From positions 2,852,001 to 2,916,000 of the forward strand of contig NZ_CP047393.1 of the NCBI RefSeq assembly GCF_009858175.1: 64,000 nt of DNA, read 5' to 3'. The notes under the pieces are model-generated. The model saw only the letters and a program-made list of their open reading frames with translations. It was not told the DNA's origin and searched no databases. Shown piece after piece: positions 1 to 64,000 of this stretch (positions within the stretch are counted from its first letter, which is position 1; each line of letters begins with the position of its first letter). The translations under genes were made by a program, and so were the position numbers. The DNA is from Pontibacillus sp. HMF3514. GTDB taxonomy: Bacteria > Bacillota > Bacilli > Bacillales > BH030062.

Positions 1-48
1 CCTGCCTTCATTCCAATCAGGCAGGGAGCCTGATGTCACTAAGTAACA

Positions 49-1770
49 CTATTCTTTTGAAATATTTAAAAAGTCTTTAAGCTGCTGCTTCGTCCAAGTA
101 TTTAATACATTTTCTTTACGAAGCATTGCTTTACGTGCAACTCCCACACCGATCTCCATATGTTCTAGCATTGGGTAGTTGTGGGCGTCCGTATTAATGG
201 AAATATACACACCTTCATCTTGTGCCTTCCCTAAGTATTGCCAAGAAAGATCTAAACGATTTGGGTTTGCATTCAATTCCAATGCTGTATTTGTCTCTTT
301 CGCTCTCTGAAAAAGCTGGTCAATATCTACACTGTAACCATCCCGACGCCCAATAAGACGACCTGTTGGATGGGCTATAAGATTTACATGCGGGCATTCA
401 AAAGCGCGATCAAGACGTTTCATTATCTCTTCCTGAGACTGGTTAAAGTTAGAGTGAATAGATGCAATGACAAAATCCATCTCTTTTAAAAACTCATCAG
501 AGAAATCGAGTGTGCCATCAGGCTTAATATCCATTTCAATACCAGCAAATATATGAAAATCATCATAGAATTCATTTAGCTTATCAATTTCTTCTCTTTG
601 TTTACGAAGGCGTGTTTCATCAAGGCCATTGGCAACTCGTAAATACTTCGAGTGATCTGTAATTGCGATATATTCATATCCTTTTTCACGTGCACGCTCA
701 GCCATTTCTGCTAGTGATTGTGCACCGTCACTCCATGCTGTGTGCATATGAAGATCTCCTCGAATATCTTTATGCTGTAATAAGGATACTTCTTCGCGAA
801 AAGCTTCTACTTCTCCATTGTTTTCTCTAACCTCGGGAGGTATAAAATTCAGGCCAAAATGAGCGAAAAAATCCTCTTCAGATGAGAATGTCTTCACTTC
901 TCCTGTTTCACTATTCTCCACTCCATACTCACTGATCTTCTCACCTTGGTCCTTTGCGAGCTGACGTAAGGCAACATTATGATCTTTAGAACCTGTAAAG
1001 TGGTGGAGTGTTGTCGGGAATTCTTCAGGTTTCACGAGTCTAAAATCTACACCGATATCATACCCCTCAGAAAGAACTAGGGATACTTTCGTTTCTCCTT
1101 GAGCTACGATCTCTTTAATATTATCAATTTCTAACAGCTGATCGCGTACTTTTTCAGGTGCATTTGTAGACAATATAAAGTCGATATCTTTTATAGTCTC
1201 TCTCATACGTCTTAAGCTACCTGCTCGAGAGTATTGTTCAATACCTGCCATATCTCCCAGGTACTCCTCAATCTTCTCTGCTAGAGGCAGCATTACCGCA
1301 ATCGGTAACCGTTCAGGTCGTTGATTGGCTTCCTCTAACGTTTGTAGAATTTTTTCCTCTGTCTTTTTACCAAAACCACTAAGCTGTTGTACTTTTCCTT
1401 CCTCACAAGCTTCTTTTAACGAGGTAGCATCCGTTACACCAAGTTCTTGATACAACTTGGCCAATTTCTTCCCACCAAGTCCTTGAAGCTGCAGCAAAGG
1501 AATCAACCCGGCTGGTACTTCCTGCTCTAATTGCGTAAGCGTTTGAGATTCACCAGACTCAATAATTTCTTGAATTACAGCTGCGGTACCTTTTCCAATC
1601 CCATTCATTTTTGTGAAATCCTCTATTTCAGATAAGGAACGATCATCTGTTTCTAAGGCTTGGGCCGCTTTTCGGTAAGCAGAAATTTTAAAAGGATTCT
1701 CCCCTTTTAACTCCAAGTACACAGCAATTTGTTCTAATTTCTTTATGAGTTGTTTTTTATCTACTTTCAT
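49..1770 (-). CDS. polX: DNA polymerase/3'-5' exonuclease PolX
   Basis: Family X DNA polymerase of bacterial type (573 aa; B. subtilis PolX is about 570), acting in gap-filling DNA repair. Helix-hairpin-helix segments occupy roughly the first 150 residues. The nucleotidyltransferase core follows (GSLRRMRETIKDIDFIL near 190, then YDIGVDFRLV). A C-terminal PHP phosphoesterase domain starts with DLHMHTAWSDG near 340. The start is the ATG at 1770, six bases after AGGTG; the upstream in-frame GTG at 1779 lies inside that ribosome site. A small hairpin-capable sequence lies downstream at 1-25, and mutS2 would be expected next in B. subtilis order. Family assignment is secure. Confidence 0.97.
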   Translation of the reverse strand: MKVDKKQLIKKLEQIAVYLELKGENPFKISAYRKAAQALETDDRSLSEIEDFTKMNGIGKGTAAVIQEIIESGESQTLTQLEQEVPAGLIPLLQLQGLGGKKLAKLYQELGVTDATSLKEACEEGKVQQLSGFGKKTEEKILQTLEEANQRPERLPIAVMLPLAEKIEEYLGDMAGIEQYSRAGSLRRMRETIKDIDFILSTNAPEKVRDQLLEIDNIKEIVAQGETKVSLVLSEGYDIGVDFRLVKPEEFPTTLHHFTGSKDHNVALRQLAKDQGEKISEYGVENSETGEVKTFSSEEDFFAHFGLNFIPPEVRENNGEVEAFREEVSLLQHKDIRGDLHMHTAWSDGAQSLAEMAERAREKGYEYIAITDHSKYLRVANGLDETRLRKQREEIDKLNEFYDDFHIFAGIEMDIKPDGTLDFSDEFLKEMDFVIASIHSNFNQSQEEIMKRLDRAFECPHVNLIAHPTGRLIGRRDGYSVDIDQLFQRAKETNTALELNANPNRLDLSWQYLGKAQDEGVYISINTDAHNYPMLEHMEIGVGVARKAMLRKENVLNTWTKQQLKDFLNISKE

Positions 1771-1800
1771 CTTGTTCACCTGCTTTTTATCTTAATAAGA

Positions 1801-2131
1801 AAAGCGCAAGGGCCCGTATAGCAATGAAGGGACTGGACTGAGCCAGTAGTGAGATTAACCAAACTTGCTGATTGGCAAGCCGTTAGGCGCAGACAGAAGC
1901 TTAGTTGCCGTGGTACTTTAACCTAGAAATTTTAACTACGTCGAAATACTTCTTCGCTAAAATTTCATGTCATCAAATGTGTAAAGGAAACACAAATTGT
2001 GAAACAATTTGATGTTGACTTATTGAATGGAGAAAGAATGATCGACTAAGTTCGTCACGTCCTGTGACAACGTCGATCTGACCCACATCGTATGGGCCCA
2101 AGTCCCTTCATTGCTGGGCGCTGGAGCTAGA
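1801..2131. repeat. structured intergenic repeat element, long form
   Basis: This element fills most of the 416-base gap between polX and the cvpA-like gene. The outer arms pair: GCAATGAAGGGACT at 1821-1834 is matched perfectly by its inverse at 2101-2114, with GGGCCC at 1811-1816 and 2094-2099 and GCGC-rich ends. Inside are further dyads: CTGG/CCAG (1833-1846), CTTGC/GCAAG (1864-1879), GAAATTTT/AAAATTTC (about 1926-1965), CATCAAAT/ATTTGATG (about 1970-2014) and ATCGAC/GTCGAT with nested GTCAC/GTGAC (2041-2077). No plausible ORF is present. A short element with similar ends lies at 63437-63494. The ends resemble the AAGCGCAAG...GGGCGCTGGAGCTAGAC repeats I know from many Bacillaceae; the long interior I do not recognise. 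Confidence 0.75.
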
Positions 2132-2196
2132 CATCTAAGAGCTACATCTTAAACTTTCTTCGCATGTAAAGAAAAAACTTCTCCAAAAAAGAGAAG

Positions 2197-2751
2197 TTAT
2201 TGATTAAAATACTCTGAGACATGTTCAAACCACATCGTTTTGATTTGTTCAGAAAATAAAGGTGTATGCTCGATCATAGTTTGTGCAACAAAAGAGCTAT
2301 CAATAAGATTTTGAACAAACTCAATAGGCACAAGTGCAGCTAAATATAAAAAGATAAATACAATAAAGTACATCTCGATAAAACCAAGACCTGCTCCTAA
2401 TAGACCATTAAAAGACTTAATTAATGGTAGGTCGGCTAGGAAATCTAGCATTGATGCTACGATTTGCAGAATGATCTTTACACCAAAAAATAGTGCAGCA
2501 AACGCTACGGCATGATAGAATGCACCCTCTAATGGTAGAGAATTCAGAAATACAGCCCATGCTTGATCCTCCGGTAAGTCTGGGTATGGGAGCCATAACT
2601 CCAGTTTTGGAGCCAAATCATCGTAATAAATGACTGCGAAAACAAAAGCAATAATGAATCCAGTCATATGGAAGAGTTGAAGTACAAACCCTCTTCTCAT
2701 TCCAATAAAAAACCCTAAAATTAAGATAGCAATTAACAGTAAATCAATCAT
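2197..2751 (-). CDS. CvpA family membrane protein (YshB-like)
   Basis: 184-aa integral membrane protein of the CvpA (colicin V production) family, corresponding to B. subtilis YshB by position after zapA. Four hydrophobic segments are visible, at about residues 1-20, 25-45, 75-100 and 115-140. The GMRRGFVLQLF motif near residue 17 is typical. Its ATG overlaps the end of zapA by eight bases, so the two are probably cotranscribed and translationally coupled. The biochemical function is not established; the family is linked to envelope processes. Confidence 0.88.
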   Translation of the reverse strand: MIDLLLIAILILGFFIGMRRGFVLQLFHMTGFIIAFVFAVIYYDDLAPKLELWLPYPDLPEDQAWAVFLNSLPLEGAFYHAVAFAALFFGVKIILQIVASMLDFLADLPLIKSFNGLLGAGLGFIEMYFIVFIFLYLAALVPIEFVQNLIDSSFVAQTMIEHTPLFSEQIKTMWFEHVSEYFNQ

Positions 2752-3019
2752 TGTTCAAACGATCCTCATCTTTCCTTTTAGAATCAATTACTTCCATGTA
2801 CTCTTCTTTCAATTTCACATAGTCATTCATAGTGTTTACTGCAGTTAGAACAGCAAGTTTTGCTGTATCTAAACCTGGGTTCGTCTCTTTCATTTCACGC
2901 ATTTGTTGGTCAACGAGACTAGCAACCATTCGTATATGGTGGGCTGGCTCGTCTCCCTTAATTGTATAAAGTCGATTATGTATTTCCACTGTCGTACGAT
3001 TTTTGTCAGATTGCGACAC
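2744..3019 (-). CDS. zapA: cell division protein ZapA
   Basis: 91-aa FtsZ-associated protein (B. subtilis YshA/ZapA is about 85 aa) that bundles FtsZ filaments at the division site. The N-terminal part (TTVEIHNRLYTIKG) is the ZapA globular domain. The C-terminal half is the helical dimerisation region (TAVNTMNDYVKLKEEYMEV). The start is GTG at 3019, preceded by AGGGGG at good distance. It overlaps the downstream cvpA-like gene, and rnhC diverges upstream, as in B. subtilis. Confidence 0.93.
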   Translation of the reverse strand: MSQSDKNRTTVEIHNRLYTIKGDEPAHHIRMVASLVDQQMREMKETNPGLDTAKLAVLTAVNTMNDYVKLKEEYMEVIDSKRKDEDRLNND

Positions 3020-3226
3020 GGAGAAGCCCCCTCATTCACAATAGAATCCTAAATTTAATATTAACATGAAGAAGTTATATAAAGAAAGCATTGTTATGTA
3101 TTCCTCTTCATGTTCAGCTTCAATCGTATTTCTGATATACTGTAGATTACATGTAAAACGATCGTGTACAAGCTCCCTTTTTGCATGGAAGCTGCATGAG
3201 AACATCGTTTAAAAGGAGTTCAGTCT

Positions 3227-4171
3227 ATGTCACAAACCGTATTACAACTTCCACAAAACAACATCTACAATATGAAAGATTACTATAAACCACAGATAAA
3301 GGCAAAGGTTCCACAAGGAGCTATCTTCTCAGCAAAAGTTGAAGGCTGTTCCATCACTGCCTATAAATCTGGTAAAGTCTTATTCCAAGGTCCTCGGCAT
3401 TTTGAGGAATCAGGGAAATGGGGAAATAGCTCATCTTCTTCAGGTGGTTCGACTAAAAAGAAGCCAGCTCCTTCCTCTTCTCCATATGCTCCCCCTAAGT
3501 CTTTATATCAGTCCTCACACGTAGGATCTGATGAAGCAGGAACAGGGGATTATTTTGGACCGATTACTGTTGCCTGTGCATATGTGAAAGAAGACCAAAT
3601 TGATGAATTAAAACGCATTGGTGTCCGTGACTCAAAGGATTTAAATGACCCTCAAATTCAACAAATTGCTCAACGTATCGTTAAGATGGGGATCCCGTAT
3701 TCTTTAGTTACCTTAAATAATGAGAAATACAATGAGTGGCAGCAAAAAGGCTGGTCCCAAGGGAAAATGAAAACGATGCTTCACCACACGGCTTATAATA
3801 AGCTACTCAAAAAAATCTCTCCAACAAAGCCAGAGGGATGGATCATTGACCAATTCGCCGAACCCAATGTGTATAAAAAACATCTTCGAACAGAGAATCA
3901 AACCCTTCAGGAGAACGTGTACTTCTTGAAAAAAGCTGAATCCTACTCAATTGCTGTAGCTGCAGCTTCTATCATTGCACGAACACAATTTGTGATGCAG
4001 ATGGATAAACTTTCAGAAAAAGCCGGTATGGAACTTCCTAAAGGTGCTTCTAAGAAGGTAGACCAAACAGCTGCAAGACTTATGGAAAAAGAGGGGACTG
4101 ATGCGATAGGACAGTACGCGAAGGTCCATTTCGCTACAACTGAAAAAGCTTTAAATTATATGAAACGCTAG
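3227..4171 (+). CDS. rnhC: ribonuclease HIII
   Basis: 314-aa RNase HIII, which cleaves the RNA strand of RNA-DNA hybrids and removes R-loops. The N-terminal 80 or so residues form the TBP-like substrate-binding domain, followed by a Ser-rich linker (GNSSSSSGGSTKKK). The catalytic domain starts at SDEAGTGDYFGP near residue 99. The other acidic active-site parts are VRDSKDLND and WIIDQF. A strong AAAAGGAG site lies eight bases before the ATG. It is one of the few plus-strand genes and ends in an intrinsic terminator whose stem includes its own stop codon. Confidence 0.96.
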   Translation: MSQTVLQLPQNNIYNMKDYYKPQIKAKVPQGAIFSAKVEGCSITAYKSGKVLFQGPRHFEESGKWGNSSSSSGGSTKKKPAPSSSPYAPPKSLYQSSHVGSDEAGTGDYFGPITVACAYVKEDQIDELKRIGVRDSKDLNDPQIQQIAQRIVKMGIPYSLVTLNNEKYNEWQQKGWSQGKMKTMLHHTAYNKLLKKISPTKPEGWIIDQFAEPNVYKKHLRTENQTLQENVYFLKKAESYSIAVAAASIIARTQFVMQMDKLSEKAGMELPKGASKKVDQTAARLMEKEGTDAIGQYAKVHFATTEKALNYMKR

Positions 4172-4193
4172 TCCTTTTGGGCTAGCGTTTTTA
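4164..4193 (+). terminator. rnhC terminator
   Basis: Inverted repeat AACGCTAG/CTAGCGTT with a ten-base loop followed by a T-run. The rnhC stop codon lies within the left arm. Confidence 0.85.
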
Positions 4194-4209
4194 TGATGAA
4201 ATGGTATTC

Positions 4210-4360
4210 AGGCGGTTTTCAAGGGGATACGGGCACTCGTGGTCTATTTACAGGCTATGAGTCGGTGGGATCTGGCGATAGTAGCTAATTTGCGAGCGGT
4301 TAACTGTCGAATTCAAGCTATTGAACGCGAATGCGGGCGATTTTCGGTCTCTGGTTAATG
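4210..4360. repeat. degenerate tandem 18-23-base repeats
   Basis: Between the rnhC and pheT terminators, about seven weakly conserved units follow one another. Several contain a GGGCGATTTTC-like core and end in CTATTT/CTAATTT/CGAATT. Clear examples are GGCGGTTTTC (about 4212), GGCGATAGTAGCTAATTTG (about 4273) and GCGGGCGATTTTCGG (about 4334). It has no coding potential. Similar GCGGGCGA-type arrays occur in other Bacillaceae to my recollection; function unknown. Confidence 0.45.
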
Positions 4361-4380
4361 AATCATGTTTCCTTTTACAT

Positions 4381-4416
4381 AAAAATCCCGTCCACAACCT
4401 CAATCGTGGACGGGAT
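4381..4416 (-). terminator. pheT terminator
   Basis: Perfect stem ATCCCGTCCAC/GTGGACGGGAT followed on the minus strand by a T-run, ten bases after the pheT stop. Confidence 0.9.
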
Positions 4417-4425
4417 CTCGACTCG

Positions 4426-6858
4426 TTACCCTCTTAGTTCAGCATTATAGTCTGCTTTAACTTTTTCTAAAATTGTATTGTGTGCTTCTTCTACTTCTTC
4501 ATCCGTTAGCGTACGTGTAGGATCAAGATAACGAAGACTAAATGCCAGTGATTTCTTACCTTCTGGCAGGTGTTCGCCTTGGTATAGGTCGAACACTAAA
4601 GCGTGCTGTACAAGTGGTTGACCTGCTTCAAGAATTGTCTTGCGAAGGTCTCCCGCTTTCACATCGTTATCCACAACAAGTGCGATGTCACGGCTCACGG
4701 ACGGATGACGAGGGATCGGTGTGTACGATTCTTCGTCTGATACAGCTGTGAATAGTGCTTCTAAATCAACATCATACACATACGTTTCTTTTAGATCATA
4801 ACCTTTTTGTAACGCAGGGTGAAGCTGACCAAGGTGACCGATTGTTTTTCCGTTCAGTTCAATTTTAGCTGTACGACCTGGGTGCATGCCTTCTACTTTT
4901 GCTTGCTTATATGTGATCTTAGATTCAAGATCTAATAGGTCGAACAAGCCTTCTAAAATACCTTTCAGAACGTAGAAGTCAACGTTTTTCTTTTCTTGTT
5001 GCCAAGGATGGGATACCCAGCTACCTGTAAGCACACCAGATAGACGCTCTTCTTCGTTTGGTTGCTTCGTTAGGATGGATTCCTCTGAAACATATATCGA
5101 TCCAATTTCATAAAACGCAACGTCTTGTTGCTTACGAGCAATGTTATAAGAAGCAGAAGCTAAAAGCTCTGGTAACATGCTTAAGCGTAAGTGACTGTGC
5201 TCTTCACTCATCGGCATCGCCAAGTGAACAGGACGTAAATTCTCCGTTTTCACATCAGGACTTACAAGCATTTGAGCACGCTCTTCAGTTGTTAGTGAGT
5301 ACGTAATGGCCTCAGATAATCCTGCTCCTTCAAGGTAGTGACGAACTTTTCTACGAAGGGATTGGTGCTTCGTTAATCCTCCTGCATTACCTTCTCCACC
5401 TGGCATAGTAAATGGAATATCATCATAACCGTACATACGGCCAATTTCTTCAACCATATCTTCAAAGATCGTGATATCGCCACGACGAGTTGGAATGCTC
5501 ACTTCAAACTCTTCCCCTTTTTGGTTATAAGAGAAACCAAGCTTACGAAGAATTTCTTGGATATGTTCATCCGTCAAATTCGTTCCAAGCACATGGTTCA
5601 TGCGAGATGTTGTGATTGTAACGACTGCTTCCTCATAGGAAAGTTCATCGTGATCCACTACACCTTCAAGAACCTCACCATTTGCATATTGGGATAGAAG
5701 TTGTGCAGCACGTAAGCCAGCACGTTTAACGCGATCTGGGTCTACAGCCTTTTCAAAACGGACAGAAGACTCACTACGCAAACCGTGATCTTTTGAAGCT
5801 TTTCTTACCGTTTGTGGATCGAAGTAAGCCGCTTCTAAAAGAACAGATGTAGTACCTTCGTGTACCTCTGAGTCAGCACCACCCATAACACCAGCTATAG
5901 CAACTGGTTCTTTACCATTTGTTATGACAAGATGGTCTGAAGATAATGTACGTTCTTCATTGTCTAATGTTTTGATTGATTCGCCTTCTTGCGCTCGACG
6001 AACAACAACTTCTTTACTTCCAAATCGATCATAATCGAATGCATGTAATGGCTGACCATATTCAAGTAATACGTAGTTTGTGATGTCGACTACGTTATTG
6101 ATTGGACGAATACCTGAGGCTACAAGACGGTTACGCATCCATAACGGGGATGGGCCAACCTCAATGTTCCGAATAACCATTGCACCATAATATGGATTTA
6201 AGTCAGTCGCCTCAACCTTCACAGACACTTCATCGCTAGCTTTCTGATCAGTGATTTGAACATCCTCATTTGGAAGCTTAATGTCAGTGTCTAGCATAGC
6301 TGCAACCTCATAAGCTACACCTAGCATGCTCAGAGCATCGGAACGGTTAGGTGTAAGACCTAGCTCTAAAATAACATCATCAAGGTTTAAAAGAGATGTC
6401 GCATCTGCTCCTACCTCAGCATCTTCAGGGAATACGAAAATACCATCTTCATATTCTTTTGGAACGTATTTAGGATCAATGCCAAGCTCTTGAAGAGAAC
6501 AAATCATACCGCTTGATTCTTCCCCGCGAAGCTTAGCCTTTTTAATTTTGAAATTGCCAGGTAAAACAGCTCCAGGTTTCGCAACTGCTACTTTTTGACC
6601 CTGAGCTACGTTCGGAGCACCACACACGATCTGTAGCGTTTCGTCTCCAACATCAACCTGACATAAGTTTAATTTATCTGCATTTGGGTGCTGAGCACAT
6701 TCTTTCACATAACCGACAACGAGGTGTTCAATCGGTTCACCAAAAGGCTCAACGCCTTCAACTTCAATACCCGTTTTTGTAATTTTTTCTGCTAAATCTT
6801 CAGGAGTTAATCCTTGAAGATCCACGTATTGTTTTAGCCAATTTAATGATACAAACAT
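4426..6858 (-). CDS. pheT: phenylalanine--tRNA ligase beta subunit
   Basis: 810-aa beta chain of the (alpha-beta)2 phenylalanyl-tRNA synthetase (B. subtilis 804 aa). The N-terminal tRNA-binding EMAP-type domain comes first (VGYVKECAQHPNADKLNLCQVDVG, near 48). The B3/4 editing domain lies around 210-400 and B5 around 405-475. A C-terminal anticodon-binding ferredoxin-like domain (YTPIPRHPSVSRDIALVV) begins near 715. The start ATG is preceded by AAGGAGGAG. It follows pheS by 15 bases and shares its T-box leader. Confidence 0.98.
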   Translation of the reverse strand: MFVSLNWLKQYVDLQGLTPEDLAEKITKTGIEVEGVEPFGEPIEHLVVGYVKECAQHPNADKLNLCQVDVGDETLQIVCGAPNVAQGQKVAVAKPGAVLPGNFKIKKAKLRGEESSGMICSLQELGIDPKYVPKEYEDGIFVFPEDAEVGADATSLLNLDDVILELGLTPNRSDALSMLGVAYEVAAMLDTDIKLPNEDVQITDQKASDEVSVKVEATDLNPYYGAMVIRNIEVGPSPLWMRNRLVASGIRPINNVVDITNYVLLEYGQPLHAFDYDRFGSKEVVVRRAQEGESIKTLDNEERTLSSDHLVITNGKEPVAIAGVMGGADSEVHEGTTSVLLEAAYFDPQTVRKASKDHGLRSESSVRFEKAVDPDRVKRAGLRAAQLLSQYANGEVLEGVVDHDELSYEEAVVTITTSRMNHVLGTNLTDEHIQEILRKLGFSYNQKGEEFEVSIPTRRGDITIFEDMVEEIGRMYGYDDIPFTMPGGEGNAGGLTKHQSLRRKVRHYLEGAGLSEAITYSLTTEERAQMLVSPDVKTENLRPVHLAMPMSEEHSHLRLSMLPELLASASYNIARKQQDVAFYEIGSIYVSEESILTKQPNEEERLSGVLTGSWVSHPWQQEKKNVDFYVLKGILEGLFDLLDLESKITYKQAKVEGMHPGRTAKIELNGKTIGHLGQLHPALQKGYDLKETYVYDVDLEALFTAVSDEESYTPIPRHPSVSRDIALVVDNDVKAGDLRKTILEAGQPLVQHALVFDLYQGEHLPEGKKSLAFSLRYLDPTRTLTDEEVEEAHNTILEKVKADYNAELRG

Positions 6859-6873
6859 TGTGGTTTCTCCTCC

Positions 6874-7908
6874 TTACGCCTTATGGAATTGGTTTAAGAA
6901 TCGGACATCATTTGTGTAGAAGTGACGAATATCATCGATACCGTATTTCAACATCGCAATACGCTCAGGTCCCATTCCAAAAGCAAATCCAGTGTATTCT
7001 TCCGGATCATAGCCTGCCATTTCAAGTACGTTCGGGTGTACCATACCTGCACCTAAAATCTCGATCCAGCCAGTACCCTTACATACGGAACAACCTTCTC
7101 CTCCACACATCTTACAGGAAATATCCATTTCTACAGACGGCTCTGTAAATGGGAAGAAGCTAGGACGCAAGCGGATCTCACGTTCTGCACCAAACATTTG
7201 CTTAGCGAACGCATTTAGCACGCCTTTTAAGTCACTCATGCGTACATGTTTATCAACAAGAAGTCCTTCAATTTGCGTAAACTGGTGAGAGTGTGTCGCA
7301 TCATCTGTGTCACGACGATAAACTTTTCCAGGGCAAATGATTTTAACAGGTCCTTTTCCTTCGTGCTTTTCCATCGTACGGGCTTGCACCGGTGAAGTGT
7401 GTGTCCGCATAAGAATCTCTTCTGTAATGTAAAAGGAATCCTGCATATCACGTGCTGGGTGACCTTTGGGAAGATTCAAGGCTTCAAAGTTGTAGTAATC
7501 TGCTTCAACTTCGGGACCTTCAGCTACCTCAAAGCCCATCCCAATGAACAGGTCTTCAATTTCTTCAATAAGGTTTGTTAACAGGTGCGGTCCACCAGTT
7601 GGTGCTGGACGTCCAGGAAGTGTAACATCAATGGTTTCTTCCTCTAACTGTTTTTCAAGTGCCTCATTTTCAAGCTTTTGTTTTTTCGTTTCAATCGCTG
7701 TTGCGATTTCTTCACGTACGTCATTCGCAAGTTGACCAATAACAGGGCGTTCTTCTTTAGGAAGTTTCCCCATTCCTTTAAGCACTTCTGTGATTGGACC
7801 TTTTTTGCCCAAGTATTGTACTTTAACATCTTGTAATGCTTTTACTTCATTTGCCTCTTCAACTTGTTTTAAGGCATCGGTTTTTAGTTCCTGTAACCGT
7901 TCTTGCAT
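6874..7908 (-). CDS. pheS: phenylalanine--tRNA ligase alpha subunit
   Basis: 344-aa catalytic subunit of phenylalanyl-tRNA synthetase. The N-terminal coiled-coil arm (about 1-85) is followed by the class II core. Motif 2 appears as [21 protein letters not shown] near 200, and motif 3 as [17 protein letters not shown] near 310. A Cys-rich stretch ([14 protein letters not shown]) near 270 is typical of Gram-positive PheS. The ribosome site is AAGGAGGA. Expression should respond to uncharged tRNA-Phe through the upstream T-box. Confidence 0.98.
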
Positions 7909-7947
7909 GGATAGATCCTCCTTTTATAAGCTCAGTTTTTGACATAT

Positions 7948-8230
7948 AAAAAAGTCCCCTCCCTAAAAAAGGGACGAGACTTGTAAGTACGTTTCGCGGT
8001 ACCACCCTTGTTGACACTACACGTATGCAGTGACCACTTCATCATTGATAACGGAATTCAAATCCGGAAACACGATTACTCATGAATGGTGAGGTCTCCG
8101 TGTCAGCTCCAGAGTGAAATTCAATGATTCCAACGATAGAAATGCTTCCAGTCCATGGCATTTCCTCCCTGCATTCGTTTGGGTGGTAATCATTTACTTG
8201 CTCTTTCAACGCTTATTGTTATGTCGTTAT
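7948..8230 (-). promoter_or_regulatory. T-box leader, phenylalanine
   Basis: tRNA-responsive leader of pheST, reading on the minus strand. The T-box core AGGGTGGTACCGCG lies at 7995-8008. The intrinsic terminator GTCCC/GGGAC with a T-run is at 7948-7975. Stem I shows an AGTA bulge and a GGAGG...GGACTGGAAGC apical region near 8140-8180. The specifier loop reads GAATTTCAC, giving UUC (Phe) at about 8116-8118. Low charged tRNA-Phe favours the antiterminator and readthrough. Confidence 0.93.
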
Positions 8231-8236
8231 TGTTTT

Positions 8237-8265
8237 ATTATAGAAAAGCAAAAGCCATCATGCAA
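8237..8265 (-). promoter_or_regulatory. pheST promoter
   Basis: -35 TTGCAT (8260-8265) and -10 TATAAT (8237-8242) with a 17-base spacer, ending just downstream of the methylase stop codon. Confidence 0.7.
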
Positions 8266-8267
8266 GC

Positions 8268-9005
8268 CTAGTTCCGTAAATAATACATTAAAATTCCGGA
8301 AGCAATCGCTACATTAAGGGACTCAGCTTGTCCGAAAATCGGGATTGTAACGTTTTGATCAGCGAATTGAAGGTACTCATCCTGAACACCAGCTCCTTCA
8401 TTCCCCACAAGCAGAGCTACAGGAGAGGTAGGTTTTACTGTATGATACTCATTTGCATTTCTTAATGATGTTGCCCAGACTGATAACCCTTTATCTTTAA
8501 TGTAAGGTAACCATTCTTCTAAATCACCTTGAAAAACAGGTACATGAAAGATGGATCCTTGTGTTGAACGAAGTGCTTTATCATTGTAAGGATCAACCGT
8601 TCCTTTACCTGCAATGATTGCATCAAAACCAGCCGCATCAGCTGTCCGGATCAAAGTACCAAGATTACCTGGATCTTGAATGGCGTCAAGTACTAATACT
8701 CTTGAAAAGTCTCCCCATTCAGGCTCGGTCATATTTATAACGGCTGCCACTCCTTGTGGATGTTCCGTTTCGGTTATAGCGTTAAACACCTCATCGGTTA
8801 CGCTAAACCATTTGTAAGACTGCCATTCATTCGGTAAATCCACATCTTCTCGTACGATGATTTCTTTTACGTCCCATAAACTGTTAACGGCTTCTTCAAC
8901 AAGGTGAAATCCTTCAACCATGAAACTTTGCTCTTTTTCTCGATCCCGTTTTTTCTGGAGTTTTTTCCAACGTTTAACGGTATTATTTTGTACGGAGGTA
9001 ATCAT
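8268..9005 (-). CDS. ysgA: SpoU/TrmH family RNA 2'-O-methyltransferase (YsgA-like)
   Basis: 245-aa SPOUT methyltransferase that uses SAM to methylate a ribose 2'-OH, probably in 23S rRNA. An N-terminal substrate-binding domain (about 1-95) precedes the knotted catalytic domain. Its three motifs are visible: LDAIQDPGNLGTLIRTADAAG near 105, ALLVGNEGAG near 190, and IPIFGQAESLNVAIASGILMYY near 217. The position between sspI and pheS matches B. subtilis ysgA. The exact nucleotide target cannot be read from sequence. Confidence 0.9.
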   Translation of the reverse strand: MITSVQNNTVKRWKKLQKKRDREKEQSFMVEGFHLVEEAVNSLWDVKEIIVREDVDLPNEWQSYKWFSVTDEVFNAITETEHPQGVAAVINMTEPEWGDFSRVLVLDAIQDPGNLGTLIRTADAAGFDAIIAGKGTVDPYNDKALRSTQGSIFHVPVFQGDLEEWLPYIKDKGLSVWATSLRNANEYHTVKPTSPVALLVGNEGAGVQDEYLQFADQNVTIPIFGQAESLNVAIASGILMYYLRN

Positions 9006-9059
9006 TAGTAATCATTCCTTTTTCATTCGTTCCGTCCGTTGTTTTTCCTTTACTATCAT

Positions 9060-9088
9060 ACATATTTCGATTTGCGGTGGTCAAACTA
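9060..9088 (+). promoter_or_regulatory. possible forespore (sigma-G-type) promoter of sspI
   Basis: ACATA (9060-9064) and CAAACTA (9082-9088) with a 17-base spacer each differ by one base from the sigma-G consensus as I know it. The gene downstream is a spore protein, which makes this plausible but not proven. Confidence 0.35.
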
Positions 9089-9123
9089 TTCTTAACGGAT
9101 GTTAGAGAAAAGAGGTGGAACGA

Positions 9124-9339
9124 ATGAACCTAAATTTACGTAATGCAATCTTATCGAATGTATCCGGTAATGACCAAGATCAGCTTGAAGCAACCATTCT
9201 TGATGCTATTGATAGTGGCGAAGAAAAAATGCTCCCAGGTCTTGGTGTGCTTTTTGAACTGATTTGGAAAAATGCTGATGAGTCTGAAAAGCAAGATATG
9301 TTAGAGACGCTTCAAGAAGGCGTTCAGAATGCTAAGTAA
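9124..9339 (+). CDS. sspI: small acid-soluble spore protein SspI
   Basis: 71-aa minor SASP of the SspI family, made in the forespore and packed in the spore core. The sequence [17 protein letters not shown]...[18 protein letters not shown] aligns along its length with B. subtilis SspI, also 71 aa. The ATG at 9124 is preferred over the in-frame GTG at 9115, because AGAGGTGG acts as the ribosome site and overlaps that GTG. It is transcribed divergently from the rRNA methylase. Confidence 0.96.
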
Positions 9340-9360
9340 TCATGACATTCTTTAATTATA

Positions 9361-9396
9361 AAGCCATCGTTCCTTTTGGAGCAGGTGGCTTTTTTA
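9361..9396 (+). terminator. sspI terminator
   Basis: AAGCCA/TGGCTT stem with a long loop followed by a T-run, about 20 bases after the sspI stop. Confidence 0.7.
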
Positions 9397-9471
9397 GATA
9401 TAGTATGAGTGGTTTGTCTAAGGATTAGACGTGTTACTATTTATTCAAGTAAGCGGAAGAAGTACTTAAAC

Positions 9472-9512
9472 AAAAAGCCTATCACATGTTGCAATGAACA
9501 CATGATAGGCTA
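9472..9512 (-). terminator. terminator of the M42 peptidase gene
   Basis: Long stem AGCCTATCACATGT/ACACATGATAGGCT with T-run on the minus strand, just after the peptidase stop. Confidence 0.85.
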
Positions 9513-9518
9513 ATCTAA

Positions 9519-10604
9519 TTAATCGAATGTAATTTCTTTTACTTTGTCAGCATCTAAACCTTTAATGATTTCAACAAACAAGTTCACAGCGTTTTCGAAA
9601 TCATCACGGTGTAGCATGGCTGCGTGTGAGTGGATATAACGGGTTGCAACTGTAATAACAAGGGATGGTACCCCATTACCTGTTAAGTGGATTGAACCAG
9701 CGTCTGTTGCGCCTCCACCAATGACATCGAATTGATAAGGGATGTCATTTTTTTCAGCTGTATCGATTACGTAATCACGTAAACCTTTGTGAGAGATCAT
9801 GGACGCATCATATAAAATGACTTGAGGCCCTTCTCCCATTTTACTTGCAGCATCTTTATCGGAAACCCCAGGTGTGTCTCCTGCAATACCTACATCTACC
9901 GCAAAGCCGATGTCTGGATCAATCATATGAGCTGACGTCTTTGCCCCTCGACGTTGAACTTCTTCTTGCACAGTGTTTACACCGTACAGAACGTTTGGAT
10001 GCCCTTCCTCTTTTAAGCGACGCATAGCTTCAATTGTGATCGCACATCCAATACGGTTGTCCCATGCTTTTGCCAATAGCATTTTTTCGTTCGGCATTTG
10101 TGTAAACTCAAAGTAAGGCACAACAGAGTCTCCCGGTTTCACACCGAACTCTTCTGCTTCTTCTTTTGAAGACGCACCAATATCGATGAACATGTCCTTC
10201 ATATCAACAGCTTGCTTTCGTTGTTCAGCAGGTAAGATATGTGGTGGTTTTGACCCAATTACACCCGTAAGGTCACCTTTTTCAGTCATGATCGTCACAC
10301 GTTGTGCTAACATAACTTGTGTCCACCATCCACCTAAGTTTTGAAAATATAAAAATCCATTATCATCAATACGAGTTACCATGAATCCAACCTCATCTAG
10401 GTGCCCCGCCATCATAATTTTTGGACCGTCTTTTTGGCCTGTACGTTTAGCAACCAGGCTTCCTAAGTTATCTGTGTAAACCTCATCTGCATAAGGTGAT
10501 ATGTAATTCGTTACGACATCACGAATCTCTTTCTCATTTCCTGGTACCCCTTTTGCGTCTGTCAGATCTTTAAGCATCGTCAGGGTATCATCCCATTTAG
10601 GCAT
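9519..10604 (-). CDS. ysdC: M42 family aminopeptidase (YsdC-like)
   Basis: 361-aa cytosolic M42 metallopeptidase (glutamyl aminopeptidase/deblocking type), the same length as B. subtilis YsdC. Metal and catalytic residues are visible in order: [10 protein letters not shown] near 67, AWDNRIG near 180, [11 protein letters not shown] near 213, [11 protein letters not shown] near 235, and HSHAAM near 320. The ATG at 10604 follows GGAGGAGG; the longer reading frame upstream has no ribosome site. Family members form large tetrahedral complexes and trim peptides. Confidence 0.93.
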
Positions 10605-10677
10605 TCTTTTTCCTCCTCCATTGTTATCTCTACCGGTCATTATAACGTTTATTGAAAAAATTCACAAAATAACCTTC

Positions 10678-11169
10678 TTAATACCCTTCTTCCTGTCTCT
10701 GGTGATTTTTTTCATTTTTTTCAAAATAAGCTCGCTGAATATCCTCTTCAGAAAAGCCAAGTTTCACCCCTAACAAAAGAAAAGAAGAAAACAATTCATG
10801 ATATCTTTTTTCTGATGGGTCCTCTTGGAACAAATGAACCCTTCCATAAACGTCTTGAAAAGCTAACGTCAGTTCTTGCACAGTTTCATACCCGAATTTA
10901 GTCGATTCCCCGTATCTATAGCCTTTTTCTAAGCCTAATGACATGATGAAGTGAAGTCCATCGACATACTCCTCTAAAATAATGTCAGAATCACTTGATG
11001 GCTTTTGACTCCAAAACTTAAAACACCTAGTCTCATTCGCTAACTCACCTACTTCAACAAGAAGAGCAAGTACTTTCTTCTGAAATAAATCATCATTTTC
11101 TAAACCATGTTCGTTTTCAATTCGTGAATCTAATTGTTGCTGCATTTCGAAAAGCTGTTCCCAGTTCAT
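10678..11169 (-). CDS. dimeric (all-alpha) dUTP diphosphatase
   Basis: 163-aa member of the dUTPase_2/MazG-like all-helical NTP pyrophosphatases, which hydrolyse dUTP to dUMP and keep uracil out of DNA. The EVGELANE metal-binding motif lies near residue 38 and a second acidic motif, EEYVDGLHF, near 69. The fold is unrelated to the trimeric YncF-type dUTPase of B. subtilis. This gene interrupts the B. subtilis ysdC-ysdB order. dUTP specificity is inferred from family similarity; a related dNTP pyrophosphatase is possible. Confidence 0.82.
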   Translation of the reverse strand: MNWEQLFEMQQQLDSRIENEHGLENDDLFQKKVLALLVEVGELANETRCFKFWSQKPSSDSDIILEEYVDGLHFIMSLGLEKGYRYGESTKFGYETVQELTLAFQDVYGRVHLFQEDPSEKRYHELFSSFLLLGVKLGFSEEDIQRAYFEKNEKNHQRQEEGY

Positions 11170-11235
11170 AATTTTGCTCCTTAAAAAATAATTTTTTCTG
11201 ATTATAGCATGTTTTGATATGATAGAAGAAAAACC

Positions 11236-11261
11236 TGAAACATTTTTGAATCTGATACGTA
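11236..11261 (+). promoter_or_regulatory. sigma-W promoter of ysdB
   Basis: TGAAAC (11236-11241) and CGTA (11258-11261) separated by exactly 16 bases match the sigma-W consensus TGAAAC-N16-CGTA. YsdB is a known sigma-W regulon member in B. subtilis. Confidence 0.82.
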
Positions 11262-11294
11262 TTCACATATAAAGATACAATTCAAGGAGAGGCG

Positions 11295-11702
11295 ATGACC
11301 ATGATCGTTATTTTACTTCGTTTACTTATTTTGATTGCAATGATCTTATTAATATATACTGCGTACAAATATATCATGAATCCAAAGCGAAAGCTTGAGC
11401 TTGCACAAGAGAAGAAACAATTTTATTTTTTAGATGATACAGATAATGTTAAAAAGAACTTTTTACTAACCTATAAAGGCGTTTTGTTTGAGGGTGAAAA
11501 ATATCTCGGCACAACTGAAAACTCGTTTGATGTCGTTTCCATTTCTGTTTGGACAAAGCAACCTAATAAGCTAAAGGGATTTGAACGACAGGATTTATAT
11601 TTTGTCGAAAAAGAAATCCTCATCCACTATCCATATGCTGAAATTGATTGGAAAAACCCCGTTAACCAGCTTATATTATCGAGTTCAAAAACAAACGATT
11701 AA
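11295..11702 (+). CDS. ysdB: sigma-W-controlled membrane-anchored protein YsdB
   Basis: 135-aa protein with one N-terminal membrane segment (residues 3-24) and a soluble domain with KKNFLLTYKGVLFEGEKYLGTTENSFDVVS, characteristic of YsdB. Molecular function is unknown; in B. subtilis it belongs to the envelope-stress sigma-W regulon, and the promoter seen upstream fits this. The ATG at 11295 is five bases after GGAG; a second ATG at 11301 is possible. It ends at a bidirectional terminator. Confidence 0.88.
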   Translation: MTMIVILLRLLILIAMILLIYTAYKYIMNPKRKLELAQEKKQFYFLDDTDNVKKNFLLTYKGVLFEGEKYLGTTENSFDVVSISVWTKQPNKLKGFERQDLYFVEKEILIHYPYAEIDWKNPVNQLILSSSKTND

Positions 11703-11734
11703 AAAAGGGATGGCAGATGCCATCCCTTTTTTTA
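11701..11734. terminator. bidirectional terminator between ysdB and the VTT gene
   Basis: AAAAAAGGGATGGCA/TGCCATCCCTTTTTT with a two-base loop serves converging transcripts from both sides. It overlaps both stop codons by a few bases. Confidence 0.9.
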
Positions 11735-12304
11735 TTTGGCTGTTTGAAAAAAGTCATTCCATTTAATCACAATTTCTTTTCTACGCAATAAGTAAATGAT
11801 CGGTAGGAGCGCTAAAATAAGCGGCCCCATTATGATTGGAGATAATGTAGAAAGCCATTGTCCTACAGAGGTATATACTACTGCTAGAGGAATGTTGGAA
11901 TAGAATGAAGTCTTCATATAATCTCTAAATCCTGTGGTCATCTCAATAATCATAAGTGACAATAAGTGAAAGTGAATGAAAGGTACAAGTCGTAATAATG
12001 CAATTTGCCCTGTTGAGAACCCCGAGTGTTTCCCGAACAAACGTTGTTTCAATTTCATCAGTTTCTTCAATGTTTTCGGCATCCATTGACTGATTTTATA
12101 AAAAATCAGACTGGATAAAGTCACCCCAATTATGGAGTATACAGATCCTGTAACGGCTCCGAATAAAATTCCACCTGACACACAAATAAATGCCACAGGT
12201 AGAAAAAGCAAAGGCCTAAGCAAGTGAAAACCAATAAATAAAAGGGGCGCGAAAAACCCGCTAGTTTCTAAAACCATCATAATGGTAGCACCTAGCTGTT
12301 GCAT
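11732..12304 (-). CDS. VTT-domain (TVP38/TMEM64, DedA-like) membrane protein
   Basis: 190-aa polytopic membrane protein of the TVP38/TMEM64 family. Hydrophobic segments lie at about 15-35, 40-60, 100-120, 130-150 and 160-180. The central ICVSGGILFGAVTGSVYS and RLVPFIHFH stretches are the VTT signature. Family members act in lipid scrambling or undecaprenyl/phospholipid transport; the substrate here is unknown. It converges with ysdB and lies upstream of nothing in its own direction. Confidence 0.83.
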   Translation of the reverse strand: MQQLGATIMMVLETSGFFAPLLFIGFHLLRPLLFLPVAFICVSGGILFGAVTGSVYSIIGVTLSSLIFYKISQWMPKTLKKLMKLKQRLFGKHSGFSTGQIALLRLVPFIHFHLLSLMIIEMTTGFRDYMKTSFYSNIPLAVVYTSVGQWLSTLSPIIMGPLILALLPIIYLLRRKEIVIKWNDFFQTAK

Positions 12305-12341
12305 GTGAACCCCCTCCTTGGACAGTTTGCCTATTCTATTC

Positions 12342-12623
12342 TTATGACAAGAGACGAGCCTTTATGACAACGTATAGTACAATGTGTAATACCATAATGA
12401 TCGGAGTTCCTATAGTAAACATTGTATGCTTGGTTTTGTGACGAAAATAACTCATACCAAGCCAATTTCCTAAAGCTCCACCAATCCAAGCTATGGTCCA
12501 TAGCGTCTTTTCCTGAACACGCCACTTATCGTTCCTCGCTCTTTTTTTATCAACTCCCATAAGGATGAAGCCTATAAGGTTAATGACAACAAAATATACA
12601 ATAAAAATTAAATTGAAACTCAT
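12342..12623 (-). CDS. ysdA: DUF1294 membrane protein YsdA
   Basis: 93-aa DUF1294 protein (B. subtilis YsdA is about 89 aa). It has an N-terminal membrane segment (4-22), the conserved MGVDKKRARNDKWRVQEKTLW block, then two more hydrophobic segments. Function unknown. GAGGT lies seven bases before the ATG. The position next to rplT is conserved in Bacillus. Confidence 0.88.
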   Translation of the reverse strand: MSFNLIFIVYFVVINLIGFILMGVDKKRARNDKWRVQEKTLWTIAWIGGALGNWLGMSYFRHKTKHTMFTIGTPIIMVLHIVLYVVIKARLLS

Positions 12624-12767
12624 ATGTACAACCTCAATTCTGGTTAATCTGTATGTATAGCATATATTAAAATGATCGCATTTTGTGTAGTTTTTTAGGA
12701 CAAGCAGGCTATTTTAGAAGTGACAATGTATTTTGATTTTAGAGTTGCCTACCAAAAAAAGTAAAAA

Positions 12768-12811
12768 GAAAAAGTCATTTTCCCTCATATTAGAAGGAAA
12801 ATGACTTTTAT
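12768..12811 (-). terminator. terminator of the infC-rpmI-rplT operon
   Basis: AAAGTCATTTTCC/GGAAAATGACTTT stem with T-rich continuation on the minus strand, ten bases after the rplT stop. Confidence 0.85.
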
Positions 12812-12820
12812 ACCGTTCAC

Positions 12821-13177
12821 TTATTTAAGTGCTGCTTTAGCTTGTTGAGCTAGGTCAGCGAATGCTTTTTCATCTGAAATTGCGATGTCAGCAAGCATTT
12901 TACGGTTAACTTCGATACCAGCTTGCTTCAAACCGTGCATTAGACGGCTGTAAGAAATGTCGTTTTGACGAGCCGCAGCGTTAATACGTGCGATCCACAG
13001 ACGACGGAAATCACGTTTTTTCTGACGACGGTCACGGTATGCATACTGACCGGATTTCATTACCTGTTGTTTTGCTGTTTTGAATAAAGCATGTTTTGAA
13101 CCATAATAACCTTTAGCAAGCTTTAAGACGCGCTTACGACGTTGGCGAGTGACTGTTCCACCTTTTACACGTGCCAT
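12821..13177 (-). CDS. rplT: 50S ribosomal protein L20
   Basis: 118-aa L20, an early 23S rRNA-binding assembly protein. The very basic N-terminus ([19 protein letters not shown]) and the globular [17 protein letters not shown] region are typical. L20 is also the repressor of this operon in Bacillus, acting on the leader upstream of infC. Third gene of infC-rpmI-rplT. Confidence 0.99.
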
Positions 13178-13224
13178 AATAGTTCCCTCCTGAATTTCAT
13201 TTTACTTAATTTATAATGAGTCGA

Positions 13225-13422
13225 TTATTTCTTTGGAAGCATGTTCTTGATACGACGGTAGTCTGCTTTAGAAACTAACGTAGACTTACGAAGTTTACGC
13301 TTCTGCTTCTGAGACTTGTTTGCGAACAGGTGACTTGTGAATGCGTGGGAACGCTTCACCTTTCCGTTACCTGTACGACTAAAGCGTTTCTGAGAACCTT
13401 TATGAGTTTTCATTTTTGGCAT
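13225..13422 (-). CDS. rpmI: 50S ribosomal protein L35
   Basis: 65-aa L35 with the standard [14 protein letters not shown] start and the [18 protein letters not shown] end. It lies between infC and rplT, with AGGAGGAAC just before its ATG. Confidence 0.99.
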
Positions 13423-13467
13423 GAGTAGTTCCTCCTTTAAGCATTTTCGGCTTCTCCTAGAAAAAGT

Positions 13468-13986
13468 CTATTGCTTTTCGTTAACCGGAGCAAGCATCAT
13501 AAACATGTTACGACCTTCCATTTTCGGTTTCGTTTCGATTGTGGAAAGGTCTTTACATTCTTCAGCCATACGTTCTAGAACTTGTTGGCCTAGTTCTTTG
13601 TGAGTGATTGCGCGTCCGCGGAAACGAACTGCAACTTTCACTTTATCGCCCTTTGTTAAGAACTTACGTGCATTACGTAGCTTCGTATTGAAGTCATGTT
13701 CTTCAATTCCTGGGCTGAGACGCACTTCTTTCACGTTGATCACTTTTTGATTCTTACGCTGTTCCTTTTCTTTCTTCTGTTGCTCAAAACGGTATTTACC
13801 GTAGTCCATAATACGACATACAGGCGGTTTCGCATTTGGAGCAACCATTACAAGATCAAGGTTTGCGTTTGCAGCGATGTCTAACGCTTCGTTTTTGGAT
13901 TTAACACCCAATTGGTCTCCATTTGAATCAATGAGACGTACTTCGCGAGCACGAATCTTTTCATTGACGATCATATCTTTGCTAAT
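13468..13986 (-). CDS. infC: translation initiation factor IF-3, AUU start
   Basis: 172-aa IF-3, which binds the 30S subunit and proofreads the start codon. The N domain ([18 protein letters not shown]) and the C domain ([17 protein letters not shown]-like, here [11 protein letters not shown]) are clear. The first ATG (13974) is 18 bases from the only ribosome site. An in-frame ATT at 13984-13986 sits six bases after GGAGGTGG and adds the conserved residues ISKD. I therefore place the start at ATT, matching the rare AUU starts of infC elsewhere. Such a start lets IF-3 repress its own translation. Confidence 0.95.
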
Positions 13987-14067
13987 GACCAGCCACCTCC
14001 AAGGTTAATTAAGAATAATATATCTGTCCTTGACAAGCTGTATTTTCTTGCTGGAATTTCTACAATC

Positions 14068-14209
14068 AAAAAAAGTGTCGGTACACATACTGCACCCACA
14101 CGTTTCCCATTACGTTCAGAAAAAATCGTACCTGGTAACTGCCCATAGTGGACGTCATGCAGGTGAGAAGCGGGTGCTTCTACTTGTCTCAGACAATATT
14201 TTGTTTACC
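14068..14209 (-). promoter_or_regulatory. L20-type autoregulatory leader of infC-rpmI-rplT
   Basis: The leader upstream of infC carries a GTTACCAGGTACG segment and then GTGTGGGT...ACCGACAC (14075-14101), which folds into a terminator followed by seven Ts on the minus strand (14068-14074). The GGGTGCAGTATGTGTACC block matches my recollection of the Rfam L20 leader. L20 binding in this class promotes premature termination. Confidence 0.8.
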
Positions 14210-14215
14210 TATACG

Positions 14216-14244
14216 AGAATAGCACGTATACATTAGGCTGTCAA
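14216..14244 (-). promoter_or_regulatory. infC operon promoter
   Basis: Consensus -35 TTGACA (14239-14244) and -10 TATTCT (14216-14221) with a 17-base spacer. Confidence 0.82.
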
Positions 14245-14340
14245 ATCGTTTTACTCTGTTTCGTTTAAAAACAAGACTTTTATAGAATACAAGATATCTG
14301 CTCGAAACGCAACAACTATTTTACAAAAACCTTATTTAAC

Positions 14341-15022
14341 TTATTCCATATAAGCCCCTTATGTTGAAGACTTGGAATCGAGATAAGTTGAGAGCAATCC
14401 GTTGCTTTTATGAGAGGTAGGGGTTCAGTGAAACGGCAATACTCCTGCGGAAGACCAGCTGAGCCTCCTCGTTCACTCCGTTGTCTGTGGGGTCTCATCT
14501 GCCCTTTCTACCGCGGGAGTTTGCCGTTTCCCTCACCCCCTTTGCTTTTATGGAGATTAACGGACCCTAGTGTGTGAGTTCTAAACCTTACGGACATCTG
14601 TTCCGTTATTTTGAACTTTTAAGGCATTTCGAGAGTCGTTACGGACATATGGTACCTTATTTGTGACAAATTGGGTTTTGTCAAGGTGATTTGATGCAAA
14701 TAACGGAATAAATGTCCGTAAGCTCTTCATAAAAGTCATATTAAGATCAAATAACGGAACAGATGTCCTTAAACATCACCTCTCCATATCACTGCGGTTC
14801 CGTTCATCACGATTCGGCTAAGGTGGGCTGTGGAACGGGTTGACTCCTCCGGAATAACGAGCGAGCGAGACCCCGCAAGAAGCGTAGCGTATGAGGAGGC
14901 TCGATCGTTCGTCCGGGGAAAGCAACCCGTTCCCAAGCCCACCGCACTCCACAATAGCAACGGAACCGCCTCTCTCACTAAAACAGTTATTCCAGATTAC
15001 TGCCATATAACTGAACAATAAA
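14341..15022. repeat. modular palindromic element SE1 (L-A-array-B-R)
   Basis: 682-base intergenic element between the infC promoter and the thrS terminator. Module order: left end (TTATTCCA...AAGCCCCTTATGTTGAAGAC, 14341-14390); palindrome A (14397-14566, ends TCCGTT/AACGGACC, inner AAACGGCAA/TTGCCGTTT); four 24-bp units at 14588, 14639 (direct), 14698 and 14749 (inverted); palindrome B (14794-14969, perfect 11-bp ends GCGGTTCCGTT/AACGGAACCGC); right end (CAGTTATTCCA...ATAACTG, about 14984-15013). Palindromes A and B share a GAGACCCCGC...GAGGAGGCT core that reads as spurious ORFs. It is 1 base longer than SE2 and very similar along its length. Confidence 0.88.
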
Positions 15023-15023
15023 T

Positions 15024-15061
15024 AAAAAAACCCTCATGAAGCTCATCAGCTTCACAAGGGC
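15024..15061 (-). terminator. thrS terminator
   Basis: CCCT...TGAAGC/GCTTCA...AGGG stem with seven Ts on the minus strand, about 15 bases after the thrS stop. Confidence 0.85.
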
Positions 15062-15076
15062 TTTTGCAATCCTATA

Positions 15077-17020
15077 TTATCGACGAACTTTTCCTGTGAT
15101 CTCTTGCTTTAATTCATCAATGAAATTAGAAAGTGGCTTCGTCTCAGAGTCTTTTTCTCCGTAACGACGTACGTTCACGCCATTTTCATTTATCTCATTG
15201 TCACCTACAACGAGCTGGTAAGGGACTTTTTGCATTTGAGCTTCACGGATCTTGTAGCCGATTTTCTCATCACGCTCATCCACTTCAACACGCACGCCAG
15301 CAAAGCGTAGCTCATCTTCTACCTTTTTCGCATAGTCTAAGTGAACATCCGCAGAAACTGGAATAATCTTAGCCTGTACAGGTGCTAACCATGTTGGGAA
15401 TGCACCTTTGTACTCTTCAATTAAGAAGGCAACAAAGCGTTCCATTGTAGATACTACACCGCGGTGAATAACAACCGGACGGTGATGGTTTCCGTCTTCA
15501 CCAATATACGTTAAGTCAAAACGCTCTGGTAAGTGGAAGTCCAACTGTACAGTAGATAACGTCTCATCTTTACCTAGTGCCGTTTTCACCTGCACATCAA
15601 GCTTCGGTCCGTAGAATGCCGCTTCGCCTTCTGCTTCTACATAATCAACTTTTAGCTCCTGCATGGTTTCAAGAAGCATGGACTGAGCTTTCTCCCACAT
15701 CTCATCGTTATCCACATATTTCTCTTTGTCCGCAGGGTCACGGTATGAAAGACGGAAGTAATAATCTTCAATGCCGAAGTCTTTATATACTTCTTGAATC
15801 ATACGAACAACGCGGATAAACTCATCTTTTAGTTGATCTGGACGAGAGAAGATATGCGCATCATTTAATGTCATAGCACGTACACGCTGTAAACCAGCTA
15901 AAGCACCAGACATTTCGTAACGGTGCATTGTACCAAGCTCAGCAATACGAACCGGAAGATTACGGTAACTATGCAATTGGTTTTTGTACACCATCATGTG
16001 GTGCGGACAGTTCATTGGTCGAAGAACTAGATCTTCGTTATCCATTTCCATTGATGGGAACATGTCCTCTTGATAGTGATCCCAGTGTCCACTTGTTTTA
16101 TAAAGGTCAACAGAACCTAAAACAGGTGTGTACACGTGGTCATATCCAAGACGCTCTTCTAAATCTACGATATAACGCTCGATTGTACGACGAATTGTAG
16201 CGCCTTTAGGTAACCATAATGGAAGCCCTTGTCCTACTTTTTGAGACACCGTGAAAATATCAAGCTCTTTTCCTAGTTTACGGTGGTCACGTTCCTTTGC
16301 TTCTTCAAGCATGTGAAGGTACTCTTCAAGATGTGCTTTCTTTTCAAAAGCTGTACCATAAATACGCTGAAGCATTTGATTGTCGCTATCTCCACGCCAG
16401 TATGCGCCAGAGACACTCAACAGCTTAAATACTTTAATTTTACCTGTTGATGGAACATGTGGGCCGCGGCAAAGATCGAAAAATTCACCTTGCTTATAGA
16501 TTGTAATGTTTTCATCTTCTGGAAGGTCATCGATCAATTCTAGCTTCAATTCATCACCGATTTCACGATACATTTCCTTCGCTTCTTCACGACTAACCTC
16601 GACACGCTGAATTTCAAGGTTTTCGCTTACAATACGCTGCATTTCTTTTTCAATCTTAGGTAGATCTTCAACTGAGATGGATTCAGAGATGTCCATGTCA
16701 TAGTAAAATCCATTCTCAATAACAGGACCTACTCCAAGCTTCACATCTCCATAAAGACGTTTAACAGCCTGCGCCATTAGGTGTGCAGTAGAGTGACGTA
16801 ACACCTCAATACCTTCTTCATCACGAAGTGTTACAATTTCAATTGATCCATCACCTGGTAGTTCACGGCGAAAATCAATTAGTTGACCATTATGTTTTCC
16901 AGCAACAGCTTGCTTTTTTAAACCAGGACTAATGGATGCAGCTACATCTTCTGTTGTTGTACCTTGAGGAAACTCTTTCACTGCTCCATCTGGGAATGTA
17001 AGTTGAATTCCTTCAGCCAT
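15077..17020 (-). CDS. thrS: threonine--tRNA ligase
   Basis: 647-aa class II synthetase. The TGS domain (1-65) is followed by the N2 editing domain with [12 protein letters not shown] near 78 and the HVPSTG/CRGPH zinc-type site near 185. The catalytic core has motif 2 ([14 protein letters not shown], near 332) and [16 protein letters not shown], and the C-terminal anticodon-binding domain starts near 540. Cys-His-His zinc ligands are present. Controlled by the upstream T-box. Confidence 0.98.
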
Positions 17021-17082
17021 TGTTCGTTCACTCCTTCTATCTTTCTAAAATGTGATGATTCAACACACGATTTATGAGCATT

Positions 17083-17350
17083 AAAAAACGCCCATCCCTT
17101 GCACGATAGCGAAGGGACGAGCGTTGATGCACGTGGTTCCACCCTGATTTCCACATTCCTGTGGCTCATTGTTTCAAATCCGTAACGAGGACGAGGCGCT
17201 ACTAGTTACTTAAGGTTCGCCAGTAGAGTTCAGAGGTGGTAAACAATTTGCCGTTCTTAGGAAGCTTCCAGCCATGGCCTCCCTCTCTGTAAGTCGATAC
17301 ACATTGTTCGTATCCTCATCATCACTTATACATTGAATTTTATTTATGAT
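17083..17350 (-). promoter_or_regulatory. T-box leader, threonine
   Basis: The T-box core AGGGTGGAACCACG lies at 17132-17145 and the terminator AACGC...ATCCCTT/AAGGGA...GCGTT with T-run at 17083-17125. The Stem I apical GGAGGCCATGGCTGGAAGC region is near 17260-17285. By alignment to the pheST leader the specifier is ACC (Thr), at 17238-17240. Uncharged tRNA-Thr should allow readthrough into thrS. Confidence 0.92.
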
Positions 17351-17354
17351 TCAT

Positions 17355-17383
17355 AGTATAAGGACTTTCATTTAAAAAAGCAA
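17355..17383 (-). promoter_or_regulatory. thrS promoter
   Basis: -35 TTGCTT (17378-17383) and -10 TATACT (17355-17360) with a 17-base spacer. Confidence 0.7.
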
Positions 17384-17392
17384 GCCTATTTT

Positions 17393-18250
17393 TTACTGAG
17401 AGGACAAACGTTTGAAAGGAAAATTTCTCAAAGGGAGAAACTCTACCTTTTCCTGAAACACATTTAATATCGTAATGGTTTTAGGATCACTAGAATCATC
17501 GCCGTATAGCGTGATTTTCTCTGGTGCAAAGGCAATGATAGGTGTAATATTCATTTCTTCTTTTTCCAAACCAAACAAGTAAAGTGGTTCTTCATTTGTT
17601 AATCGCTTTAACTCTTCTTGTCTAAAAAGATTTCCATTCTTATCATAAAAACGGAAATTAGGGCCTTGAACAATTAATAAATGATCCATATTAGAAGGTT
17701 TAAGATGCATATATTCCCGAAGATGTTCAACATAAGATTGATATTCTTCTTCTCGTTTGTATTCATCAAGTGCATATCCAACAAAATCAATTAAATCATT
17801 ATAAAAAGTATGCATCCGGAACACAATAATCGAATCAAAATGAACAGACTCTTCTTCCTTCAAAGCCTCTGCAAATACAGTTTTTAAAATAGTCTGATGC
17901 TGACCATGACTTAATTTGTGTTGTGGCACCATATCTTCCTCTAACTCATCACGTAACAATGTATGACACAAATCCACAATCGCTTCAACTTCATCTACGT
18001 CATTATAATAATAACAATCACGAATAATTTCATGTAACCAAGCTGACTCTTTATGTATTTGAAACACATGAATAAATCCTTGAATGAGTACAGAATGAAG
18101 TTCTTTTACATCAGAGGCTTGTTCAATATTAATCGTAAGACCCCACTTCTTGTGCTGTTGCCAGTGAAGTTTAATATCTTGACTGTAATCAAGCAGGTAT
18201 TCACAAAAAGATAAGGCTTCATGCTTACGCTCAAATGTGATTTGCTTCAA
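17393..18250 (-). CDS. ytxC: sporulation-associated protein YtxC
   Basis: 285-aa protein matching the YtxC family (B. subtilis YtxC is about 281 aa) by size and position between thrS and dnaI. It is mostly helical and acidic and contains no obvious catalytic motif. The start is TTG at 18250, six bases after a GGGGGG ribosome site; upstream in-frame ATGs fall in or beyond the dnaI terminator. Function unknown; the family is annotated as sporulation-related. Confidence 0.75.
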   Translation of the reverse strand: MKQITFERKHEALSFCEYLLDYSQDIKLHWQQHKKWGLTINIEQASDVKELHSVLIQGFIHVFQIHKESAWLHEIIRDCYYYNDVDEVEAIVDLCHTLLRDELEEDMVPQHKLSHGQHQTILKTVFAEALKEEESVHFDSIIVFRMHTFYNDLIDFVGYALDEYKREEEYQSYVEHLREYMHLKPSNMDHLLIVQGPNFRFYDKNGNLFRQEELKRLTNEEPLYLFGLEKEEMNITPIIAFAPEKITLYGDDSSDPKTITILNVFQEKVEFLPLRNFPFKRLSSQ

Positions 18251-18341
18251 TCTATTCCCCCCTTCCCCCATAACTGTTACATTATATGGGACAAGGGCAA
18301 AAAAAATGATTTCGTATCTAAAATAATGTAACAAAAACAAA

Positions 18342-18385
18342 AATCGCATGACCCTCCTTATTGGAGGCTCATGCGATTTATTTTT
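18342..18385 (-). terminator. dnaI terminator
   Basis: Strong stem ATCGCATGA-CCTCC/GGAGG-TCATGCGAT, with T-rich sequence on both sides. It lies directly after dnaI. Confidence 0.88.
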
Positions 18386-19316
18386 ATGATCTTCTATTTT
18401 GTCCATGGACAGGAACTGGAATGCTCACCTGTTTAATTCGTTCAATGATTCTCCCTGCTTTCAATTCCTCTACATCGCCTCGATTATTGGTCATCAAGTG
18501 TTTCTCCAAGTCTTTTAGCGTATAGTTCGAAGTAAAGAATACAGGAAGGCGTTCCATCATTCTATATTGTAAGATAGATCCTAACACCTCATCTCGGAAC
18601 CATGATGACATGGATTCAGCACCGATATCATCTAGCATAAGGACAGGTGTTGTTTTAAACTGTTCAATTTTCTTGTTCAAGGAATTATCCTGCAAGGAAG
18701 ATTTCATTTCCCGAACAAACTCAGGCATATATATAACTAATGAAGACACGCCTTCATTGGCTAAGTCATTCGCAACAGCTCCAAGAAAGAATGTCTTCCC
18801 TACCCCAAATGGACCATGGAAATAAAGACCCTTTTCAGCTTCTTTCGTTCCCCACTTTTCTACATAGTTATTCGCATAACCAATGGCTTTCAATCGCTGA
18901 TCATCATCCATATCAACTTCTTCAAAAGTTGCTTCTAACACTTCTCTTGGCATATATAAACTACTAATAAACGATCGTTTTTTGGATTGCGCCTCTACCT
19001 GAGCTTTACGAGGACACATTTCATACGTAATCCGTACATCACGATTTGCAACATGGATTAGGGGGCTATAGCCTGGAACAAGGTTTTTACATTCAGCTAA
19101 TGCCGGACAATCCTGACAACGTTTCGATTGGGATTGATATTCATATAATTTCATTAGATGCTTACTTATATCTTGATCCGTTAATTGGGGGTTCTGTTTT
19201 AATATTTGTTGAATTTCAGGATCTTTTAAAATTGCCTGCTTCATGGACTGGTAATGTTCCTGAAAGTTTTTACTTTCCCTCATCCATTTTTTCAATGCGG
19301 TTTGTATAGGTTCCAT
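18384..19316 (-). CDS. dnaI: primosomal helicase loader DnaI
   Basis: 310-aa AAA+ loader that delivers the DnaC helicase to DNA with DnaB and DnaD. The N-terminal helicase-binding domain holds a zinc-binding cluster (CQDCPALAEC...C, about 82-115). Walker A is GPFGVGKTFF near 170 and Walker B is VLMLDDIGAES near 230, followed by sensor 1 VFFTSN. The start MEPIQ at 19316 matches B. subtilis DnaI, with AAGG nine bases upstream. The gene follows dnaB by 11 bases. Confidence 0.96.
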   Translation of the reverse strand: MEPIQTALKKWMRESKNFQEHYQSMKQAILKDPEIQQILKQNPQLTDQDISKHLMKLYEYQSQSKRCQDCPALAECKNLVPGYSPLIHVANRDVRITYEMCPRKAQVEAQSKKRSFISSLYMPREVLEATFEEVDMDDDQRLKAIGYANNYVEKWGTKEAEKGLYFHGPFGVGKTFFLGAVANDLANEGVSSLVIYMPEFVREMKSSLQDNSLNKKIEQFKTTPVLMLDDIGAESMSSWFRDEVLGSILQYRMMERLPVFFTSNYTLKDLEKHLMTNNRGDVEELKAGRIIERIKQVSIPVPVHGQNRRS

Positions 19317-19327
19317 GTTCTTCATCC

Positions 19328-20782
19328 TTACAATTCATTATTCCGTGTACGCTTTTTAGACCTATTCTTGATAGCCTTAAGAATATCCTCTTTTTCCTTC
19401 TGGATTTCCTCAGGAGATTTTTCTTGGTCCTTTTCCTCAGTAGGATTGCTTTGACTCTTTTTCTCTTCCTCAGCTTTTTGTTCTTTAAACCAATCAGGTA
19501 ATACTTCTTGCTTTTGAGGCTTTCGGTATCCAGACTTTTTCTTTGTAGCCCACTGCTGATATTTTTTGTTCTCTTTTTTGGCAACATCCATTGCCTGACT
19601 TACTGTTTTAATTTGAAGTCGAGCCCAGTGGCCTGCGATGGTTTCCATATAAGGCTTTGATAACTTCATATCTGTTTTTAATAAAACATAGTAAATCAAG
19701 ACGTTCATCACACCAGGGCTAAGACCTTGTTGTGTCATAATGTCTCTGATCATTTTAATATCTTTTTCTGGCGGTTCTGCTCCTTCAGACAAATCACTTA
19801 ACAATTCCCTAGGTGATATTTGCTGTAACTGTTGAATAAGTGCTTCTTCTTTATTGGATGCTTTATTCGATTCAGACTGATTCGTTTGGTCAGAAACAGA
19901 AAGTCGTTCTCGTTGGTCTGTCACATTCTTATTTTCATTACTCTTAGAAGGTGATGGCTTGTTCTGATAAAGGTCGTGACACGCTTCTTTTAATTCAGAT
20001 AAGATTAATTCATTTTGATCGTTCATAGACCACAAAATCGCTTTTTCTAACTCATATGTGGCTAAATTATATAAAAGGGATAATTGCGTAATAACCTTAC
20101 GATGCTTTTGCGACAAGATTTCTTGTGCAGGTAGCATACGCTCTTGCAAAGATTTATATAGCCATTCGTAATCAACGACCTCTTCTTGTACGTTTACACC
20201 TTGCGCTCCAGTCGAGACAACATTTTCTTCATCATGGCGATGAAGACCATCAGGCGGTTTCTCTGATGTTAAGTGATGCATAGAAAAAACCTGTTCAAAT
20301 GATGAAGTTACCTCTTTCGCATCTTTATCAATTTTAGTAGCCATGTAAAAGGCGTTTCTCAAACGGTCATACTTTTCTTGACCTAGATGGTGATACAATA
20401 ACAAAGAAAGCATATCATCTTCAAAAAATTCATTTGGTGTAAAAGGCTTAAGAAGCACATAAGAATATACAGTTTGCCCCTGCTCATATAAGGCAAACGT
20501 TCGCATCAAGCCTATTGCCTCTAGCTTCTTCCTAGCATCATAAATATCATCTAATGGCATATGAAGATAATTCATTAACAGATGATGGGTTCTAATACGA
20601 TCACCTGGTTGTTGTAAGTCATATTCAGAAAGAAGCGTTTGATACAGGCTCACAGCTGAAACACCTATGATAGGCTGATATAAATGAGACAAAGCTTTTG
20701 AAACATCCATCGGCATACTTTGAGGTACGTTTAATGTAAACCCATCAACAGGTAACAGCTTCCCAATATTCGCTTCCTCCAT
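19328..20782 (-). CDS. dnaB: replication initiation/membrane attachment protein DnaB
   Basis: 484-aa Firmicute DnaB, which with DnaD and DnaI loads the replicative helicase at oriC and restart sites. It carries the DnaB/DnaD-type DDBH domains: an N-terminal winged-helix part (LYQPIIGVSAVSLYQTLLSEY, near 30) and a C-terminal domain around 340-420 ending in SQAMDVAKKENKKYQQW. The Ser/Lys-rich linker and long charged tail are typical. The start at 20782 is eight bases after AAGGAGG. Confidence 0.93.
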   Translation of the reverse strand: MEEANIGKLLPVDGFTLNVPQSMPMDVSKALSHLYQPIIGVSAVSLYQTLLSEYDLQQPGDRIRTHHLLMNYLHMPLDDIYDARKKLEAIGLMRTFALYEQGQTVYSYVLLKPFTPNEFFEDDMLSLLLYHHLGQEKYDRLRNAFYMATKIDKDAKEVTSSFEQVFSMHHLTSEKPPDGLHRHDEENVVSTGAQGVNVQEEVVDYEWLYKSLQERMLPAQEILSQKHRKVITQLSLLYNLATYELEKAILWSMNDQNELILSELKEACHDLYQNKPSPSKSNENKNVTDQRERLSVSDQTNQSESNKASNKEEALIQQLQQISPRELLSDLSEGAEPPEKDIKMIRDIMTQQGLSPGVMNVLIYYVLLKTDMKLSKPYMETIAGHWARLQIKTVSQAMDVAKKENKKYQQWATKKKSGYRKPQKQEVLPDWFKEQKAEEEKKSQSNPTEEKDQEKSPEEIQKEKEDILKAIKNRSKKRTRNNEL

Positions 20783-20828
20783 GATGTCTTCCTCCTTACA
20801 ATTGCGTTTCATGGTGACTTAGGACCTG

Positions 20829-20857
20829 TAAAAAAGAAAAGAGCCAAGCGCGGCTCT
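20829..20857 (-). terminator. hairpin between nrdR and dnaB
   Basis: AGAGCC/GGCTCT stem followed on the minus strand by TTTTCTTTTTT. It may attenuate transcription from nrdR into dnaB-dnaI. Confidence 0.7.
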
Positions 20858-20867
20858 AAAAGCTCAT

Positions 20868-21329
20868 TTATTCAGGTTCTTGTTTTATCAAATCTTTTAA
20901 TTCGTCTAAGAATACATTAATATCTTTAAACTGTCTATATACAGATGCAAAGCGGACATAGGCTACCTCGTCCACCTCAGCTAGTCGATCCATAACCATT
21001 GCACCAATGTCATTACTTTGAACTTCGGAGTCTCCACGGTTTCGCAATTCACGCTCAATACTCGTTGCAATTGTCTCAAGTTGTTCCACTGATACTGGTC
21101 GCTTTTCACATGCTCGGATGAGTCCTCGCATAAGCTTCTCACGTGAAAATTCCTCACGCGTCCCCTCTTTTTTCACAACGATTAATGGTACTTCTTCTAT
21201 TCGCTCAAATGTCGTAAAACGAAAATTACAGTCTTCACATTCTCTTCTACGACGAATCGATTTTCCTTCTTCAACTGGTCTTGAATCTAATACTTTGGTG
21301 CTTTTGTAGCCACAATTTGGGCATTTCAC
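20868..21329 (-). CDS. nrdR: transcriptional repressor NrdR
   Basis: 153-aa repressor of ribonucleotide reductase genes. The N-terminal zinc ribbon (CPNC near 3, CEDC near 31) is followed by the ATP-cone ([20 protein letters not shown], from about 50), which senses ATP/dATP. The start is GTG with GGAG ten bases upstream. It is first in an nrdR-dnaB-dnaI order, as in B. subtilis ytcG. No NrdR box was recognised in this window. Confidence 0.97.
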
Positions 21330-21357
21330 TTACATCAACTCCAGTATTGATTTCTAC

Positions 21358-21765
21358 CTATACTTCCATTTTCTGAGCCATTGAGGTTTCAAGAAATGGG
21401 AGTTCTTTTTTTAGAGATTCGTATTGGATCTGTATTAATTTATGACTATATCCGAAATCAAACGGAAGAGGTGTTTCTGTGGTTACGGAAAAATCAATTG
21501 CTGTACGATATGGCTTGACCATAATAACACTAATAACCATAAAGGCTTTTCGACTGCCTTTAACTCCAACACTTACTTCACCGTGTTCCTCTGATTTTGC
21601 AATGATGTCATATTTGGATGCATTCTCGTACATTTTTTCTATGGCACGAAATGCTTTATCTTTAGTCGTTTTAAAATAGTGAGTACGTAACTCATTATTC
21701 CAATGCTGTTCACTTGTTTCAGCATGATTTGTTAAATGCTTTTTAAACCATTGTTTAATACTCAT
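21358..21765 (-). CDS. conserved hypothetical cytosolic protein
   Basis: 135-aa soluble protein with no membrane segment or signal peptide. It begins MSIKQWFKKHLTNHAETSEQ and has a central KYDIIAKSEEHGEVSVGVKG beta-rich stretch. I do not recognise the family. The start ATG follows an AGGTGT sequence. It lies 28 bases upstream of nrdR on the same strand and may share its transcript. SE4 lies upstream. Confidence 0.7.
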   Translation of the reverse strand: MSIKQWFKKHLTNHAETSEQHWNNELRTHYFKTTKDKAFRAIEKMYENASKYDIIAKSEEHGEVSVGVKGSRKAFMVISVIMVKPYRTAIDFSVTTETPLPFDFGYSHKLIQIQYESLKKELPFLETSMAQKMEV

Positions 21766-21867
21766 CGATCATTACACCTCTTATTTATTATATCAAAAAT
21801 TTTCAAAGGATAAATACGTCATCGCGTTATTTATCGATTTCTTTTTTACCAAAAGATGTTTGTACCG

Positions 21868-22312
21868 TTAAATGGCAGTTATCTTGAATAAGCATTTTAG
21901 TGAGTGGGAGGGTCCGTTGCGTTAAAAAGAGGAAGGGGTCAGCTCTAATTAGCTGAATTTCCTTATTGCTTTAAAAGTGTTCTATGAATCTCATAGATAA
22001 CGTGAACAAGCTTTATATCAGGTGTTTGAGTCATCTTCTGTTTCATTATAGTAAAGCTTAACACAGGAATCAGAAACACGTATTATGCTGCGGTTCCGTT
22101 AATCTCCATATGGCTAAGGTGGGCTGGGAAACGGGCTGACTCCTCCGGATTAACGGTCGAGCGAGACCCCGTAGGGAACGTAGTGACTGAGGAGGCTCGA
22201 TCGTTCGTCCGGGGAAAGCAGCCCGTTTCCCAGCCCACCGCACTCCATATAAGCAACGGAAGCATACTCATCTTATCTCGAAAACAAGTCTTCCAGATAA
22301 GGGGGCTTAAAA
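21868..22312. repeat. modular palindromic element SE4 (inverted, A palindrome lost)
   Basis: About 445 bases between the hypothetical gene and speD. Read in reverse it has the order of SE3. The right-end module (TTAAATGGCAGTTATCTTGAATAAG, in part, from 21868) is followed by GGTCCGTTGCG at 21911. The expected A palindrome is missing: AAGGGGTC joins directly to the AGCTCTAATTAG spacer shared with SE3. Palindrome B follows at 22090-22263, its right tip decayed to AACGGAAGC. The inverted left-end module ends the element (CTTATCTCGAAAACAAGTC...GGAATAAG). Confidence 0.82.
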
Positions 22313-22334
22313 GGAATAAGATACATTTACATAT

Positions 22335-22366
22335 TAAAAAGGGATGCACGAATTGTGCATCCCTTA
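22335..22366 (-). terminator. speD terminator
   Basis: AAGGGATGCAC/GTGCATCCCTT with a five-base loop and minus-strand T-run, 16 bases after the speD stop. Confidence 0.9.
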
Positions 22367-22381
22367 TATAGTAGGATTATT

Positions 22382-22759
22382 TTATAGAACGTTGAATTTT
22401 TGTACTGATACTGGTCCCATTCCGCGTGGGACTTCTACAGATTCTTGTGTTGCAGCTTCTAATGCGTCTGCGATATATTGTGCAGCAACATTTGGATCTA
22501 TACGATCGCCGCATGTGTATACATCAATACTCGCATATCCATGCTCTGGAAAGCTATGAATCGTTAAATGTGATTCTGAAATTATGACAACTCCACTTAC
22601 GCCATGTGGTGCAAATTTATGAAAAGCTACTTCACGGACTTCGGCACCAGCTTTAAGTGCAGCATCCACAAAGATTTGCTCAATCATTGCCATATCGTTC
22701 AGTGTTTCTGTGTTACAATCCCAAAGTTCTGAAATTACATGTCTACCCATCGTATCCAT
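22382..22759 (-). CDS. speD: S-adenosylmethionine decarboxylase proenzyme
   Basis: 125-aa pyruvoyl enzyme making decarboxylated SAM, the aminopropyl donor for spermidine. The self-cleavage site is Glu62-Ser63 in [16 protein letters not shown]; Ser63 becomes the pyruvoyl group. His68 and the Cys in VYTCGD are the processing and catalytic partners. AGGGGG lies seven bases before the ATG. It is adjacent to gapB, as in B. subtilis. A separate membrane-type aminopropyltransferase homologue lies at 61.8-63.3 kb. Confidence 0.97.
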
Positions 22760-22828
22760 TGGGAATCCCCCTTCAAGACAAACAAAAGTTACTTCTTAAC
22801 ATCCGCTCATGTACTGCCACGGGGGAAA

Positions 22829-22850
22829 GTTAGTCCTAAGAGGTCCTAAC
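22829..22850 (-). promoter_or_regulatory. hairpin in the speD leader
   Basis: GTTAG...CCTaagAGG...CTAAC forms a compact hairpin about 70 bases upstream of the speD start, inside a roughly 130-base untranslated leader. Its role is unknown. Confidence 0.4.
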
Positions 22851-22897
22851 CCTTTAAGCAGTCATATTTCCTTCAGTTTTTCAGAAGCTCAAAAGTT

Positions 22898-22926
22898 AGT
22901 ATAAACGCTTCCTAACCTTTTTGCAA
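22898..22926 (-). promoter_or_regulatory. speD promoter
   Basis: -35 TTGCAA (22921-22926) and -10 TATACT (22898-22903) with a 17-base spacer. It implies that speD can be transcribed apart from gapB. Confidence 0.7.
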
Positions 22927-23015
22927 TATACAAATGGAAATATTTTTCGGATATATATGGTAATGTGTGCTAGACACAAATTCCCCTTTTGATCACGATT
23001 TTTGTAGGAAATACC

Positions 23016-24047
23016 TTATGATACTCGGGCTTCTTGTTGATTTGCTAACTTTTCACCTACAAATTTAACTAAATCTACTACACGTTTTGAGTAACCCCAC
23101 TCATTATCATACCAGGCTAGTACCTTTACTTTACGATCATCTATAACCATTGTTGATAAACCATCGATAATAGAGGAATATTCCGTAGTCGTATAATCAA
23201 CGGAAACAAGTGGTTCTTCAGAGTATGACAAAATTCCATCCAAACTATTTTTTGATGCATGCTTAAATGCATTATTTATTTGATCGGTCGTAACATCTTT
23301 CTTAAGGTCAATAACAAGGTCTACCAAAGAAACATTTGGTGTTGGAACGCGTAAGGCCATTCCATGCATTTTCCCATCTAATTGAGGCATTACTTGCCCA
23401 AGGGCTTTAGCTGCACCTGTGGAAGTTGGAATAATAGATTGTGTACAACCACGTGCACGACGTAAGTCTTTATGTGGATTATCTAAGTTTTTCTGATCAT
23501 TTGTAAAAGCATGAACAGTCGTCATTAATCCATTTTCAATTCCAAACTCATCATCAAGAACCTTTACTACAGGAGCCAAGCAATTCGTTGTACATGAAGC
23601 ATTTGATACGACATCATGTTTCTCATGATTGTAAACGCTCTCATTTACGCCCATAACAATTGTGGCATCAACTTCTTTACCAGGCGCTGTGATTACAACC
23701 TTTTTAGCTCCAGCTTCGATATGGCCACCTGCTGATTCTTTTGTTTTAAACTTTCCTGTTGCTTCAATTACTATATCAACTCCAAGCTTATCCCATGGAA
23801 GCTCTTTGGGATCACGAGAAGATACGATATCAATCTTTTTACCATCAACTTCCAACCCATTATCAAGCGCTTTCACATCTCCTTGAAAACGACCATGAAC
23901 ACTGTCATATGTTAATAAATGAGCTAGGGTTTCAGGTTCATAGCTTGCATTGATTGCTACTACCTCAAGATCTTTATCTTTAACCGCCTGGCGGAAGACC
24001 ATGCGTCCAATTCGTCCAAATCCATTAATTGCAACACGTGCTGTCAT
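23016..24047 (-). CDS. gapB: glyceraldehyde-3-phosphate dehydrogenase, gluconeogenic GapB type
   Basis: 343-aa GAPDH. The N-terminal Rossmann motif is INGFGRIGRMVFR, and the catalytic Cys lies in NASCTTNCLAP near 153. TTVHAFTNDQKNLDNPHKDLRRARG is GapB-like rather than glycolytic GapA. GapB uses NADP and runs in the gluconeogenic direction in B. subtilis. The start at 24047 is eight bases after GAGGGG. The position next to speD and the two CcpN-type sites upstream support the GapB assignment. Confidence 0.95.
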   Translation of the reverse strand: MTARVAINGFGRIGRMVFRQAVKDKDLEVVAINASYEPETLAHLLTYDSVHGRFQGDVKALDNGLEVDGKKIDIVSSRDPKELPWDKLGVDIVIEATGKFKTKESAGGHIEAGAKKVVITAPGKEVDATIVMGVNESVYNHEKHDVVSNASCTTNCLAPVVKVLDDEFGIENGLMTTVHAFTNDQKNLDNPHKDLRRARGCTQSIIPTSTGAAKALGQVMPQLDGKMHGMALRVPTPNVSLVDLVIDLKKDVTTDQINNAFKHASKNSLDGILSYSEEPLVSVDYTTTEYSSIIDGLSTMVIDDRKVKVLAWYDNEWGYSKRVVDLVKFVGEKLANQQEARVS

Positions 24048-24066
24048 GTCACATACCCCTCTCAAA

Positions 24067-24077
24067 TATGATATACT
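24067..24077 (+). promoter_or_regulatory. CcpN-type operator, downstream site
   Basis: TATGATATACT on the plus strand is an exact match to the CcpN motif TRTGHYATAYW. It lies between the probable gapB start point and ribosome site. Confidence 0.65.
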
Positions 24078-24100
24078 TTTCCCTTCCCTTTTGCATGATT

Positions 24101-24111
24101 AGTATAACACA
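24101..24111 (-). promoter_or_regulatory. CcpN-type operator overlapping the gapB -10
   Basis: TGTGTTATACT on the minus strand exactly matches TRTGHYATAYW and includes the TATACT -10 (24101-24106) of gapB. The -35 is weak (TTCCAA-like). CcpN represses gapB and pckA in glycolytic growth in B. subtilis. Confidence 0.7.
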
Positions 24112-24169
24112 TTTAATTACACTTGGAATCCATAATTTAAAAAATTTTAAATAAATGGGTATTCACCCA

Positions 24170-24206
24170 ATAAAAAACCTACCACTATAAATTATAGTAG
24201 TAGGTC
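24170..24206 (-). terminator. coaE terminator
   Basis: ACCTACCACTATA/TATAGTAGTAGGT stem with minus-strand T-run, directly after the coaE stop. Confidence 0.85.
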
Positions 24207-24211
24207 CCTTA

Positions 24212-24811
24212 TTAAATAACTTCCCATTTTCTTAATATCGTATCCAATTGGTCATATGATTGTTGTTTCGTCCCATTATTAGATATGACTGCATCAGCTT
24301 TCTCCGCCTTTTTAGAAACAGGCATTTGAGAATTAATTCGACTCTTAGCCTCATCCTCTGTACTTTCATCACGTTCCATTAAACGTTTTAGTTGAATTTC
24401 TTCATCAACATACACAACGAGGATTTTATCTACAAAATGTGTCAGTTCACTCTCAAATAAAAGCGGAATATCAAGTACAACAGCCTTTGCATTTTGCCTA
24501 ACGTAATCATCACGTTCTTCGAGCATTTTCTCCCTAACAGCTGGGTGAACGATGCCATTCAAGGCTTTTCGCTTCTCTTCGTCTTTAAAAACGATTGCGC
24601 CTAAAGCTTTTCGATCAATGGATTCATCCTCACGTAATATGTCACGACCAAATGTTTCTACAATTTGATTGTATGCTTTTTCGCCAGGCTCGACAACTTT
24701 TCTAGAAATCTTATCTGCATCAATTACAGGAATGTCATAATCATCAAACATTAAAGATACCGTACTTTTTCCAGTAGCGATGCTTCCTGTAAGTCCGATT
24801 ACAACTGTCAT
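24212..24811 (-). CDS. coaE: dephospho-CoA kinase
   Basis: 199-aa P-loop kinase that makes CoA from dephospho-CoA and ATP in the last step of CoA synthesis. Walker A is GLTGSIATGKST (7-18), and PVIDADKISRKVVEPG and VVLDIPLLFE are family signatures. It is the last gene of a polA-mutM-ytaF-coaE run with short gaps, as in B. subtilis. Confidence 0.97.
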   Translation of the reverse strand: MTVVIGLTGSIATGKSTVSLMFDDYDIPVIDADKISRKVVEPGEKAYNQIVETFGRDILREDESIDRKALGAIVFKDEEKRKALNGIVHPAVREKMLEERDDYVRQNAKAVVLDIPLLFESELTHFVDKILVVYVDEEIQLKRLMERDESTEDEAKSRINSQMPVSKKAEKADAVISNNGTKQQSYDQLDTILRKWEVI

Positions 24812-24824
24812 TATAATTGCCCCT

Positions 24825-25463
24825 TTACGTCATTTTCATTACTCCGATTAAAATTAGAAGTACACCTGGCAAAAAGGAAAGGCGATGAAGCCATCCCCAG
24901 CAGGATAAAAGAAATCCACTTTTTAAACCGATCCAAAGGAAAGAACTGCTCATAAATGCAATAACACCTGCGGTTAACAACGGCTCAAACCCAAACATAG
25001 CTGCACCAACACCAGCCCCGAAGGCATCTAGGGATAACGCTAAGCCTAATAAAAGTGCCTCAATGCCATTGATGGTGCCAGATTTATCAATATCTGCCGT
25101 CATTGGCTTTCTTAATATTTGTATAACAATACCTAACGATTGAATCTCAAGTTTTAAAATATAAGGATCTTTAGGCTCAGTTGGTCCATGATTATCACTT
25201 TTAAAAAATTGATAGATAACCCATGCACCGATGGATATAAGAATCACCCCACCAAGAATTTCTGTGATATGAGGTGAAATAAACCATGAAATAGCTTTTC
25301 CTATCATCATGGAAATAAAGAAAGTTGTTGCGGAGATACAAGCAATGATGAGAATAGCTTTGAAAGGTAAGCCCATCTTTCGCATTCCGTAAGTAAAACC
25401 AACAGTAAAACTATCTAAGCTAACAGCGAAGGCCAGAATGATTAATGTCATGATCTCTTGCAT
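24825..25463 (-). CDS. ytaF: sporulation membrane protein YtaF
   Basis: 212-aa polytopic membrane protein (B. subtilis YtaF 211 aa) related to the MntP manganese exporter family, with duplicated SLDSF/SLDAF motifs (near residues 15 and 146). About six hydrophobic segments are visible. The start MQEIMTLI at 25463 has GGAG 11 bases upstream; an earlier ATG overlaps that ribosome site. The family is annotated as sporulation-associated; transport of a cation is an inference. Confidence 0.88.
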   Translation of the reverse strand: MQEIMTLIILAFAVSLDSFTVGFTYGMRKMGLPFKAILIIACISATTFFISMMIGKAISWFISPHITEILGGVILISIGAWVIYQFFKSDNHGPTEPKDPYILKLEIQSLGIVIQILRKPMTADIDKSGTINGIEALLLGLALSLDAFGAGVGAAMFGFEPLLTAGVIAFMSSSFLWIGLKSGFLLSCWGWLHRLSFLPGVLLILIGVMKMT

Positions 25464-25542
25464 GTAAACGAAAGCTCCTTCCCCCATATTCTACGTTAGT
25501 ATATGGGGGGAGCTTATAAGCTGTGCTATTGATTTAGTGTGA

Positions 25543-26367
25543 TTATTTCTGGCAATTAAGGCAAACGTGAGTACCTCGATTCCCTACCTTCATCTTACTT
25601 ATGACTGTGCCACAGTTGTGACAAGCTTCTTCCTCACGACCATACACATTGAGTTTTTGTTGGAACATTCCGATTTGTCCTTGACTATTCACATAGGATC
25701 GTATGGTTGTTCCTCCTTGTGTAACAGCCTCACCAAGGGTTTCGATAATCTCCTTGTGAAGGGACGTAATTTCTTCATCACGTAAATCAGAAGCTCTTCT
25801 CATAGGATGGATGGAAGACCTAAATAAAGCTTCATCCACATAAATGTTTCCTAACCCAGCCAATACGGTTTGATCTAAAAGAGCCGTCTTGATGTGCCGG
25901 TTTGTTTTATTTAGTTTTTCTTTTAGATAATCTACAGTGAATGCTTTTTCGAATGGTTCTGGACCTAAATGATCTAACGGAGGACAGCTAAATTCATCTC
26001 CGATAGGGAACACATGCATTGTCCCGAACTTCCGAACATCTTGATAACGTAGTTCTGTTCCATCTGTTAATTCAAATATGACATGTGTATGCTTTGTAAC
26101 AGGTTCTGTTTTTGGAAAAACGCCATATTTCCCTTCCATTCTAAGGTGAGAAATAAGCACATGATTATCGAGGTAAAATAATAAAAACTTTCCCCGGCGA
26201 TCAATTCGATGGATCGTCTGACCTTGAACAATTTGCTTAAATTGTTCTGTATCATCAGGATGTTGAATGATGTTTGGCCAGTGTATTGTAATGTTTTGAA
26301 TGGTTTTATTTATAACAAGTTGTTCGAGTGTTTTTTTGATTGTCTCGACTTCTGGTAGTTCTGGCAT
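25543..26367 (-). CDS. mutM: formamidopyrimidine-DNA glycosylase
   Basis: 274-aa Fpg/MutM, which removes 8-oxoguanine and nicks the DNA. The mature N-terminus PELPEVETI provides the catalytic proline and Glu. The H2TH domain contains LAGLGNIYVDEALF near 170. The C-terminal zinc finger has CHNC near 248 and CLNC near 269. It directly follows polA on the same strand. Confidence 0.97.
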   Translation of the reverse strand: MPELPEVETIKKTLEQLVINKTIQNITIHWPNIIQHPDDTEQFKQIVQGQTIHRIDRRGKFLLFYLDNHVLISHLRMEGKYGVFPKTEPVTKHTHVIFELTDGTELRYQDVRKFGTMHVFPIGDEFSCPPLDHLGPEPFEKAFTVDYLKEKLNKTNRHIKTALLDQTVLAGLGNIYVDEALFRSSIHPMRRASDLRDEEITSLHKEIIETLGEAVTQGGTTIRSYVNSQGQIGMFQQKLNVYGREEEACHNCGTVISKMKVGNRGTHVCLNCQK

Positions 26368-26385
26368 GGGTATTCAAACACTCCT

Positions 26386-29025
26386 TTACTTCGCATCATA
26401 CCATGTGTCACCTTGTTCATCGTCCACTTTTAATGGAACTTCAAGATCGACCGTTTCTTCCATCACCTTCGTAACTAAGCTTTGTAGCTTTTCTAATTCC
26501 GCTTCAGGTGCCTCGAGGATTAATTCGTCATGAACTTGTAAAAGCATGCGTGCTTCTAGCCCTTCTTGCTCTAAAGCGTGATAAAGATCAATCATAGCCT
26601 TTTTAATGATATCTGCTGCAGTACCCTGAATTGGTGTATTCATTGCTGTACGCTCTGCAAAGCTTCTACGGTTGAAGTTTCGACTAGTGATCTCCGGTAA
26701 ATAACGACGACGGTTCATGAGAGTTGTTACATATCCGTTTTGCTTTGCTTCTTGTACGACCTCATCCATGTATGCTTTTACCCCTGGGTAGCTTTCAAGA
26801 TATCGATCGATAAATTTCTTCGCTTCCTTACGAGGAATTCCCAGGCTTTGAGAAAGGCCGTAATCACTAATTCCATAAACGATTCCGAAGTTGACCGCTT
26901 TCGCCTGACGACGCATTTGATCCGTAACTTCACCTTCAGATACATGGAAAACATCCATTGCTGTCTTCGTATGAACATCTGCTCCCTCTTTAAAGGCACT
27001 AATTAACTTTTCATCCTGTGCTATGTGTGCAAGAACACGAAGCTCAATTTGAGAGTAGTCAGCGGCAAAGATCTTCCAACCCTCTTCTGATGGAATGAAC
27101 GCTTGTCTGATCTTTCTTCCTTCTTCTAAACGAATCGGGATATTTTGCAGGTTTGGTTCAATCGAACTTAGACGACCTGTTTGGGTTAATGCCTGATTAA
27201 ATCTTGTATGAATTTTATTTGTATCCTCATGGACTACCTTGAGCAGTCCTTCAATATATGTGGATTGAAGTTTACCTAACTGACGGTACATTAAGATTTT
27301 TTCAATAATCGGGTGTTTATCTTGCAGTTGCTCTAAAATATCTGCTGATGTTGAATAACCCGTTTTGGTTTTCTTAATAACTGGAAGCTCAAGCTTTTCA
27401 AATAGAATGGGACCTAGTTGCTTAGGTGAATTTAAATTAAACTCTTCTCCAGCAAGCTCGTACACTTCTTTCTCTAATTCAGCAAGGCGTTCCTTAAGGT
27501 CTTCCCCCATTTGTTTCAAGCGGTCTACATCTACCTGCACACCTGTGTATTCCATGACACCTAGAATTTGAGAAAGCGGCATTTCAAGCTCATGGTATAA
27601 ATTCCACTGTTCATTTTCTTTTAATTGTTCCTCAACTGTTTCTTTTAATTGAAACAGCATGTCTGTTTTGCGACCTACATGATCCGCTAACAGGTCTGTC
27701 TCAGGAACCTTCATTTTGGCTCCTTTCCCATATACTTCTTCATCAAAAGCTACTTCTTTTCTCCCCATTCGTTGACTGATTGCAGGGATATCGTGATGAT
27801 TTTCAGAAGGGTTAATAATATAGGAGGCAATTAACAGATCAAACGAGAGCCCCTTTACATCAATACCATAGCGCTTCATTGCGACTAGTGTTTTCTTAGC
27901 ATCAAAGACCCACTTTTTCTTATTCGTATCTTCTGCCCATTTCTTAAACACTTCTGAATGAAGAGCTTGATCTCCAGGAATGAAGTACTTGCCACCTTTA
28001 TGAACAAGTCCAACTCCTTCAATATCAGCAGTGTGATAGCTTTCGCTAAGCATCTCAATTACTAGTGCAGTTGTTTCAGCTAAGTGCTCTTCTCTAACTT
28101 CTTCAATGGTTTCTACTTCTATGTGAGGTAAGCTTTCGTTTACTTCCTCCGCTTCAGCCTCTTCACCACCAATGCGACTTAGAAGTGAGTTAAACCCTAG
28201 ATCACGGAAAAAGCTGCTTACCTGTTGATATTCGTAGCCTTCATATTGTGCTTTTTCTAAACCTACCTCAATAGGTGAATAAACATTGATCGTTACAAGA
28301 TCTTTACTCATATAAGCATTGTCTTTGTTATCGGTAAGCTTTTCTTTTAATTTTTTACCACTGACCTCTTCTAAGTGTTCATAAACACCATCAAGGGTCT
28401 CGAATTGTTTAAGTAATTTAACAGCCGTTTTCTCACCTACTCCAGGAACTCCTGGGATGTTATCTGAGCTATCTCCCATTAACGCTTTTAAGTCAATAAT
28501 TTGATTCGGATCCACGTCCATCTTTTCTTTCATAAATGACGGTGTGTACGTTTCTACATTTGTAATTCCCTTTTTGGTAAGCGCAACGGATACTTTATCA
28601 GAAACAAGCTGTAATAAGTCACGGTCACCACTAATAACTTTTACATCCCATTCTTCTTGCTCACCTAGGCGAGCAAGAGTACCGATGATGTCATCTGCTT
28701 CATATTGATCAAGTTCGTAATGAGAAATGTGAAAGGCATCTAGCAATTCACGTATTAGTGGAAATTGTTCGGATAACTCTGGAGGTGTCTTTTGGCGCCC
28801 ACCTTTATATTCTTCATACGTTTTATGTCTGAAAGTTGTCTTCCCAGCATCAAAAGCAACTAGAACATGAGAAGGCTGTTCTTCCTCTAGAATCTTTAAC
28901 AGCATCGTTGTAAAACCATAAACTGCATTTGTATGTACGCCTTTATCATTGTTCAATAGCGGGAGAGCAAAAAACGCGCGGTAAGCAATACTGTTCCCGT
29001 CGATTAATATTAATTTTTGAGACAT
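26386..29025 (-). CDS. polA: DNA polymerase I
   Basis: 879-aa PolI. The 5'-nuclease domain (about 1-290) has DGNSIAYRAFFALP, GDRDLLQL and the SDNIPGVPGVGEKTA H3TH motif. The 3'-5' exonuclease-like domain (about 300-470) lacks the usual DTET acidic residues (it reads VIEMLSESYH), as in other Bacillus PolI, so it should be inactive. Polymerase motifs are DYSQIELRVLAHIAQD (A), RRQAKAVNFGIVYG (B) and QVHDELILE (C). The start at 29025 is eight bases after GGAG. Confidence 0.97.
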   Translation of the reverse strand: MSQKLILIDGNSIAYRAFFALPLLNNDKGVHTNAVYGFTTMLLKILEEEQPSHVLVAFDAGKTTFRHKTYEEYKGGRQKTPPELSEQFPLIRELLDAFHISHYELDQYEADDIIGTLARLGEQEEWDVKVISGDRDLLQLVSDKVSVALTKKGITNVETYTPSFMKEKMDVDPNQIIDLKALMGDSSDNIPGVPGVGEKTAVKLLKQFETLDGVYEHLEEVSGKKLKEKLTDNKDNAYMSKDLVTINVYSPIEVGLEKAQYEGYEYQQVSSFFRDLGFNSLLSRIGGEEAEAEEVNESLPHIEVETIEEVREEHLAETTALVIEMLSESYHTADIEGVGLVHKGGKYFIPGDQALHSEVFKKWAEDTNKKKWVFDAKKTLVAMKRYGIDVKGLSFDLLIASYIINPSENHHDIPAISQRMGRKEVAFDEEVYGKGAKMKVPETDLLADHVGRKTDMLFQLKETVEEQLKENEQWNLYHELEMPLSQILGVMEYTGVQVDVDRLKQMGEDLKERLAELEKEVYELAGEEFNLNSPKQLGPILFEKLELPVIKKTKTGYSTSADILEQLQDKHPIIEKILMYRQLGKLQSTYIEGLLKVVHEDTNKIHTRFNQALTQTGRLSSIEPNLQNIPIRLEEGRKIRQAFIPSEEGWKIFAADYSQIELRVLAHIAQDEKLISAFKEGADVHTKTAMDVFHVSEGEVTDQMRRQAKAVNFGIVYGISDYGLSQSLGIPRKEAKKFIDRYLESYPGVKAYMDEVVQEAKQNGYVTTLMNRRRYLPEITSRNFNRRSFAERTAMNTPIQGTAADIIKKAMIDLYHALEQEGLEARMLLQVHDELILEAPEAELEKLQSLVTKVMEETVDLEVPLKVDDEQGDTWYDAK

Positions 29026-29081
29026 GTCGTGCACTCCTTTATACGTGATCGATCATTTATGTAGTCAATTCGAAACTATGC

Positions 29082-29143
29082 AAAAAAAAGCGACTCTTTC
29101 CTCTCATTTTACCATGTTCGGTAAGAGAAAGAAAAAGTCGCCT
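29082..29143 (-). terminator. hflC terminator
   Basis: GCGACT...TTACC/GGTAA...AGTCGC long hairpin followed by eight Ts on the minus strand, between hflC and polA. Confidence 0.8.
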
Positions 29144-29148
29144 CTGTA

Positions 29149-30078
29149 TTATTCAAAATATCCGGTTAATGTTTGTGCGTAAGGAGAATCTTGTGGCAGG
29201 ATAATCGTTGTCTCTCCATCGATCGTCGTCTTATAAGATTCTAGAGTACGGTAAAGTCGATAGAACGATTCATCCTTAGAAAAGGACTCATTATAAATAC
29301 GCGCTGCTTCCTGTTCACCTTCCCCTCGGATTTGTGCAGCCTGAGCATCTGCTTTTGCTAGCATTTCTTTTACATCACGGTCTGTTTGAGCGATAATACG
29401 ACTTTTCTCAGCATCACCTTGAGATAGGTATTCCTGAGCTTTTGTTTCACGCTCTGAAATCATGCGGCGGTATACTGACTGCTCGTTCTCGTCGGGTAAA
29501 TCAGTTCGTTTAATTCGTACATCTTCCACACGAATTCCGTATTCATCACGTGCTAGCAATTCGTTCACTTGTTTCGTAACTCGTTCATTTAAATTACCTC
29601 TTGAGGATTTTTCATCATTAATAATCTCTTCATAATTCATTCGACCTAACTCGGTCCGAATAACAGAAAATATAAACTCACCCATACGAGTTTCTGCATT
29701 TACCATGTTTCTGGCTGTGTTAATCATATTATCTGGATCGGTGATATGCCATACTGCATAGTTATCAATAATCATACGCTTCTTATCCAGTGTATTAATC
29801 TCTTTTTGTGCTACATCATAGACCATTTTCTTTTTTGGAAGCGTTGTAACGGTTTGAATAAATGGAACCTTAAACTTAAGACCCGGTGTTTCTTCAGTAT
29901 TCACAATTTCCCCAAACTGTCGTACAACTTTATATTCTCCCTCTTTAACAATAAAAATAGAGTTAAATAACCCAATAAGTAATAGCACAAACACGATAAG
30001 AGAAAGTCCAATTCTTACATATCGTTTAATCTCGTTAGAACTAGGTTTATTCATTTCTACAATGTTTTCATTACTCAT
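29149..30078 (-). CDS. hflC: SPFH-domain protease modulator HflC
   Basis: 309-aa band-7/SPFH protein with one N-terminal membrane anchor (about 22-45), the SPFH domain (FIVKEGEYKVVRQFG...) and a C-terminal coiled coil (QAEYLSQGDAEKSRIIAQTDRDV-like). HflK and HflC form a large membrane complex around FtsH. It overlaps hflK by eight bases. B. subtilis has no hflKC at this position, so the pair marks a difference from that reference. Confidence 0.93.
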   Translation of the reverse strand: MSNENIVEMNKPSSNEIKRYVRIGLSLIVFVLLLIGLFNSIFIVKEGEYKVVRQFGEIVNTEETPGLKFKVPFIQTVTTLPKKKMVYDVAQKEINTLDKKRMIIDNYAVWHITDPDNMINTARNMVNAETRMGEFIFSVIRTELGRMNYEEIINDEKSSRGNLNERVTKQVNELLARDEYGIRVEDVRIKRTDLPDENEQSVYRRMISERETKAQEYLSQGDAEKSRIIAQTDRDVKEMLAKADAQAAQIRGEGEQEAARIYNESFSKDESFYRLYRTLESYKTTIDGETTIILPQDSPYAQTLTGYFE

Positions 30079-31021
30079 TGTTGGACCCTCCCTGTGCTGG
30101 TGCTACTGTTTTTGATTTGCTAGGGTCTAAAGGTAAATATTTCAAGGTATTCCCACTATCATTCATAATATAGATTTTCGCCTCAGGTAACACTTCTTCA
30201 AGTGTTTCAATCACAAGACGGTCTTTTGTAATAGTAGGAGATTTCGCATATTCTTCATACAGTGCGTCAAATTGTGCAACATCACCTTTTGCTTTTTGAA
30301 TTCGAGCTACTTTATCTCCTTCGGCTCTTGAGATAATGGCATCCTTTTCTCCTAATGCTTCTTCATATTTTTGGTTTCTATATTTCTTTGCTTCGTTAAT
30401 TTTCGTATTCATCGTTTCACGTGCATCTGTAACCTTTGTAAATGCAGTACGAACTTCTTCATTTGGAAGGTCTACTTCTTGTAGCTTCACATCAATAATG
30501 GAAATGCCAATATCATAGTCAGCTATCAGAGACTTTAACAATTCACGCACATCATTTTCGATCTCAGCCTTTCCAGAAGTTAAGGCTTCATCAATTTTAG
30601 ATGAACCAATAATCCCTCTTAATGAGGCGGAAGTGGCATTATTTAAAATTTGTTTTGGATCTGCAGAGTGGAATAAGTATTGGGATGGCGCTGTAATCTT
30701 CCATTGTACAACTAAATCGGCTAATACAATGTTTTCATCTCCCGTAATCATTCGAATCTGATCTGCTCCTGATTTATCATCTTGGTTGTATCCGAAATCA
30801 AGACTAAAGGTTTCTTTAGATACCTTTCTAACTTCTTGAACAGGCCAAGGCATTTTAAAATGAAGTCCTGGAGTTGTAATATCCTCACCTGCTTCACCAA
30901 AAGTTAACATCGTAGCTTGTTCGGATTCATCGACGGTGTACCAGCTTGTTATCCCAACAATGGCTAGTACAACGACGCCAACTGTAATGGCAAGCCACAT
31001 GTAGATTTGTTTTAATGTCAT
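30071..31021 (-). CDS. hflK: SPFH-domain protease modulator HflK
   Basis: 316-aa partner of HflC. It has a membrane anchor at about 8-28, then the SPFH domain (MLTFGEAGEDITTPGLHFKMPWPVQ), a long helical region (EALGEKDAIISRAEGDKVARIQKAKGD) and a conserved hydrophobic end. GGGGAG lies nine bases before the ATG. SE2 lies upstream, so the promoter must be in 31022-31160 or within the element. Confidence 0.93.
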   Translation of the reverse strand: MTLKQIYMWLAITVGVVVLAIVGITSWYTVDESEQATMLTFGEAGEDITTPGLHFKMPWPVQEVRKVSKETFSLDFGYNQDDKSGADQIRMITGDENIVLADLVVQWKITAPSQYLFHSADPKQILNNATSASLRGIIGSSKIDEALTSGKAEIENDVRELLKSLIADYDIGISIIDVKLQEVDLPNEEVRTAFTKVTDARETMNTKINEAKKYRNQKYEEALGEKDAIISRAEGDKVARIQKAKGDVAQFDALYEEYAKSPTITKDRLVIETLEEVLPEAKIYIMNDSGNTLKYLPLDPSKSKTVAPAQGGSNNE

Positions 31022-31161
31022 TCGCTTTCTCTCCCCTTATTTCATGATTGTTACAATTGTATTACGAATTATGTCAGTCATACGTTTCATTCTATCACAA
31101 ATTTTTTACTTTTAAGTTAAGAAGAAGGAAAGAAAAATATGGTGGATGTTTATTTAGACTG

Positions 31162-31842
31162 TTATTCCATTAAAGCCCCCTTATGTTGAAGACTTGGTTT
31201 CGAGATAATGTGCAGTGGAGGTCCGTTGTTGGAAAAGAGTAAGGGGTTCATTGAAACGGCAAGCCTCCTGTGGAAGACCAGCCGAGCTTCCTCGTTCGCA
31301 AGCTCTCTGCGGGATCTCGTCAGCCCTTTGCTACCACTGGAGTTTGCCGTTTCCTTCACCCCTTTGCGTTTATGGAGGTTAACGGACCCTAGTTATTTGA
31401 GCTCTAACCCTTACGGACATCTGTTCCTTTATTTTGAACTTTAAAGGTATTTCGAGGTTCGTTACGGACATATGGTACCTTATTTGTGACAGATTGCTCT
31501 TTATTAAGGTGATTTGCAGTAATTAGCGGAATGAATGTCCGTAAGCTCTTTAGAAAAACCATTTTAAGGTGAAATAGCGGATCAAATGTCCGTAAGCATT
31601 ACCTCCTCATATCGCTGCGGTTCCGTTCATCACCATTCGGCTAAGGTGGGCTTGGGAACGGGTTGACTCCTCCGGAAAAACGGGCGAGCGAGACCCCGCA
31701 AGAAGCGTAGCGGATGAGGAGGCTCGATCGTTCGTCCGGGGAAAGCAACCCGTTCCCAAGCCCACCGCACTCCACAATAGCAACGGAACCGCCTATCTCA
31801 CTAAAACAGTTATTCCATATTACTGCCATTTAATTGAATAAA
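31162..31842. repeat. modular palindromic element SE2 (L-A-array-B-R)
   Basis: 681 bases, same orientation and layout as SE1, between hflK and phoR. Left end at 31162-31210; palindrome A at 31220-31388 with perfect ends GGTCCGTT/AACGGACC; 24-bp units at 31411, 31462 (direct), 31521 and 31572 (inverted); palindrome B at 31617-31792 with perfect 11-bp ends; right end at about 31807-31842. The unit spacing 51, 59, 51 is identical to SE1 although unit sequences differ. The rest of the 992-base gap holds the phoR terminator and little else. Confidence 0.88.
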
Positions 31843-31903
31843 TTTTGTATGACCTTACTTAAGTATCATCTATCAAAAAAACAATATTTTACATTATGTA
31901 AAT

Positions 31904-31936
31904 TAAAAAGGACGGAAGCGCTGTTCGCTTCCGCCA
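31904..31936 (-). terminator. phoR terminator
   Basis: GGACGGAAGCG/CGCTTCCGCC stem with five Ts on the minus strand, about 80 bases after the phoR stop. Confidence 0.85.
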
Positions 31937-32013
31937 AACAAAGAAAACACCTTGGATGAAAGGGTTTCATAGTAAATATATCAATGGAGTATAAAGGGAT
32001 ATTTAACAGAATA

Positions 32014-33765
32014 TTAAGTTTTTGTAAACTTTTTCGGTAAGTAGATATGAAAAGCAGTACCTTTTTGGTATTCACTCTCTACTTCAATCCAGCCTTCATG
32101 TGCTTCAACAATATGTTTTACAATGGCTAAACCAAGGCCTGTTCCACCTGAGTTTCGACTTCTCGCTTTATCCACACGATAAAAACGTTCAAAAATCCGC
32201 GGAATATCCTCTTCAGGAATACCAATGCCTGTATCTTTTACGATAATTTCCATATAGTCATCATTACTATGGAGTTCAATCCCCACCTCGCCTTGCTGAG
32301 GAGTATAATTGATTGCATTCGTCAACATATTCATGACAACCTGCTTCAGTCTTGCTGAGTCTGCACGGATCGTTTCACCTTCATGAATGTTTTGGTTTAT
32401 CGTAATGTCTTTTTCTTTAGCTTGTTGTTCAACGATTGGAACGATATCCTCGATTAATTCTTTTAAAGATACAGATTCAATATTTAAATGAAATCCTTCT
32501 TTTTCTAACTTAGATAATTCAAGTAAATCATGAATGAGTGACTGCAGACGTTCACTTTCTTTAAGAATGATGTTAATAAACTGTTCTCGAAGAGCTTCGT
32601 CTTCCATAGCTCCTTGGAGCAACGTTTCAGAAAAGCCTCTAATGGAAGTAATCGGTGTTTTCAACTCGTGAGAAACATTAGCTACAAAGTCTTTTCTCAT
32701 CTGTTCGAGATGTTTTAATTCTGTTATATCATGGAAAACAAGCACAACGCCTTTCCATTCTTTTTCATGATTAATAATTGGAGCACCTAACACTTCCAAA
32801 AATCGTCTTTCAATTTGCAAAGGAAGAATAAATGAATTTCGAACGGTCTCCTCCGTCATAAAAACTTCTTTAACAGCCTTGTGGATTTCCTCTTCTTTTA
32901 CAGCCTCATAGTATAAGTATCCTAAATAATCAGAAGAACTTCCACCAAAGCTTTCTAAGAATGCGCGGTTTACTAAATGAATATAGCCTTTTTCATCAAT
33001 TAACATAAGCCCGTTGCCCATATTGCTGATAACAGCTTCTAGACGATCTTTTTGCATTTGCTTTTGCATCGTCATCTCTTGTAAGTTTCTGGCTAAAACG
33101 TTTATAGAGGTCGTTAACTTCTCCGCTTCTCCAAAGTTCCCTTCGTATGTACGAGCCCGATAATTCCCTTTAGCAAGCTCATCGGCAACTCCAGAAGCTG
33201 ATCGTATAGGCTTAATATATTTTTCGAATATATTGCGACCCAATGTCGCCATCACTAAAATACCAATAAACATTGTTATGCCAATGATTAGCCAAATGTT
33301 AGAAGTGACATTAACTAGCGAGCTTATTTTTAACACGAGAATTAAAGAACCATCTAAACTACTCGAATTTGTTTGAATTGGATAGAAAAACATATGCTCA
33401 CGTAAATAACCTTTTTGATAATCTGAGAAGTTACCATCGCTATCCGTAATAAAATGTTGTACAGTCGTCATCTCTTTATTGGATAAGCGTAGGATATCCT
33501 CTGTATTATTCAAAAGAACTTCTTTTTCTTGAGTAACATAAATCATTCCGATATTTAATTGACGGCTTGACTCATCCAATTGCTGTAAATCAGAAGCATC
33601 ATTCACAAATTCAGATAAATATTGAGCCTCATTTTTTACTCGCTCTTCAATGACATCAGCCACGAAGTTTTTCGTGAGTTGAGCCAATACTAACCCTAGT
33701 CCTAACATAAGCAAAATAGCGATAATCGAATAGGTTAGAAACGGACGAGAATCATACTTTTGCAT
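32014..33765 (-). CDS. phoR: phosphate-response sensor kinase PhoR
   Basis: 583-aa membrane histidine kinase (B. subtilis PhoR 579 aa). TM1 (about 10-30), an extracytoplasmic domain, TM2 (about 150-172), HAMP, and a PAS domain (about 240-330) precede the kinase core. The H-box is FVANVSHELKTPITSIRG. The N-box is MNMLTNAINYTP and the G-boxes are DTGIGIPEED and GTGLGLAIVKHI. The start at 33765 overlaps the end of phoP by 14 bases and uses its GGAGGATCC as ribosome site. Confidence 0.95.
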   Translation of the reverse strand: MQKYDSRPFLTYSIIAILLMLGLGLVLAQLTKNFVADVIEERVKNEAQYLSEFVNDASDLQQLDESSRQLNIGMIYVTQEKEVLLNNTEDILRLSNKEMTTVQHFITDSDGNFSDYQKGYLREHMFFYPIQTNSSSLDGSLILVLKISSLVNVTSNIWLIIGITMFIGILVMATLGRNIFEKYIKPIRSASGVADELAKGNYRARTYEGNFGEAEKLTTSINVLARNLQEMTMQKQMQKDRLEAVISNMGNGLMLIDEKGYIHLVNRAFLESFGGSSSDYLGYLYYEAVKEEEIHKAVKEVFMTEETVRNSFILPLQIERRFLEVLGAPIINHEKEWKGVVLVFHDITELKHLEQMRKDFVANVSHELKTPITSIRGFSETLLQGAMEDEALREQFINIILKESERLQSLIHDLLELSKLEKEGFHLNIESVSLKELIEDIVPIVEQQAKEKDITINQNIHEGETIRADSARLKQVVMNMLTNAINYTPQQGEVGIELHSNDDYMEIIVKDTGIGIPEEDIPRIFERFYRVDKARSRNSGGTGLGLAIVKHIVEAHEGWIEVESEYQKGTAFHIYLPKKFTKT

Positions 33766-34468
33766 CGCGAGAAGGATCCTCCATTTTGTATCCCAGCCCT
33801 CTAATTGTTTTAATATAAACAGGTTTCTTTGTATCTGGTTCAATCTTCTCTCTTAAATGACTGATATGAACATCAACTATACGTGTATCACCAACAAAAT
33901 CATAATTCCATACAGCACTTAAAAGTTGATCACGGGATAAGACACGCCCTTTATTTCTACTTAAGTAAAGGAGAAGCTCAAATTCCTTCGGTGTCAATAT
34001 CATGGATTCCTCTTTAATGGTTGCTTCGTACTGTTCTGGGTACACAACTAAATCTGCAATTTGAATACTAGGACTATCAGATTCTTTTTCTTTCGTTGTA
34101 TATGTCATTCGTCGAAGAATTGCTTTAATTCTAGCTACTACTTCCCGAGGACTAAATGGTTTGGTTAAATAATCATCTGCACCTAATTCTAACCCAAGGA
34201 CTTTATCAAATTCATCATCTTTAGCAGTAAGCATGAGGATAGGTGTTTGGATTTGTTTTTGTCTGATCTGTTTACAAACTTCCATGCCATCCATCTCAGG
34301 AAGCATGACATCTAGCACGATTAAATCAAAGGTATGTTCATTTGCTTGATTCAATGCCTCTTGGCCTGTATAAGCTACTTCAGTATCAAAACCAGCTTGT
34401 TCGATATTATATTTTAACAAGGTTACAATAGATTCTTCATCATCTACTATAAGTATTTTTTGAGACAT
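33752..34468 (-). CDS. phoP: phosphate-response regulator PhoP
   Basis: 238-aa OmpR-family response regulator. The receiver domain has the acidic pocket (VDDEES), the phosphoacceptor Asp in LIVLDVMLPEMDG near 53, and Lys in YLTKPFSPREV. The winged helix (LTPKEFELLLYLSRNKGRVLSRDQLL) begins near 165. GAGGTG lies eight bases before the ATG. It forms an overlapping operon with phoR. Confidence 0.96.
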   Translation of the reverse strand: MSQKILIVDDEESIVTLLKYNIEQAGFDTEVAYTGQEALNQANEHTFDLIVLDVMLPEMDGMEVCKQIRQKQIQTPILMLTAKDDEFDKVLGLELGADDYLTKPFSPREVVARIKAILRRMTYTTKEKESDSPSIQIADLVVYPEQYEATIKEESMILTPKEFELLLYLSRNKGRVLSRDQLLSAVWNYDFVGDTRIVDVHISHLREKIEPDTKKPVYIKTIRGLGYKMEDPSRDAKV

Positions 34469-34573
34469 GTACCTAACACCTCAGTTCTATAATGTACTTC
34501 CATCATACAATGAAGCTCCTATTTTCAAAAGAATTTAAACCCCTTACAGATGAAATTTTACAGAGTTTTTACA

Positions 34574-34605
34574 AACAAAAAGATTCCCTTGTTAAGGGAA
34601 TCTTA
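34574..34605 (-). terminator. terminator downstream of phoP-side intergenic region, upstream of the MaoC-like stop
   Basis: AGATTCCCTT/AAGGGAATCT with a three-base loop and minus-strand T-rich tail; it terminates the MaoC-like gene. Confidence 0.8.
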
Positions 34606-34618
34606 TGCAAATCAGTTA

Positions 34619-35095
34619 TTAATAAAAGTTTTCAAGAGAGCGAGCATTCATAGACTCTGGCTCATAAGCAGGTGATACTTCAACTGTACCTGTTATGACT
34701 ACTTGTTGATCTTCATTCAAGCCAGTAACTTTAACAGATACAACATGTTCTGCCTGTTTAACCTCAATTACCTCTAATGTAATCGTCACTTCTGAATAAT
34801 GATAAACCGGTTTAGGGTAGCGGATGTGCTCTTCTACAATGTGACATCCAGGTCCAGGAAGCTGCATGGATACCGCCGATGTTACCAATCCAATTAACAT
34901 AACAGGTGGAACAAGTGGCTGTTTAAATGGCGTCTGAGATGCATAATCATGTTGAATATAAAGAGGATTTGCATCATCTGTAATACCTAAATAGAGTAAA
35001 AGATCCTTGTCTTCAATTTTAGCAGTTGTAGTGTAAGAATCACCGACATTAATGTCTTTCAACTTTTTCCCAAGTGTTCGTTTTTTACCTAACAT
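34619..35095 (-). CDS. MaoC-like hot-dog protein, catalytic His missing
   Basis: 158-aa hot-dog fold protein of the MaoC/R-hydratase type. The segment TDDANPLYIQHDYASQ aligns with the hydratase signature GDxNPxH, but the His is Tyr here. The usual HGM further on reads PPVM. The overhanging segment LPGPGCHIVEEHIRYPKPVY is otherwise typical. Hydratase activity is therefore doubtful; a binding or thioesterase-like role is possible. The ATG at 35095 is eight bases after GGGGG. It lies between mdh and phoP. Confidence 0.78.
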   Translation of the reverse strand: MLGKKRTLGKKLKDINVGDSYTTTAKIEDKDLLLYLGITDDANPLYIQHDYASQTPFKQPLVPPVMLIGLVTSAVSMQLPGPGCHIVEEHIRYPKPVYHYSEVTITLEVIEVKQAEHVVSVKVTGLNEDQQVVITGTVEVSPAYEPESMNARSLENFY

Positions 35096-35138
35096 TTTGC
35101 GCACCCCCTAAACGTAAGCGTTTTCCTAAGATTGATAA

Positions 35139-35168
35139 GAAAAGCCCGGTGCTAAACCGAGCTTTCTA
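35139..35168 (-). terminator. mdh terminator
   Basis: AAAGC-CGGT/ACCG-GCTTT stem with T-rich minus-strand tail after mdh. Confidence 0.7.
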
Positions 35169-35192
35169 GTCAATAAATGAAAACATCGAGTG

Positions 35193-36131
35193 TTATTCGA
35201 TTACATTCATTACGTGTTTAACAGAGTCTGCTGATTTATCTAATGCAGCCTTCTCATCTTCAGTAAGATCTAGTTCAATAATATCCTCTAAACCATTACC
35301 ACCTAAGATTGTAGGTACACCTAAATAAATATCTTTATAGCCATACTCACCTTCAAGGTAAGCGATAGCTGGTAACACACGACGTTGGTCTTTAAGAATC
35401 GCTTCAGCCATCTCCGTTAGTGAGGCAGCTGGTGCATAATATGCACTACCGTTACCAAGAAGCCCTACAATTTCTCCCCCACCTTTACGTGTGCGCTCAA
35501 CAATTTCATCAAGACGCTCTGGAGAAATTAACTTATCTAGAGGAATACCTCCAGCGTAAGAGTAACGGATAAGTGGCACCATATCATCACCATGACCACC
35601 AAGAACGAAACCTGTAATATCTTTTACAGATAGGTTAAGCTCTTGTGCGATGAAGGTACGGAAGCGCGCCGTATCCAGCACACCACTTTGACCAATTACA
35701 CGGTGTTTAGGGAATCCAGATTCCTTGAATACAGAGTACGTCATTGCATCAACAGGGTTTGTTAATACAACGATTGTTGTTTCAGGAGAATATTTTACGA
35801 TTTGCTGAGTTACACTCTTCATAATTTTAGAGTTCGTTGCAACTAGGTCATCACGGCTCATACCAGGCTTACGAGCAATACCAGCAGTGATAATAACAAG
35901 ATCAGAATCAGCAGTATCCTCGTAGTTTGCTGTACCTGTAATATTTGAATCAAAGCCTTGTACAGGGCTTGCTTCAAGCATATCTAAGGCTTTACCTTGT
36001 GTAGGTTTTTCCTGGTCAGGAATATCTACTAGTACAACATCAGCAAGTTCTTTTTGTGCAATCATTAAAGCTGTTGTAGCACCAGTAAAACCAGCGCCAA
36101 TAACAGATACTTTTCTTCTTTGGATAGCCAT
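35193..36131 (-). CDS. mdh: malate dehydrogenase
   Basis: 312-aa LDH-like NAD malate dehydrogenase, converting malate to oxaloacetate. The Rossmann motif [17 protein letters not shown] includes VVLVDIP, whose Asp selects NAD. Substrate-binding Arg residues lie in [14 protein letters not shown], and the active-site His is in [11 protein letters not shown] near 177. The start at 36131 is preceded by AAGGAAAGGGG. It is last in citZ-icd-mdh. Confidence 0.97.
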
Positions 36132-36158
36132 ATTAATCCCCTTTCCTTCTAACAACAA

Positions 36159-37424
36159 TTAGCCCATATTTTTGATTAGTGCATCGCCGAACTCGGAGCA
36201 CTTCACTTCAGTAGCACCGTCCATCATACGAGCAAAGTCATATGTTACGGTCTTATTACCAATGGTTTTATCCATGGAATTTGTAATTAGATTAGCTGCT
36301 TCTCTCCAACCTAGGTGTTCTAACATTAGAACGCCAGAAAGGATTACAGAAGAAGGGTTTACTTTATCTTGACCAGCATATTTTGGAGCAGTACCGTGTG
36401 TAGCTTCAAAGATTGCATGGCCTGTTTCAAAGTTAATATTCGCACCTGGTGCAATTCCGATTCCGCCTACTTGAGCAGCAAGAGCATCAGAAATGTAGTC
36501 TCCGTTAAGATTCATAGTTGCAACAACATCAAACTCTTTTGGACGAGTTAAGATTTGCTGTAGGAAGATATCTGCAATCGCATCTTTAACAACAATTTTA
36601 CCTTCTGCTACTGCTTCATCTTCTGCTTTGTTTGCCGCTTCTTTACCTTCTTTTTCTACGATCTCATCGTACTGTCTCCATGTGAATACTTTGTCACCAT
36701 ATTCTTGCTCAGCTACATCGTAACCCCATGCTTTGAATGCACCCTCAGTGAACTTCATAATGTTACCTTTGTGTACAAGTGTAACATTCTTACGTCCTTC
36801 ATTTAGTGCATATTCAATAGCAGAACGCACAAGGCGTTTTGTTCCTTCTTCAGATACAGGCTTGATCCCGATTCCAGATGTTTCAGGGAAACGAATGTTA
36901 TGTACACCCATTTCGTCTTGTAAGAAGTTGATTACTTTTTTCACTTCTGGAGAACCTTCTTGCCATTCGATACCAGCATAGATATCCTCTGTGTTTTCAC
37001 GGAAGATTGCCATGTCTGTATCTTCTGGATGCTTAACTGGAGATGGAACGCCTTCAAACCAACGTACTGGACGTAGGCAAGTAAATAGATCAAGCTCTTG
37101 ACGAAGTGCTACGTTAAGAGAGCGAATTCCTCCACCAATTGGTGTTGTTAAAGGCCCTTTAATTGCAATCTTATAATCACGGATTGTTTCTAATGTAGCG
37201 TCAGGAAGCCACTCACCAGTTTTATCATATGCTTTTTGACCAGCATATACTTCTTTCCATTCAATACTCTTTGTGTCACCATAAGCTTTTTGTACAGCAG
37301 CTTCGATAACTTTACTTGCTGCAGCCCAAATATCTGGACCAATACCGTCACCCTCAATAAAAGGAATGATCGCATGATCAGGTACGTTCATATGTCCATT
37401 TTCTACAGTAATTTTTTCAGCCAT
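36159..37424 (-). CDS. icd: NADP isocitrate dehydrogenase
   Basis: 421-aa ICDH (B. subtilis Icd 423 aa), making 2-oxoglutarate. [13 protein letters not shown] near 20, the phosphorylation/substrate loop [18 protein letters not shown] near 104 and the metal-binding [17 protein letters not shown] near 300 are present. The start is ATG 37424, eight bases after TGGAGGGA. It sits 27 bases upstream of mdh. Confidence 0.97.
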
Positions 37425-37552
37425 TGTAAATCCCTCCAAATGCATTTCATAAATAGGTCACTCTAAAAAAACAAAAAATGTTTTTTGAATGCCAACAAAA
37501 ATATCGTACATTCATTATCATACGATAAGTAAAAACGGAAAAGCAAAGAAAG

Positions 37553-37574
37553 GAATAACAATCATGTTATCCCA
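37553..37574 (-). terminator. weak hairpin between citZ and icd
   Basis: GGGATAAC/GTTATTCC with TTTCTTTG after it on the minus strand. It may attenuate readthrough from citZ into icd. Confidence 0.45.
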
Positions 37575-37599
37575 CGCTCTTCACTTGCTTCAAAAGAGT

Positions 37600-38715
37600 T
37601 TAGCGTTCTTCAATAGGTGTGTATTTTTGTCCTTTTGGTCCAACATAATCAGCACGTGGACGAATTAGACGATTGTTTTCATATTGTTCAAGTACGTGAG
37701 CTAACCAACCTGACACACGACTAACTGCGAATAGTGGTGTGAATAGATCATGGTCAATACCTAGACTGTGGTAAACAGAAGCAGAATAGAAGTCTACGTT
37801 TGCAGGAAGACCTTTATGCTCTTTAATGTAATCTTCAATTTTCACAGACATGTTATACCACTTAGAGTTGCCAGTGATCTTTGTTAGTTCACGAGACATT
37901 TCTCGTAGGTGCTTAGCACGTGGATCACCTTTTTCATATACACGGTGTCCCATACCCATGATTTTTTCTTTGTTTTCTAGCTTTTCTTTAATGTAATCAA
38001 TAGCACGGTCTTCTTCACCAATTTCAGATAACATCGCCATAACACGTTCATTTGCTCCACCATGTAATGGGCCTTTTAAAGCTCCAATTGCAGCAGTGAT
38101 ACCGCTGTAAATATCGGAAAGTGTTGCTACACAAACGCGTGCTGTGAATGTAGAAGCATTTAGTTCGTGGTCGGCGTGAAGTACGAGAGCTTTATTAATC
38201 GCTTCAACCTCAAGGTCTTTCGGCTCTTCACCATTAAGCATGTACAAGAAATTTGCTGCAAAGCTGAAATCTTCACGCGGAGATACAGGCTCTTGACCTT
38301 TGCGGATACGCCCAAAAGCTGTCACGATCGTTGACATTTTAGCTTGTAGACGCACAGCTTTACGCTTATTAGCCTCTTCTTCCATAACATCAGATTCTTC
38401 ATCATATAGGCCTAACATGGATACCGCTGTACGCAATGCTGCCATAGGGTGAACCGATTCCAGATTGTAAGATTTAAGATGATCAATTATCTCATCTGGA
38501 ATGGCCATGTTTAGAGCCAAATCCTTTTTAAATTCATTTAACTCATTAAGCGTTGGAAGCTTTTTATTCCAAAGAAGATAAATAACTTCTTCAAAACTTG
38601 AATTTTGAGCTAAATCATCAATGTCATAACCCACATAGGTTAATTGGTCATCGATAATGGAACTAATAGAAGATTCAGTTGCTACGATTCCTTCTAGTCC
38701 TCTTGTGACTGCCAT
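37600..38715 (-). CDS. citZ: citrate synthase
   Basis: 371-aa type II-like citrate synthase (B. subtilis CitZ 372 aa). Active-site His residues lie in LHADHELNAS (near 184) and MGHRVYEKGDPRAKHL (near 222), with the Asp in NVDFYSASVYHSLG near 312. The start at 38715 follows AAAGGAGAGGG. It has its own strong promoter at 38826-38854 and heads the TCA gene group. Confidence 0.97.
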   Translation of the reverse strand: MAVTRGLEGIVATESSISSIIDDQLTYVGYDIDDLAQNSSFEEVIYLLWNKKLPTLNELNEFKKDLALNMAIPDEIIDHLKSYNLESVHPMAALRTAVSMLGLYDEESDVMEEEANKRKAVRLQAKMSTIVTAFGRIRKGQEPVSPREDFSFAANFLYMLNGEEPKDLEVEAINKALVLHADHELNASTFTARVCVATLSDIYSGITAAIGALKGPLHGGANERVMAMLSEIGEEDRAIDYIKEKLENKEKIMGMGHRVYEKGDPRAKHLREMSRELTKITGNSKWYNMSVKIEDYIKEHKGLPANVDFYSASVYHSLGIDHDLFTPLFAVSRVSGWLAHVLEQYENNRLIRPRADYVGPKGQKYTPIEER

Positions 38716-38825
38716 AAATCCCTCTCCTTTAAAAATATAATTTCCCCATGTGCGTTTTCCGAAAACTACAAGAAAACGCTTAACTTTTTCATTAAAATTT
38801 TTTCGGGATGCAATCCCCACGTACA

Positions 38826-38854
38826 ATTATAAACAAATAACATATTTTTGTGAA
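38826..38854 (-). promoter_or_regulatory. citZ promoter
   Basis: -35 TTCACA (38849-38854) and -10 TATAAT (38826-38831) with a 17-base spacer. It fills part of the 315-base citZ/ytvI divergent gap. A poor catabolite-response-like sequence (GTTAAGCGTTTTC) lies downstream near 38771-38783. Confidence 0.72.
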
Positions 38855-38875
38855 TTGAAACCGTTTAATTATCAT

Positions 38876-38914
38876 AATATTTTGTTGAAATTCGATTCAT
38901 TTCAACAAAATATT
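38876..38914. promoter_or_regulatory. perfect 16-bp dyad upstream of citZ
   Basis: AATATTTTGTTGAAAT at 38876-38891 is repeated exactly inverted at 38899-38914 around a seven-base centre. It lies 22 bases upstream of the citZ -35 in a divergent intergenic region, so it is not a gene-end terminator. It may be an operator; no regulator is identified. Confidence 0.6.
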
Positions 38915-39030
38915 ACATTGTCCCAGTTAGATGTAACTTAAACATGAAATAGCTTATTAAGTGATAGATAGACATTCTTAATCATATATTTGCATAAGAA
39001 GATACCTATGAGAGGAGGTTGATTTATGCA

Positions 39031-40158
39031 ATGGACATGCATCATTTTTGGATAAATCTTTGGCGTGTAGCACGCTTTTTATTAGTTGCTTTCATTATTA
39101 TCACCGGATGCATTACTGTTTATTACACTGCGCAATATACGTATCCTTTTATAATTGCAATTGGGATAGCATTTTTAATGAATCCACTTGTGAATTTATT
39201 GGAGAATAAAGCAAAGGTACCTCGCCCATTATCAGTATTTCTTACGATATTACTTATATTAGCTGCCATTATAGGTGTTATCGTTCTCCTCGTCGTTGAG
39301 CTAATTGATGGTTTCAATAATTTAGCCAATATCATACCTAGTCATTTTAAAGACTTAGTGAGTTATGTACAAGGTGTCATAACTGCACAGGTCATTCCTT
39401 TTTATCAAAGATTAACTACAATAATTAATACTTTAGATCCCACACAACAAGAGAAAGTTTTAGAACAAATTCAAACGATCGGAACTAAAGTTGCTGAAAG
39501 CGGTGCGACATGGTTAAAACTGTTGTTAAATAGCATCCCTAGTCAATTAGGTAAACTACCAAATCTAGCTACTATTATCATCTTCTCTTTATTAGGGACA
39601 TTTTTCATTAGTAAGGACTGGTATAAATTAAAGGAGAAAATTCTTCAGTTTGCTCCTGAACCATTAACCGTATCAAGTGGTAATGTCTTAAAGGGATTAC
39701 AGAAAGCCTTATTTGGATTCATGAAAGCACAATTCACTCTTATATCTATTACAGCATTTATAGTATTAGCTGGATTATTAATTTTAAGAGTTGACTATGC
39801 GGTGACCATTGCGATGATCACTGGTGCTGTTGATTTGCTACCTTATTTAGGGACAGGGTTTATCTTTATTCCATGGATCATTTATATGTTTTTTACTGGT
39901 AATTACTTCATGACAATAGGTCTTTCCATTTTGTATATTATAGTGATTGTGCAAAGACAAATGATGGAGCCTAAAGTGTTATCAACGAACATCGGCCTTG
40001 ATCCTTTAGCCACACTTGTAGCTTTATTTGTAGGGTTTAAGATGTTTAGTTTCTTGGGGCTTATTATTGGACCTGTTACATTGGTTATTCTAAATACACT
40101 CTATCGATCAGGAGTATTTCATGATACTTGGAGATATATTTTGGGACGGTCACAATAA
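39031..40158 (+). CDS. ytvI: sporulation membrane protein YtvI (AI-2E transporter family)
   Basis: 375-aa PerM/AI-2E-family membrane protein, B. subtilis YtvI by position. About eight hydrophobic segments, two near the N-terminus (14-60), a soluble amphipathic stretch (about 95-150), and a cluster from 160 to the end. GLDPLATLVALFVGFKMFSFLGLIIGP is the C-terminal signature. The start is uncertain: ATG 39031 is 12 bases from AGAGGAGG, while an out-of-frame ATG at 39026 with better spacing stops after nine codons. Confidence 0.88.
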   Translation: MDMHHFWINLWRVARFLLVAFIIITGCITVYYTAQYTYPFIIAIGIAFLMNPLVNLLENKAKVPRPLSVFLTILLILAAIIGVIVLLVVELIDGFNNLANIIPSHFKDLVSYVQGVITAQVIPFYQRLTTIINTLDPTQQEKVLEQIQTIGTKVAESGATWLKLLLNSIPSQLGKLPNLATIIIFSLLGTFFISKDWYKLKEKILQFAPEPLTVSSGNVLKGLQKALFGFMKAQFTLISITAFIVLAGLLILRVDYAVTIAMITGAVDLLPYLGTGFIFIPWIIYMFFTGNYFMTIGLSILYIIVIVQRQMMEPKVLSTNIGLDPLATLVALFVGFKMFSFLGLIIGPVTLVILNTLYRSGVFHDTWRYILGRSQ

Positions 40159-40164
40159 AAACTG

Positions 40165-40210
40165 TAAAAAAAGCTAACTCCATTAAAATCATGGAGTCAG
40201 CTTTTTTCTT
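40165..40210. terminator. bidirectional terminator between ytvI and fxsA
   Basis: AAAAAAGCTAACTCCAT/ATGGAGTCAGCTTTTTT with T-runs in both directions. Confidence 0.88.
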
Positions 40211-40608
40211 TATCGTCTAAATACCGTAATGGTTCCGTTTTCCATCATTTTTCTTACGGTACGTTTTAATACAGACTTTATTGGTGCTCGTGTAGTTGGA
40301 AATAGCAGTGTAAATCCGATCGCATCAGTAATAAAACCAGGAGTTAATAGTACAACAGCTCCGATTAATATGCAGATACCATCAAATATTTCGTCATGAG
40401 GAATCATCCCTCTATATACCGCTTCACGTGCGTTGTTTAGTGTTTCCATCCCTTGTTGTTTGGCTAGGTATGCTCCTAGAATCCCGGTAGATATGATCAG
40501 GAGAATGACCCACCATGGACCGATTAAATTACCTGCCCAAACAAGTACACCTATTTCTAAAGCTGGAACAACTAATATAAATAACAATAACCAGCGAAAC
40601 AAGACCAT
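40210..40608 (-). CDS. fxsA: FxsA family membrane protein
   Basis: 132-aa FxsA/YtzA cytoplasmic membrane protein. Hydrophobic segments at about 5-25, 27-45 and 75-100; the AKQQGMETLNNAREAVYRGMIPHDEIFDGICILIGAVVLLTPGF-type core is diagnostic. FxsA was named for affecting F-plasmid exclusion of phage T7; the role in Bacillus is unknown. It lies upstream of SE3 and next to pyk, as in B. subtilis. Confidence 0.93.
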   Translation of the reverse strand: MVLFRWLLLFILVVPALEIGVLVWAGNLIGPWWVILLIISTGILGAYLAKQQGMETLNNAREAVYRGMIPHDEIFDGICILIGAVVLLTPGFITDAIGFTLLFPTTRAPIKSVLKRTVRKMMENGTITVFRR

Positions 40609-40688
40609 CTTCCTTTCAGAGAAAATCTTTTCACCTATTATAACATGTCAGACATGCCTCGTGTTCTATTGGAATTATTGTCTTCCAC

Positions 40689-41285
40689 TTATTCCAGGAA
40701 AGCCCCCTTATCTTGAAGACTTGGTTTCGAGATAAGGTGAGTATGGTTCCGTTGCTTTAATGGAGTGCGGCGGGCTGGGAAACGGGCTGCTTTCCCCGGA
40801 CGAACGATCGAGCCTCCTCATCCGCTACGCTTCTTGCGGGGTCTCGCTCGCCCGTTTTTCCGGAGGAGTCAGCCCGTTTCCCAGCCCACCTTAGCCGTAA
40901 TGAGATTAACGGAACCGCAGCGTAATAAGTGTTTCTGTTTGGTATTTGTTAGTTGCACCTTAACAAGATAAAAGAGGGTTAGAGTCCTGAGATAAAGCGT
41001 TTTTATGGCATTTCTGATCTACATATAATACTTTTGATGCGCTATGGAAGATCAACTAATTAGAGCTGGGGTCGTTAACCTACATTCCAATGGGGGGAAG
41101 GAAACGGCAAACTCCCGCGGTAGAAAGGGCGGCCGAGACCCCGCAAGGAGCGTAGCGGATGAGGAGGCTTGGACGGTCTTCCGCAGGAGTATTGCCGTTT
41201 CAATGACCCCCACGCCTCACAAACGCAACGAACCCACCCTCTCACTCAGATGCTTATTCCAGATAACTGCCATATAACTGAATAA
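40689..41285. repeat. modular palindromic element SE3 (L-B'-spacer-A'-R)
   Basis: 597 bases between fxsA and pyk; it fills most of that gap. It has the same left end (TTATTCCA...AAGCCCCCTTATC) and right end (TTATTCCA...ATAACTG) as SE1 and SE2, but the inside is reversed. Palindrome B is inverted at 40745-40918, and palindrome A is inverted at 41070-41234 (ends GGTCGTT/AACGAACC, inner AAACGGCAA/TTGCCGTTT). The spacer at 40919-41069 lacks the 24-bp units and instead matches the SE4 spacer. Confidence 0.86.
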
Positions 41286-41289
41286 ACCA

Positions 41290-41328
41290 TAAAAAAACGC
41301 ATGTGATATGTTTAATCACATGCGTTTA
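41290..41328 (-). terminator. pyk-pfkA operon terminator
   Basis: AACGCATGTGAT/ATCACATGCGTT stem with seven Ts on the minus strand, 25 bases after the pyk stop. Confidence 0.9.
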
Positions 41329-41352
41329 TCAACTAAATTATCCTATTTGAAC

Positions 41353-43113
41353 TTAAAGTACGCTTGCGTGACCTTCGTAAATGTCGCCGCGTGAAGAGTC
41401 GATTGTAATATCGTCTCCGTCTTTAATAAGTTGTGTTGCTTTTGGAACTCCAACAATTACAGGGATTCCAAGGCTAAGACCTACAACAGCTGCGTGTGAA
41501 GTTAATCCGCCTTCTTCTGTAATGATTCCGCCTGCTTTTTCGATCGCTGGCATCATGTCTTTTTCAGTACCAATGGTTACAAGGATATCTCCTTCTTGAA
41601 GCTTGCTTGTAGCTTCTTCACCATCTTTAGCAATAACAGCATTACCATATGCATGTTTACGACCTACACCTTGACCTTTAGCAAGAACGTCACCTACAAC
41701 ATGAACTTTCATGATATTTGTAGTACCACTTTCACCAACAGGAACACCTGCAGTGATGATAACACGATCTCCACGTTTGAATACGCCTGTTTCTAGTCCA
41801 CGATCAATCGCTACAGTTAACATATCATCAGTGGATTCAGAGCGTTCACCAAGAACAGCCTCAACGCCCCATACTAGAGCTAGTCTACGCTGAACACCTT
41901 CGTCAGATGTGACAGCTACAATAGGAGCTTTTGGACGATATTTTGAAATCATACGAGCAGTATGGCCGCTTTCTGTAGGTGTGACAATTGCTGGAACACT
42001 TAAGTTCATAGCAGTGTGTGTTACAGATTGGCTAATCGCATCTGTAATCGTCATGTCACTTGTACGAGAACGATTGCTTAAGATCACCTGGTGATCAAGC
42101 GCAGATTCAGCACGTAGAGCAATGTTAAACATCGTTTGTACCGCTTCTACTGGGTATTGTCCAGCAGCTGTTTCTCCACTAAGCATAATCGCATCTGTTC
42201 CATCAAAAATTGCGTTAGCTACGTCACTTGCTTCAGCGCGAGTTGGACGTGGGTTACGCTGCATGGAATCAAGCATCTGTGTTGCTGTGATTACTGGCTT
42301 ACCTGCAGTATTACACTGGCGAATTAGTTCCTTCTGAACAAGAGGTACTTCTTCGGCAGGAATTTCTACACCAAGGTCACCACGTGCAACCATTAAGCCA
42401 TCACTTACTTCTAGAATTTCTCTGATGTTGTCAACGCCCTCTTGGTTTTCAATCTTAGGGATAATTTGAATATGCGTTGCATTATATTTTTCTAACAGTT
42501 CACGAATTTCAAGAACATCAGATGCACGACGAACAAAAGATGCTGCGATGAAATCTACACCTTGTTCAATTCCAAAAACAATGTCATTTGCATCTTTATC
42601 TGTAATACCAGGAAGGTTTACGCTTACGTTTGGAACGTTTACACCTTTTTTGTTCTTTAAAGGTCCTGAATTAAGAACACGTGTCTTAATTTCGTTCTGT
42701 TCTTTAAGAACTTCAAGAACCTCTAGTTCAACTAGACCATCATCTAAAAGAATTTTTCCGCCCACGTGAACGTCATTGATTAGACCTGGATACGTTACAG
42801 AGAATCGCTCTGCATCTCCATCAATCTCATCCATAGACACATAAGAAATAGATCCTTTTTCAAGGTAAACTTCGCCTTCTTTTAGTGTACCCGTACGGAT
42901 TTCTGGTCCTTTCGTATCAAGTAAGATACCTACTGTTTCACCTACTTGACGAGATGCTTCACGAATATTTTCAATTCGCTGTCCATGCTCCTCATAGTCT
43001 CCGTGTGAAAAGTTTAAACGAGCCACATTCATTCCTGATTCGATCAATTGAGTTAATTGCTCAACTGACTCAGATGCTGGGCCAATAGTACAAACAATCT
43101 TTGTCTTTTTCAT
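41353..43113 (-). CDS. pyk: pyruvate kinase with C-terminal PEP-utilizer-like domain
   Basis: 586-aa pyruvate kinase. The TIM-barrel core has [20 protein letters not shown] and the [12 protein letters not shown] catalytic segment near 240. The extra C-terminal domain of about 110 residues contains [11 protein letters not shown], as in other Bacillus/Geobacillus enzymes. There the Thr/His region mimics a PEP-enzyme swivel domain. GAGGAGG lies before the ATG. It lies 71 bases downstream of pfkA. Confidence 0.98.
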
Positions 43114-43184
43114 GATTAAGATCCTCCTCTTTATTTTCTTTAACCAGTTCGAACTGAAATCGTTCCCACAGTCCTGAGGATACG

Positions 43185-44147
<963 letters not shown>

Positions 44148-44208
44148 TTATCACCTCAATTGTCTTTAAATAACAATTTATTAAACAGGCCGATATTGTC
44201 CTCATTCC

Positions 44209-44237
44209 AAGATACTGCTAATCAGCCTTTTTGACAA
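44209..44237 (-). promoter_or_regulatory. pfkA-pyk promoter
   Basis: -35 TTGTCA (44232-44237) and -10 TATCTT (44209-44214) with a 17-base spacer. It lies within the 351-base gap to accA. Confidence 0.65.
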
Positions 44238-44365
44238 GAATAAATCGTTTTTCCCCAAAAGTTCCAAATTCAATAATGTTCTGAAAATAAGCTTATCCAT
44301 CATAAGGCTTATCTCTTAACGATAATACAATACAAGAAAACGTCGTTATAGACAAACTATTAGAA

Positions 44366-44397
44366 AAACACGGTTATCGCCAAAAATGGCTAAACCG
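44366..44397 (-). terminator. second hairpin downstream of accA
   Basis: CGGTT-GCCA/TGGC-AACCG followed on the minus strand by GTTTTTC. It may be a backup terminator protecting the pfkA promoter from accDA readthrough. An imperfect AAGCTTAT/ATAAGGCTT dyad lies at 44289-44310; nothing else is seen in this gap. Confidence 0.4.
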
Positions 44398-44449
44398 ATG
44401 TCTTTTCTTATACTTTAATCCTTTACAATAGTTAAACTTTCTTAAAGTG

Positions 44450-44490
44450 TAAAAAAGAAAAGAGGCGTGCAACCTATTGATTGCACGACC
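44450..44490 (-). terminator. accA terminator
   Basis: CGTGCAA/TTGCACG stem followed by CCTCTTTTCTTTTTT on the minus strand, a few bases after accA. Confidence 0.8.
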
Positions 44491-44495
44491 TACAG

Positions 44496-45458
44496 CTACT
44501 CTTCTGTTGTTGAGTAGGAACCAATCTTTTTATATTTTTCCCATCTTTCTTCAAGCAATTCCTCTTGAGTCAACTGTTTTAATTCTTTTAAGCTTTGTTC
44601 TAATACGTGATCAATATTTTGTGCTTGAGTACGAACATCACGATGTGCTCCACCCTTTACTTCAGGAATGATTTCATCAATAACATTCAGTTGTTTTAAA
44701 TCATACGAGGTTATCATCATAGATTCAGCAGCTTGTTGAGCTCTTCCAGAATCTTTCCATAATAACGCAGCTGCACCTTCAGGAGAAATTACAGAATACG
44801 TAGAGTTTTCAAGCATGTGGATGCGATCGCCTACTCCTAAACCAAGGGCTCCTCCACTTCCACCTTCTCCAATGACAACACAAATCACAGGTACTTTAAG
44901 TCCAGCCATTTCCATTAGATTTCGTGCAATCGCTTCACTCTGCCCACGTTCCTCTGCTGCTTTACCTGGGTAAGCCCCTTTTGTATCAATAAAACATACA
45001 ATTGGACGCTTAAATTTCTCAGCCTGTTTCATATGGCGTAAGGCTTTTCGATATCCTTCTGGATGAGGCATACCAAAATTACGGCGAATGTTTTCTTTTG
45101 TATCTTTACCGCGCTGATGACCTATCACCGTAACGGGTTGATCTTTATACTTTGCAACACCAGCCACGATCGCTTCATCATCACCATAACGACGATCTCC
45201 ATGAAATTCAAGAAAACCGGTAAATAGCTCATTAATATAATCAAGCGTTGTTGGCCGCTCAGCATGACGAGCCATTTGAACACGATCCCATGGCTTCATA
45301 TTCCCATAAACATCAGCTTCAAGCTTCACTAAGCGCTCTTCAAGGGTTTGAATCTCTTCGGAAAGATCCACGTCACTTTCGCTCGTAAACTCTTTTAGTT
45401 CAGCGATTTTTTCACGCAGCTCCATAACAGGTTTTTCGAACTCTAATACTTGCTTCAT
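44496..45458 (-). CDS. accA: acetyl-CoA carboxylase carboxyltransferase subunit alpha
   Basis: 320-aa alpha subunit, transferring the carboxyl group from biotin to acetyl-CoA with AccD to make malonyl-CoA. The N-terminal helical region (1-90) is followed by the crotonase-like fold with [26 protein letters not shown] and [22 protein letters not shown]. It overlaps accD by four bases (ATGA), so translation is coupled. Confidence 0.98.
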
Positions 45459-46315
45459 GACGATTGCTCCCCTCCCTGGTGAATATCTAATAGGGTGGAT
45501 AATACCTCTTTCATATCTTGACGGTGTACAACACGATCCAACTGACCGTGTTTTAGTAAAAATTCAGCCGTTTGGAAGTCTTCTGGAAGCTCTTCACGGA
45601 TCGTTTGCTCAATGATACGTCTTCCTGCAAAACCAATTAAGGCACCAGGTTCTGCAAAGTTGTAATCTCCAATTGAAGCAAAACTTGCAGATACACCACC
45701 TGTAGTAGGGTGAGTCATGAAAGAGATCATCAACCCTCCTGATTCATTGAATCGCTGAATTGCAACGGACGTCTTAGACATTTGCATTAAGCTTAAGACC
45801 CCTTCTTGCATTCGGGCTCCACCACTAGCTGTAAAAATTATAAAAGGAATTTGAAGCTCTCGTGCTCGTTCTACAGCACGCGCAATCTTTTCTCCCACAA
45901 CAGAACCCATACTCCCCATACGGAAGCGTGAATCCATAACAGCACAAGCCGTCTCTACACCATCGATAGAGCCTTTACCTGTTACTACAGCTTCATTTAA
46001 ACCCGTTTTTTCACGATCTTTTTCGAGCTTTTCTAAGTATTCAGGAAATCCTAATGGGTTTTCTGAAACAATTTCACGATCCCACTCTTCAAATGTGTTT
46101 TCATCAAACAGGTAATCAATGCGCTCATAAGCATTTAATTGTTCATGAAAACCACAATTTGGACAAACATTTAAATTCTTCTTTAACTCTTTTCGATAGA
46201 AGATTTTATGGCAATTGGGACATTTTTTCATCAAACCTTCAGGAACATCTTGTTTCGCTTTTTCACGAGGGATCGATGCATATTTTTTCTTCTTGCTAAA
46301 AAAGTCTTTAAGCAA
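45455..46315 (-). CDS. accD: acetyl-CoA carboxylase carboxyltransferase subunit beta
   Basis: 286-aa beta subunit. The N-terminal zinc ribbon is CPNCHKIF...CPNCGFHE (32-58). The crotonase-like carboxyltransferase domain has [19 protein letters not shown] and [12 protein letters not shown]. The start codon is TTG at 46315, seven bases after GGAGG. It precedes accA in the usual accDA pair, with a GntR regulator and malic enzyme upstream. Confidence 0.97.
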
Positions 46316-46405
46316 GGTGATTCCTCCTTTGGGACATTAACAGCTTGTCTATTACCTATCTCATTACTCTATCTAAAAACAAATAAAAGTGTTGTAGAAA
46401 TATGT

Positions 46406-47041
46406 CTAGGATATTTCGACATTTTCTTCATCGTAGAACTGAGAACTTAATTTCTCAATCTTTTGCTCGTTCTTTTCTTTTAAGGCTTCTATATAGGATT
46501 TATAAAGTTCAATATTATATACAGGTTTATGGAATGTACGAGAAAACTCTTCCATAAGCCTCCAGATCTTTTGGAGAAGCTGGTTTTCCCCAGCTTCAAA
46601 AAGAACGGTGAAGAACTCATAATGAAACGTTTCAGAGCCCTTTTCAAAGAATTGAATCATCTTCTTTAATTCTTTAAAATCCTTTTCTTCTAATTGCTCC
46701 ATCGCTATTTTAGCAGCCTCTTTTTCGATTATCTGCTTTGTTGCTTTCAAGTTTTCCTTTGTTTTTGACTCCTGCAAAATAAAGGCTGATAGAATCTCTA
46801 CCATATGATAAGGGCGATATGAACTGAGAAATGTCCCTTCGCCTCGTCTCGTTTCAATTAAACCTAATAATTCCATTGCCCTTAGAGCTTCCCGAACAGA
46901 AGAGCGACCTGCATTAAGCTGCTCAGCCAATTCCCTCTCTGAAGGAAGCTTATCGCCTGGTGAAAGGCCCTCAAACTCAATGTAACGACGTATCTCTTTC
47001 AATACCTCTTCATACACTTTAGATTTCGATGGCATTGTCAC
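46406..47041 (-). CDS. FadR-subfamily GntR transcriptional regulator
   Basis: 211-aa regulator. The N-terminal winged helix (VYEEVLKEIRRYIEFEGLSPGDKLPSERELAEQL, then GRSSVREALRAMELLGLIETRRGEGTFLS) is classic GntR. The remaining 130 residues form a short all-helical ligand domain of FadR/FCD type. The start is GTG 47041 with AAGGAG 12 bases upstream, or ATG 47035. It lies between malic enzyme and accD, and a FadR-like operator precedes the malic enzyme gene. Fatty-acid or acyl-CoA sensing is inference; the effector is unknown. Confidence 0.85.
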   Translation of the reverse strand: MTMPSKSKVYEEVLKEIRRYIEFEGLSPGDKLPSERELAEQLNAGRSSVREALRAMELLGLIETRRGEGTFLSSYRPYHMVEILSAFILQESKTKENLKATKQIIEKEAAKIAMEQLEEKDFKELKKMIQFFEKGSETFHYEFFTVLFEAGENQLLQKIWRLMEEFSRTFHKPVYNIELYKSYIEALKEKNEQKIEKLSSQFYDEENVEIS

Positions 47042-47083
47042 TGATCAGGATCACTCCTTCGATAAATAGTAGTGGTCCTTCTT

Positions 47084-48328
47084 TTATTTAGATTCGTCAA
47101 TTAACGTAAGTTGTCTTGTTTTTTCAGCTACCTGTTCTGGGTCTACATCCTGACGTGCTACCCCCGATTCCATTGCAGCTTTAGCAACGGCTGCTGCAAC
47201 AGCTGGCGCTACGCGTGGATCGAATGGAGCTGGAATAACATAATCGGCGTTTAACTCATCCTCACTTACTAAAGATGCAATTGCCTCTGCTGCTGCAATT
47301 TTCATTTTTTCATTGATTCTAGTCGCTCTGACATCTAGAGCTCCTCTAAAAATACCTGGGAACGCTAGCACATTGTTTACCTGGTTAGGGAAATCAGAAC
47401 GGCCTGTCCCAATTACACTTGCACCAGCTTCTTTTGCATCTTCAGGCATGATTTCAGGTTCAGGGTTAGCCATCGCAAATATTATTGGATCATCATTCAT
47501 GTTCTTGACCATTTCTTTAGATAATAAACCTCCAACAGAAACCCCAACAAACACATCAGCACCCTCAAGCACTGTTTCAAGATCGCCTTCTTCTTTATCT
47601 TTATTTGTCATTTTAGCTATTTCATCTTTCACATCGTTCATGCCATAGTTTCGACCTTCATAGATTGCGCCTTTGGAGTCACACATTATAATATCGCGTA
47701 CACCGAAATGATAAAGTAGTTTGATGATTGCAATTCCTGCAGCACCAGCACCATTAGCGACTACCTTTATATCAGACCATTTTTTCCCTGAAAGCTTCAA
47801 AGCATTCATAAGACCTGCTACTGTCACAATAGCCGTTCCGTGCTGATCATCGTGGAAAATTGGAATATTTGTTTCTTTCTTTAATTGTTCTTCAATAATA
47901 AAACAGTTCGGAGCAGCAATATCCTCTAAATTTACCCCACCGAATGTAGGCTGCATAAGTTTTACTGTTTGTACGATCTGATCTACATCATTTGTATCTA
48001 AACAGATTGGAAAAGCATCTACTCCAGCAAAGCTTTTAAATAAGGCTGCTTTCCCTTCCATAACTGGTAACGAAGCTTCAGGTCCAATATTCCCCAGACC
48101 AAGTACAGCTGATCCATCACTTACAACAGCTACCATGTTCCCTTTCATGGTGTAGTCATATACGGAATCTTTATGATCATAAATTTCCTTACAAGGCTCA
48201 GCAACTCCTGGTGAATAAGCTAGGCTCAAGTCTTCTTTCGTTCTGATTGGAACTTTAGATTCTGTGCTTAATTTTCCCTTGTTAACACGGTGAATATGTA
48301 GTGCTTCTTCACGTAAATTTTTAGACAA
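47084..48328 (-). CDS. ytsJ: NAD(P)-dependent malic enzyme (YtsJ-like)
   Basis: 414-aa malic enzyme, decarboxylating malate to pyruvate (B. subtilis YtsJ 410 aa). VAEPCKEIYDH, the catalytic Tyr in LAYSPGVAEPC, the metal-binding HDDQHGTAIVT and the Rossmann motif VVANGAGAAGIAI are visible. YtsJ favours NADP and supplies NADPH during malate growth. The GntR regulator gene follows by 42 bases. Promoter and operator are seen upstream. Confidence 0.95.
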   Translation of the reverse strand: MSKNLREEALHIHRVNKGKLSTESKVPIRTKEDLSLAYSPGVAEPCKEIYDHKDSVYDYTMKGNMVAVVSDGSAVLGLGNIGPEASLPVMEGKAALFKSFAGVDAFPICLDTNDVDQIVQTVKLMQPTFGGVNLEDIAAPNCFIIEEQLKKETNIPIFHDDQHGTAIVTVAGLMNALKLSGKKWSDIKVVANGAGAAGIAIIKLLYHFGVRDIIMCDSKGAIYEGRNYGMNDVKDEIAKMTNKDKEEGDLETVLEGADVFVGVSVGGLLSKEMVKNMNDDPIIFAMANPEPEIMPEDAKEAGASVIGTGRSDFPNQVNNVLAFPGIFRGALDVRATRINEKMKIAAAEAIASLVSEDELNADYVIPAPFDPRVAPAVAAAVAKAAMESGVARQDVDPEQVAEKTRQLTLIDESK

Positions 48329-48449
48329 CGATAACCCGCTCCTTTAATCAATTCAACATTGTTGATCCTGTTTTAAAAAACAGAAATGCTTTAGATCATT
48401 TTAAAGTCTATTTATAAGTCCTAAAAAGTAAACTTTCTAACGTTACAAA

Positions 48450-48464
48450 AGTGGTCTGACCACT
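48450..48464. promoter_or_regulatory. FadR-type operator of the malic enzyme operon
   Basis: AGTGGTCTGACCACT is a perfect 15-base palindrome containing TGGTCTGACCA, the core used by FadR-subfamily regulators such as E. coli FadR. It lies just past the predicted transcription start, a position suited to repression. Confidence 0.75.
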
Positions 48465-48474
48465 AGCCTACTTC

Positions 48475-48502
48475 ATTATAACAAATCGCTTTTTCATGTA
48501 AA
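48475..48502 (-). promoter_or_regulatory. malic enzyme operon promoter
   Basis: -35 TTTACA (48497-48502) and -10 TATAAT (48475-48480) with a 16-base spacer. Confidence 0.72.
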
Positions 48503-48610
48503 GAATTTGTATATGAGCTCCTATAGTTTAGGCATAATGTTCTATAGGTTATATACGCTTAAATCCATAAACATAAACCTTTTTCCATTATGCCTAAATT
48601 ACCATTTCTT

Positions 48611-51600
48611 TTATTTTAGAACTACGTTTTTTTCTCCTAATAAACCATACAATTGCTTCAGCAATGCATATGATGGGTCAACCCAATACTCCCTTGATAA
48701 TTGAACCGTTTCCTTTTTGTCTGCATTATGAATAATGATTGGAGTCGGTCCCGGATATTTAGAAGCAAACTGTTTAATATCCTGATAAACTGATTTTTCA
48801 TCTTCACCTGTGATTTTCAAAAATAAACGTTTCTGTTCTTCTTCCTGTAAACGTTCTTCTTGAAATGGATTCATCGCTTCTACAATCCATTGTTTCGAAC
48901 CATTTCGCTCTTCAATTCTTCCTTGTATAAATACAAGCATCTCTTCAGATAACCATTTTCGTAGATCACGGAATACATTCGGAAAGACTACGGCTTCCAT
49001 CTCTTCCTGTTCATCCCCTAAGGTTAGAAACGCCATAGGATCTCCACGCTTTGTACGGATCACCTTCATTTCTTGTACAACCACAGCAGCTTTTAAACCT
49101 TTTTGCTTAGAGGACTCTGATGCTTGTTGCAAGGAAAGAAATCCATTAGCTCTTAGCTTAGTTCGATATGTTGATAAGGGATGAGAAGAAACATACATCC
49201 CTAAGACTTCACTTTCTAACGCTAATTGTTTTAGTTGATTATAAGGTTCCATTTCAACGTATGTTGGATCAAGGTCTACTGAACCAAACATGGATCCTTG
49301 TTCATCAATTTCGCTAAACAAATCCCCTTGCTCCATAGCATGATGAATACTCGCCATAAGAGAAGCTCGATTTGAAAAAGTCTCATCAAATGAACCAGCC
49401 AGAATCAGGGATTCAATGACTTGTTTGTTTACAACTTTCAACGAAACACGTCTGCAGAAATCAAATAGGTTTTGAAAGGGCTTTGTTTTTCGTGCTTCCA
49501 AAATTTCTGCTAGAGCATTCCTTCCAACACCTTTGATCATGGAAAGCCCCATCCGAATACGACCATCTTCTACAGTGAACTTTGAGAAGCTTTTATTAAT
49601 CGATGGTGGCAGAACATTCATCCCTAAATCTTTGGCTTCCTTGATATAGGATTGAATCTTGTCATTGGATACAGAACTCATTAGCTCAGCCATAAAATAA
49701 GCTGGATATTGTGCTTTTAGAAAAGCTAACTGATAAGAAATCATGCTATACGCTACCGCATGACTTCTGTTGAAACCATAATTGGAAAAACGCACAATCC
49801 AATCAAACAATTCATCCGCTATTTCTTCAGTGTACCCATTTTGTATGCAACCTTGAATAAATGATTTTTTTTGCTCCATCATTAATTCATGTTGTTTTTT
49901 ACTTACAGCTCTTCGTAAAAGATCAGCTTGCCCTAGTGAGAAACCTGCCATTTGGTGAGCCATCTGCATAATTTGTTCTTGATAGACTAAAACGCCATAT
50001 GTTTTATCCAAAATGGGCTTTAAGTCAGGATGAGGATAAGTAACCTGTTCTTTTCCATGCTTTCTACGAATATAAGCAGGAATAAACTCCATAGGACCTG
50101 GACGATATAGCGCATTCACGGCAACAATATCCTCAAAATGATTTGGTCCCAGGTTTTCTAAGACATCCTTCATCCCTTTAGACTCAAGCTGGAAAACTCC
50201 ATTTGTTTTGCCTTTTCTAAGGAGGGCGAATGTATTTTCGTCATTGAGAGGTAGTCTTTTCACTTGAATTGATTTACCTTCATTCTGTTCGATGGCTTTT
50301 GTGATTTTCTCGATCAGCGTTAAATTCCTTAATCCAAGAAAATCCATCTTCAACAACCCTATTGATTCTAATTCATTCATCGCAAATTGGGTTAATGGGA
50401 CGCCATCATGACCAGCAGTTAAAGGGACATGTTGCATTAATGATTGCTGACTAATGACTACACCTGCTGCATGGGTTGAAGCATGTCTTGGTAATCCCTC
50501 AAGTTTTGTTGCAATTTTAAATAATTGCTTTAAACGATCAGATTGTTGAATATATACTTGCAGATCTTTTGATTCCTGAACAATTTTCACAATAGAGCTT
50601 GATGCTTGTTGTGGTATAAACTTCATCAAATATGAAGCTTCTTGAGCATCAACCCCCATCGCTTTAATTAACTCTCTTAAAACAGACCTTGGTCCAAATG
50701 TACCGAATGTAATAATTTGAGCAACATGATCCGCACCGTACTTTTGTGTTACATACTGAATGACTTCATCTCTTTTTACGTCAGAGAAATCAATATCAAT
50801 ATCAGGCATCGAGATTCGTTCAGGGTTGAGAAAACGTTCAAAAAGAAGGTCATACTCAATTGGATCCACATCCGTTATGCCTAATAAATAAGATACGAGA
50901 GACCCTGCTGCTGATCCACGCCCTGGACCTGTCATGATGCCATTTTTACGTGCAAAACTCATGAAATCCCATACGATTAAAAAATAATCGCTAAACTTCA
51001 TGGATTCGATCACTTGTAGCTCATGCTCCAACCGCTTCTTATGAGCATCACTAACTTCAGCATAGCGTTTATGTAGCCCTTTTTGACATAGTTGACGTAA
51101 ATATTGATCTGAGCTCAATTCACTTGGTACAGGGTATTTCGGCAGCATCATGCTATCGAAAGAAAGCTCTAAATTACATTGCTCAGCAATATCTAAGGTG
51201 TTTTGAAGTAATGCAGGCCTCCAGTCTGAAAATAACTCATACATCTCTTGTGAGGAACGAAGGTGATGCTTGGTGACACCATAATCTTCAATTTCACCAG
51301 ACCATTTCTGATTAGACCGTATGGATTGTAAGCAATCATATGCAAGAGCATCTTCCTCTCTCAAATAACGAACATCATTAATCGCAACCATAGGGACTGA
51401 AGAAGGAAAAACTTCTTCAAGAGCTACTTGTAAATGGCGCTCCTCTTCCTGACCATGATCTTCTAGCCCTAAGTAAAAGCTATTGTCTTCAAACCGATCC
51501 TGCCAGGTTTCAAGTAAACCTTGGATAGAAGATTGATCGTTCTGTAAAACCAAAGGGTGGAATGAAGAATGATATATTGGGAGAATTCCAATACAGCCCA

Positions 51601-51946
51601 TGGTGTACTGGGCAATTTCACGTTCTTCAAGTACTTGCTGATCTGACATTTGAACATAGCTGCTTAACTTTAATAAATTCTCGTAGCCTTTCCTGTTCTT
51701 TGATAATAAAACCAATTCTTCCTCACTTGAAGAAGTTGCAACTTTTATGGATAAGCCGATAATGGGCTTGATTCCATTTTTGACACATGTTTGATAAAAG
51801 GAAACCGCTCCATACATTACCCCTTCGTCCGTTAAGGCTAATGATGTGAAGCCAAGCTCCTTTGCTCGCTTAACAAGCTTTTCTATTGTATTGGTACTGT
51901 TCATTAAACTGTATCCACTACGAACCTGTAAATGAACAAATTCCAT
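48611..51946 (-). CDS. dnaE: DNA polymerase III subunit alpha (DnaE)
   Basis: 1111-aa DnaE-type replicase, which in Firmicutes extends RNA primers before handing over to PolC. The PHP domain (FVHLQVRSGYSLMNST) opens the protein. The catalytic Asp residues lie in RISMPDIDIDFSDVKRDEV near 390, preceded by GPGRGSAAGSLVSYLLGIT. FQLESKGMKDVL and FNRSHAVAYSMISYQLAFLKAQYP follow. The HhH and OB-fold regions are C-terminal. The start at 51946 follows GAGGCGGG. Confidence 0.97.
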   Translation of the reverse strand: MEFVHLQVRSGYSLMNSTNTIEKLVKRAKELGFTSLALTDEGVMYGAVSFYQTCVKNGIKPIIGLSIKVATSSSEEELVLLSKNRKGYENLLKLSSYVQMSDQQVLEEREIAQYTMGCIGILPIYHSSFHPLVLQNDQSSIQGLLETWQDRFEDNSFYLGLEDHGQEEERHLQVALEEVFPSSVPMVAINDVRYLREEDALAYDCLQSIRSNQKWSGEIEDYGVTKHHLRSSQEMYELFSDWRPALLQNTLDIAEQCNLELSFDSMMLPKYPVPSELSSDQYLRQLCQKGLHKRYAEVSDAHKKRLEHELQVIESMKFSDYFLIVWDFMSFARKNGIMTGPGRGSAAGSLVSYLLGITDVDPIEYDLLFERFLNPERISMPDIDIDFSDVKRDEVIQYVTQKYGADHVAQIITFGTFGPRSVLRELIKAMGVDAQEASYLMKFIPQQASSSIVKIVQESKDLQVYIQQSDRLKQLFKIATKLEGLPRHASTHAAGVVISQQSLMQHVPLTAGHDGVPLTQFAMNELESIGLLKMDFLGLRNLTLIEKITKAIEQNEGKSIQVKRLPLNDENTFALLRKGKTNGVFQLESKGMKDVLENLGPNHFEDIVAVNALYRPGPMEFIPAYIRRKHGKEQVTYPHPDLKPILDKTYGVLVYQEQIMQMAHQMAGFSLGQADLLRRAVSKKQHELMMEQKKSFIQGCIQNGYTEEIADELFDWIVRFSNYGFNRSHAVAYSMISYQLAFLKAQYPAYFMAELMSSVSNDKIQSYIKEAKDLGMNVLPPSINKSFSKFTVEDGRIRMGLSMIKGVGRNALAEILEARKTKPFQNLFDFCRRVSLKVVNKQVIESLILAGSFDETFSNRASLMASIHHAMEQGDLFSEIDEQGSMFGSVDLDPTYVEMEPYNQLKQLALESEVLGMYVSSHPLSTYRTKLRANGFLSLQQASESSKQKGLKAAVVVQEMKVIRTKRGDPMAFLTLGDEQEEMEAVVFPNVFRDLRKWLSEEMLVFIQGRIEERNGSKQWIVEAMNPFQEERLQEEEQKRLFLKITGEDEKSVYQDIKQFASKYPGPTPIIIHNADKKETVQLSREYWVDPSYALLKQLYGLLGEKNVVLK

Positions 51947-52086
51947 CTTACTTCCCGCCTCATTCATAAAATCTATTGTATCCCTTAGTGTATCACGTTT
52001 TGAAGTTGAAACGTTGACATACCTTTCCCAAATTGGCCATAAACATACATTAAGGGATGTTGTACAAACCGTTAGGGGTGGATCAT

Positions 52087-52422
52087 ATGGAAGAAGAACG
52101 TTTTTTTGTTTATTTAATACAATATTACTTTATCGCTTTAGGAGTAATGATCGGAGGTTCTTTAATCGGAAGTATAGGCGCTTTCGCAGTCGGAGATGCC
52201 CCCCTTACGTATATGGGACAATTGGCAAAGCGTTTACGAATTTGGGCAATCGTAGCTGCTATCGGTGGAACATTTGATGCCATTACGAACTTCGAAAAAG
52301 GTCTATTTGAAGGTTCGACGATGGACATTGTAAAACAAATTATGCTTATTATTTCAGCCATGGGTGGAGTTCAAACGGCTCTTCTCATTTTAGAATGGCT
52401 GATTCAAGAGGAAATCACATAA
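52087..52422 (+). CDS. ytrH: sporulation membrane protein YtrH
   Basis: 111-aa protein with three hydrophobic segments (about 7-33, 50-65 and 80-104), matching the YtrH sporulation family. The start MEEERFF at 52087 has GGGGTGG five bases upstream. It overlaps ytrI by one base (TAATG). A CATACATT sequence at 52044-52051 resembles a sigma-E -10, but no fitting -35 was found. In B. subtilis ytrHI is mother-cell expressed. Confidence 0.9.
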   Translation: MEEERFFVYLIQYYFIALGVMIGGSLIGSIGAFAVGDAPLTYMGQLAKRLRIWAIVAAIGGTFDAITNFEKGLFEGSTMDIVKQIMLIISAMGGVQTALLILEWLIQEEIT

Positions 52423-52940
52423 TGCATATTCCACCATATTATAAAAAAGCAGGCTGGCAGAAGTTTTTTGCAGGGATGTTTATTGGTGGAGTCATTGCTT
52501 ATGCTATATTTCTGTTTATGTACGGAACTCATTTTGAAAATTGGATTGAAGAAAATTTAATGCTTCGAGATGAAATTCGTGATTTAAAAGATCGGGCAGA
52601 ATCCTTAAATAAAGATAAAGAAGAACTAAATGAGAAACGTAAGGAACACTTAGTCGTTCAATCAGTTGAAATCGTATTTTTAAATGAAAGTAAATTACTT
52701 TCACAAAATTTAACCGATCGCCTTAGCATTTATAAATTGAGGGAACTCGCCAAAGAACAAATCCATGATGTAATTGGAAAAGATGTAAGCAGTGTTGCAG
52801 ATAATGAGCACCTTATCATCAAATCCCTTGAGAGCAAAATTTATAGAGTTGATGAGTTCACATACGAATTGGAAGTAGAACGCCTCATTATTTCCCCTAA
52901 ACTTACAGTAAGCTTACAAATAAAAATAACAAAAAATTAA
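52422..52940 (+). CDS. ytrI: sporulation membrane protein YtrI
   Basis: 172-aa protein with an N-terminal membrane segment (about 14-33) and an external coiled-coil region (LMLRDEIRDLKDRAESLNKD), as expected for YtrI. The ATG overlaps the ytrH stop by one base with AGAGGAAA upstream. It acts with YtrH at an unknown step in spore formation. A T-poor hairpin (AGGGAAATA/TATTTCCCT, about 52971-53003) follows. Confidence 0.88.
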   Translation: MHIPPYYKKAGWQKFFAGMFIGGVIAYAIFLFMYGTHFENWIEENLMLRDEIRDLKDRAESLNKDKEELNEKRKEHLVVQSVEIVFLNESKLLSQNLTDRLSIYKLRELAKEQIHDVIGKDVSSVADNEHLIIKSLESKIYRVDEFTYELEVERLIISPKLTVSLQIKITKN

Positions 52941-53131
52941 GTCATTTTTATGTTTTTTCATATAACAATTAGGGAAATACAAAGAGGTAAAGCCTATTTC
53001 CCTATACGGACAACTTCCGGATTAGGATGTTGTGAATCCTTTGTGAAAATTCTAAAAAAATCATCCCACTTTGCGTTTTTTTTTATACAATATAAATAGG
53101 CAAAAACCGTCTAAAGAAAGGGTGAGTTAAC

Positions 53132-53326
53132 ATGCTAATTCTAGATCAAAAGCGGTTAGTTCAGAGCAAACTAGAACAATTGAACAAAGGTGAAATTGCT
53201 TATGCCGAGTCAAAAGAAATCATCCGCCTTGTTAAGAGAGAATTAAATAAGCAAAACTTCCCTGTCGTTTATGATGAAACAGATTCTGGCTGCTGGTTCA
53301 TCCCTCAACATGAAACTGTTTTATAA
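53132..53326 (+). CDS. small conserved hypothetical protein
   Basis: 64-aa soluble, mostly helical protein (MLILDQKRLVQSKLEQLNKG) with a C-terminal DSGCWFIPQHE. A GGGTGAG ribosome site and a strong terminator behind it support a real gene. I do not recognise the family. The position between ytrI and nrnA suggests a conserved Bacillaceae gene, but this is inference. Confidence 0.72.
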   Translation: MLILDQKRLVQSKLEQLNKGEIAYAESKEIIRLVKRELNKQNFPVVYDETDSGCWFIPQHETVL

Positions 53327-53391
53327 ACCCACTAAATCATTCACATAGAAAACCCTTCATTCATCAGAATACCTACCTAGTCCAGCATATT

Positions 53392-53434
53392 AAAGCCCCC
53401 TTGCACCAAAACGTGCAAGGGGGCTTATTTTTTC
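53392..53434 (+). terminator. terminator of the small gene
   Basis: AAGCCCCCTTGCAC/GTGCAAGGGGGCTT, a perfect 14-bp stem, followed by ATTTTTTCC on the plus strand. Confidence 0.9.
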
Positions 53435-54385
53435 CTATTGATTCTTATATGCTAGACAAGCCTTTTCTAAGTCTTCTTTCACATCTTCCATAGCTTCCCA
53501 GGAATAAATAGAAGCTCCAGCAGCCATTGGATGACCTCCACCATTGTATCTTGCAGCAATTTCATTTACTACAGGACCTTTTGAACGAAGACGTACGCGA
53601 ATGAGATCTTCCTCCTCCACGAAAATCGCCCAAGCAACAATGCCTTCTACATCTCCCAGAACACCCACAAGACTAGACGTTTGACTCGGGGTGATGTTGT
53701 ACTCCTCTAGTATATCTTTTGTTAGTTTTACAGTACTTAAGCCAGAAGGTGAAACCGAGAAGTTTTGTAAAATATACCCTTTCAAGCGAACGATGGTATC
53801 CTCTGTCGTGTAAAGCTTTTCATAAAGCTCAGAGCGATCAAACGAATACGTAACGAGCTGAGCTGCAAATTGGAATGTTTTCTTTGTTGTGCTTGGGAAT
53901 AAAAAGCGTCCTGTATCGCCTACAATACCAGCATAAAGTAAGCGAGCAGCTTCATCCGTCATTTTTAAACCATACTCCTGCAGATCTTCAAAAAACTCAT
54001 AAATCATTTCACTTGTAGAACTTGCCTCGGTATCTACCCACTGGAGATCCCCGTATGAATCAACGTTTGGGTGATGATCAATTTTAATAAGCTTGTGTCC
54101 AAGCTTATAACGCTGATCACATATCCTTGCTTGATTAGCTGTATCACAAACAATAACTAGCGCCTCTTCATAACGAGAATCTTCAATCGTCTCCATTCTA
54201 GTTAAAAACGTAAGTGAATCATCCTCTTCCCCTACTGTATGTATAGATTTTTCAGGAAAAGTAGAACGTAAAATCTCAGCTAGTCCACCCTGTGAACCAA
54301 GCGCATCCGGATCTGGACGAACGTGACGATGGATAATAATCGTATGATATTGCTTTATAGCATCAAGAATTTGTTCTTTTATCAT
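53435..54385 (-). CDS. nrnA: bifunctional oligoribonuclease/PAP phosphatase NrnA
   Basis: 316-aa DHH/DHHA1 phosphoesterase (B. subtilis YtqI). It degrades nano-RNAs and dephosphorylates pAp. Metal-binding motifs: IIIHRHVRPDPDALGS near 17, VCDTAN near 86, KIDHHPNVDSYGD near 107 and AGIVGDTGRF near 157. The C-terminal DHHA1 motif GGGHPMAAGA lies near 287. It converges with the small gene upstream. Confidence 0.96.
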   Translation of the reverse strand: MIKEQILDAIKQYHTIIIHRHVRPDPDALGSQGGLAEILRSTFPEKSIHTVGEEDDSLTFLTRMETIEDSRYEEALVIVCDTANQARICDQRYKLGHKLIKIDHHPNVDSYGDLQWVDTEASSTSEMIYEFFEDLQEYGLKMTDEAARLLYAGIVGDTGRFLFPSTTKKTFQFAAQLVTYSFDRSELYEKLYTTEDTIVRLKGYILQNFSVSPSGLSTVKLTKDILEEYNITPSQTSSLVGVLGDVEGIVAWAIFVEEEDLIRVRLRSKGPVVNEIAARYNGGGHPMAAGASIYSWEAMEDVKEDLEKACLAYKNQ

Positions 54386-54516
54386 AAACGTACTCCTTCT
54401 CTAATAGAACATCTTTAGGTACTATTTAACCATATTACACAAAAAATCGGTAGCATAATTTCACTTTTAAAGATACAATGAAATGCGAAACTACCAAAAC
54501 ATAAGAGGTTGATATT

Positions 54517-54810
54517 ATGATTATCTTTCCACTGACGATTGTACTTTCGATTACAATCTATTTATATTTTAAAGTTCAAATTATCAGAACAAAAGATCCT
54601 TTACACCAAGAACACACAAATGCTAAAGCAAGAATTGCTCTAGGGCTTTTCATTACAACCTTTGGAGCAAATCAATACGTTTTCTATCAAACGAAACTAG
54701 CCTTGTTTATTGGTATCTTGTTTATTGTACTAGGCATTATGCAAATGGTTCACGGATACCGCAAAACAAAATTTTATGGAAAACAACTAAAAGAACGAGT
54801 AGAAGCATAA
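54517..54810 (+). CDS. ytpI: YtpI family membrane protein
   Basis: 97-aa protein with three hydrophobic segments (about 2-19, 41-60 and 64-82), matching the YtpI family (B. subtilis about 100 aa) in size and position between nrnA and ytoI. The central KDPLHQEHTNAKARIALG loop is conserved in my recollection. Function unknown. AAGAGG lies eight bases before the ATG. Confidence 0.83.
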   Translation: MIIFPLTIVLSITIYLYFKVQIIRTKDPLHQEHTNAKARIALGLFITTFGANQYVFYQTKLALFIGILFIVLGIMQMVHGYRKTKFYGKQLKERVEA

Positions 54811-54913
54811 TTCAAAGGCCTCTTGCTTGAAGCGCTATTCTTATAATTCGATAGAGCAAAAGAAAATATAAAATAATGATGAGGCTACTACTGTTTAAAA
54901 TAATCATCATAAG

Positions 54914-54948
54914 AAAACGACCAGAATTTTACTGGTCGTTTTGTTTTC
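54914..54948. terminator. bidirectional terminator between ytpI and ytoI
   Basis: AAAACGACCAG/CTGGTCGTTTT with A/T runs on both sides serves the converging genes. Confidence 0.88.
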
Positions 54949-54977
54949 CTATAAATTCAATTATCTTTTTCGAGCTT

Positions 54978-56303
54978 CTATCGATCAATAAGCTGTGCCA
55001 TTAAGAGAGCTTTTCCTACTAAAACTCGATCGTTATAGACCTCAACATCTACTTTTGCAAATTTTCTTCCTACCTCTAAGATACGAGGCTTAATTTCTAA
55101 CATGCTCTCGAGCTGAACAGGTTTTATAAAATAAATCGATAAATTCTCAACAACCAAATCACCTTTTTTATATTGATGAAGCAAGCGGCTTCCCGCTTCT
55201 ATTACAAGTGACGTAAAGACTCCATAAGACAATGTTCCAAGCTGATTTGTCATTTGAGGTGTAACCTCTGTCTGATAAACGGTCTGATCATCCATATCAA
55301 CGGATTCTTGAAGTTGGTTTGTTGCTAAATCATCAATCGTTTCCCCCACTTGAGGCTGACGTTGAAGATGCTGCAAGGCCTTTAAAACATCCTGTCGTGA
55401 GATAACGCCCTGAAACTTATAACCTTGATCCACAACAGGCATGATCTCAATCCCTTCCCACACCATCATATGAGCCGCATTTGCTAACGAAGTTCTTGCT
55501 TGTACCGTCATAGGATTCTTGGTCATTACTCGCTCAATTGTAGATGATTGGTCTTTTCCAATAACATCTTTAGACGTCACCATACCTACTACTTTTAATT
55601 GACGATCAACAACAGGATATCGACTGTGCATCGTCTCTTCATTTAACTCGTGCCATTTCTTTACCAGATCTGTTGTGTATAAAAAATACGATTGCTTGAA
55701 AGGTGTATAGATATCATCTACAACAACAATTTCCTTTTTAATGAGCTGGTCATAAATTGCACGGTTTATCATTGTAGCAACTGTGAATGAATCGTAGCTT
55801 GTCGAAATGATTGGCAATTTCTTTTCGTCAGCCAACCGTTTTACAGTCTCATCCGTATCAAACCCACCTGTAATAAGAACAGCTGCGCCTTCTTTAAGAG
55901 CAAGCTCATGAGCATTCGTACGGTTCCCAACTATAAGTAAAGATCCCGCTTCTGTATAACGCATCATAGCATCAAGCTTCATGGCCCCAATTACAAATTT
56001 ATTTAAGGTTTTGTATAATCCTTCACGTCCACCAAGAACTTGGCCATCCACTATATTTATAATTTCAGCAAATGTTAATCGTTCTATATTGTCTTTTTTC
56101 TTCCGTTCAATTCGAATCGTTCCCACACGCTCTATGGTGCTCACAATGCCTTGATTTTCAGCTTCTTTTATCGCACGATAAGCCGTTCCTTCACTAACCT
56201 CAAGCGCTTTGGCGATCCCTCTAACAGATATTTTTGTACCAATGGTTAGAGATTCAATGTGTGTTAAGATCTGTTCATGCTTGGTTGCCAATTCATTCAC
56301 CAT
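54978..56303 (-). CDS. ytoI: CBS/DRTGG/hot-dog domain protein YtoI
   Basis: 441-aa predicted regulator (B. subtilis YtoI 439 aa). It has an N-terminal helix-turn-helix (SVRGIAKALEVSEGTAYRAIKEAE, 26-50), a DRTGG domain (about 75-180), two CBS motifs (MHSRYPVVDRQLKVVGMVTSKDVIG and GIEIMPVVDQGYKFQGVISRQDVL), and a C-terminal hot-dog domain (about 330-438). CBS domains usually bind adenosyl ligands; the target is unknown. Confidence 0.93.
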   Translation of the reverse strand: MVNELATKHEQILTHIESLTIGTKISVRGIAKALEVSEGTAYRAIKEAENQGIVSTIERVGTIRIERKKKDNIERLTFAEIINIVDGQVLGGREGLYKTLNKFVIGAMKLDAMMRYTEAGSLLIVGNRTNAHELALKEGAAVLITGGFDTDETVKRLADEKKLPIISTSYDSFTVATMINRAIYDQLIKKEIVVVDDIYTPFKQSYFLYTTDLVKKWHELNEETMHSRYPVVDRQLKVVGMVTSKDVIGKDQSSTIERVMTKNPMTVQARTSLANAAHMMVWEGIEIMPVVDQGYKFQGVISRQDVLKALQHLQRQPQVGETIDDLATNQLQESVDMDDQTVYQTEVTPQMTNQLGTLSYGVFTSLVIEAGSRLLHQYKKGDLVVENLSIYFIKPVQLESMLEIKPRILEVGRKFAKVDVEVYNDRVLVGKALLMAQLIDR

Positions 56304-56425
56304 TCTTTCAAAACTGTACTAGTCAAATTACCACCTAGTGTTATTATACAGATGAATGAAATCAGCTTCAATTTTTTTTAGAAAAACATGGGTATTCCAT
56401 TATTGGAGAACCCTAGTTCATTAAC

Positions 56426-56668
56426 TTAGCTTGAAACAGAATAACGTTTCTTTTCTGACTCAGAGGGACTTTGTAATTGAATACCTGTTGGAATTTTCAT
56501 AACAGTAGCTAGGTTTGAACCTGCAACTAGTATAAAAAATACCAACCATGCCAACCAAAAATATGAAGCTAATGTTCCCCCCTGTACCTGTAAAGAAGGC
56601 CAAGCCATATATAACAAAAAACATGACAGCAAAAGTCTCAGCAATGCATTTTGTCTTATTGTCTTCAT
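56426..56668 (-). CDS. small membrane protein, unknown
   Basis: 80-aa protein with two hydrophobic segments (about 9-25 and 32-56) and a polar Ser-rich tail (SPSESEKKRYSVSS). A good AAGGAG ribosome site lies nine bases before the ATG. Family not recognised; many Bacillaceae have similar small two-TM proteins in this area. It lies upstream of nothing in its direction until ytoI. Confidence 0.65.
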   Translation of the reverse strand: MKTIRQNALLRLLLSCFLLYMAWPSLQVQGGTLASYFWLAWLVFFILVAGSNLATVMKIPTGIQLQSPSESEKKRYSVSS

Positions 56669-56766
56669 TCCTAATTCACTCCTTTCAGTCCTTTTTAAAA
56701 TTTATGCAAGGTAGACTGGCCTCATGTATCTCATTATGAAGTAGATTACTATTGGTAAAGTAATGA

Positions 56767-56803
56767 ACAAAAAAGAGCTGATCCCACCTAGGGATCAACT
56801 CTT
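56767..56803 (-). terminator. ptsG terminator
   Basis: AAGAG-TGATCCC/GGGATCA-CTCTT stem with minus-strand T-run directly after ptsG. Confidence 0.88.
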
Positions 56804-56813
56804 ACATTACATG

Positions 56814-58856
56814 TTATGCTGACTGTTCTTCTGAGGCTGTTATTCTAATTACGTTTTCTTCATTATGCTCAACAGACCCAGTTGAGTTCACAATGACTTC
56901 TTGACTTTCAGCAAGGTTCGTAAAGACGATCGGTGTAACTATAGATGGAGCATTGTCTTTCACATAATCCAGATCAACTTCCATCAACGTTTGTCCTTGT
57001 TTCACTTCGTCTCCTTCTGAAATCTTTGCAGTAAACCCTTCACCATTTAACTTCACTGTATCAATACCAAAGTGAATTAAAATTTCAGTTCCCTGCTCGT
57101 CCACTAAACCAATCGCATGTTTAGTTGGGAATACATTTAACACTTTACCATTTATAGGTGAAACGATTTTTCCATCTTCAGGTTCAATAGCAAAGCCATC
57201 GCCCATCATCTTACCTGAGAAGACTTGATCTGGTACTTCAGTAATTGGCATGATTGTCCCTTTCAATGGACTTACAATATTTATATCACCATCAACAGGT
57301 GCTTCAGTTGTACCATTCGATGTTGCATCCTCTTCTGTTGGACGAGGGGTTTTTCCATCGATAATATCTTGCATCTGACCGCGTAACGTATCGGATACAG
57401 GTCCATAAATAGCTTGAATGTTGTTTCCAACTTCCATAACCCCAGATGCACCAAGGTTCTTCAAGCGATCTTTATCAACTTGTCCCTTATCGTTTACAGA
57501 TACACGTAATCTTGTAATACAAGCATCTAGGTGAGCAATGTTATCTTGGCCACCCATAGCCTCAAGAATCTCAAATGGTTTGTTACTAGAATCTCCGCTT
57601 GCTTCATCTGCTGTTTCTGCTTCACGACCAGGTGTAGCCAGATTAAATTTCTGAATAGCAAAACGGAAACCAAAGTAATAGATAACAGAGAAGCATAGGC
57701 CTACAATAATGACCCACCACCACTCCGTACGGTTAGGCATAACTCCAAATAGAATAAAGTCAATTAAACCACCGGAGAACGTCATACCAATTTTAACACC
57801 TAGGATTTCCATGATCATAAAGGATAATCCCGCAAAAATTGTATGAATTCCAAATAATACTGGAGCAACGAATAGGAATGAGAACTCCAATGGTTCTGTA
57901 ATACCAGTTAAGAATGTTGTTAAAGCAGCAGATGCCATAATACCGCCTACAACCTTTTTACGTTCAGGTTTTGCTGTGTGATAAATCGCAAGTGCCGCTG
58001 CTGGTAAACCGAACATCATGAAAGGGAATTTACCAGTCATAAATGTACCCGCTGTAAATTGAACACCATCTTTTAATTGGGAGAAGAAAATGGCCTGGTC
58101 ACCACGAACAATTTCTCCAGCTTCATTTGTATAAGTTCCAAACTCAAACCAGAATGGTGAATAGAAAATGTGGTGTAGCCCAAATGGAATTAATGCACGT
58201 TCAATCACACCGAATACAAAAGCAGAAATCGTTTGATTGGTTTCAAGCATTAAGTGTGAGAATGCATTCAAACCATTTTGAGCATATGGCCATAAGAAAT
58301 ACATAATGATACCTAGAATTAGTGACGTAAACGCTGTAATAATCGGTACGAAGCGTTTACCTGCAAAGAAACCTAAGAACTGAGGTAATTCAATATTAAA
58401 GAACTTCCGGTATAAGAACGAGGCCCAAATCCCGACTATAATACCGCCAAATACACCCGTTTGTAATGTGGGTATTCCTAATATTTCGGCATAAGCTGGG
58501 TTCCCGCTTACCATATCAGGTTGTATATCACCTAGGACACCCATCGTGACATTCATAATCATGTAACCAATAATGGCTGCTAAACCAGCAACACCATCAC
58601 CATTCGCTAATCCAATAGCTACTCCGACAGCGAATAAAAGTGGTAAGTTTTCAAATACAACACCACCTGCTTCAGCCATTAGTTTAAGAATTTCTTGTAC
58701 CCATGGTTGGCCAAAGAATGAAAACTTATCAACAAAACTATCTTGGGCAAAGCTCGTACCAAATGCGAGCAATATTCCCGCTGCTGGTAACAATGCTACA
58801 GGAAGCATTAATGCTTTTCCGACTTTTTGCAATGTACCAAATGCATTTTTAAACAT
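56814..58856 (-). CDS. ptsG: PTS glucose transporter EIICBA
   Basis: 680-aa fused enzyme II for glucose (B. subtilis PtsG 699 aa). The IIC membrane domain (1-410) has about ten hydrophobic segments. In the IIB domain the phosphocysteine lies in [16 protein letters not shown] near 447. In the IIA domain the histidines lie in [13 protein letters not shown] and [17 protein letters not shown], near 590-610. It is expressed through a GlcT-controlled antiterminator. Confidence 0.96.
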
Positions 58857-58901
58857 CTCGTTTCCCCCTCTGAATTTGTTTGAACAGCCACCCCACTTAA
58901 C

Positions 58902-58917
58902 ATCAAAGCGTTTTCAT
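58902..58917. promoter_or_regulatory. cre-like sequence in the ptsG leader
   Basis: ATCAAAGCGTTTTCAT differs by one base from the CcpA motif WTGNAANCGNWNNCAW. It lies between the leader terminator and the ptsG start, so it would act as a roadblock if real. Confidence 0.4.
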
Positions 58918-58936
58918 AAACGCAAAAAAAAGCAAT

Positions 58937-59045
58937 AAAAAAGGCATGAGTAGAAAAGTTAAAAAGGTGTAAAGGATATACGTATCCTTTGAACAACCTT
59001 TTCATCTTTTCGTACTCATGCCTGATCGTGTCAGTTACACGTACC
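58937..59045 (-). promoter_or_regulatory. GlcT antiterminator site and terminator of ptsG
   Basis: Directly after the glcT stop, the minus strand reads ACGTGTAACTG...ATCAGGCATGAG (59011-59045). This has the layout of a RAT site for BglG-family antiterminators. Its 3' part is the left arm of a very long terminator hairpin, GGCATGAGTA/TACTCATGCC (59013-59022 with 58943-58952), with inner paired blocks GAAAAG/CTTTTC and AAAGGAT/ATCCTTT, then a T-run. GlcT binding should block termination and allow ptsG expression. Confidence 0.88.
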
Positions 59046-59046
59046 G

Positions 59047-59889
59047 TTAAGATTTATGGGTTAGACGCTGTAAATGAATCGTTAAATAAACGGCTTCTGA
59101 TTCATCTACGGGCTTATTTAGCTGTTTTTGCATTACTTTAATCAATTTCCATGAAAGATTATAGCACACAGGATATTCATGTTTCAACATCTCAACAAGC
59201 TTATCTTCTTTTCCAATACTTTCTTCCTGATAAACTCGATCAATAGCTCTGTGTAAATGCTGAACGAGACGGTGATAGTTCACACTTTTTTTATCAATCG
59301 TCATCTCAAACGCTTCCTCTATGAGCGTAACTAATTTTGTAATCAAATGATTATGTTGATGGATTTCACTTAGGGACTTATCTGTTACTGCACTGTGGAT
59401 ATGAAGTGCAATAAAACCTAATTCTCCTTCTGGAAATTGAATGCCCATCTCATCATACACCATCGTAACGACTTCTGAAGCGATTTGATATTCTTTGGGA
59501 TACAGGGATTCGATTTCATTTAAAAAAGGGTTCGAAAACTGCATATTTTTCTGAGCTCGATTAATAGCGAACGCTAAGTGATCTGTTAATGCCACATGAA
59601 TATGCTCATTTAATTCCTGTCCCATACGCTTCTCAATATGAATAAGAATATCATTCATAAAATCAATAAATGTCTCATCAATATGCGGCAGAAGGTTTAC
59701 ATACTGTTCTTTTTCTTGTTGATTGCTTAAAAGAAAGGTTTTATCAGCCTTATCTAGTGAAAATTGATCCCCTTTTTTATAACCAAACCCTATCCCTTTT
59801 CCAATCAAAACAACTTCTTCATATGTCGGATGTTCAGCTATGATTACATTGTTGTTCAACACTTTCTGAATGATAACTTGACCTTCCAT
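59047..59889 (-). CDS. glcT: PtsGHI operon antiterminator GlcT
   Basis: 280-aa BglG-family transcription antiterminator. The N-terminal RNA-binding CAT domain is about 1-58 (VIIQKVLNNNVIIAEH). PRD1 (about 65-170) and PRD2 (about 175-280) carry the regulatory histidines, e.g. LNEHIHVALTDHLAFA, ELGFIALHIHSAV and AVYLTIHLQRLT. The start at 59889 has GGAGG seven bases upstream. Its place beside ptsG indicates glucose-dependent control. Confidence 0.93.
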   Translation of the reverse strand: MEGQVIIQKVLNNNVIIAEHPTYEEVVLIGKGIGFGYKKGDQFSLDKADKTFLLSNQQEKEQYVNLLPHIDETFIDFMNDILIHIEKRMGQELNEHIHVALTDHLAFAINRAQKNMQFSNPFLNEIESLYPKEYQIASEVVTMVYDEMGIQFPEGELGFIALHIHSAVTDKSLSEIHQHNHLITKLVTLIEEAFEMTIDKKSVNYHRLVQHLHRAIDRVYQEESIGKEDKLVEMLKHEYPVCYNLSWKLIKVMQKQLNKPVDESEAVYLTIHLQRLTHKS

Positions 59890-60041
59890 ATATATCCTCC
59901 ACATGCTCACGCTGTCTTTACAGTGCTTAAGCGATTTCATTTATTGTGCATTCCATATCATAACGACGATTCACATAGAAAACAAGTAAGTTTTTGCCTG
60001 ACAAAATCATACAATCCCTATTAATAGTCTTCCTCTGACCT

Positions 60042-60069
60042 TTTATACCTATGTAAATGAAAGTGTCAA
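60042..60069 (-). promoter_or_regulatory. glcT promoter
   Basis: -35 TTGACA (60064-60069) and -10 TATAAA (60042-60047) with a 16-base spacer. Confidence 0.65.
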
Positions 60070-60083
60070 AAGGTTCGATTGGA

Positions 60084-60099
60084 CGGAAAGCGTTTACAG
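60084..60099. promoter_or_regulatory. cre-like sequence between glcT and the Cof gene
   Basis: CGGAAAGCGTTTACAG keeps the AAAGCGTTT core and most cre positions. It could affect either divergent gene; it is 15 bases upstream of the glcT -35. Confidence 0.45.
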
Positions 60100-60152
60100 G
60101 TTTTACAATCTAAAGAGTCGATGTGTGCATTTAGAAGAGAGGAGAAAACTCC

Positions 60153-60959
60153 ATGATCAAACTATTTATAACAGATTTGGATGGTACTTTATTGGGGATG
60201 AACCATTCTTTAAAACAGAAAGATATTACAGCTGTTCAATCCCTGGATGAAAAAGGAATAGACTTTGGTGTTGCCTCAGGACGAATGGATCACGAAATCC
60301 TTGAAGTATTGAAAAAAGTAGAAGTAGGTGCTCACCGTGTAAGCCAAAATGGTGCATTTCTTTATGATCGTGATGACCAACATATTCATTCTCAAACATT
60401 TGAAGGTCCTCTTGCTAAAAGAATTCTTGATGTTATAGAGGAAGAACCATTAATTAAGACCGTATCTACTGCTGATTCCACCTACACCGCAAAGCATAGC
60501 AAGTGGATTGATTTGATTTCTGAACAACTGTTCCATGACATTATTGTGGAGCCTAGCTTGCGTGACCATGTTGGTACAAAAATTCACGCTTCTAAAATCT
60601 CATTGAACGGAACGGAACACGAGATTACGGAAGCCTATGAACGTATCCACTCATCACTACAAGGCGATGTAGATATTTTTATATCCCATGAGTCTTGTGT
60701 TGATATAATGCCTAAAGCAATCAACAAGGGAACAGGAATTCAAGCATTACTTGATACACTTGATGTTAATCCTGAAGAAATCGTGTGTATAGGGGATTCA
60801 TTCAACGATCTGTCCATGTTTGAGTTAACTCCCCATAGTTATGCAATGTCAGGCGCACACCCTAAAGTAAAAGAGAAAGCAAACCATGTAGTCGATCATG
60901 TTTATGAAGCAATCGAAGATATTGAAAAAAAGATGAAAGATGAGTGTAGCACATTCTAA
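60153..60959 (+). CDS. Cof-type HAD phosphatase
   Basis: 268-aa HAD hydrolase, subfamily IIB (Cof). Motif I is FITDLDGTLLG (6-16) with the Asp nucleophile. Motif II is ASGRMDHEI near 41, the Lys is in IMPKAINKGTGIQAL near 190, and motif IV is IGDSFNDLSMFELT near 216. These enzymes dephosphorylate sugar phosphates, FMN or pyridoxal phosphate; the substrate is not predictable. It is divergent from glcT. Confidence 0.9.
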   Translation: MIKLFITDLDGTLLGMNHSLKQKDITAVQSLDEKGIDFGVASGRMDHEILEVLKKVEVGAHRVSQNGAFLYDRDDQHIHSQTFEGPLAKRILDVIEEEPLIKTVSTADSTYTAKHSKWIDLISEQLFHDIIVEPSLRDHVGTKIHASKISLNGTEHEITEAYERIHSSLQGDVDIFISHESCVDIMPKAINKGTGIQALLDTLDVNPEEIVCIGDSFNDLSMFELTPHSYAMSGAHPKVKEKANHVVDHVYEAIEDIEKKMKDECSTF

Positions 60960-60974
60960 TCAATAAAAAATCCG

Positions 60975-61017
60975 TAAAAAAGCACGTTGGTTATAATAAA
61001 CCAACGTGCTTTTTTCG
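60975..61017. terminator. bidirectional terminator between the Cof gene and ytkL
   Basis: AAAAAAGCACGTTGGTT/AACCAACGTGCTTTTTT around a seven-base loop. Confidence 0.92.
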
Positions 61018-61019
61018 TT

Positions 61020-61700
61020 CTATAATTCTAAAGAGTCCCCAACATTCATGTGTTTACCGACACCATTTTTTAAACCTTTTGCAAAAGCTTCGCCATCTTG
61101 TTCGATTAATGGGAATGTATTGTAGTGAATAGGTACAACCGTTTTAGCTTGGATCCATTCAGCTGCTACAGTTGCATCCTCAGGTCCCATTGTAAAGTTA
61201 TCTCCAATTGGTAGGAAAGCAAGATCGATATTATTGCGTTCCCCAATCATCTTCAAGTCTGTAAACAAGCCAGTATCTCCAGCATGGTAAATTGTTTTTC
61301 CTTCAGCAGTAAATAGAATACCTGTTGGCATACCCGTATAAACGATTGTGCCGTCATCTTCAGTGAAGCTAGAACCGTGGAAAGCCTGTGTAAACTTCAC
61401 TGTACCAAAATCAAACTCACGGGCACCCCCAATGTACATAGGATGGGTTTCAAGACCCTTGTTCCCTAAATACGTTGCAAGCTCAAAAGGTGCTACTACA
61501 AAAGAGTTGTTTCGTTTTGCAATATCAACAGTATCTCCAACGTGGTCATTATGTCCATGGGTTAGGAGAATAACATCTGCTTTAACGGTGCTTGCATCTA
61601 AGTCACAGTTTCCGTTGCCTGAAATGAATGGATCGATTAAGATCGTTTTTCCGTTTGTTTCAATTTGTACAACTGAGTGTCCATGAAATGATACTTTCAC
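61020..61700 (-). CDS. ytkL: UPF0173 metal-dependent hydrolase YtkL
   Basis: 226-aa metallo-beta-lactamase-fold hydrolase of UPF0173. The metal-binding motif [16 protein letters not shown] lies near 47. Further ligands are in [12 protein letters not shown] near 137 and VPIHYNTFP near 190. The substrate is unknown. AGGAGAGG lies before the ATG. A small dyad ACACCTT/AAGGTGT (61734-61749) lies between it and the spermidine-synthase-like gene. Confidence 0.93.
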
Positions 61701-61769
61701 AAAAAACCTCTCCTTTTCGTGTTTAAGTGTCTCACACCTTTTAAGGTGTCCATTCCTTTTTATACCCGC

Positions 61770-63317
61770 TTAGTAGTTTTTCCATGCCTGTTCATATTTT
61801 TCGATTAAATGCGGACGAATTAATGTGTTAGGTTCTAAGTTTACTTGTTCCCCATTTTTCATTATTTTTTCATCCTCATCTTTACCGAAAAACGTTAGAG
61901 CAGGGATTATATCATCAGATAAAAAACGAGTGGGTACATTCACTTGCAATTTGTCAGTATTTATCTTCTCCCGGCTCCCTAAAACAAATCCCCAATTTCC
62001 AAAGCTCGGAATATCTACATGAAAATTCTCAGTATGTAATCCTGTAGATGCGATAGTTTCAGAGATTGTCCAATATACACTTGTAGCAAACACAGGACTT
62101 GTAGACTGAACCATCATAGCTCCATTAGGCGACAAATGATTCCGAAGCAACGAGTAGAATTCTTTCGTGTAAAGCTTATTTAAGCTTTCATTATTGGGAT
62201 CAGGCAAGTCAACAATAATGACATCATACCATTGATGTGATTCTTCCATAAACTCGAAGGCATCCTGGTGAACCACATGTACGATATCCCGCTTCAAAGC
62301 CCCTTCATTCAGATTCAAGAGGTGTACATTTTGATTAGCTAACTCAACAACACGAGGATCTAGATCTACCAAGGTTATTTTATCTAAGCCCTTATATTTC
62401 ATTAGTTCTCTTGCAGCCAGACCATCTCCTCCGCCAAGTATAAGAATGTTTTTGGGGTTTTCTGCTTGAGCCATCGGAAGGTGTACAAGAGGCTCATGAT
62501 ACCGATATTCATCAGAAGAACTAAATTGAAGGGCACCATTTAGAAACATACGAACATCACTCTGATCCTTAGTAACAACGATTCTTTGATATGCAGTTTC
62601 TTCCATGTGAATGATAGGGTCTTTATATAATTTTTGCTCAAATCGATATACGGTCTCTTCTCCAAAAAATGTTCCAGCTAATAAGATCAAGCCGATGATA
62701 GATCCTATAATTACATACCCAACCATGTGACGGATTTCATTTCGGAATAACCACAACATCACAAGCGCTACACTTAAGTTGATCGCACCTACGACAAACG
62801 CACTTTTAACCATACCCATTTCTGGTCTGAAATAAAAAACAAATAAAAGCCCACCAATTAAACCACCTGCATAATCCGAAAATAACACGCGGGCAGTACT
62901 TTTATTTAATTCGACTCCGATTTCATTAGCCTTACGAATAAGTATAGGAAGTTCAATACCGGTGAGAGCTCCGATAATAAAGGTTATCAAGTATAAGAAC
63001 AATGCGTCTGAACCTGCTGGAGCAAATGCTGACATGGCAAACATGATAAAGCTCGATAATCCACCTAACAGAGCGACAGCAAACTCCACTTTAATAAAAG
63101 CGCTGATTAGATCCTTCATCACTTTTTCACTTAAGGAAGCTCCTACTCCCATCCCCGTTAAAAAGAGCGAGATCGTTAAGGTGTACTGCTTAACCCCATC
63201 CCCTAATATGTACGAGCCTAAGGCACCAAATAACACTTCAAAAATAATTCCACAGATCGAGACAATTCCTGATGCCCAATAAATCGTCTTACTTTTTCTT
63301 GTTGCAATATCACTCAT
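61770..63317 (-). CDS. membrane-fused spermidine-synthase-like protein
   Basis: 515-aa fusion. Residues 1-210 form about seven membrane segments. The C-terminal half (about 240-515) is a SpeE-like aminopropyltransferase fold with ETAYQRIVV, SSDEYRYHEPLVHLPM, the SAM-type loop ILILGGGDGLAARELMKY, LVDLDPRVVELAN and IIVDLPDPNNESLNKLYTKEFY. The D-x-x-D-P segment reads DLPDP rather than the usual DSTDP/DSSDP. The start is ATG 63317 or GTG 63329, the latter five bases after AAGGAG. It follows a DUF350 gene. Confidence 0.87.
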   Translation of the reverse strand: MSDIATRKSKTIYWASGIVSICGIIFEVLFGALGSYILGDGVKQYTLTISLFLTGMGVGASLSEKVMKDLISAFIKVEFAVALLGGLSSFIMFAMSAFAPAGSDALFLYLITFIIGALTGIELPILIRKANEIGVELNKSTARVLFSDYAGGLIGGLLFVFYFRPEMGMVKSAFVVGAINLSVALVMLWLFRNEIRHMVGYVIIGSIIGLILLAGTFFGEETVYRFEQKLYKDPIIHMEETAYQRIVVTKDQSDVRMFLNGALQFSSSDEYRYHEPLVHLPMAQAENPKNILILGGGDGLAARELMKYKGLDKITLVDLDPRVVELANQNVHLLNLNEGALKRDIVHVVHQDAFEFMEESHQWYDVIIVDLPDPNNESLNKLYTKEFYSLLRNHLSPNGAMMVQSTSPVFATSVYWTISETIASTGLHTENFHVDIPSFGNWGFVLGSREKINTDKLQVNVPTRFLSDDIIPALTFFGKDEDEKIMKNGEQVNLEPNTLIRPHLIEKYEQAWKNY

Positions 63318-63436
63318 TTCTCCGATCACTCCGACTCCTTGGAAAAATACACCCATCACTCTGCTACAGACAAGAGTGATTTTGTTCTGCTATATGAAAC
63401 GATAAAGTTGCTATCTTTATAAGAGCGTGGTCACAT

Positions 63437-63494
63437 CCAGCTCCAGCGCCCAACAACGAAGGGAATTCCCTTTGTTGCTTAACGTGCGCTTGCG
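63437..63494. repeat. short relative of the 1801-2131 repeat
   Basis: CCAGCTCCAGCGCCCAACAACGAAGGG at the left pairs with its near-inverse ending GTGCGCTTGCG. The centre, CAACgAAGGGAATTCCCTTtGTTG, is almost a perfect palindrome (63452-63475). The end sequences match those of the long element at 1801-2131 in inverted orientation, without its roughly 260-base interior. Confidence 0.7.
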
Positions 63495-63513
63495 ATTTTG
63501 TTTCCTATTGAAG

Positions 63514-63546
63514 AGCCCTTGAAGAGGATTCTTCAAGGGCTTTTTC
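63514..63546 (+). terminator. plus-strand intrinsic terminator without a plus-strand gene
   Basis: AGCCCTTGAAG/CTTCAAGGGCT (11-bp perfect stem) followed by TTTTT on the plus strand. On the minus strand no T-run follows, yet both neighbouring genes are on the minus strand. Confidence 0.7.
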
Positions 63547-63559
63547 TAAGCTAAGCGGC

Positions 63560-63955
63560 TTATGTAATGGAAGCACCGATGACAAAGGCTAAGCCAATGG
63601 ATACGCCCAGGGTTACGATTCCTACAGCCACATTATTTTCATGAAGTTTTTCTTCAACTGAAAACTTGCGTGTTAATCCTTCAAAAACAAGGTAAGCAAC
63701 CATTTGCAACACAACACCTACAATTCCCCAGATAACTGTATCCAAAATTTGTGCGGAGTTATAAATCGCAAACGATAAAATAATACAAATCCCTATAATT
63801 TTACCTGTTACAGACAAAGCAATAGCTGTATTTCCTTTTCCTATTTCATCCCAATCTTTATACTGCCTTGTTAAGTTTTCAAAAATGAATAGTCCAATCA
63901 CAACCACCACAATTGCTACAACAAAATATAATAATGTTAATAAAAATGGTCCCAT
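63560..63955 (-). CDS. DUF350 membrane protein
   Basis: 131-aa protein with four hydrophobic segments (about 3-25, 48-68, 73-92 and 108-130). It carries the DUF350 pattern: an ENLTRQYKDWDEIGKGNTAIALSVTGKIIGI block and a second FEGLTRKFSVEEKLHENNVAVGI half, so it is an internal duplication. Function is unknown; DUF350 proteins recur next to polyamine-type enzymes and PspA-related genes. The ATG has AAGGAGGG upstream and the preceding gene ends 13 bases before it. Confidence 0.88.
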   Translation of the reverse strand: MGPFLLTLLYFVVAIVVVVIGLFIFENLTRQYKDWDEIGKGNTAIALSVTGKIIGICIILSFAIYNSAQILDTVIWGIVGVVLQMVAYLVFEGLTRKFSVEEKLHENNVAVGIVTLGVSIGLAFVIGASIT

Positions 63956-63967
63956 GTTTTACCCTCC

Positions 63968-64000
63968 TTATTTTCCGGAACTAGGTCCGCCTCCACGTCC
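63968..64000 (-). CDS. C-terminal end of a Gly-rich-tailed protein (DUF4247-like?)
   Basis: Ten in-frame codons precede a TAA at 63968-63970 and read GRGGGPSSGK, just upstream of the DUF350 ribosome site. The Gly-rich tail fits DUF4247 proteins that neighbour DUF350 in Bacillaceae, from memory. The gene is cut by the window edge, so the identity is inference. Confidence 0.5.
   Translation of the reverse strand, partial: GRGGGPSSGK

Follow-up and report, generated by a model that had tools for sequence, protein, structure and literature searches.

The window analysed here, a stretch of 64,000 nucleotides, corresponds to genome positions 2852001-2916000 of Pontibacillus sp. HMF3514, whose genome is a single contig of 3,976,892 bases. 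Among named records, which may omit its own or very near ones, the closest ThrS is that of Halobacillus (82 per cent). Four composite palindromic elements (SE1-SE4) lie in it at the positions given by the original prediction, which was made from the letters of the window (Table 1). The internal orders proposed there are borne out as well: between the ends L and R, the palindromic modules A and B are arranged as L-A-spacer-B-R in SE1 and SE2 and as L-B'-spacer-A'-R in SE3. SE4 had been described as the reverse complement of the SE3 form; its orientation and form hold, but its set of modules is incomplete, A' being absent. Rfam matches in the window comprise an L20 leader at 14063-14191, beside SE1, and a Bacillaceae-1 RNA at 2030-2096.

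Table 1. Elements SE1-SE4 and their parts, in window coordinates
Feature	Position	Strand	Remarks
SE1, complete module including both end sites	14341..15018	+	form I, spacer family S1
SE1 left site	14341..14371	+	outer arm TTATTCCATATAA, core GCCCC (1 base short), inner arm TTATGTTGAAGAC; fitted to the site model
SE1 palindromic module A	14401..14570	+	
SE1 spacer, S1 family	14575..14785	+	contains inverted TTACGGACATNTGTTCCGTTA-like repeats internally
SE1 palindromic module B	14792..14967	+	tips GCGGTTCCGTT/AACGGAACCGC
SE1 right site	14987..15018	+	inner arm TTATTCCAGATTA, core CTGCCA, outer arm TATAACTGAACAA
SE4	21860..22319	-	form II, spacer S3, A' lost
SE2	31162..31841	+	form I, spacer S1
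SE2 left site	31162..31193	+	core GCCCCC
SE2 right site	31810..31841	+	core CTGCCA
SE3	40689..41285	+	form II, spacer S3
SE3 left site	40689..40720	+	core GCCCCC
SE3 module B, arm 1	40745..40920	-	
SE3 module A, arm 2	41066..41230	-	
SE3 right site	41254..41285	+	TTATTCCAGATAA CTGCCA TATAACTGAATAA

The family extends well beyond these four copies. Searched genome-wide, the left-end pattern (at most three mismatches) was found at 135 places and the right-end pattern at 62, compared with none for either reversed-pattern control. We fetched and mapped 111 left-end places among the 135, with slightly looser matching; one of them (1114022-; places outside the window are named by genome position and strand) is a site in a gene array described below. 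A right end scoring at least 20 of 32 was present at 108 of the 111. A and B had been predicted to have shared ends and a preferred order, and their independence in this genome is contradicted by the map, in which 66 places read A+...B+ (form I) and 30 read B-...A- (form II), the remaining 15 being partial, devoid of A and B or, in one case, a B-/B+ hybrid. Because A- aligns to B+, A and B are variants of a single palindrome, M, which gives the element the general layout L-M-spacer-M(inverted)-R; to judge by this alignment, what distinguishes the forms is the version of the palindrome that each arm contains. The same alignment speaks against simple inversion of the inside, which had been suggested to relate the forms and which we reject because the spacers are not common to both. 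Specifically, clustering of the 93 spacers longer than 40 bases gave two form I families, of 50 (S1) and 12 members, two form II families, of 18 and 10, and two others, of 2 and 1; no family is found in both forms, and the only spacer found both ways is S1 (43 in one direction and 7 inverted).

A and B are absent from eight mapped places, which comprise the array site 1114022-, a short one (989966-) and six (2708940+, 2578103+, 681613-, 886879+, 870001- and 2197467+) at which a 21-bp tandem repeat (...CGATTCCGTCACTTACCCGAG...) replaces the palindromes between the usual ends. As anticipated, no transposase was found inside: the longest open frames in 107 elements do not exceed 195 aa, and in the eight read by eye they pass through palindromes or 21-bp repeats. 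The elements sit at gene ends, with T-rich flanks on the left and A-rich flanks on the right. At the 53 places with enough flank, where open frames of at least 100 codons were considered, the neighbouring genes are convergent in 17 cases, tandem in 30, divergent in 2 and unclear in 4. A weak orientation bias is also seen (right replichore, 21 plus and 38 minus; left replichore, 30 plus and 22 minus; p 0.023, with the origin assumed at 0).

A single model, with two arms flanking a 6-bp core, accounts for both ends. The left end consists of outer arm TTATTCCATTAAA, core GCCCCC and inner arm TTATNNNGAAGAC, and the right end of inner arm TTATTCCAGATAA or GTCTTCAACAATC, core CTGCCA and outer arm TATAACTGAATAA; GCCCCC is present at 81 of 108 left ends and CTGCCA at 92 of 108 right ends. 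By this layout, each end is recognisable as a complete 11-6-11 site that resembles the dif sites of XerC/XerD. A two-arm search with a spacer of 6 returned 78 matches in 598 kb of the genome's own loci (overlapping loci counted twice), compared with 1, 2, 2, 1, 5 and 0 matches for spacers of 3, 4, 5, 7, 8 and 9; the eight spacer-6 matches inspected were seven element right ends and one array site. Conservation falls from the core to the outer arm, strongly on the left and moderately on the right. Among 89 elements of this genome, the right inner arm tracks the class of the module (z 9.9) and the right outer arm is borderline (p 0.064); no link to module class was found for the left outer arm (z 0.6, p 0.26) or the left inner arm. 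The terminal inverted repeats are imperfect and about 32 bp long. A form II module carries its two sites in inverse orientation; the right site of form I has an inner arm that matches the outer type, and the sites of form I are therefore not simply inverse copies. The two forms have about 20 bp in common at the right end and a longer stretch at the left end. A consensus search for bare docking sites in four genomes (at most three mismatches), which we estimate from arm variation would miss at least half of the true sites, gave seven matches, all of them element right ends.

To follow individual places, we turned to G003, a close relative that is about 90-95 per cent identical across the genes of the window. 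A search of 797 kb of G003 with the flanks of the 108 own elements gave 17 places at which both flanks are colinear. Four of the 17 are unoccupied in G003: the place of SE4 holds a bare 32-bp site, which is degenerate, and 989966-, 1636496- and 2970375- are short or deleted. At none of the 13 places occupied in both genomes is the same complete module kept. The form is switched at six (1675997-, 1694758-, 1709258-, 1756885+, 1763445- and 3588961-). Form I is kept at two, full-length in both genomes and still aligning at about 80-86 per cent over the arms, with a change of spacer family at 1650628- and of spacer direction at 1685690-. The G003 module matches no recognised type at 1628739- and 1741903+, and three elements are short in G003 (1021505-, 1908638+ and 3579447+), of which 3579447+, whose ends align at 83-88 per cent, may be one and the same module, shortened by loss of the middle.

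The arms of the sites were compared at the 12 places with a G003 insert of at least 200 bases, of which 10 were kept (one of them, 1741903+, out of register) and two were dropped, their site not being located; at these two, the outer arm is by eye common to both genomes. Outer arms stay with the place, 21.1 of 26 positions being identical versus 18.5 after shuffling (0 of 20000 shuffles; left arm alone p 5e-5, right arm alone p 0.009). For the inner arms of the same 10 places, no such association was found (20.1 versus 19.85 shuffled, p 0.37; left 0.85, right 0.24), this half of the test having less power because inner arms vary little. That the outer arms follow the place and the inner arms do not points to an exchange of modules by crossover in the cores. 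The earlier suggestion of modular mobilisation between fixed ends is thereby supported: in G003, the outer arms follow the place and the content between the cores changes.

Additionally, three G003 elements pair the left flank of one own element with the right flank of another (SE3 with 2931936+, 1904755- with SE2 and 1864854- with 3632197-), so that in G003, for instance, an element links the left flank of 1904755- with the right flank of SE2. Left-right polarity is kept in all three, and by eye the outer arm on each side resembles that of its own place. Homologous recombination between repeats could also yield these three joins.

One left-end match led to gene arrays, in which small genes, mostly single, alternate with recombination-type sites. 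The array site reads TTATCTCGAATTCAAGT-CTTCNNNWWWM-GGGCGC-WWWNNTGGAAT-AA, often with a terminator-like hairpin and a T run after it. Four arrays contain 15, 17, 18 and 19 sites on the cassette strand (score at least 19), two smaller places contain 6 and 2, and of the four gaps longer than 150 kb in the incomplete element map, three contain or adjoin the arrays. The cassette genes run in one direction, mostly singly, some units consisting of several genes or of insertion sequences, and some cassette sides are hairpin-like in appearance. When 74 cassettes were cut core to core, 16 pairs were at least 80 per cent alike over 60 per cent, some of them partial or alike through insertion sequences. 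In one pair, a 441-base cassette matches at 100 per cent from core to core, and 24 and 13 of 45 bases just outside are identical, part of which is supplied by the conserved site itself; in another, a 646-base cassette matches at 98 per cent, with 26 and 15 of 45 outside. The neighbours of both pairs are unrelated on both sides. Pairs of 730, 2687 and 3087 bases (100 per cent) are unrelated on one side and have the next cassette in common on the other.

Related proteins of about 2375 aa head two arrays (323058-330185 and 2451759-2458895), with nearly identical first 70 residues, and the one that was scanned contains RHS repeats. Five scanned cassette products of arrays 2 and 3 include one of SUKH type, one UPF0167 protein and three that match no family; array 1 encodes a 304-aa product with a match to DUF34/NIF3 and one of 635 aa that matches no family. 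Possibly, the arrays act as toxin-immunity reservoirs. At the head of each of the four (322767, 1109029, 2375502 and 2459186) lies a GGGCCA-core site, located on the other strand from the cassette sites, with both arms of the extended type in three of the four, and similar sites occur inside arrays (342095, 2370370 and 2441866). The GGGCCA site at the array start is possibly an attI-like cap. A 407-aa phage-type integrase (321357-322580) adjoins one cap and a 71-aa integrase remnant (2375700-2375873) another. Two transposase genes (2349007-2350224 and 2433620-2434837), presumably IS110-like, belong to elements whose ends abut array half-sites exactly at the core, the boundary falling between ...GCTGGTC and TTATGTGGAACAC; IS1111-attC elements in integrons likewise abut half-sites at the core.

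Array 1 encodes a 280-aa tyrosine recombinase (337109-337951), in which the six expected catalytic residues were seen by eye. It is 28-29 per cent identical to the XerD- and XerC-type proteins of the genome. Its score for the XerA-type model NF040815 of NCBIfam is 220.4 bits (cut-off 220), and it stays below the cut-offs of the XerC, XerD and integron-integrase models (for TIGR02249, 103.1 bits versus 265). Within the genus, G003 and G007 have two copies each and G002 a fragment; array sites lie within 1.5 kb of all five intact copies, the two G007 loci having 15 and 10 site matches versus about 1.2 expected. Across the order, 64 of 299 genomes and 36 of 116 genera contain homologues (E 1e-60 or better), which include fragments and relatives with 41-45 per cent identity. 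Array-type sites were sought at 12 recombinase loci outside the genus with a model of arms plus extension, which worked, a loose two-arm model being powerless even on known arrays. They are clear in G175 (13 matches versus 1.0 expected), whose locus has seven sites with core GCCCCC plus a palindromic pair, and in weak excess in G176 (four) and G104 (three; 1.3 expected each). Two further loci have one perfect site or a palindromic pair, and at seven of the 12 no sites above chance were found. No close homologue of the array recombinase was found in G001, G004 and G006, despite their 24, 31 and 106 left ends.

The left-end pattern was found in eight of nine genomes of the genus and its small GTDB family, two of them with a single match. 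As the original prediction stated, the A/B cores are widespread: they are present in 44 of 299 genomes and 21 of 116 genera of the order, the own genus included. By self-comparison, an inverted partner of the M core lies nearby at all five genus loci and at 3 of 19 others, and none was found nearby at the other 16; a strict pattern for a second M core was dropped because it missed the partner in known composites. Bare SE1, SE2 or SE4 sites were not recognised in 18 orthologous gaps of G001, G002 and G004-G007, of which the 14 shorter than 700 bases were scanned with a crude dyad score and the others by eye. At the place of SE2, G006 holds a diverged L-M-spacer-M'-R element.

We propose, with a probability of roughly 0.6, that the elements are gene-free modules between dif-like sites, exchanged by a Xer-class tyrosine recombinase through crossover in the cores. 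In each site, the outer half would be part of the chromosomal place, and the inner half would come with the module. Crossovers that pair left cores with left cores and right cores with right cores would swap modules between places, as in recombinase-mediated cassette exchange; a module would keep its orientation because the left and right cores differ, and if two places recombined by one crossover alone, a chromosomal rearrangement would follow. Sites of the same kind with a GGGCGC core would move single-gene cassettes in the integron-like arrays. Comparison between sequences brings out the sites and the core-located cassette boundaries, as well as the place-following outer arms, the changed insides and the rearrangements at elements; the last three, together with the constant orientation of modules, would be explained by core crossover. 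From these we infer the exchange reaction and its enzyme, for which the array-encoded Xer-like recombinase is the leading candidate. The near-absence of the predicted bare sites, the richness of G006 in elements that are not accompanied by an array recombinase and the small number of places compared count against core crossover. We are more tentative, at somewhat short of even odds, about the wider picture in which about 100 or more fixed docking places, each provided with its own outer half-sites, exchange gene-free modules via two incompatible cores, with an integron-like second system using its own Xer.

The same exchange could be carried out by host XerC/XerD, as assumed for the dif modules of Acinetobacter, instead of the array recombinase. 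The three genomes that carry elements and no array recombinase (G001, G004 and G006) would fit this alternative, as would the Xer-type genes of about 297 and 300-330 residues, which we take to be XerC and XerD, in all eight genus genomes, and the arms of the sites, which resemble the B. subtilis dif arm. However, array sites with the same arms surround a dedicated recombinase with the distance from XerC- and XerD-type proteins given above, and we consider host enzymes a rather unlikely agent. Another possibility is that the elements are MITEs spread by a DDE transposase in trans, the differences between genomes resulting from homologous recombination or gene conversion among copies. Imperfect terminal inverted repeats of about 32 bp, a high copy number and positions mostly at gene 3' ends (2 of 53 places divergent) are in keeping with MITEs; the left-end stretch common to the forms would suffice for homologous exchange there, and rearrangements located at repeats are also expected of homologous recombination. 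On the right, however, the roughly 20 bp in common are short for homologous recombination between forms, and gene conversion, though possible, would need tracts ending at the cores. The place is tracked by the outer and not the inner arms, insides other than M (tandem repeats) occupy the same ends, and no transposase-sized open frame was found in 107 elements of this genome. A check for target-site duplications of lengths 2-9 at the tested offsets found none in 105 elements, and a MITE with target duplication was rejected on this ground. Overall, we regard an origin as MITEs as unlikely.

Two further explanations appear far less probable. Selection on structured regulatory elements or terminators, with sequence turnover behind the differences between species, would agree with strong palindromes near gene ends and with the T-rich left and A-rich right flanks; it is hard to reconcile with six places in G003 that hold another known subfamily and not a drifted version, and we consider it very improbable. 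A REPIN-like nature, with mobilisation by the genome's only RAYT (Y1 transposase), is suggested by the one PF01797 gene of the genome and by palindromic, intergenic elements with a weak replichore strand bias (p 0.023). This gene (3433676-3434209) is flanked by palindromes of its own (AGTGCCTGACCCCCAC inverted-pair hairpins), and no significant similarity to the SEs was found at its locus, which led us to reject RAYT mobilisation; we give this explanation hardly any credence.

Other palindromic, intergenic repeats of high copy number include REPINs/RAYTs, ERIC, BOX and the bcr repeats of B. cereus; these are not known to have end recombination sites or to be exchanged at fixed places. If core crossover is true, it would supply a mechanism behind intergenic palindromes, a large class whose members, at least in this genus, lie within such modules, and the exchange of gene-free modules at fixed places raises the question of what the modules gain or do. 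Like integron cassettes, the array units mostly carry one small gene each, run in one direction, have recombination sites between them and are shuffled at a fixed point. Unlike integrons, they have a recombinase that reaches 103 of 265 bits (for a classification of tyrosine recombinases, see PMC8138268), an 11-6-11 site with core GGGCGC and a recombinase gene inside the array. The RHS-repeat protein at the array head and the SUKH-type cassette product recall the orphan toxin-immunity arrays of polymorphic toxins, as far as PMC3482391 describes them; unlike those, the units here are bounded by dif-like sites. In the open-licence literature searched, insofar as its texts were available, we found no dif-module or cassette system in Bacillota, for which an integron-like cassette system would be supplied if our reading is true.

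The closest parallels come from Acinetobacter, for which pdif sites and modules are defined in PMC13141974, a source that, in the portion available, describes the system as found uniquely in that genus, and chromosomal dif modules are treated in PMC12907356. If core crossover is true, modules of Xer type, which are portrayed as a speciality of Acinetobacter, would also occur in Bacillota. As far as these two sources describe them, the Acinetobacter modules likewise have two bounding sites, each with two arms around a 6-bp spacer, and likewise include inverse sites (here in form II only) and modules in arrays. The rearrangements reported there follow spacer identity; here, the cores are nearly fixed for each end, and the insides and junctions change between species. 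In contrast to the Acinetobacter modules as described, the dispersed modules here are gene-free, number about 100 or more on a single chromosome of the Bacillota and stand singly at places common to species, and the arrays encode their own Xer-like recombinase. Finally, unlike the dif modules on Rep_3/OrfX plasmids of Acinetobacter, those described here reside on the chromosome of a relative of the Bacillaceae (Bacillota).
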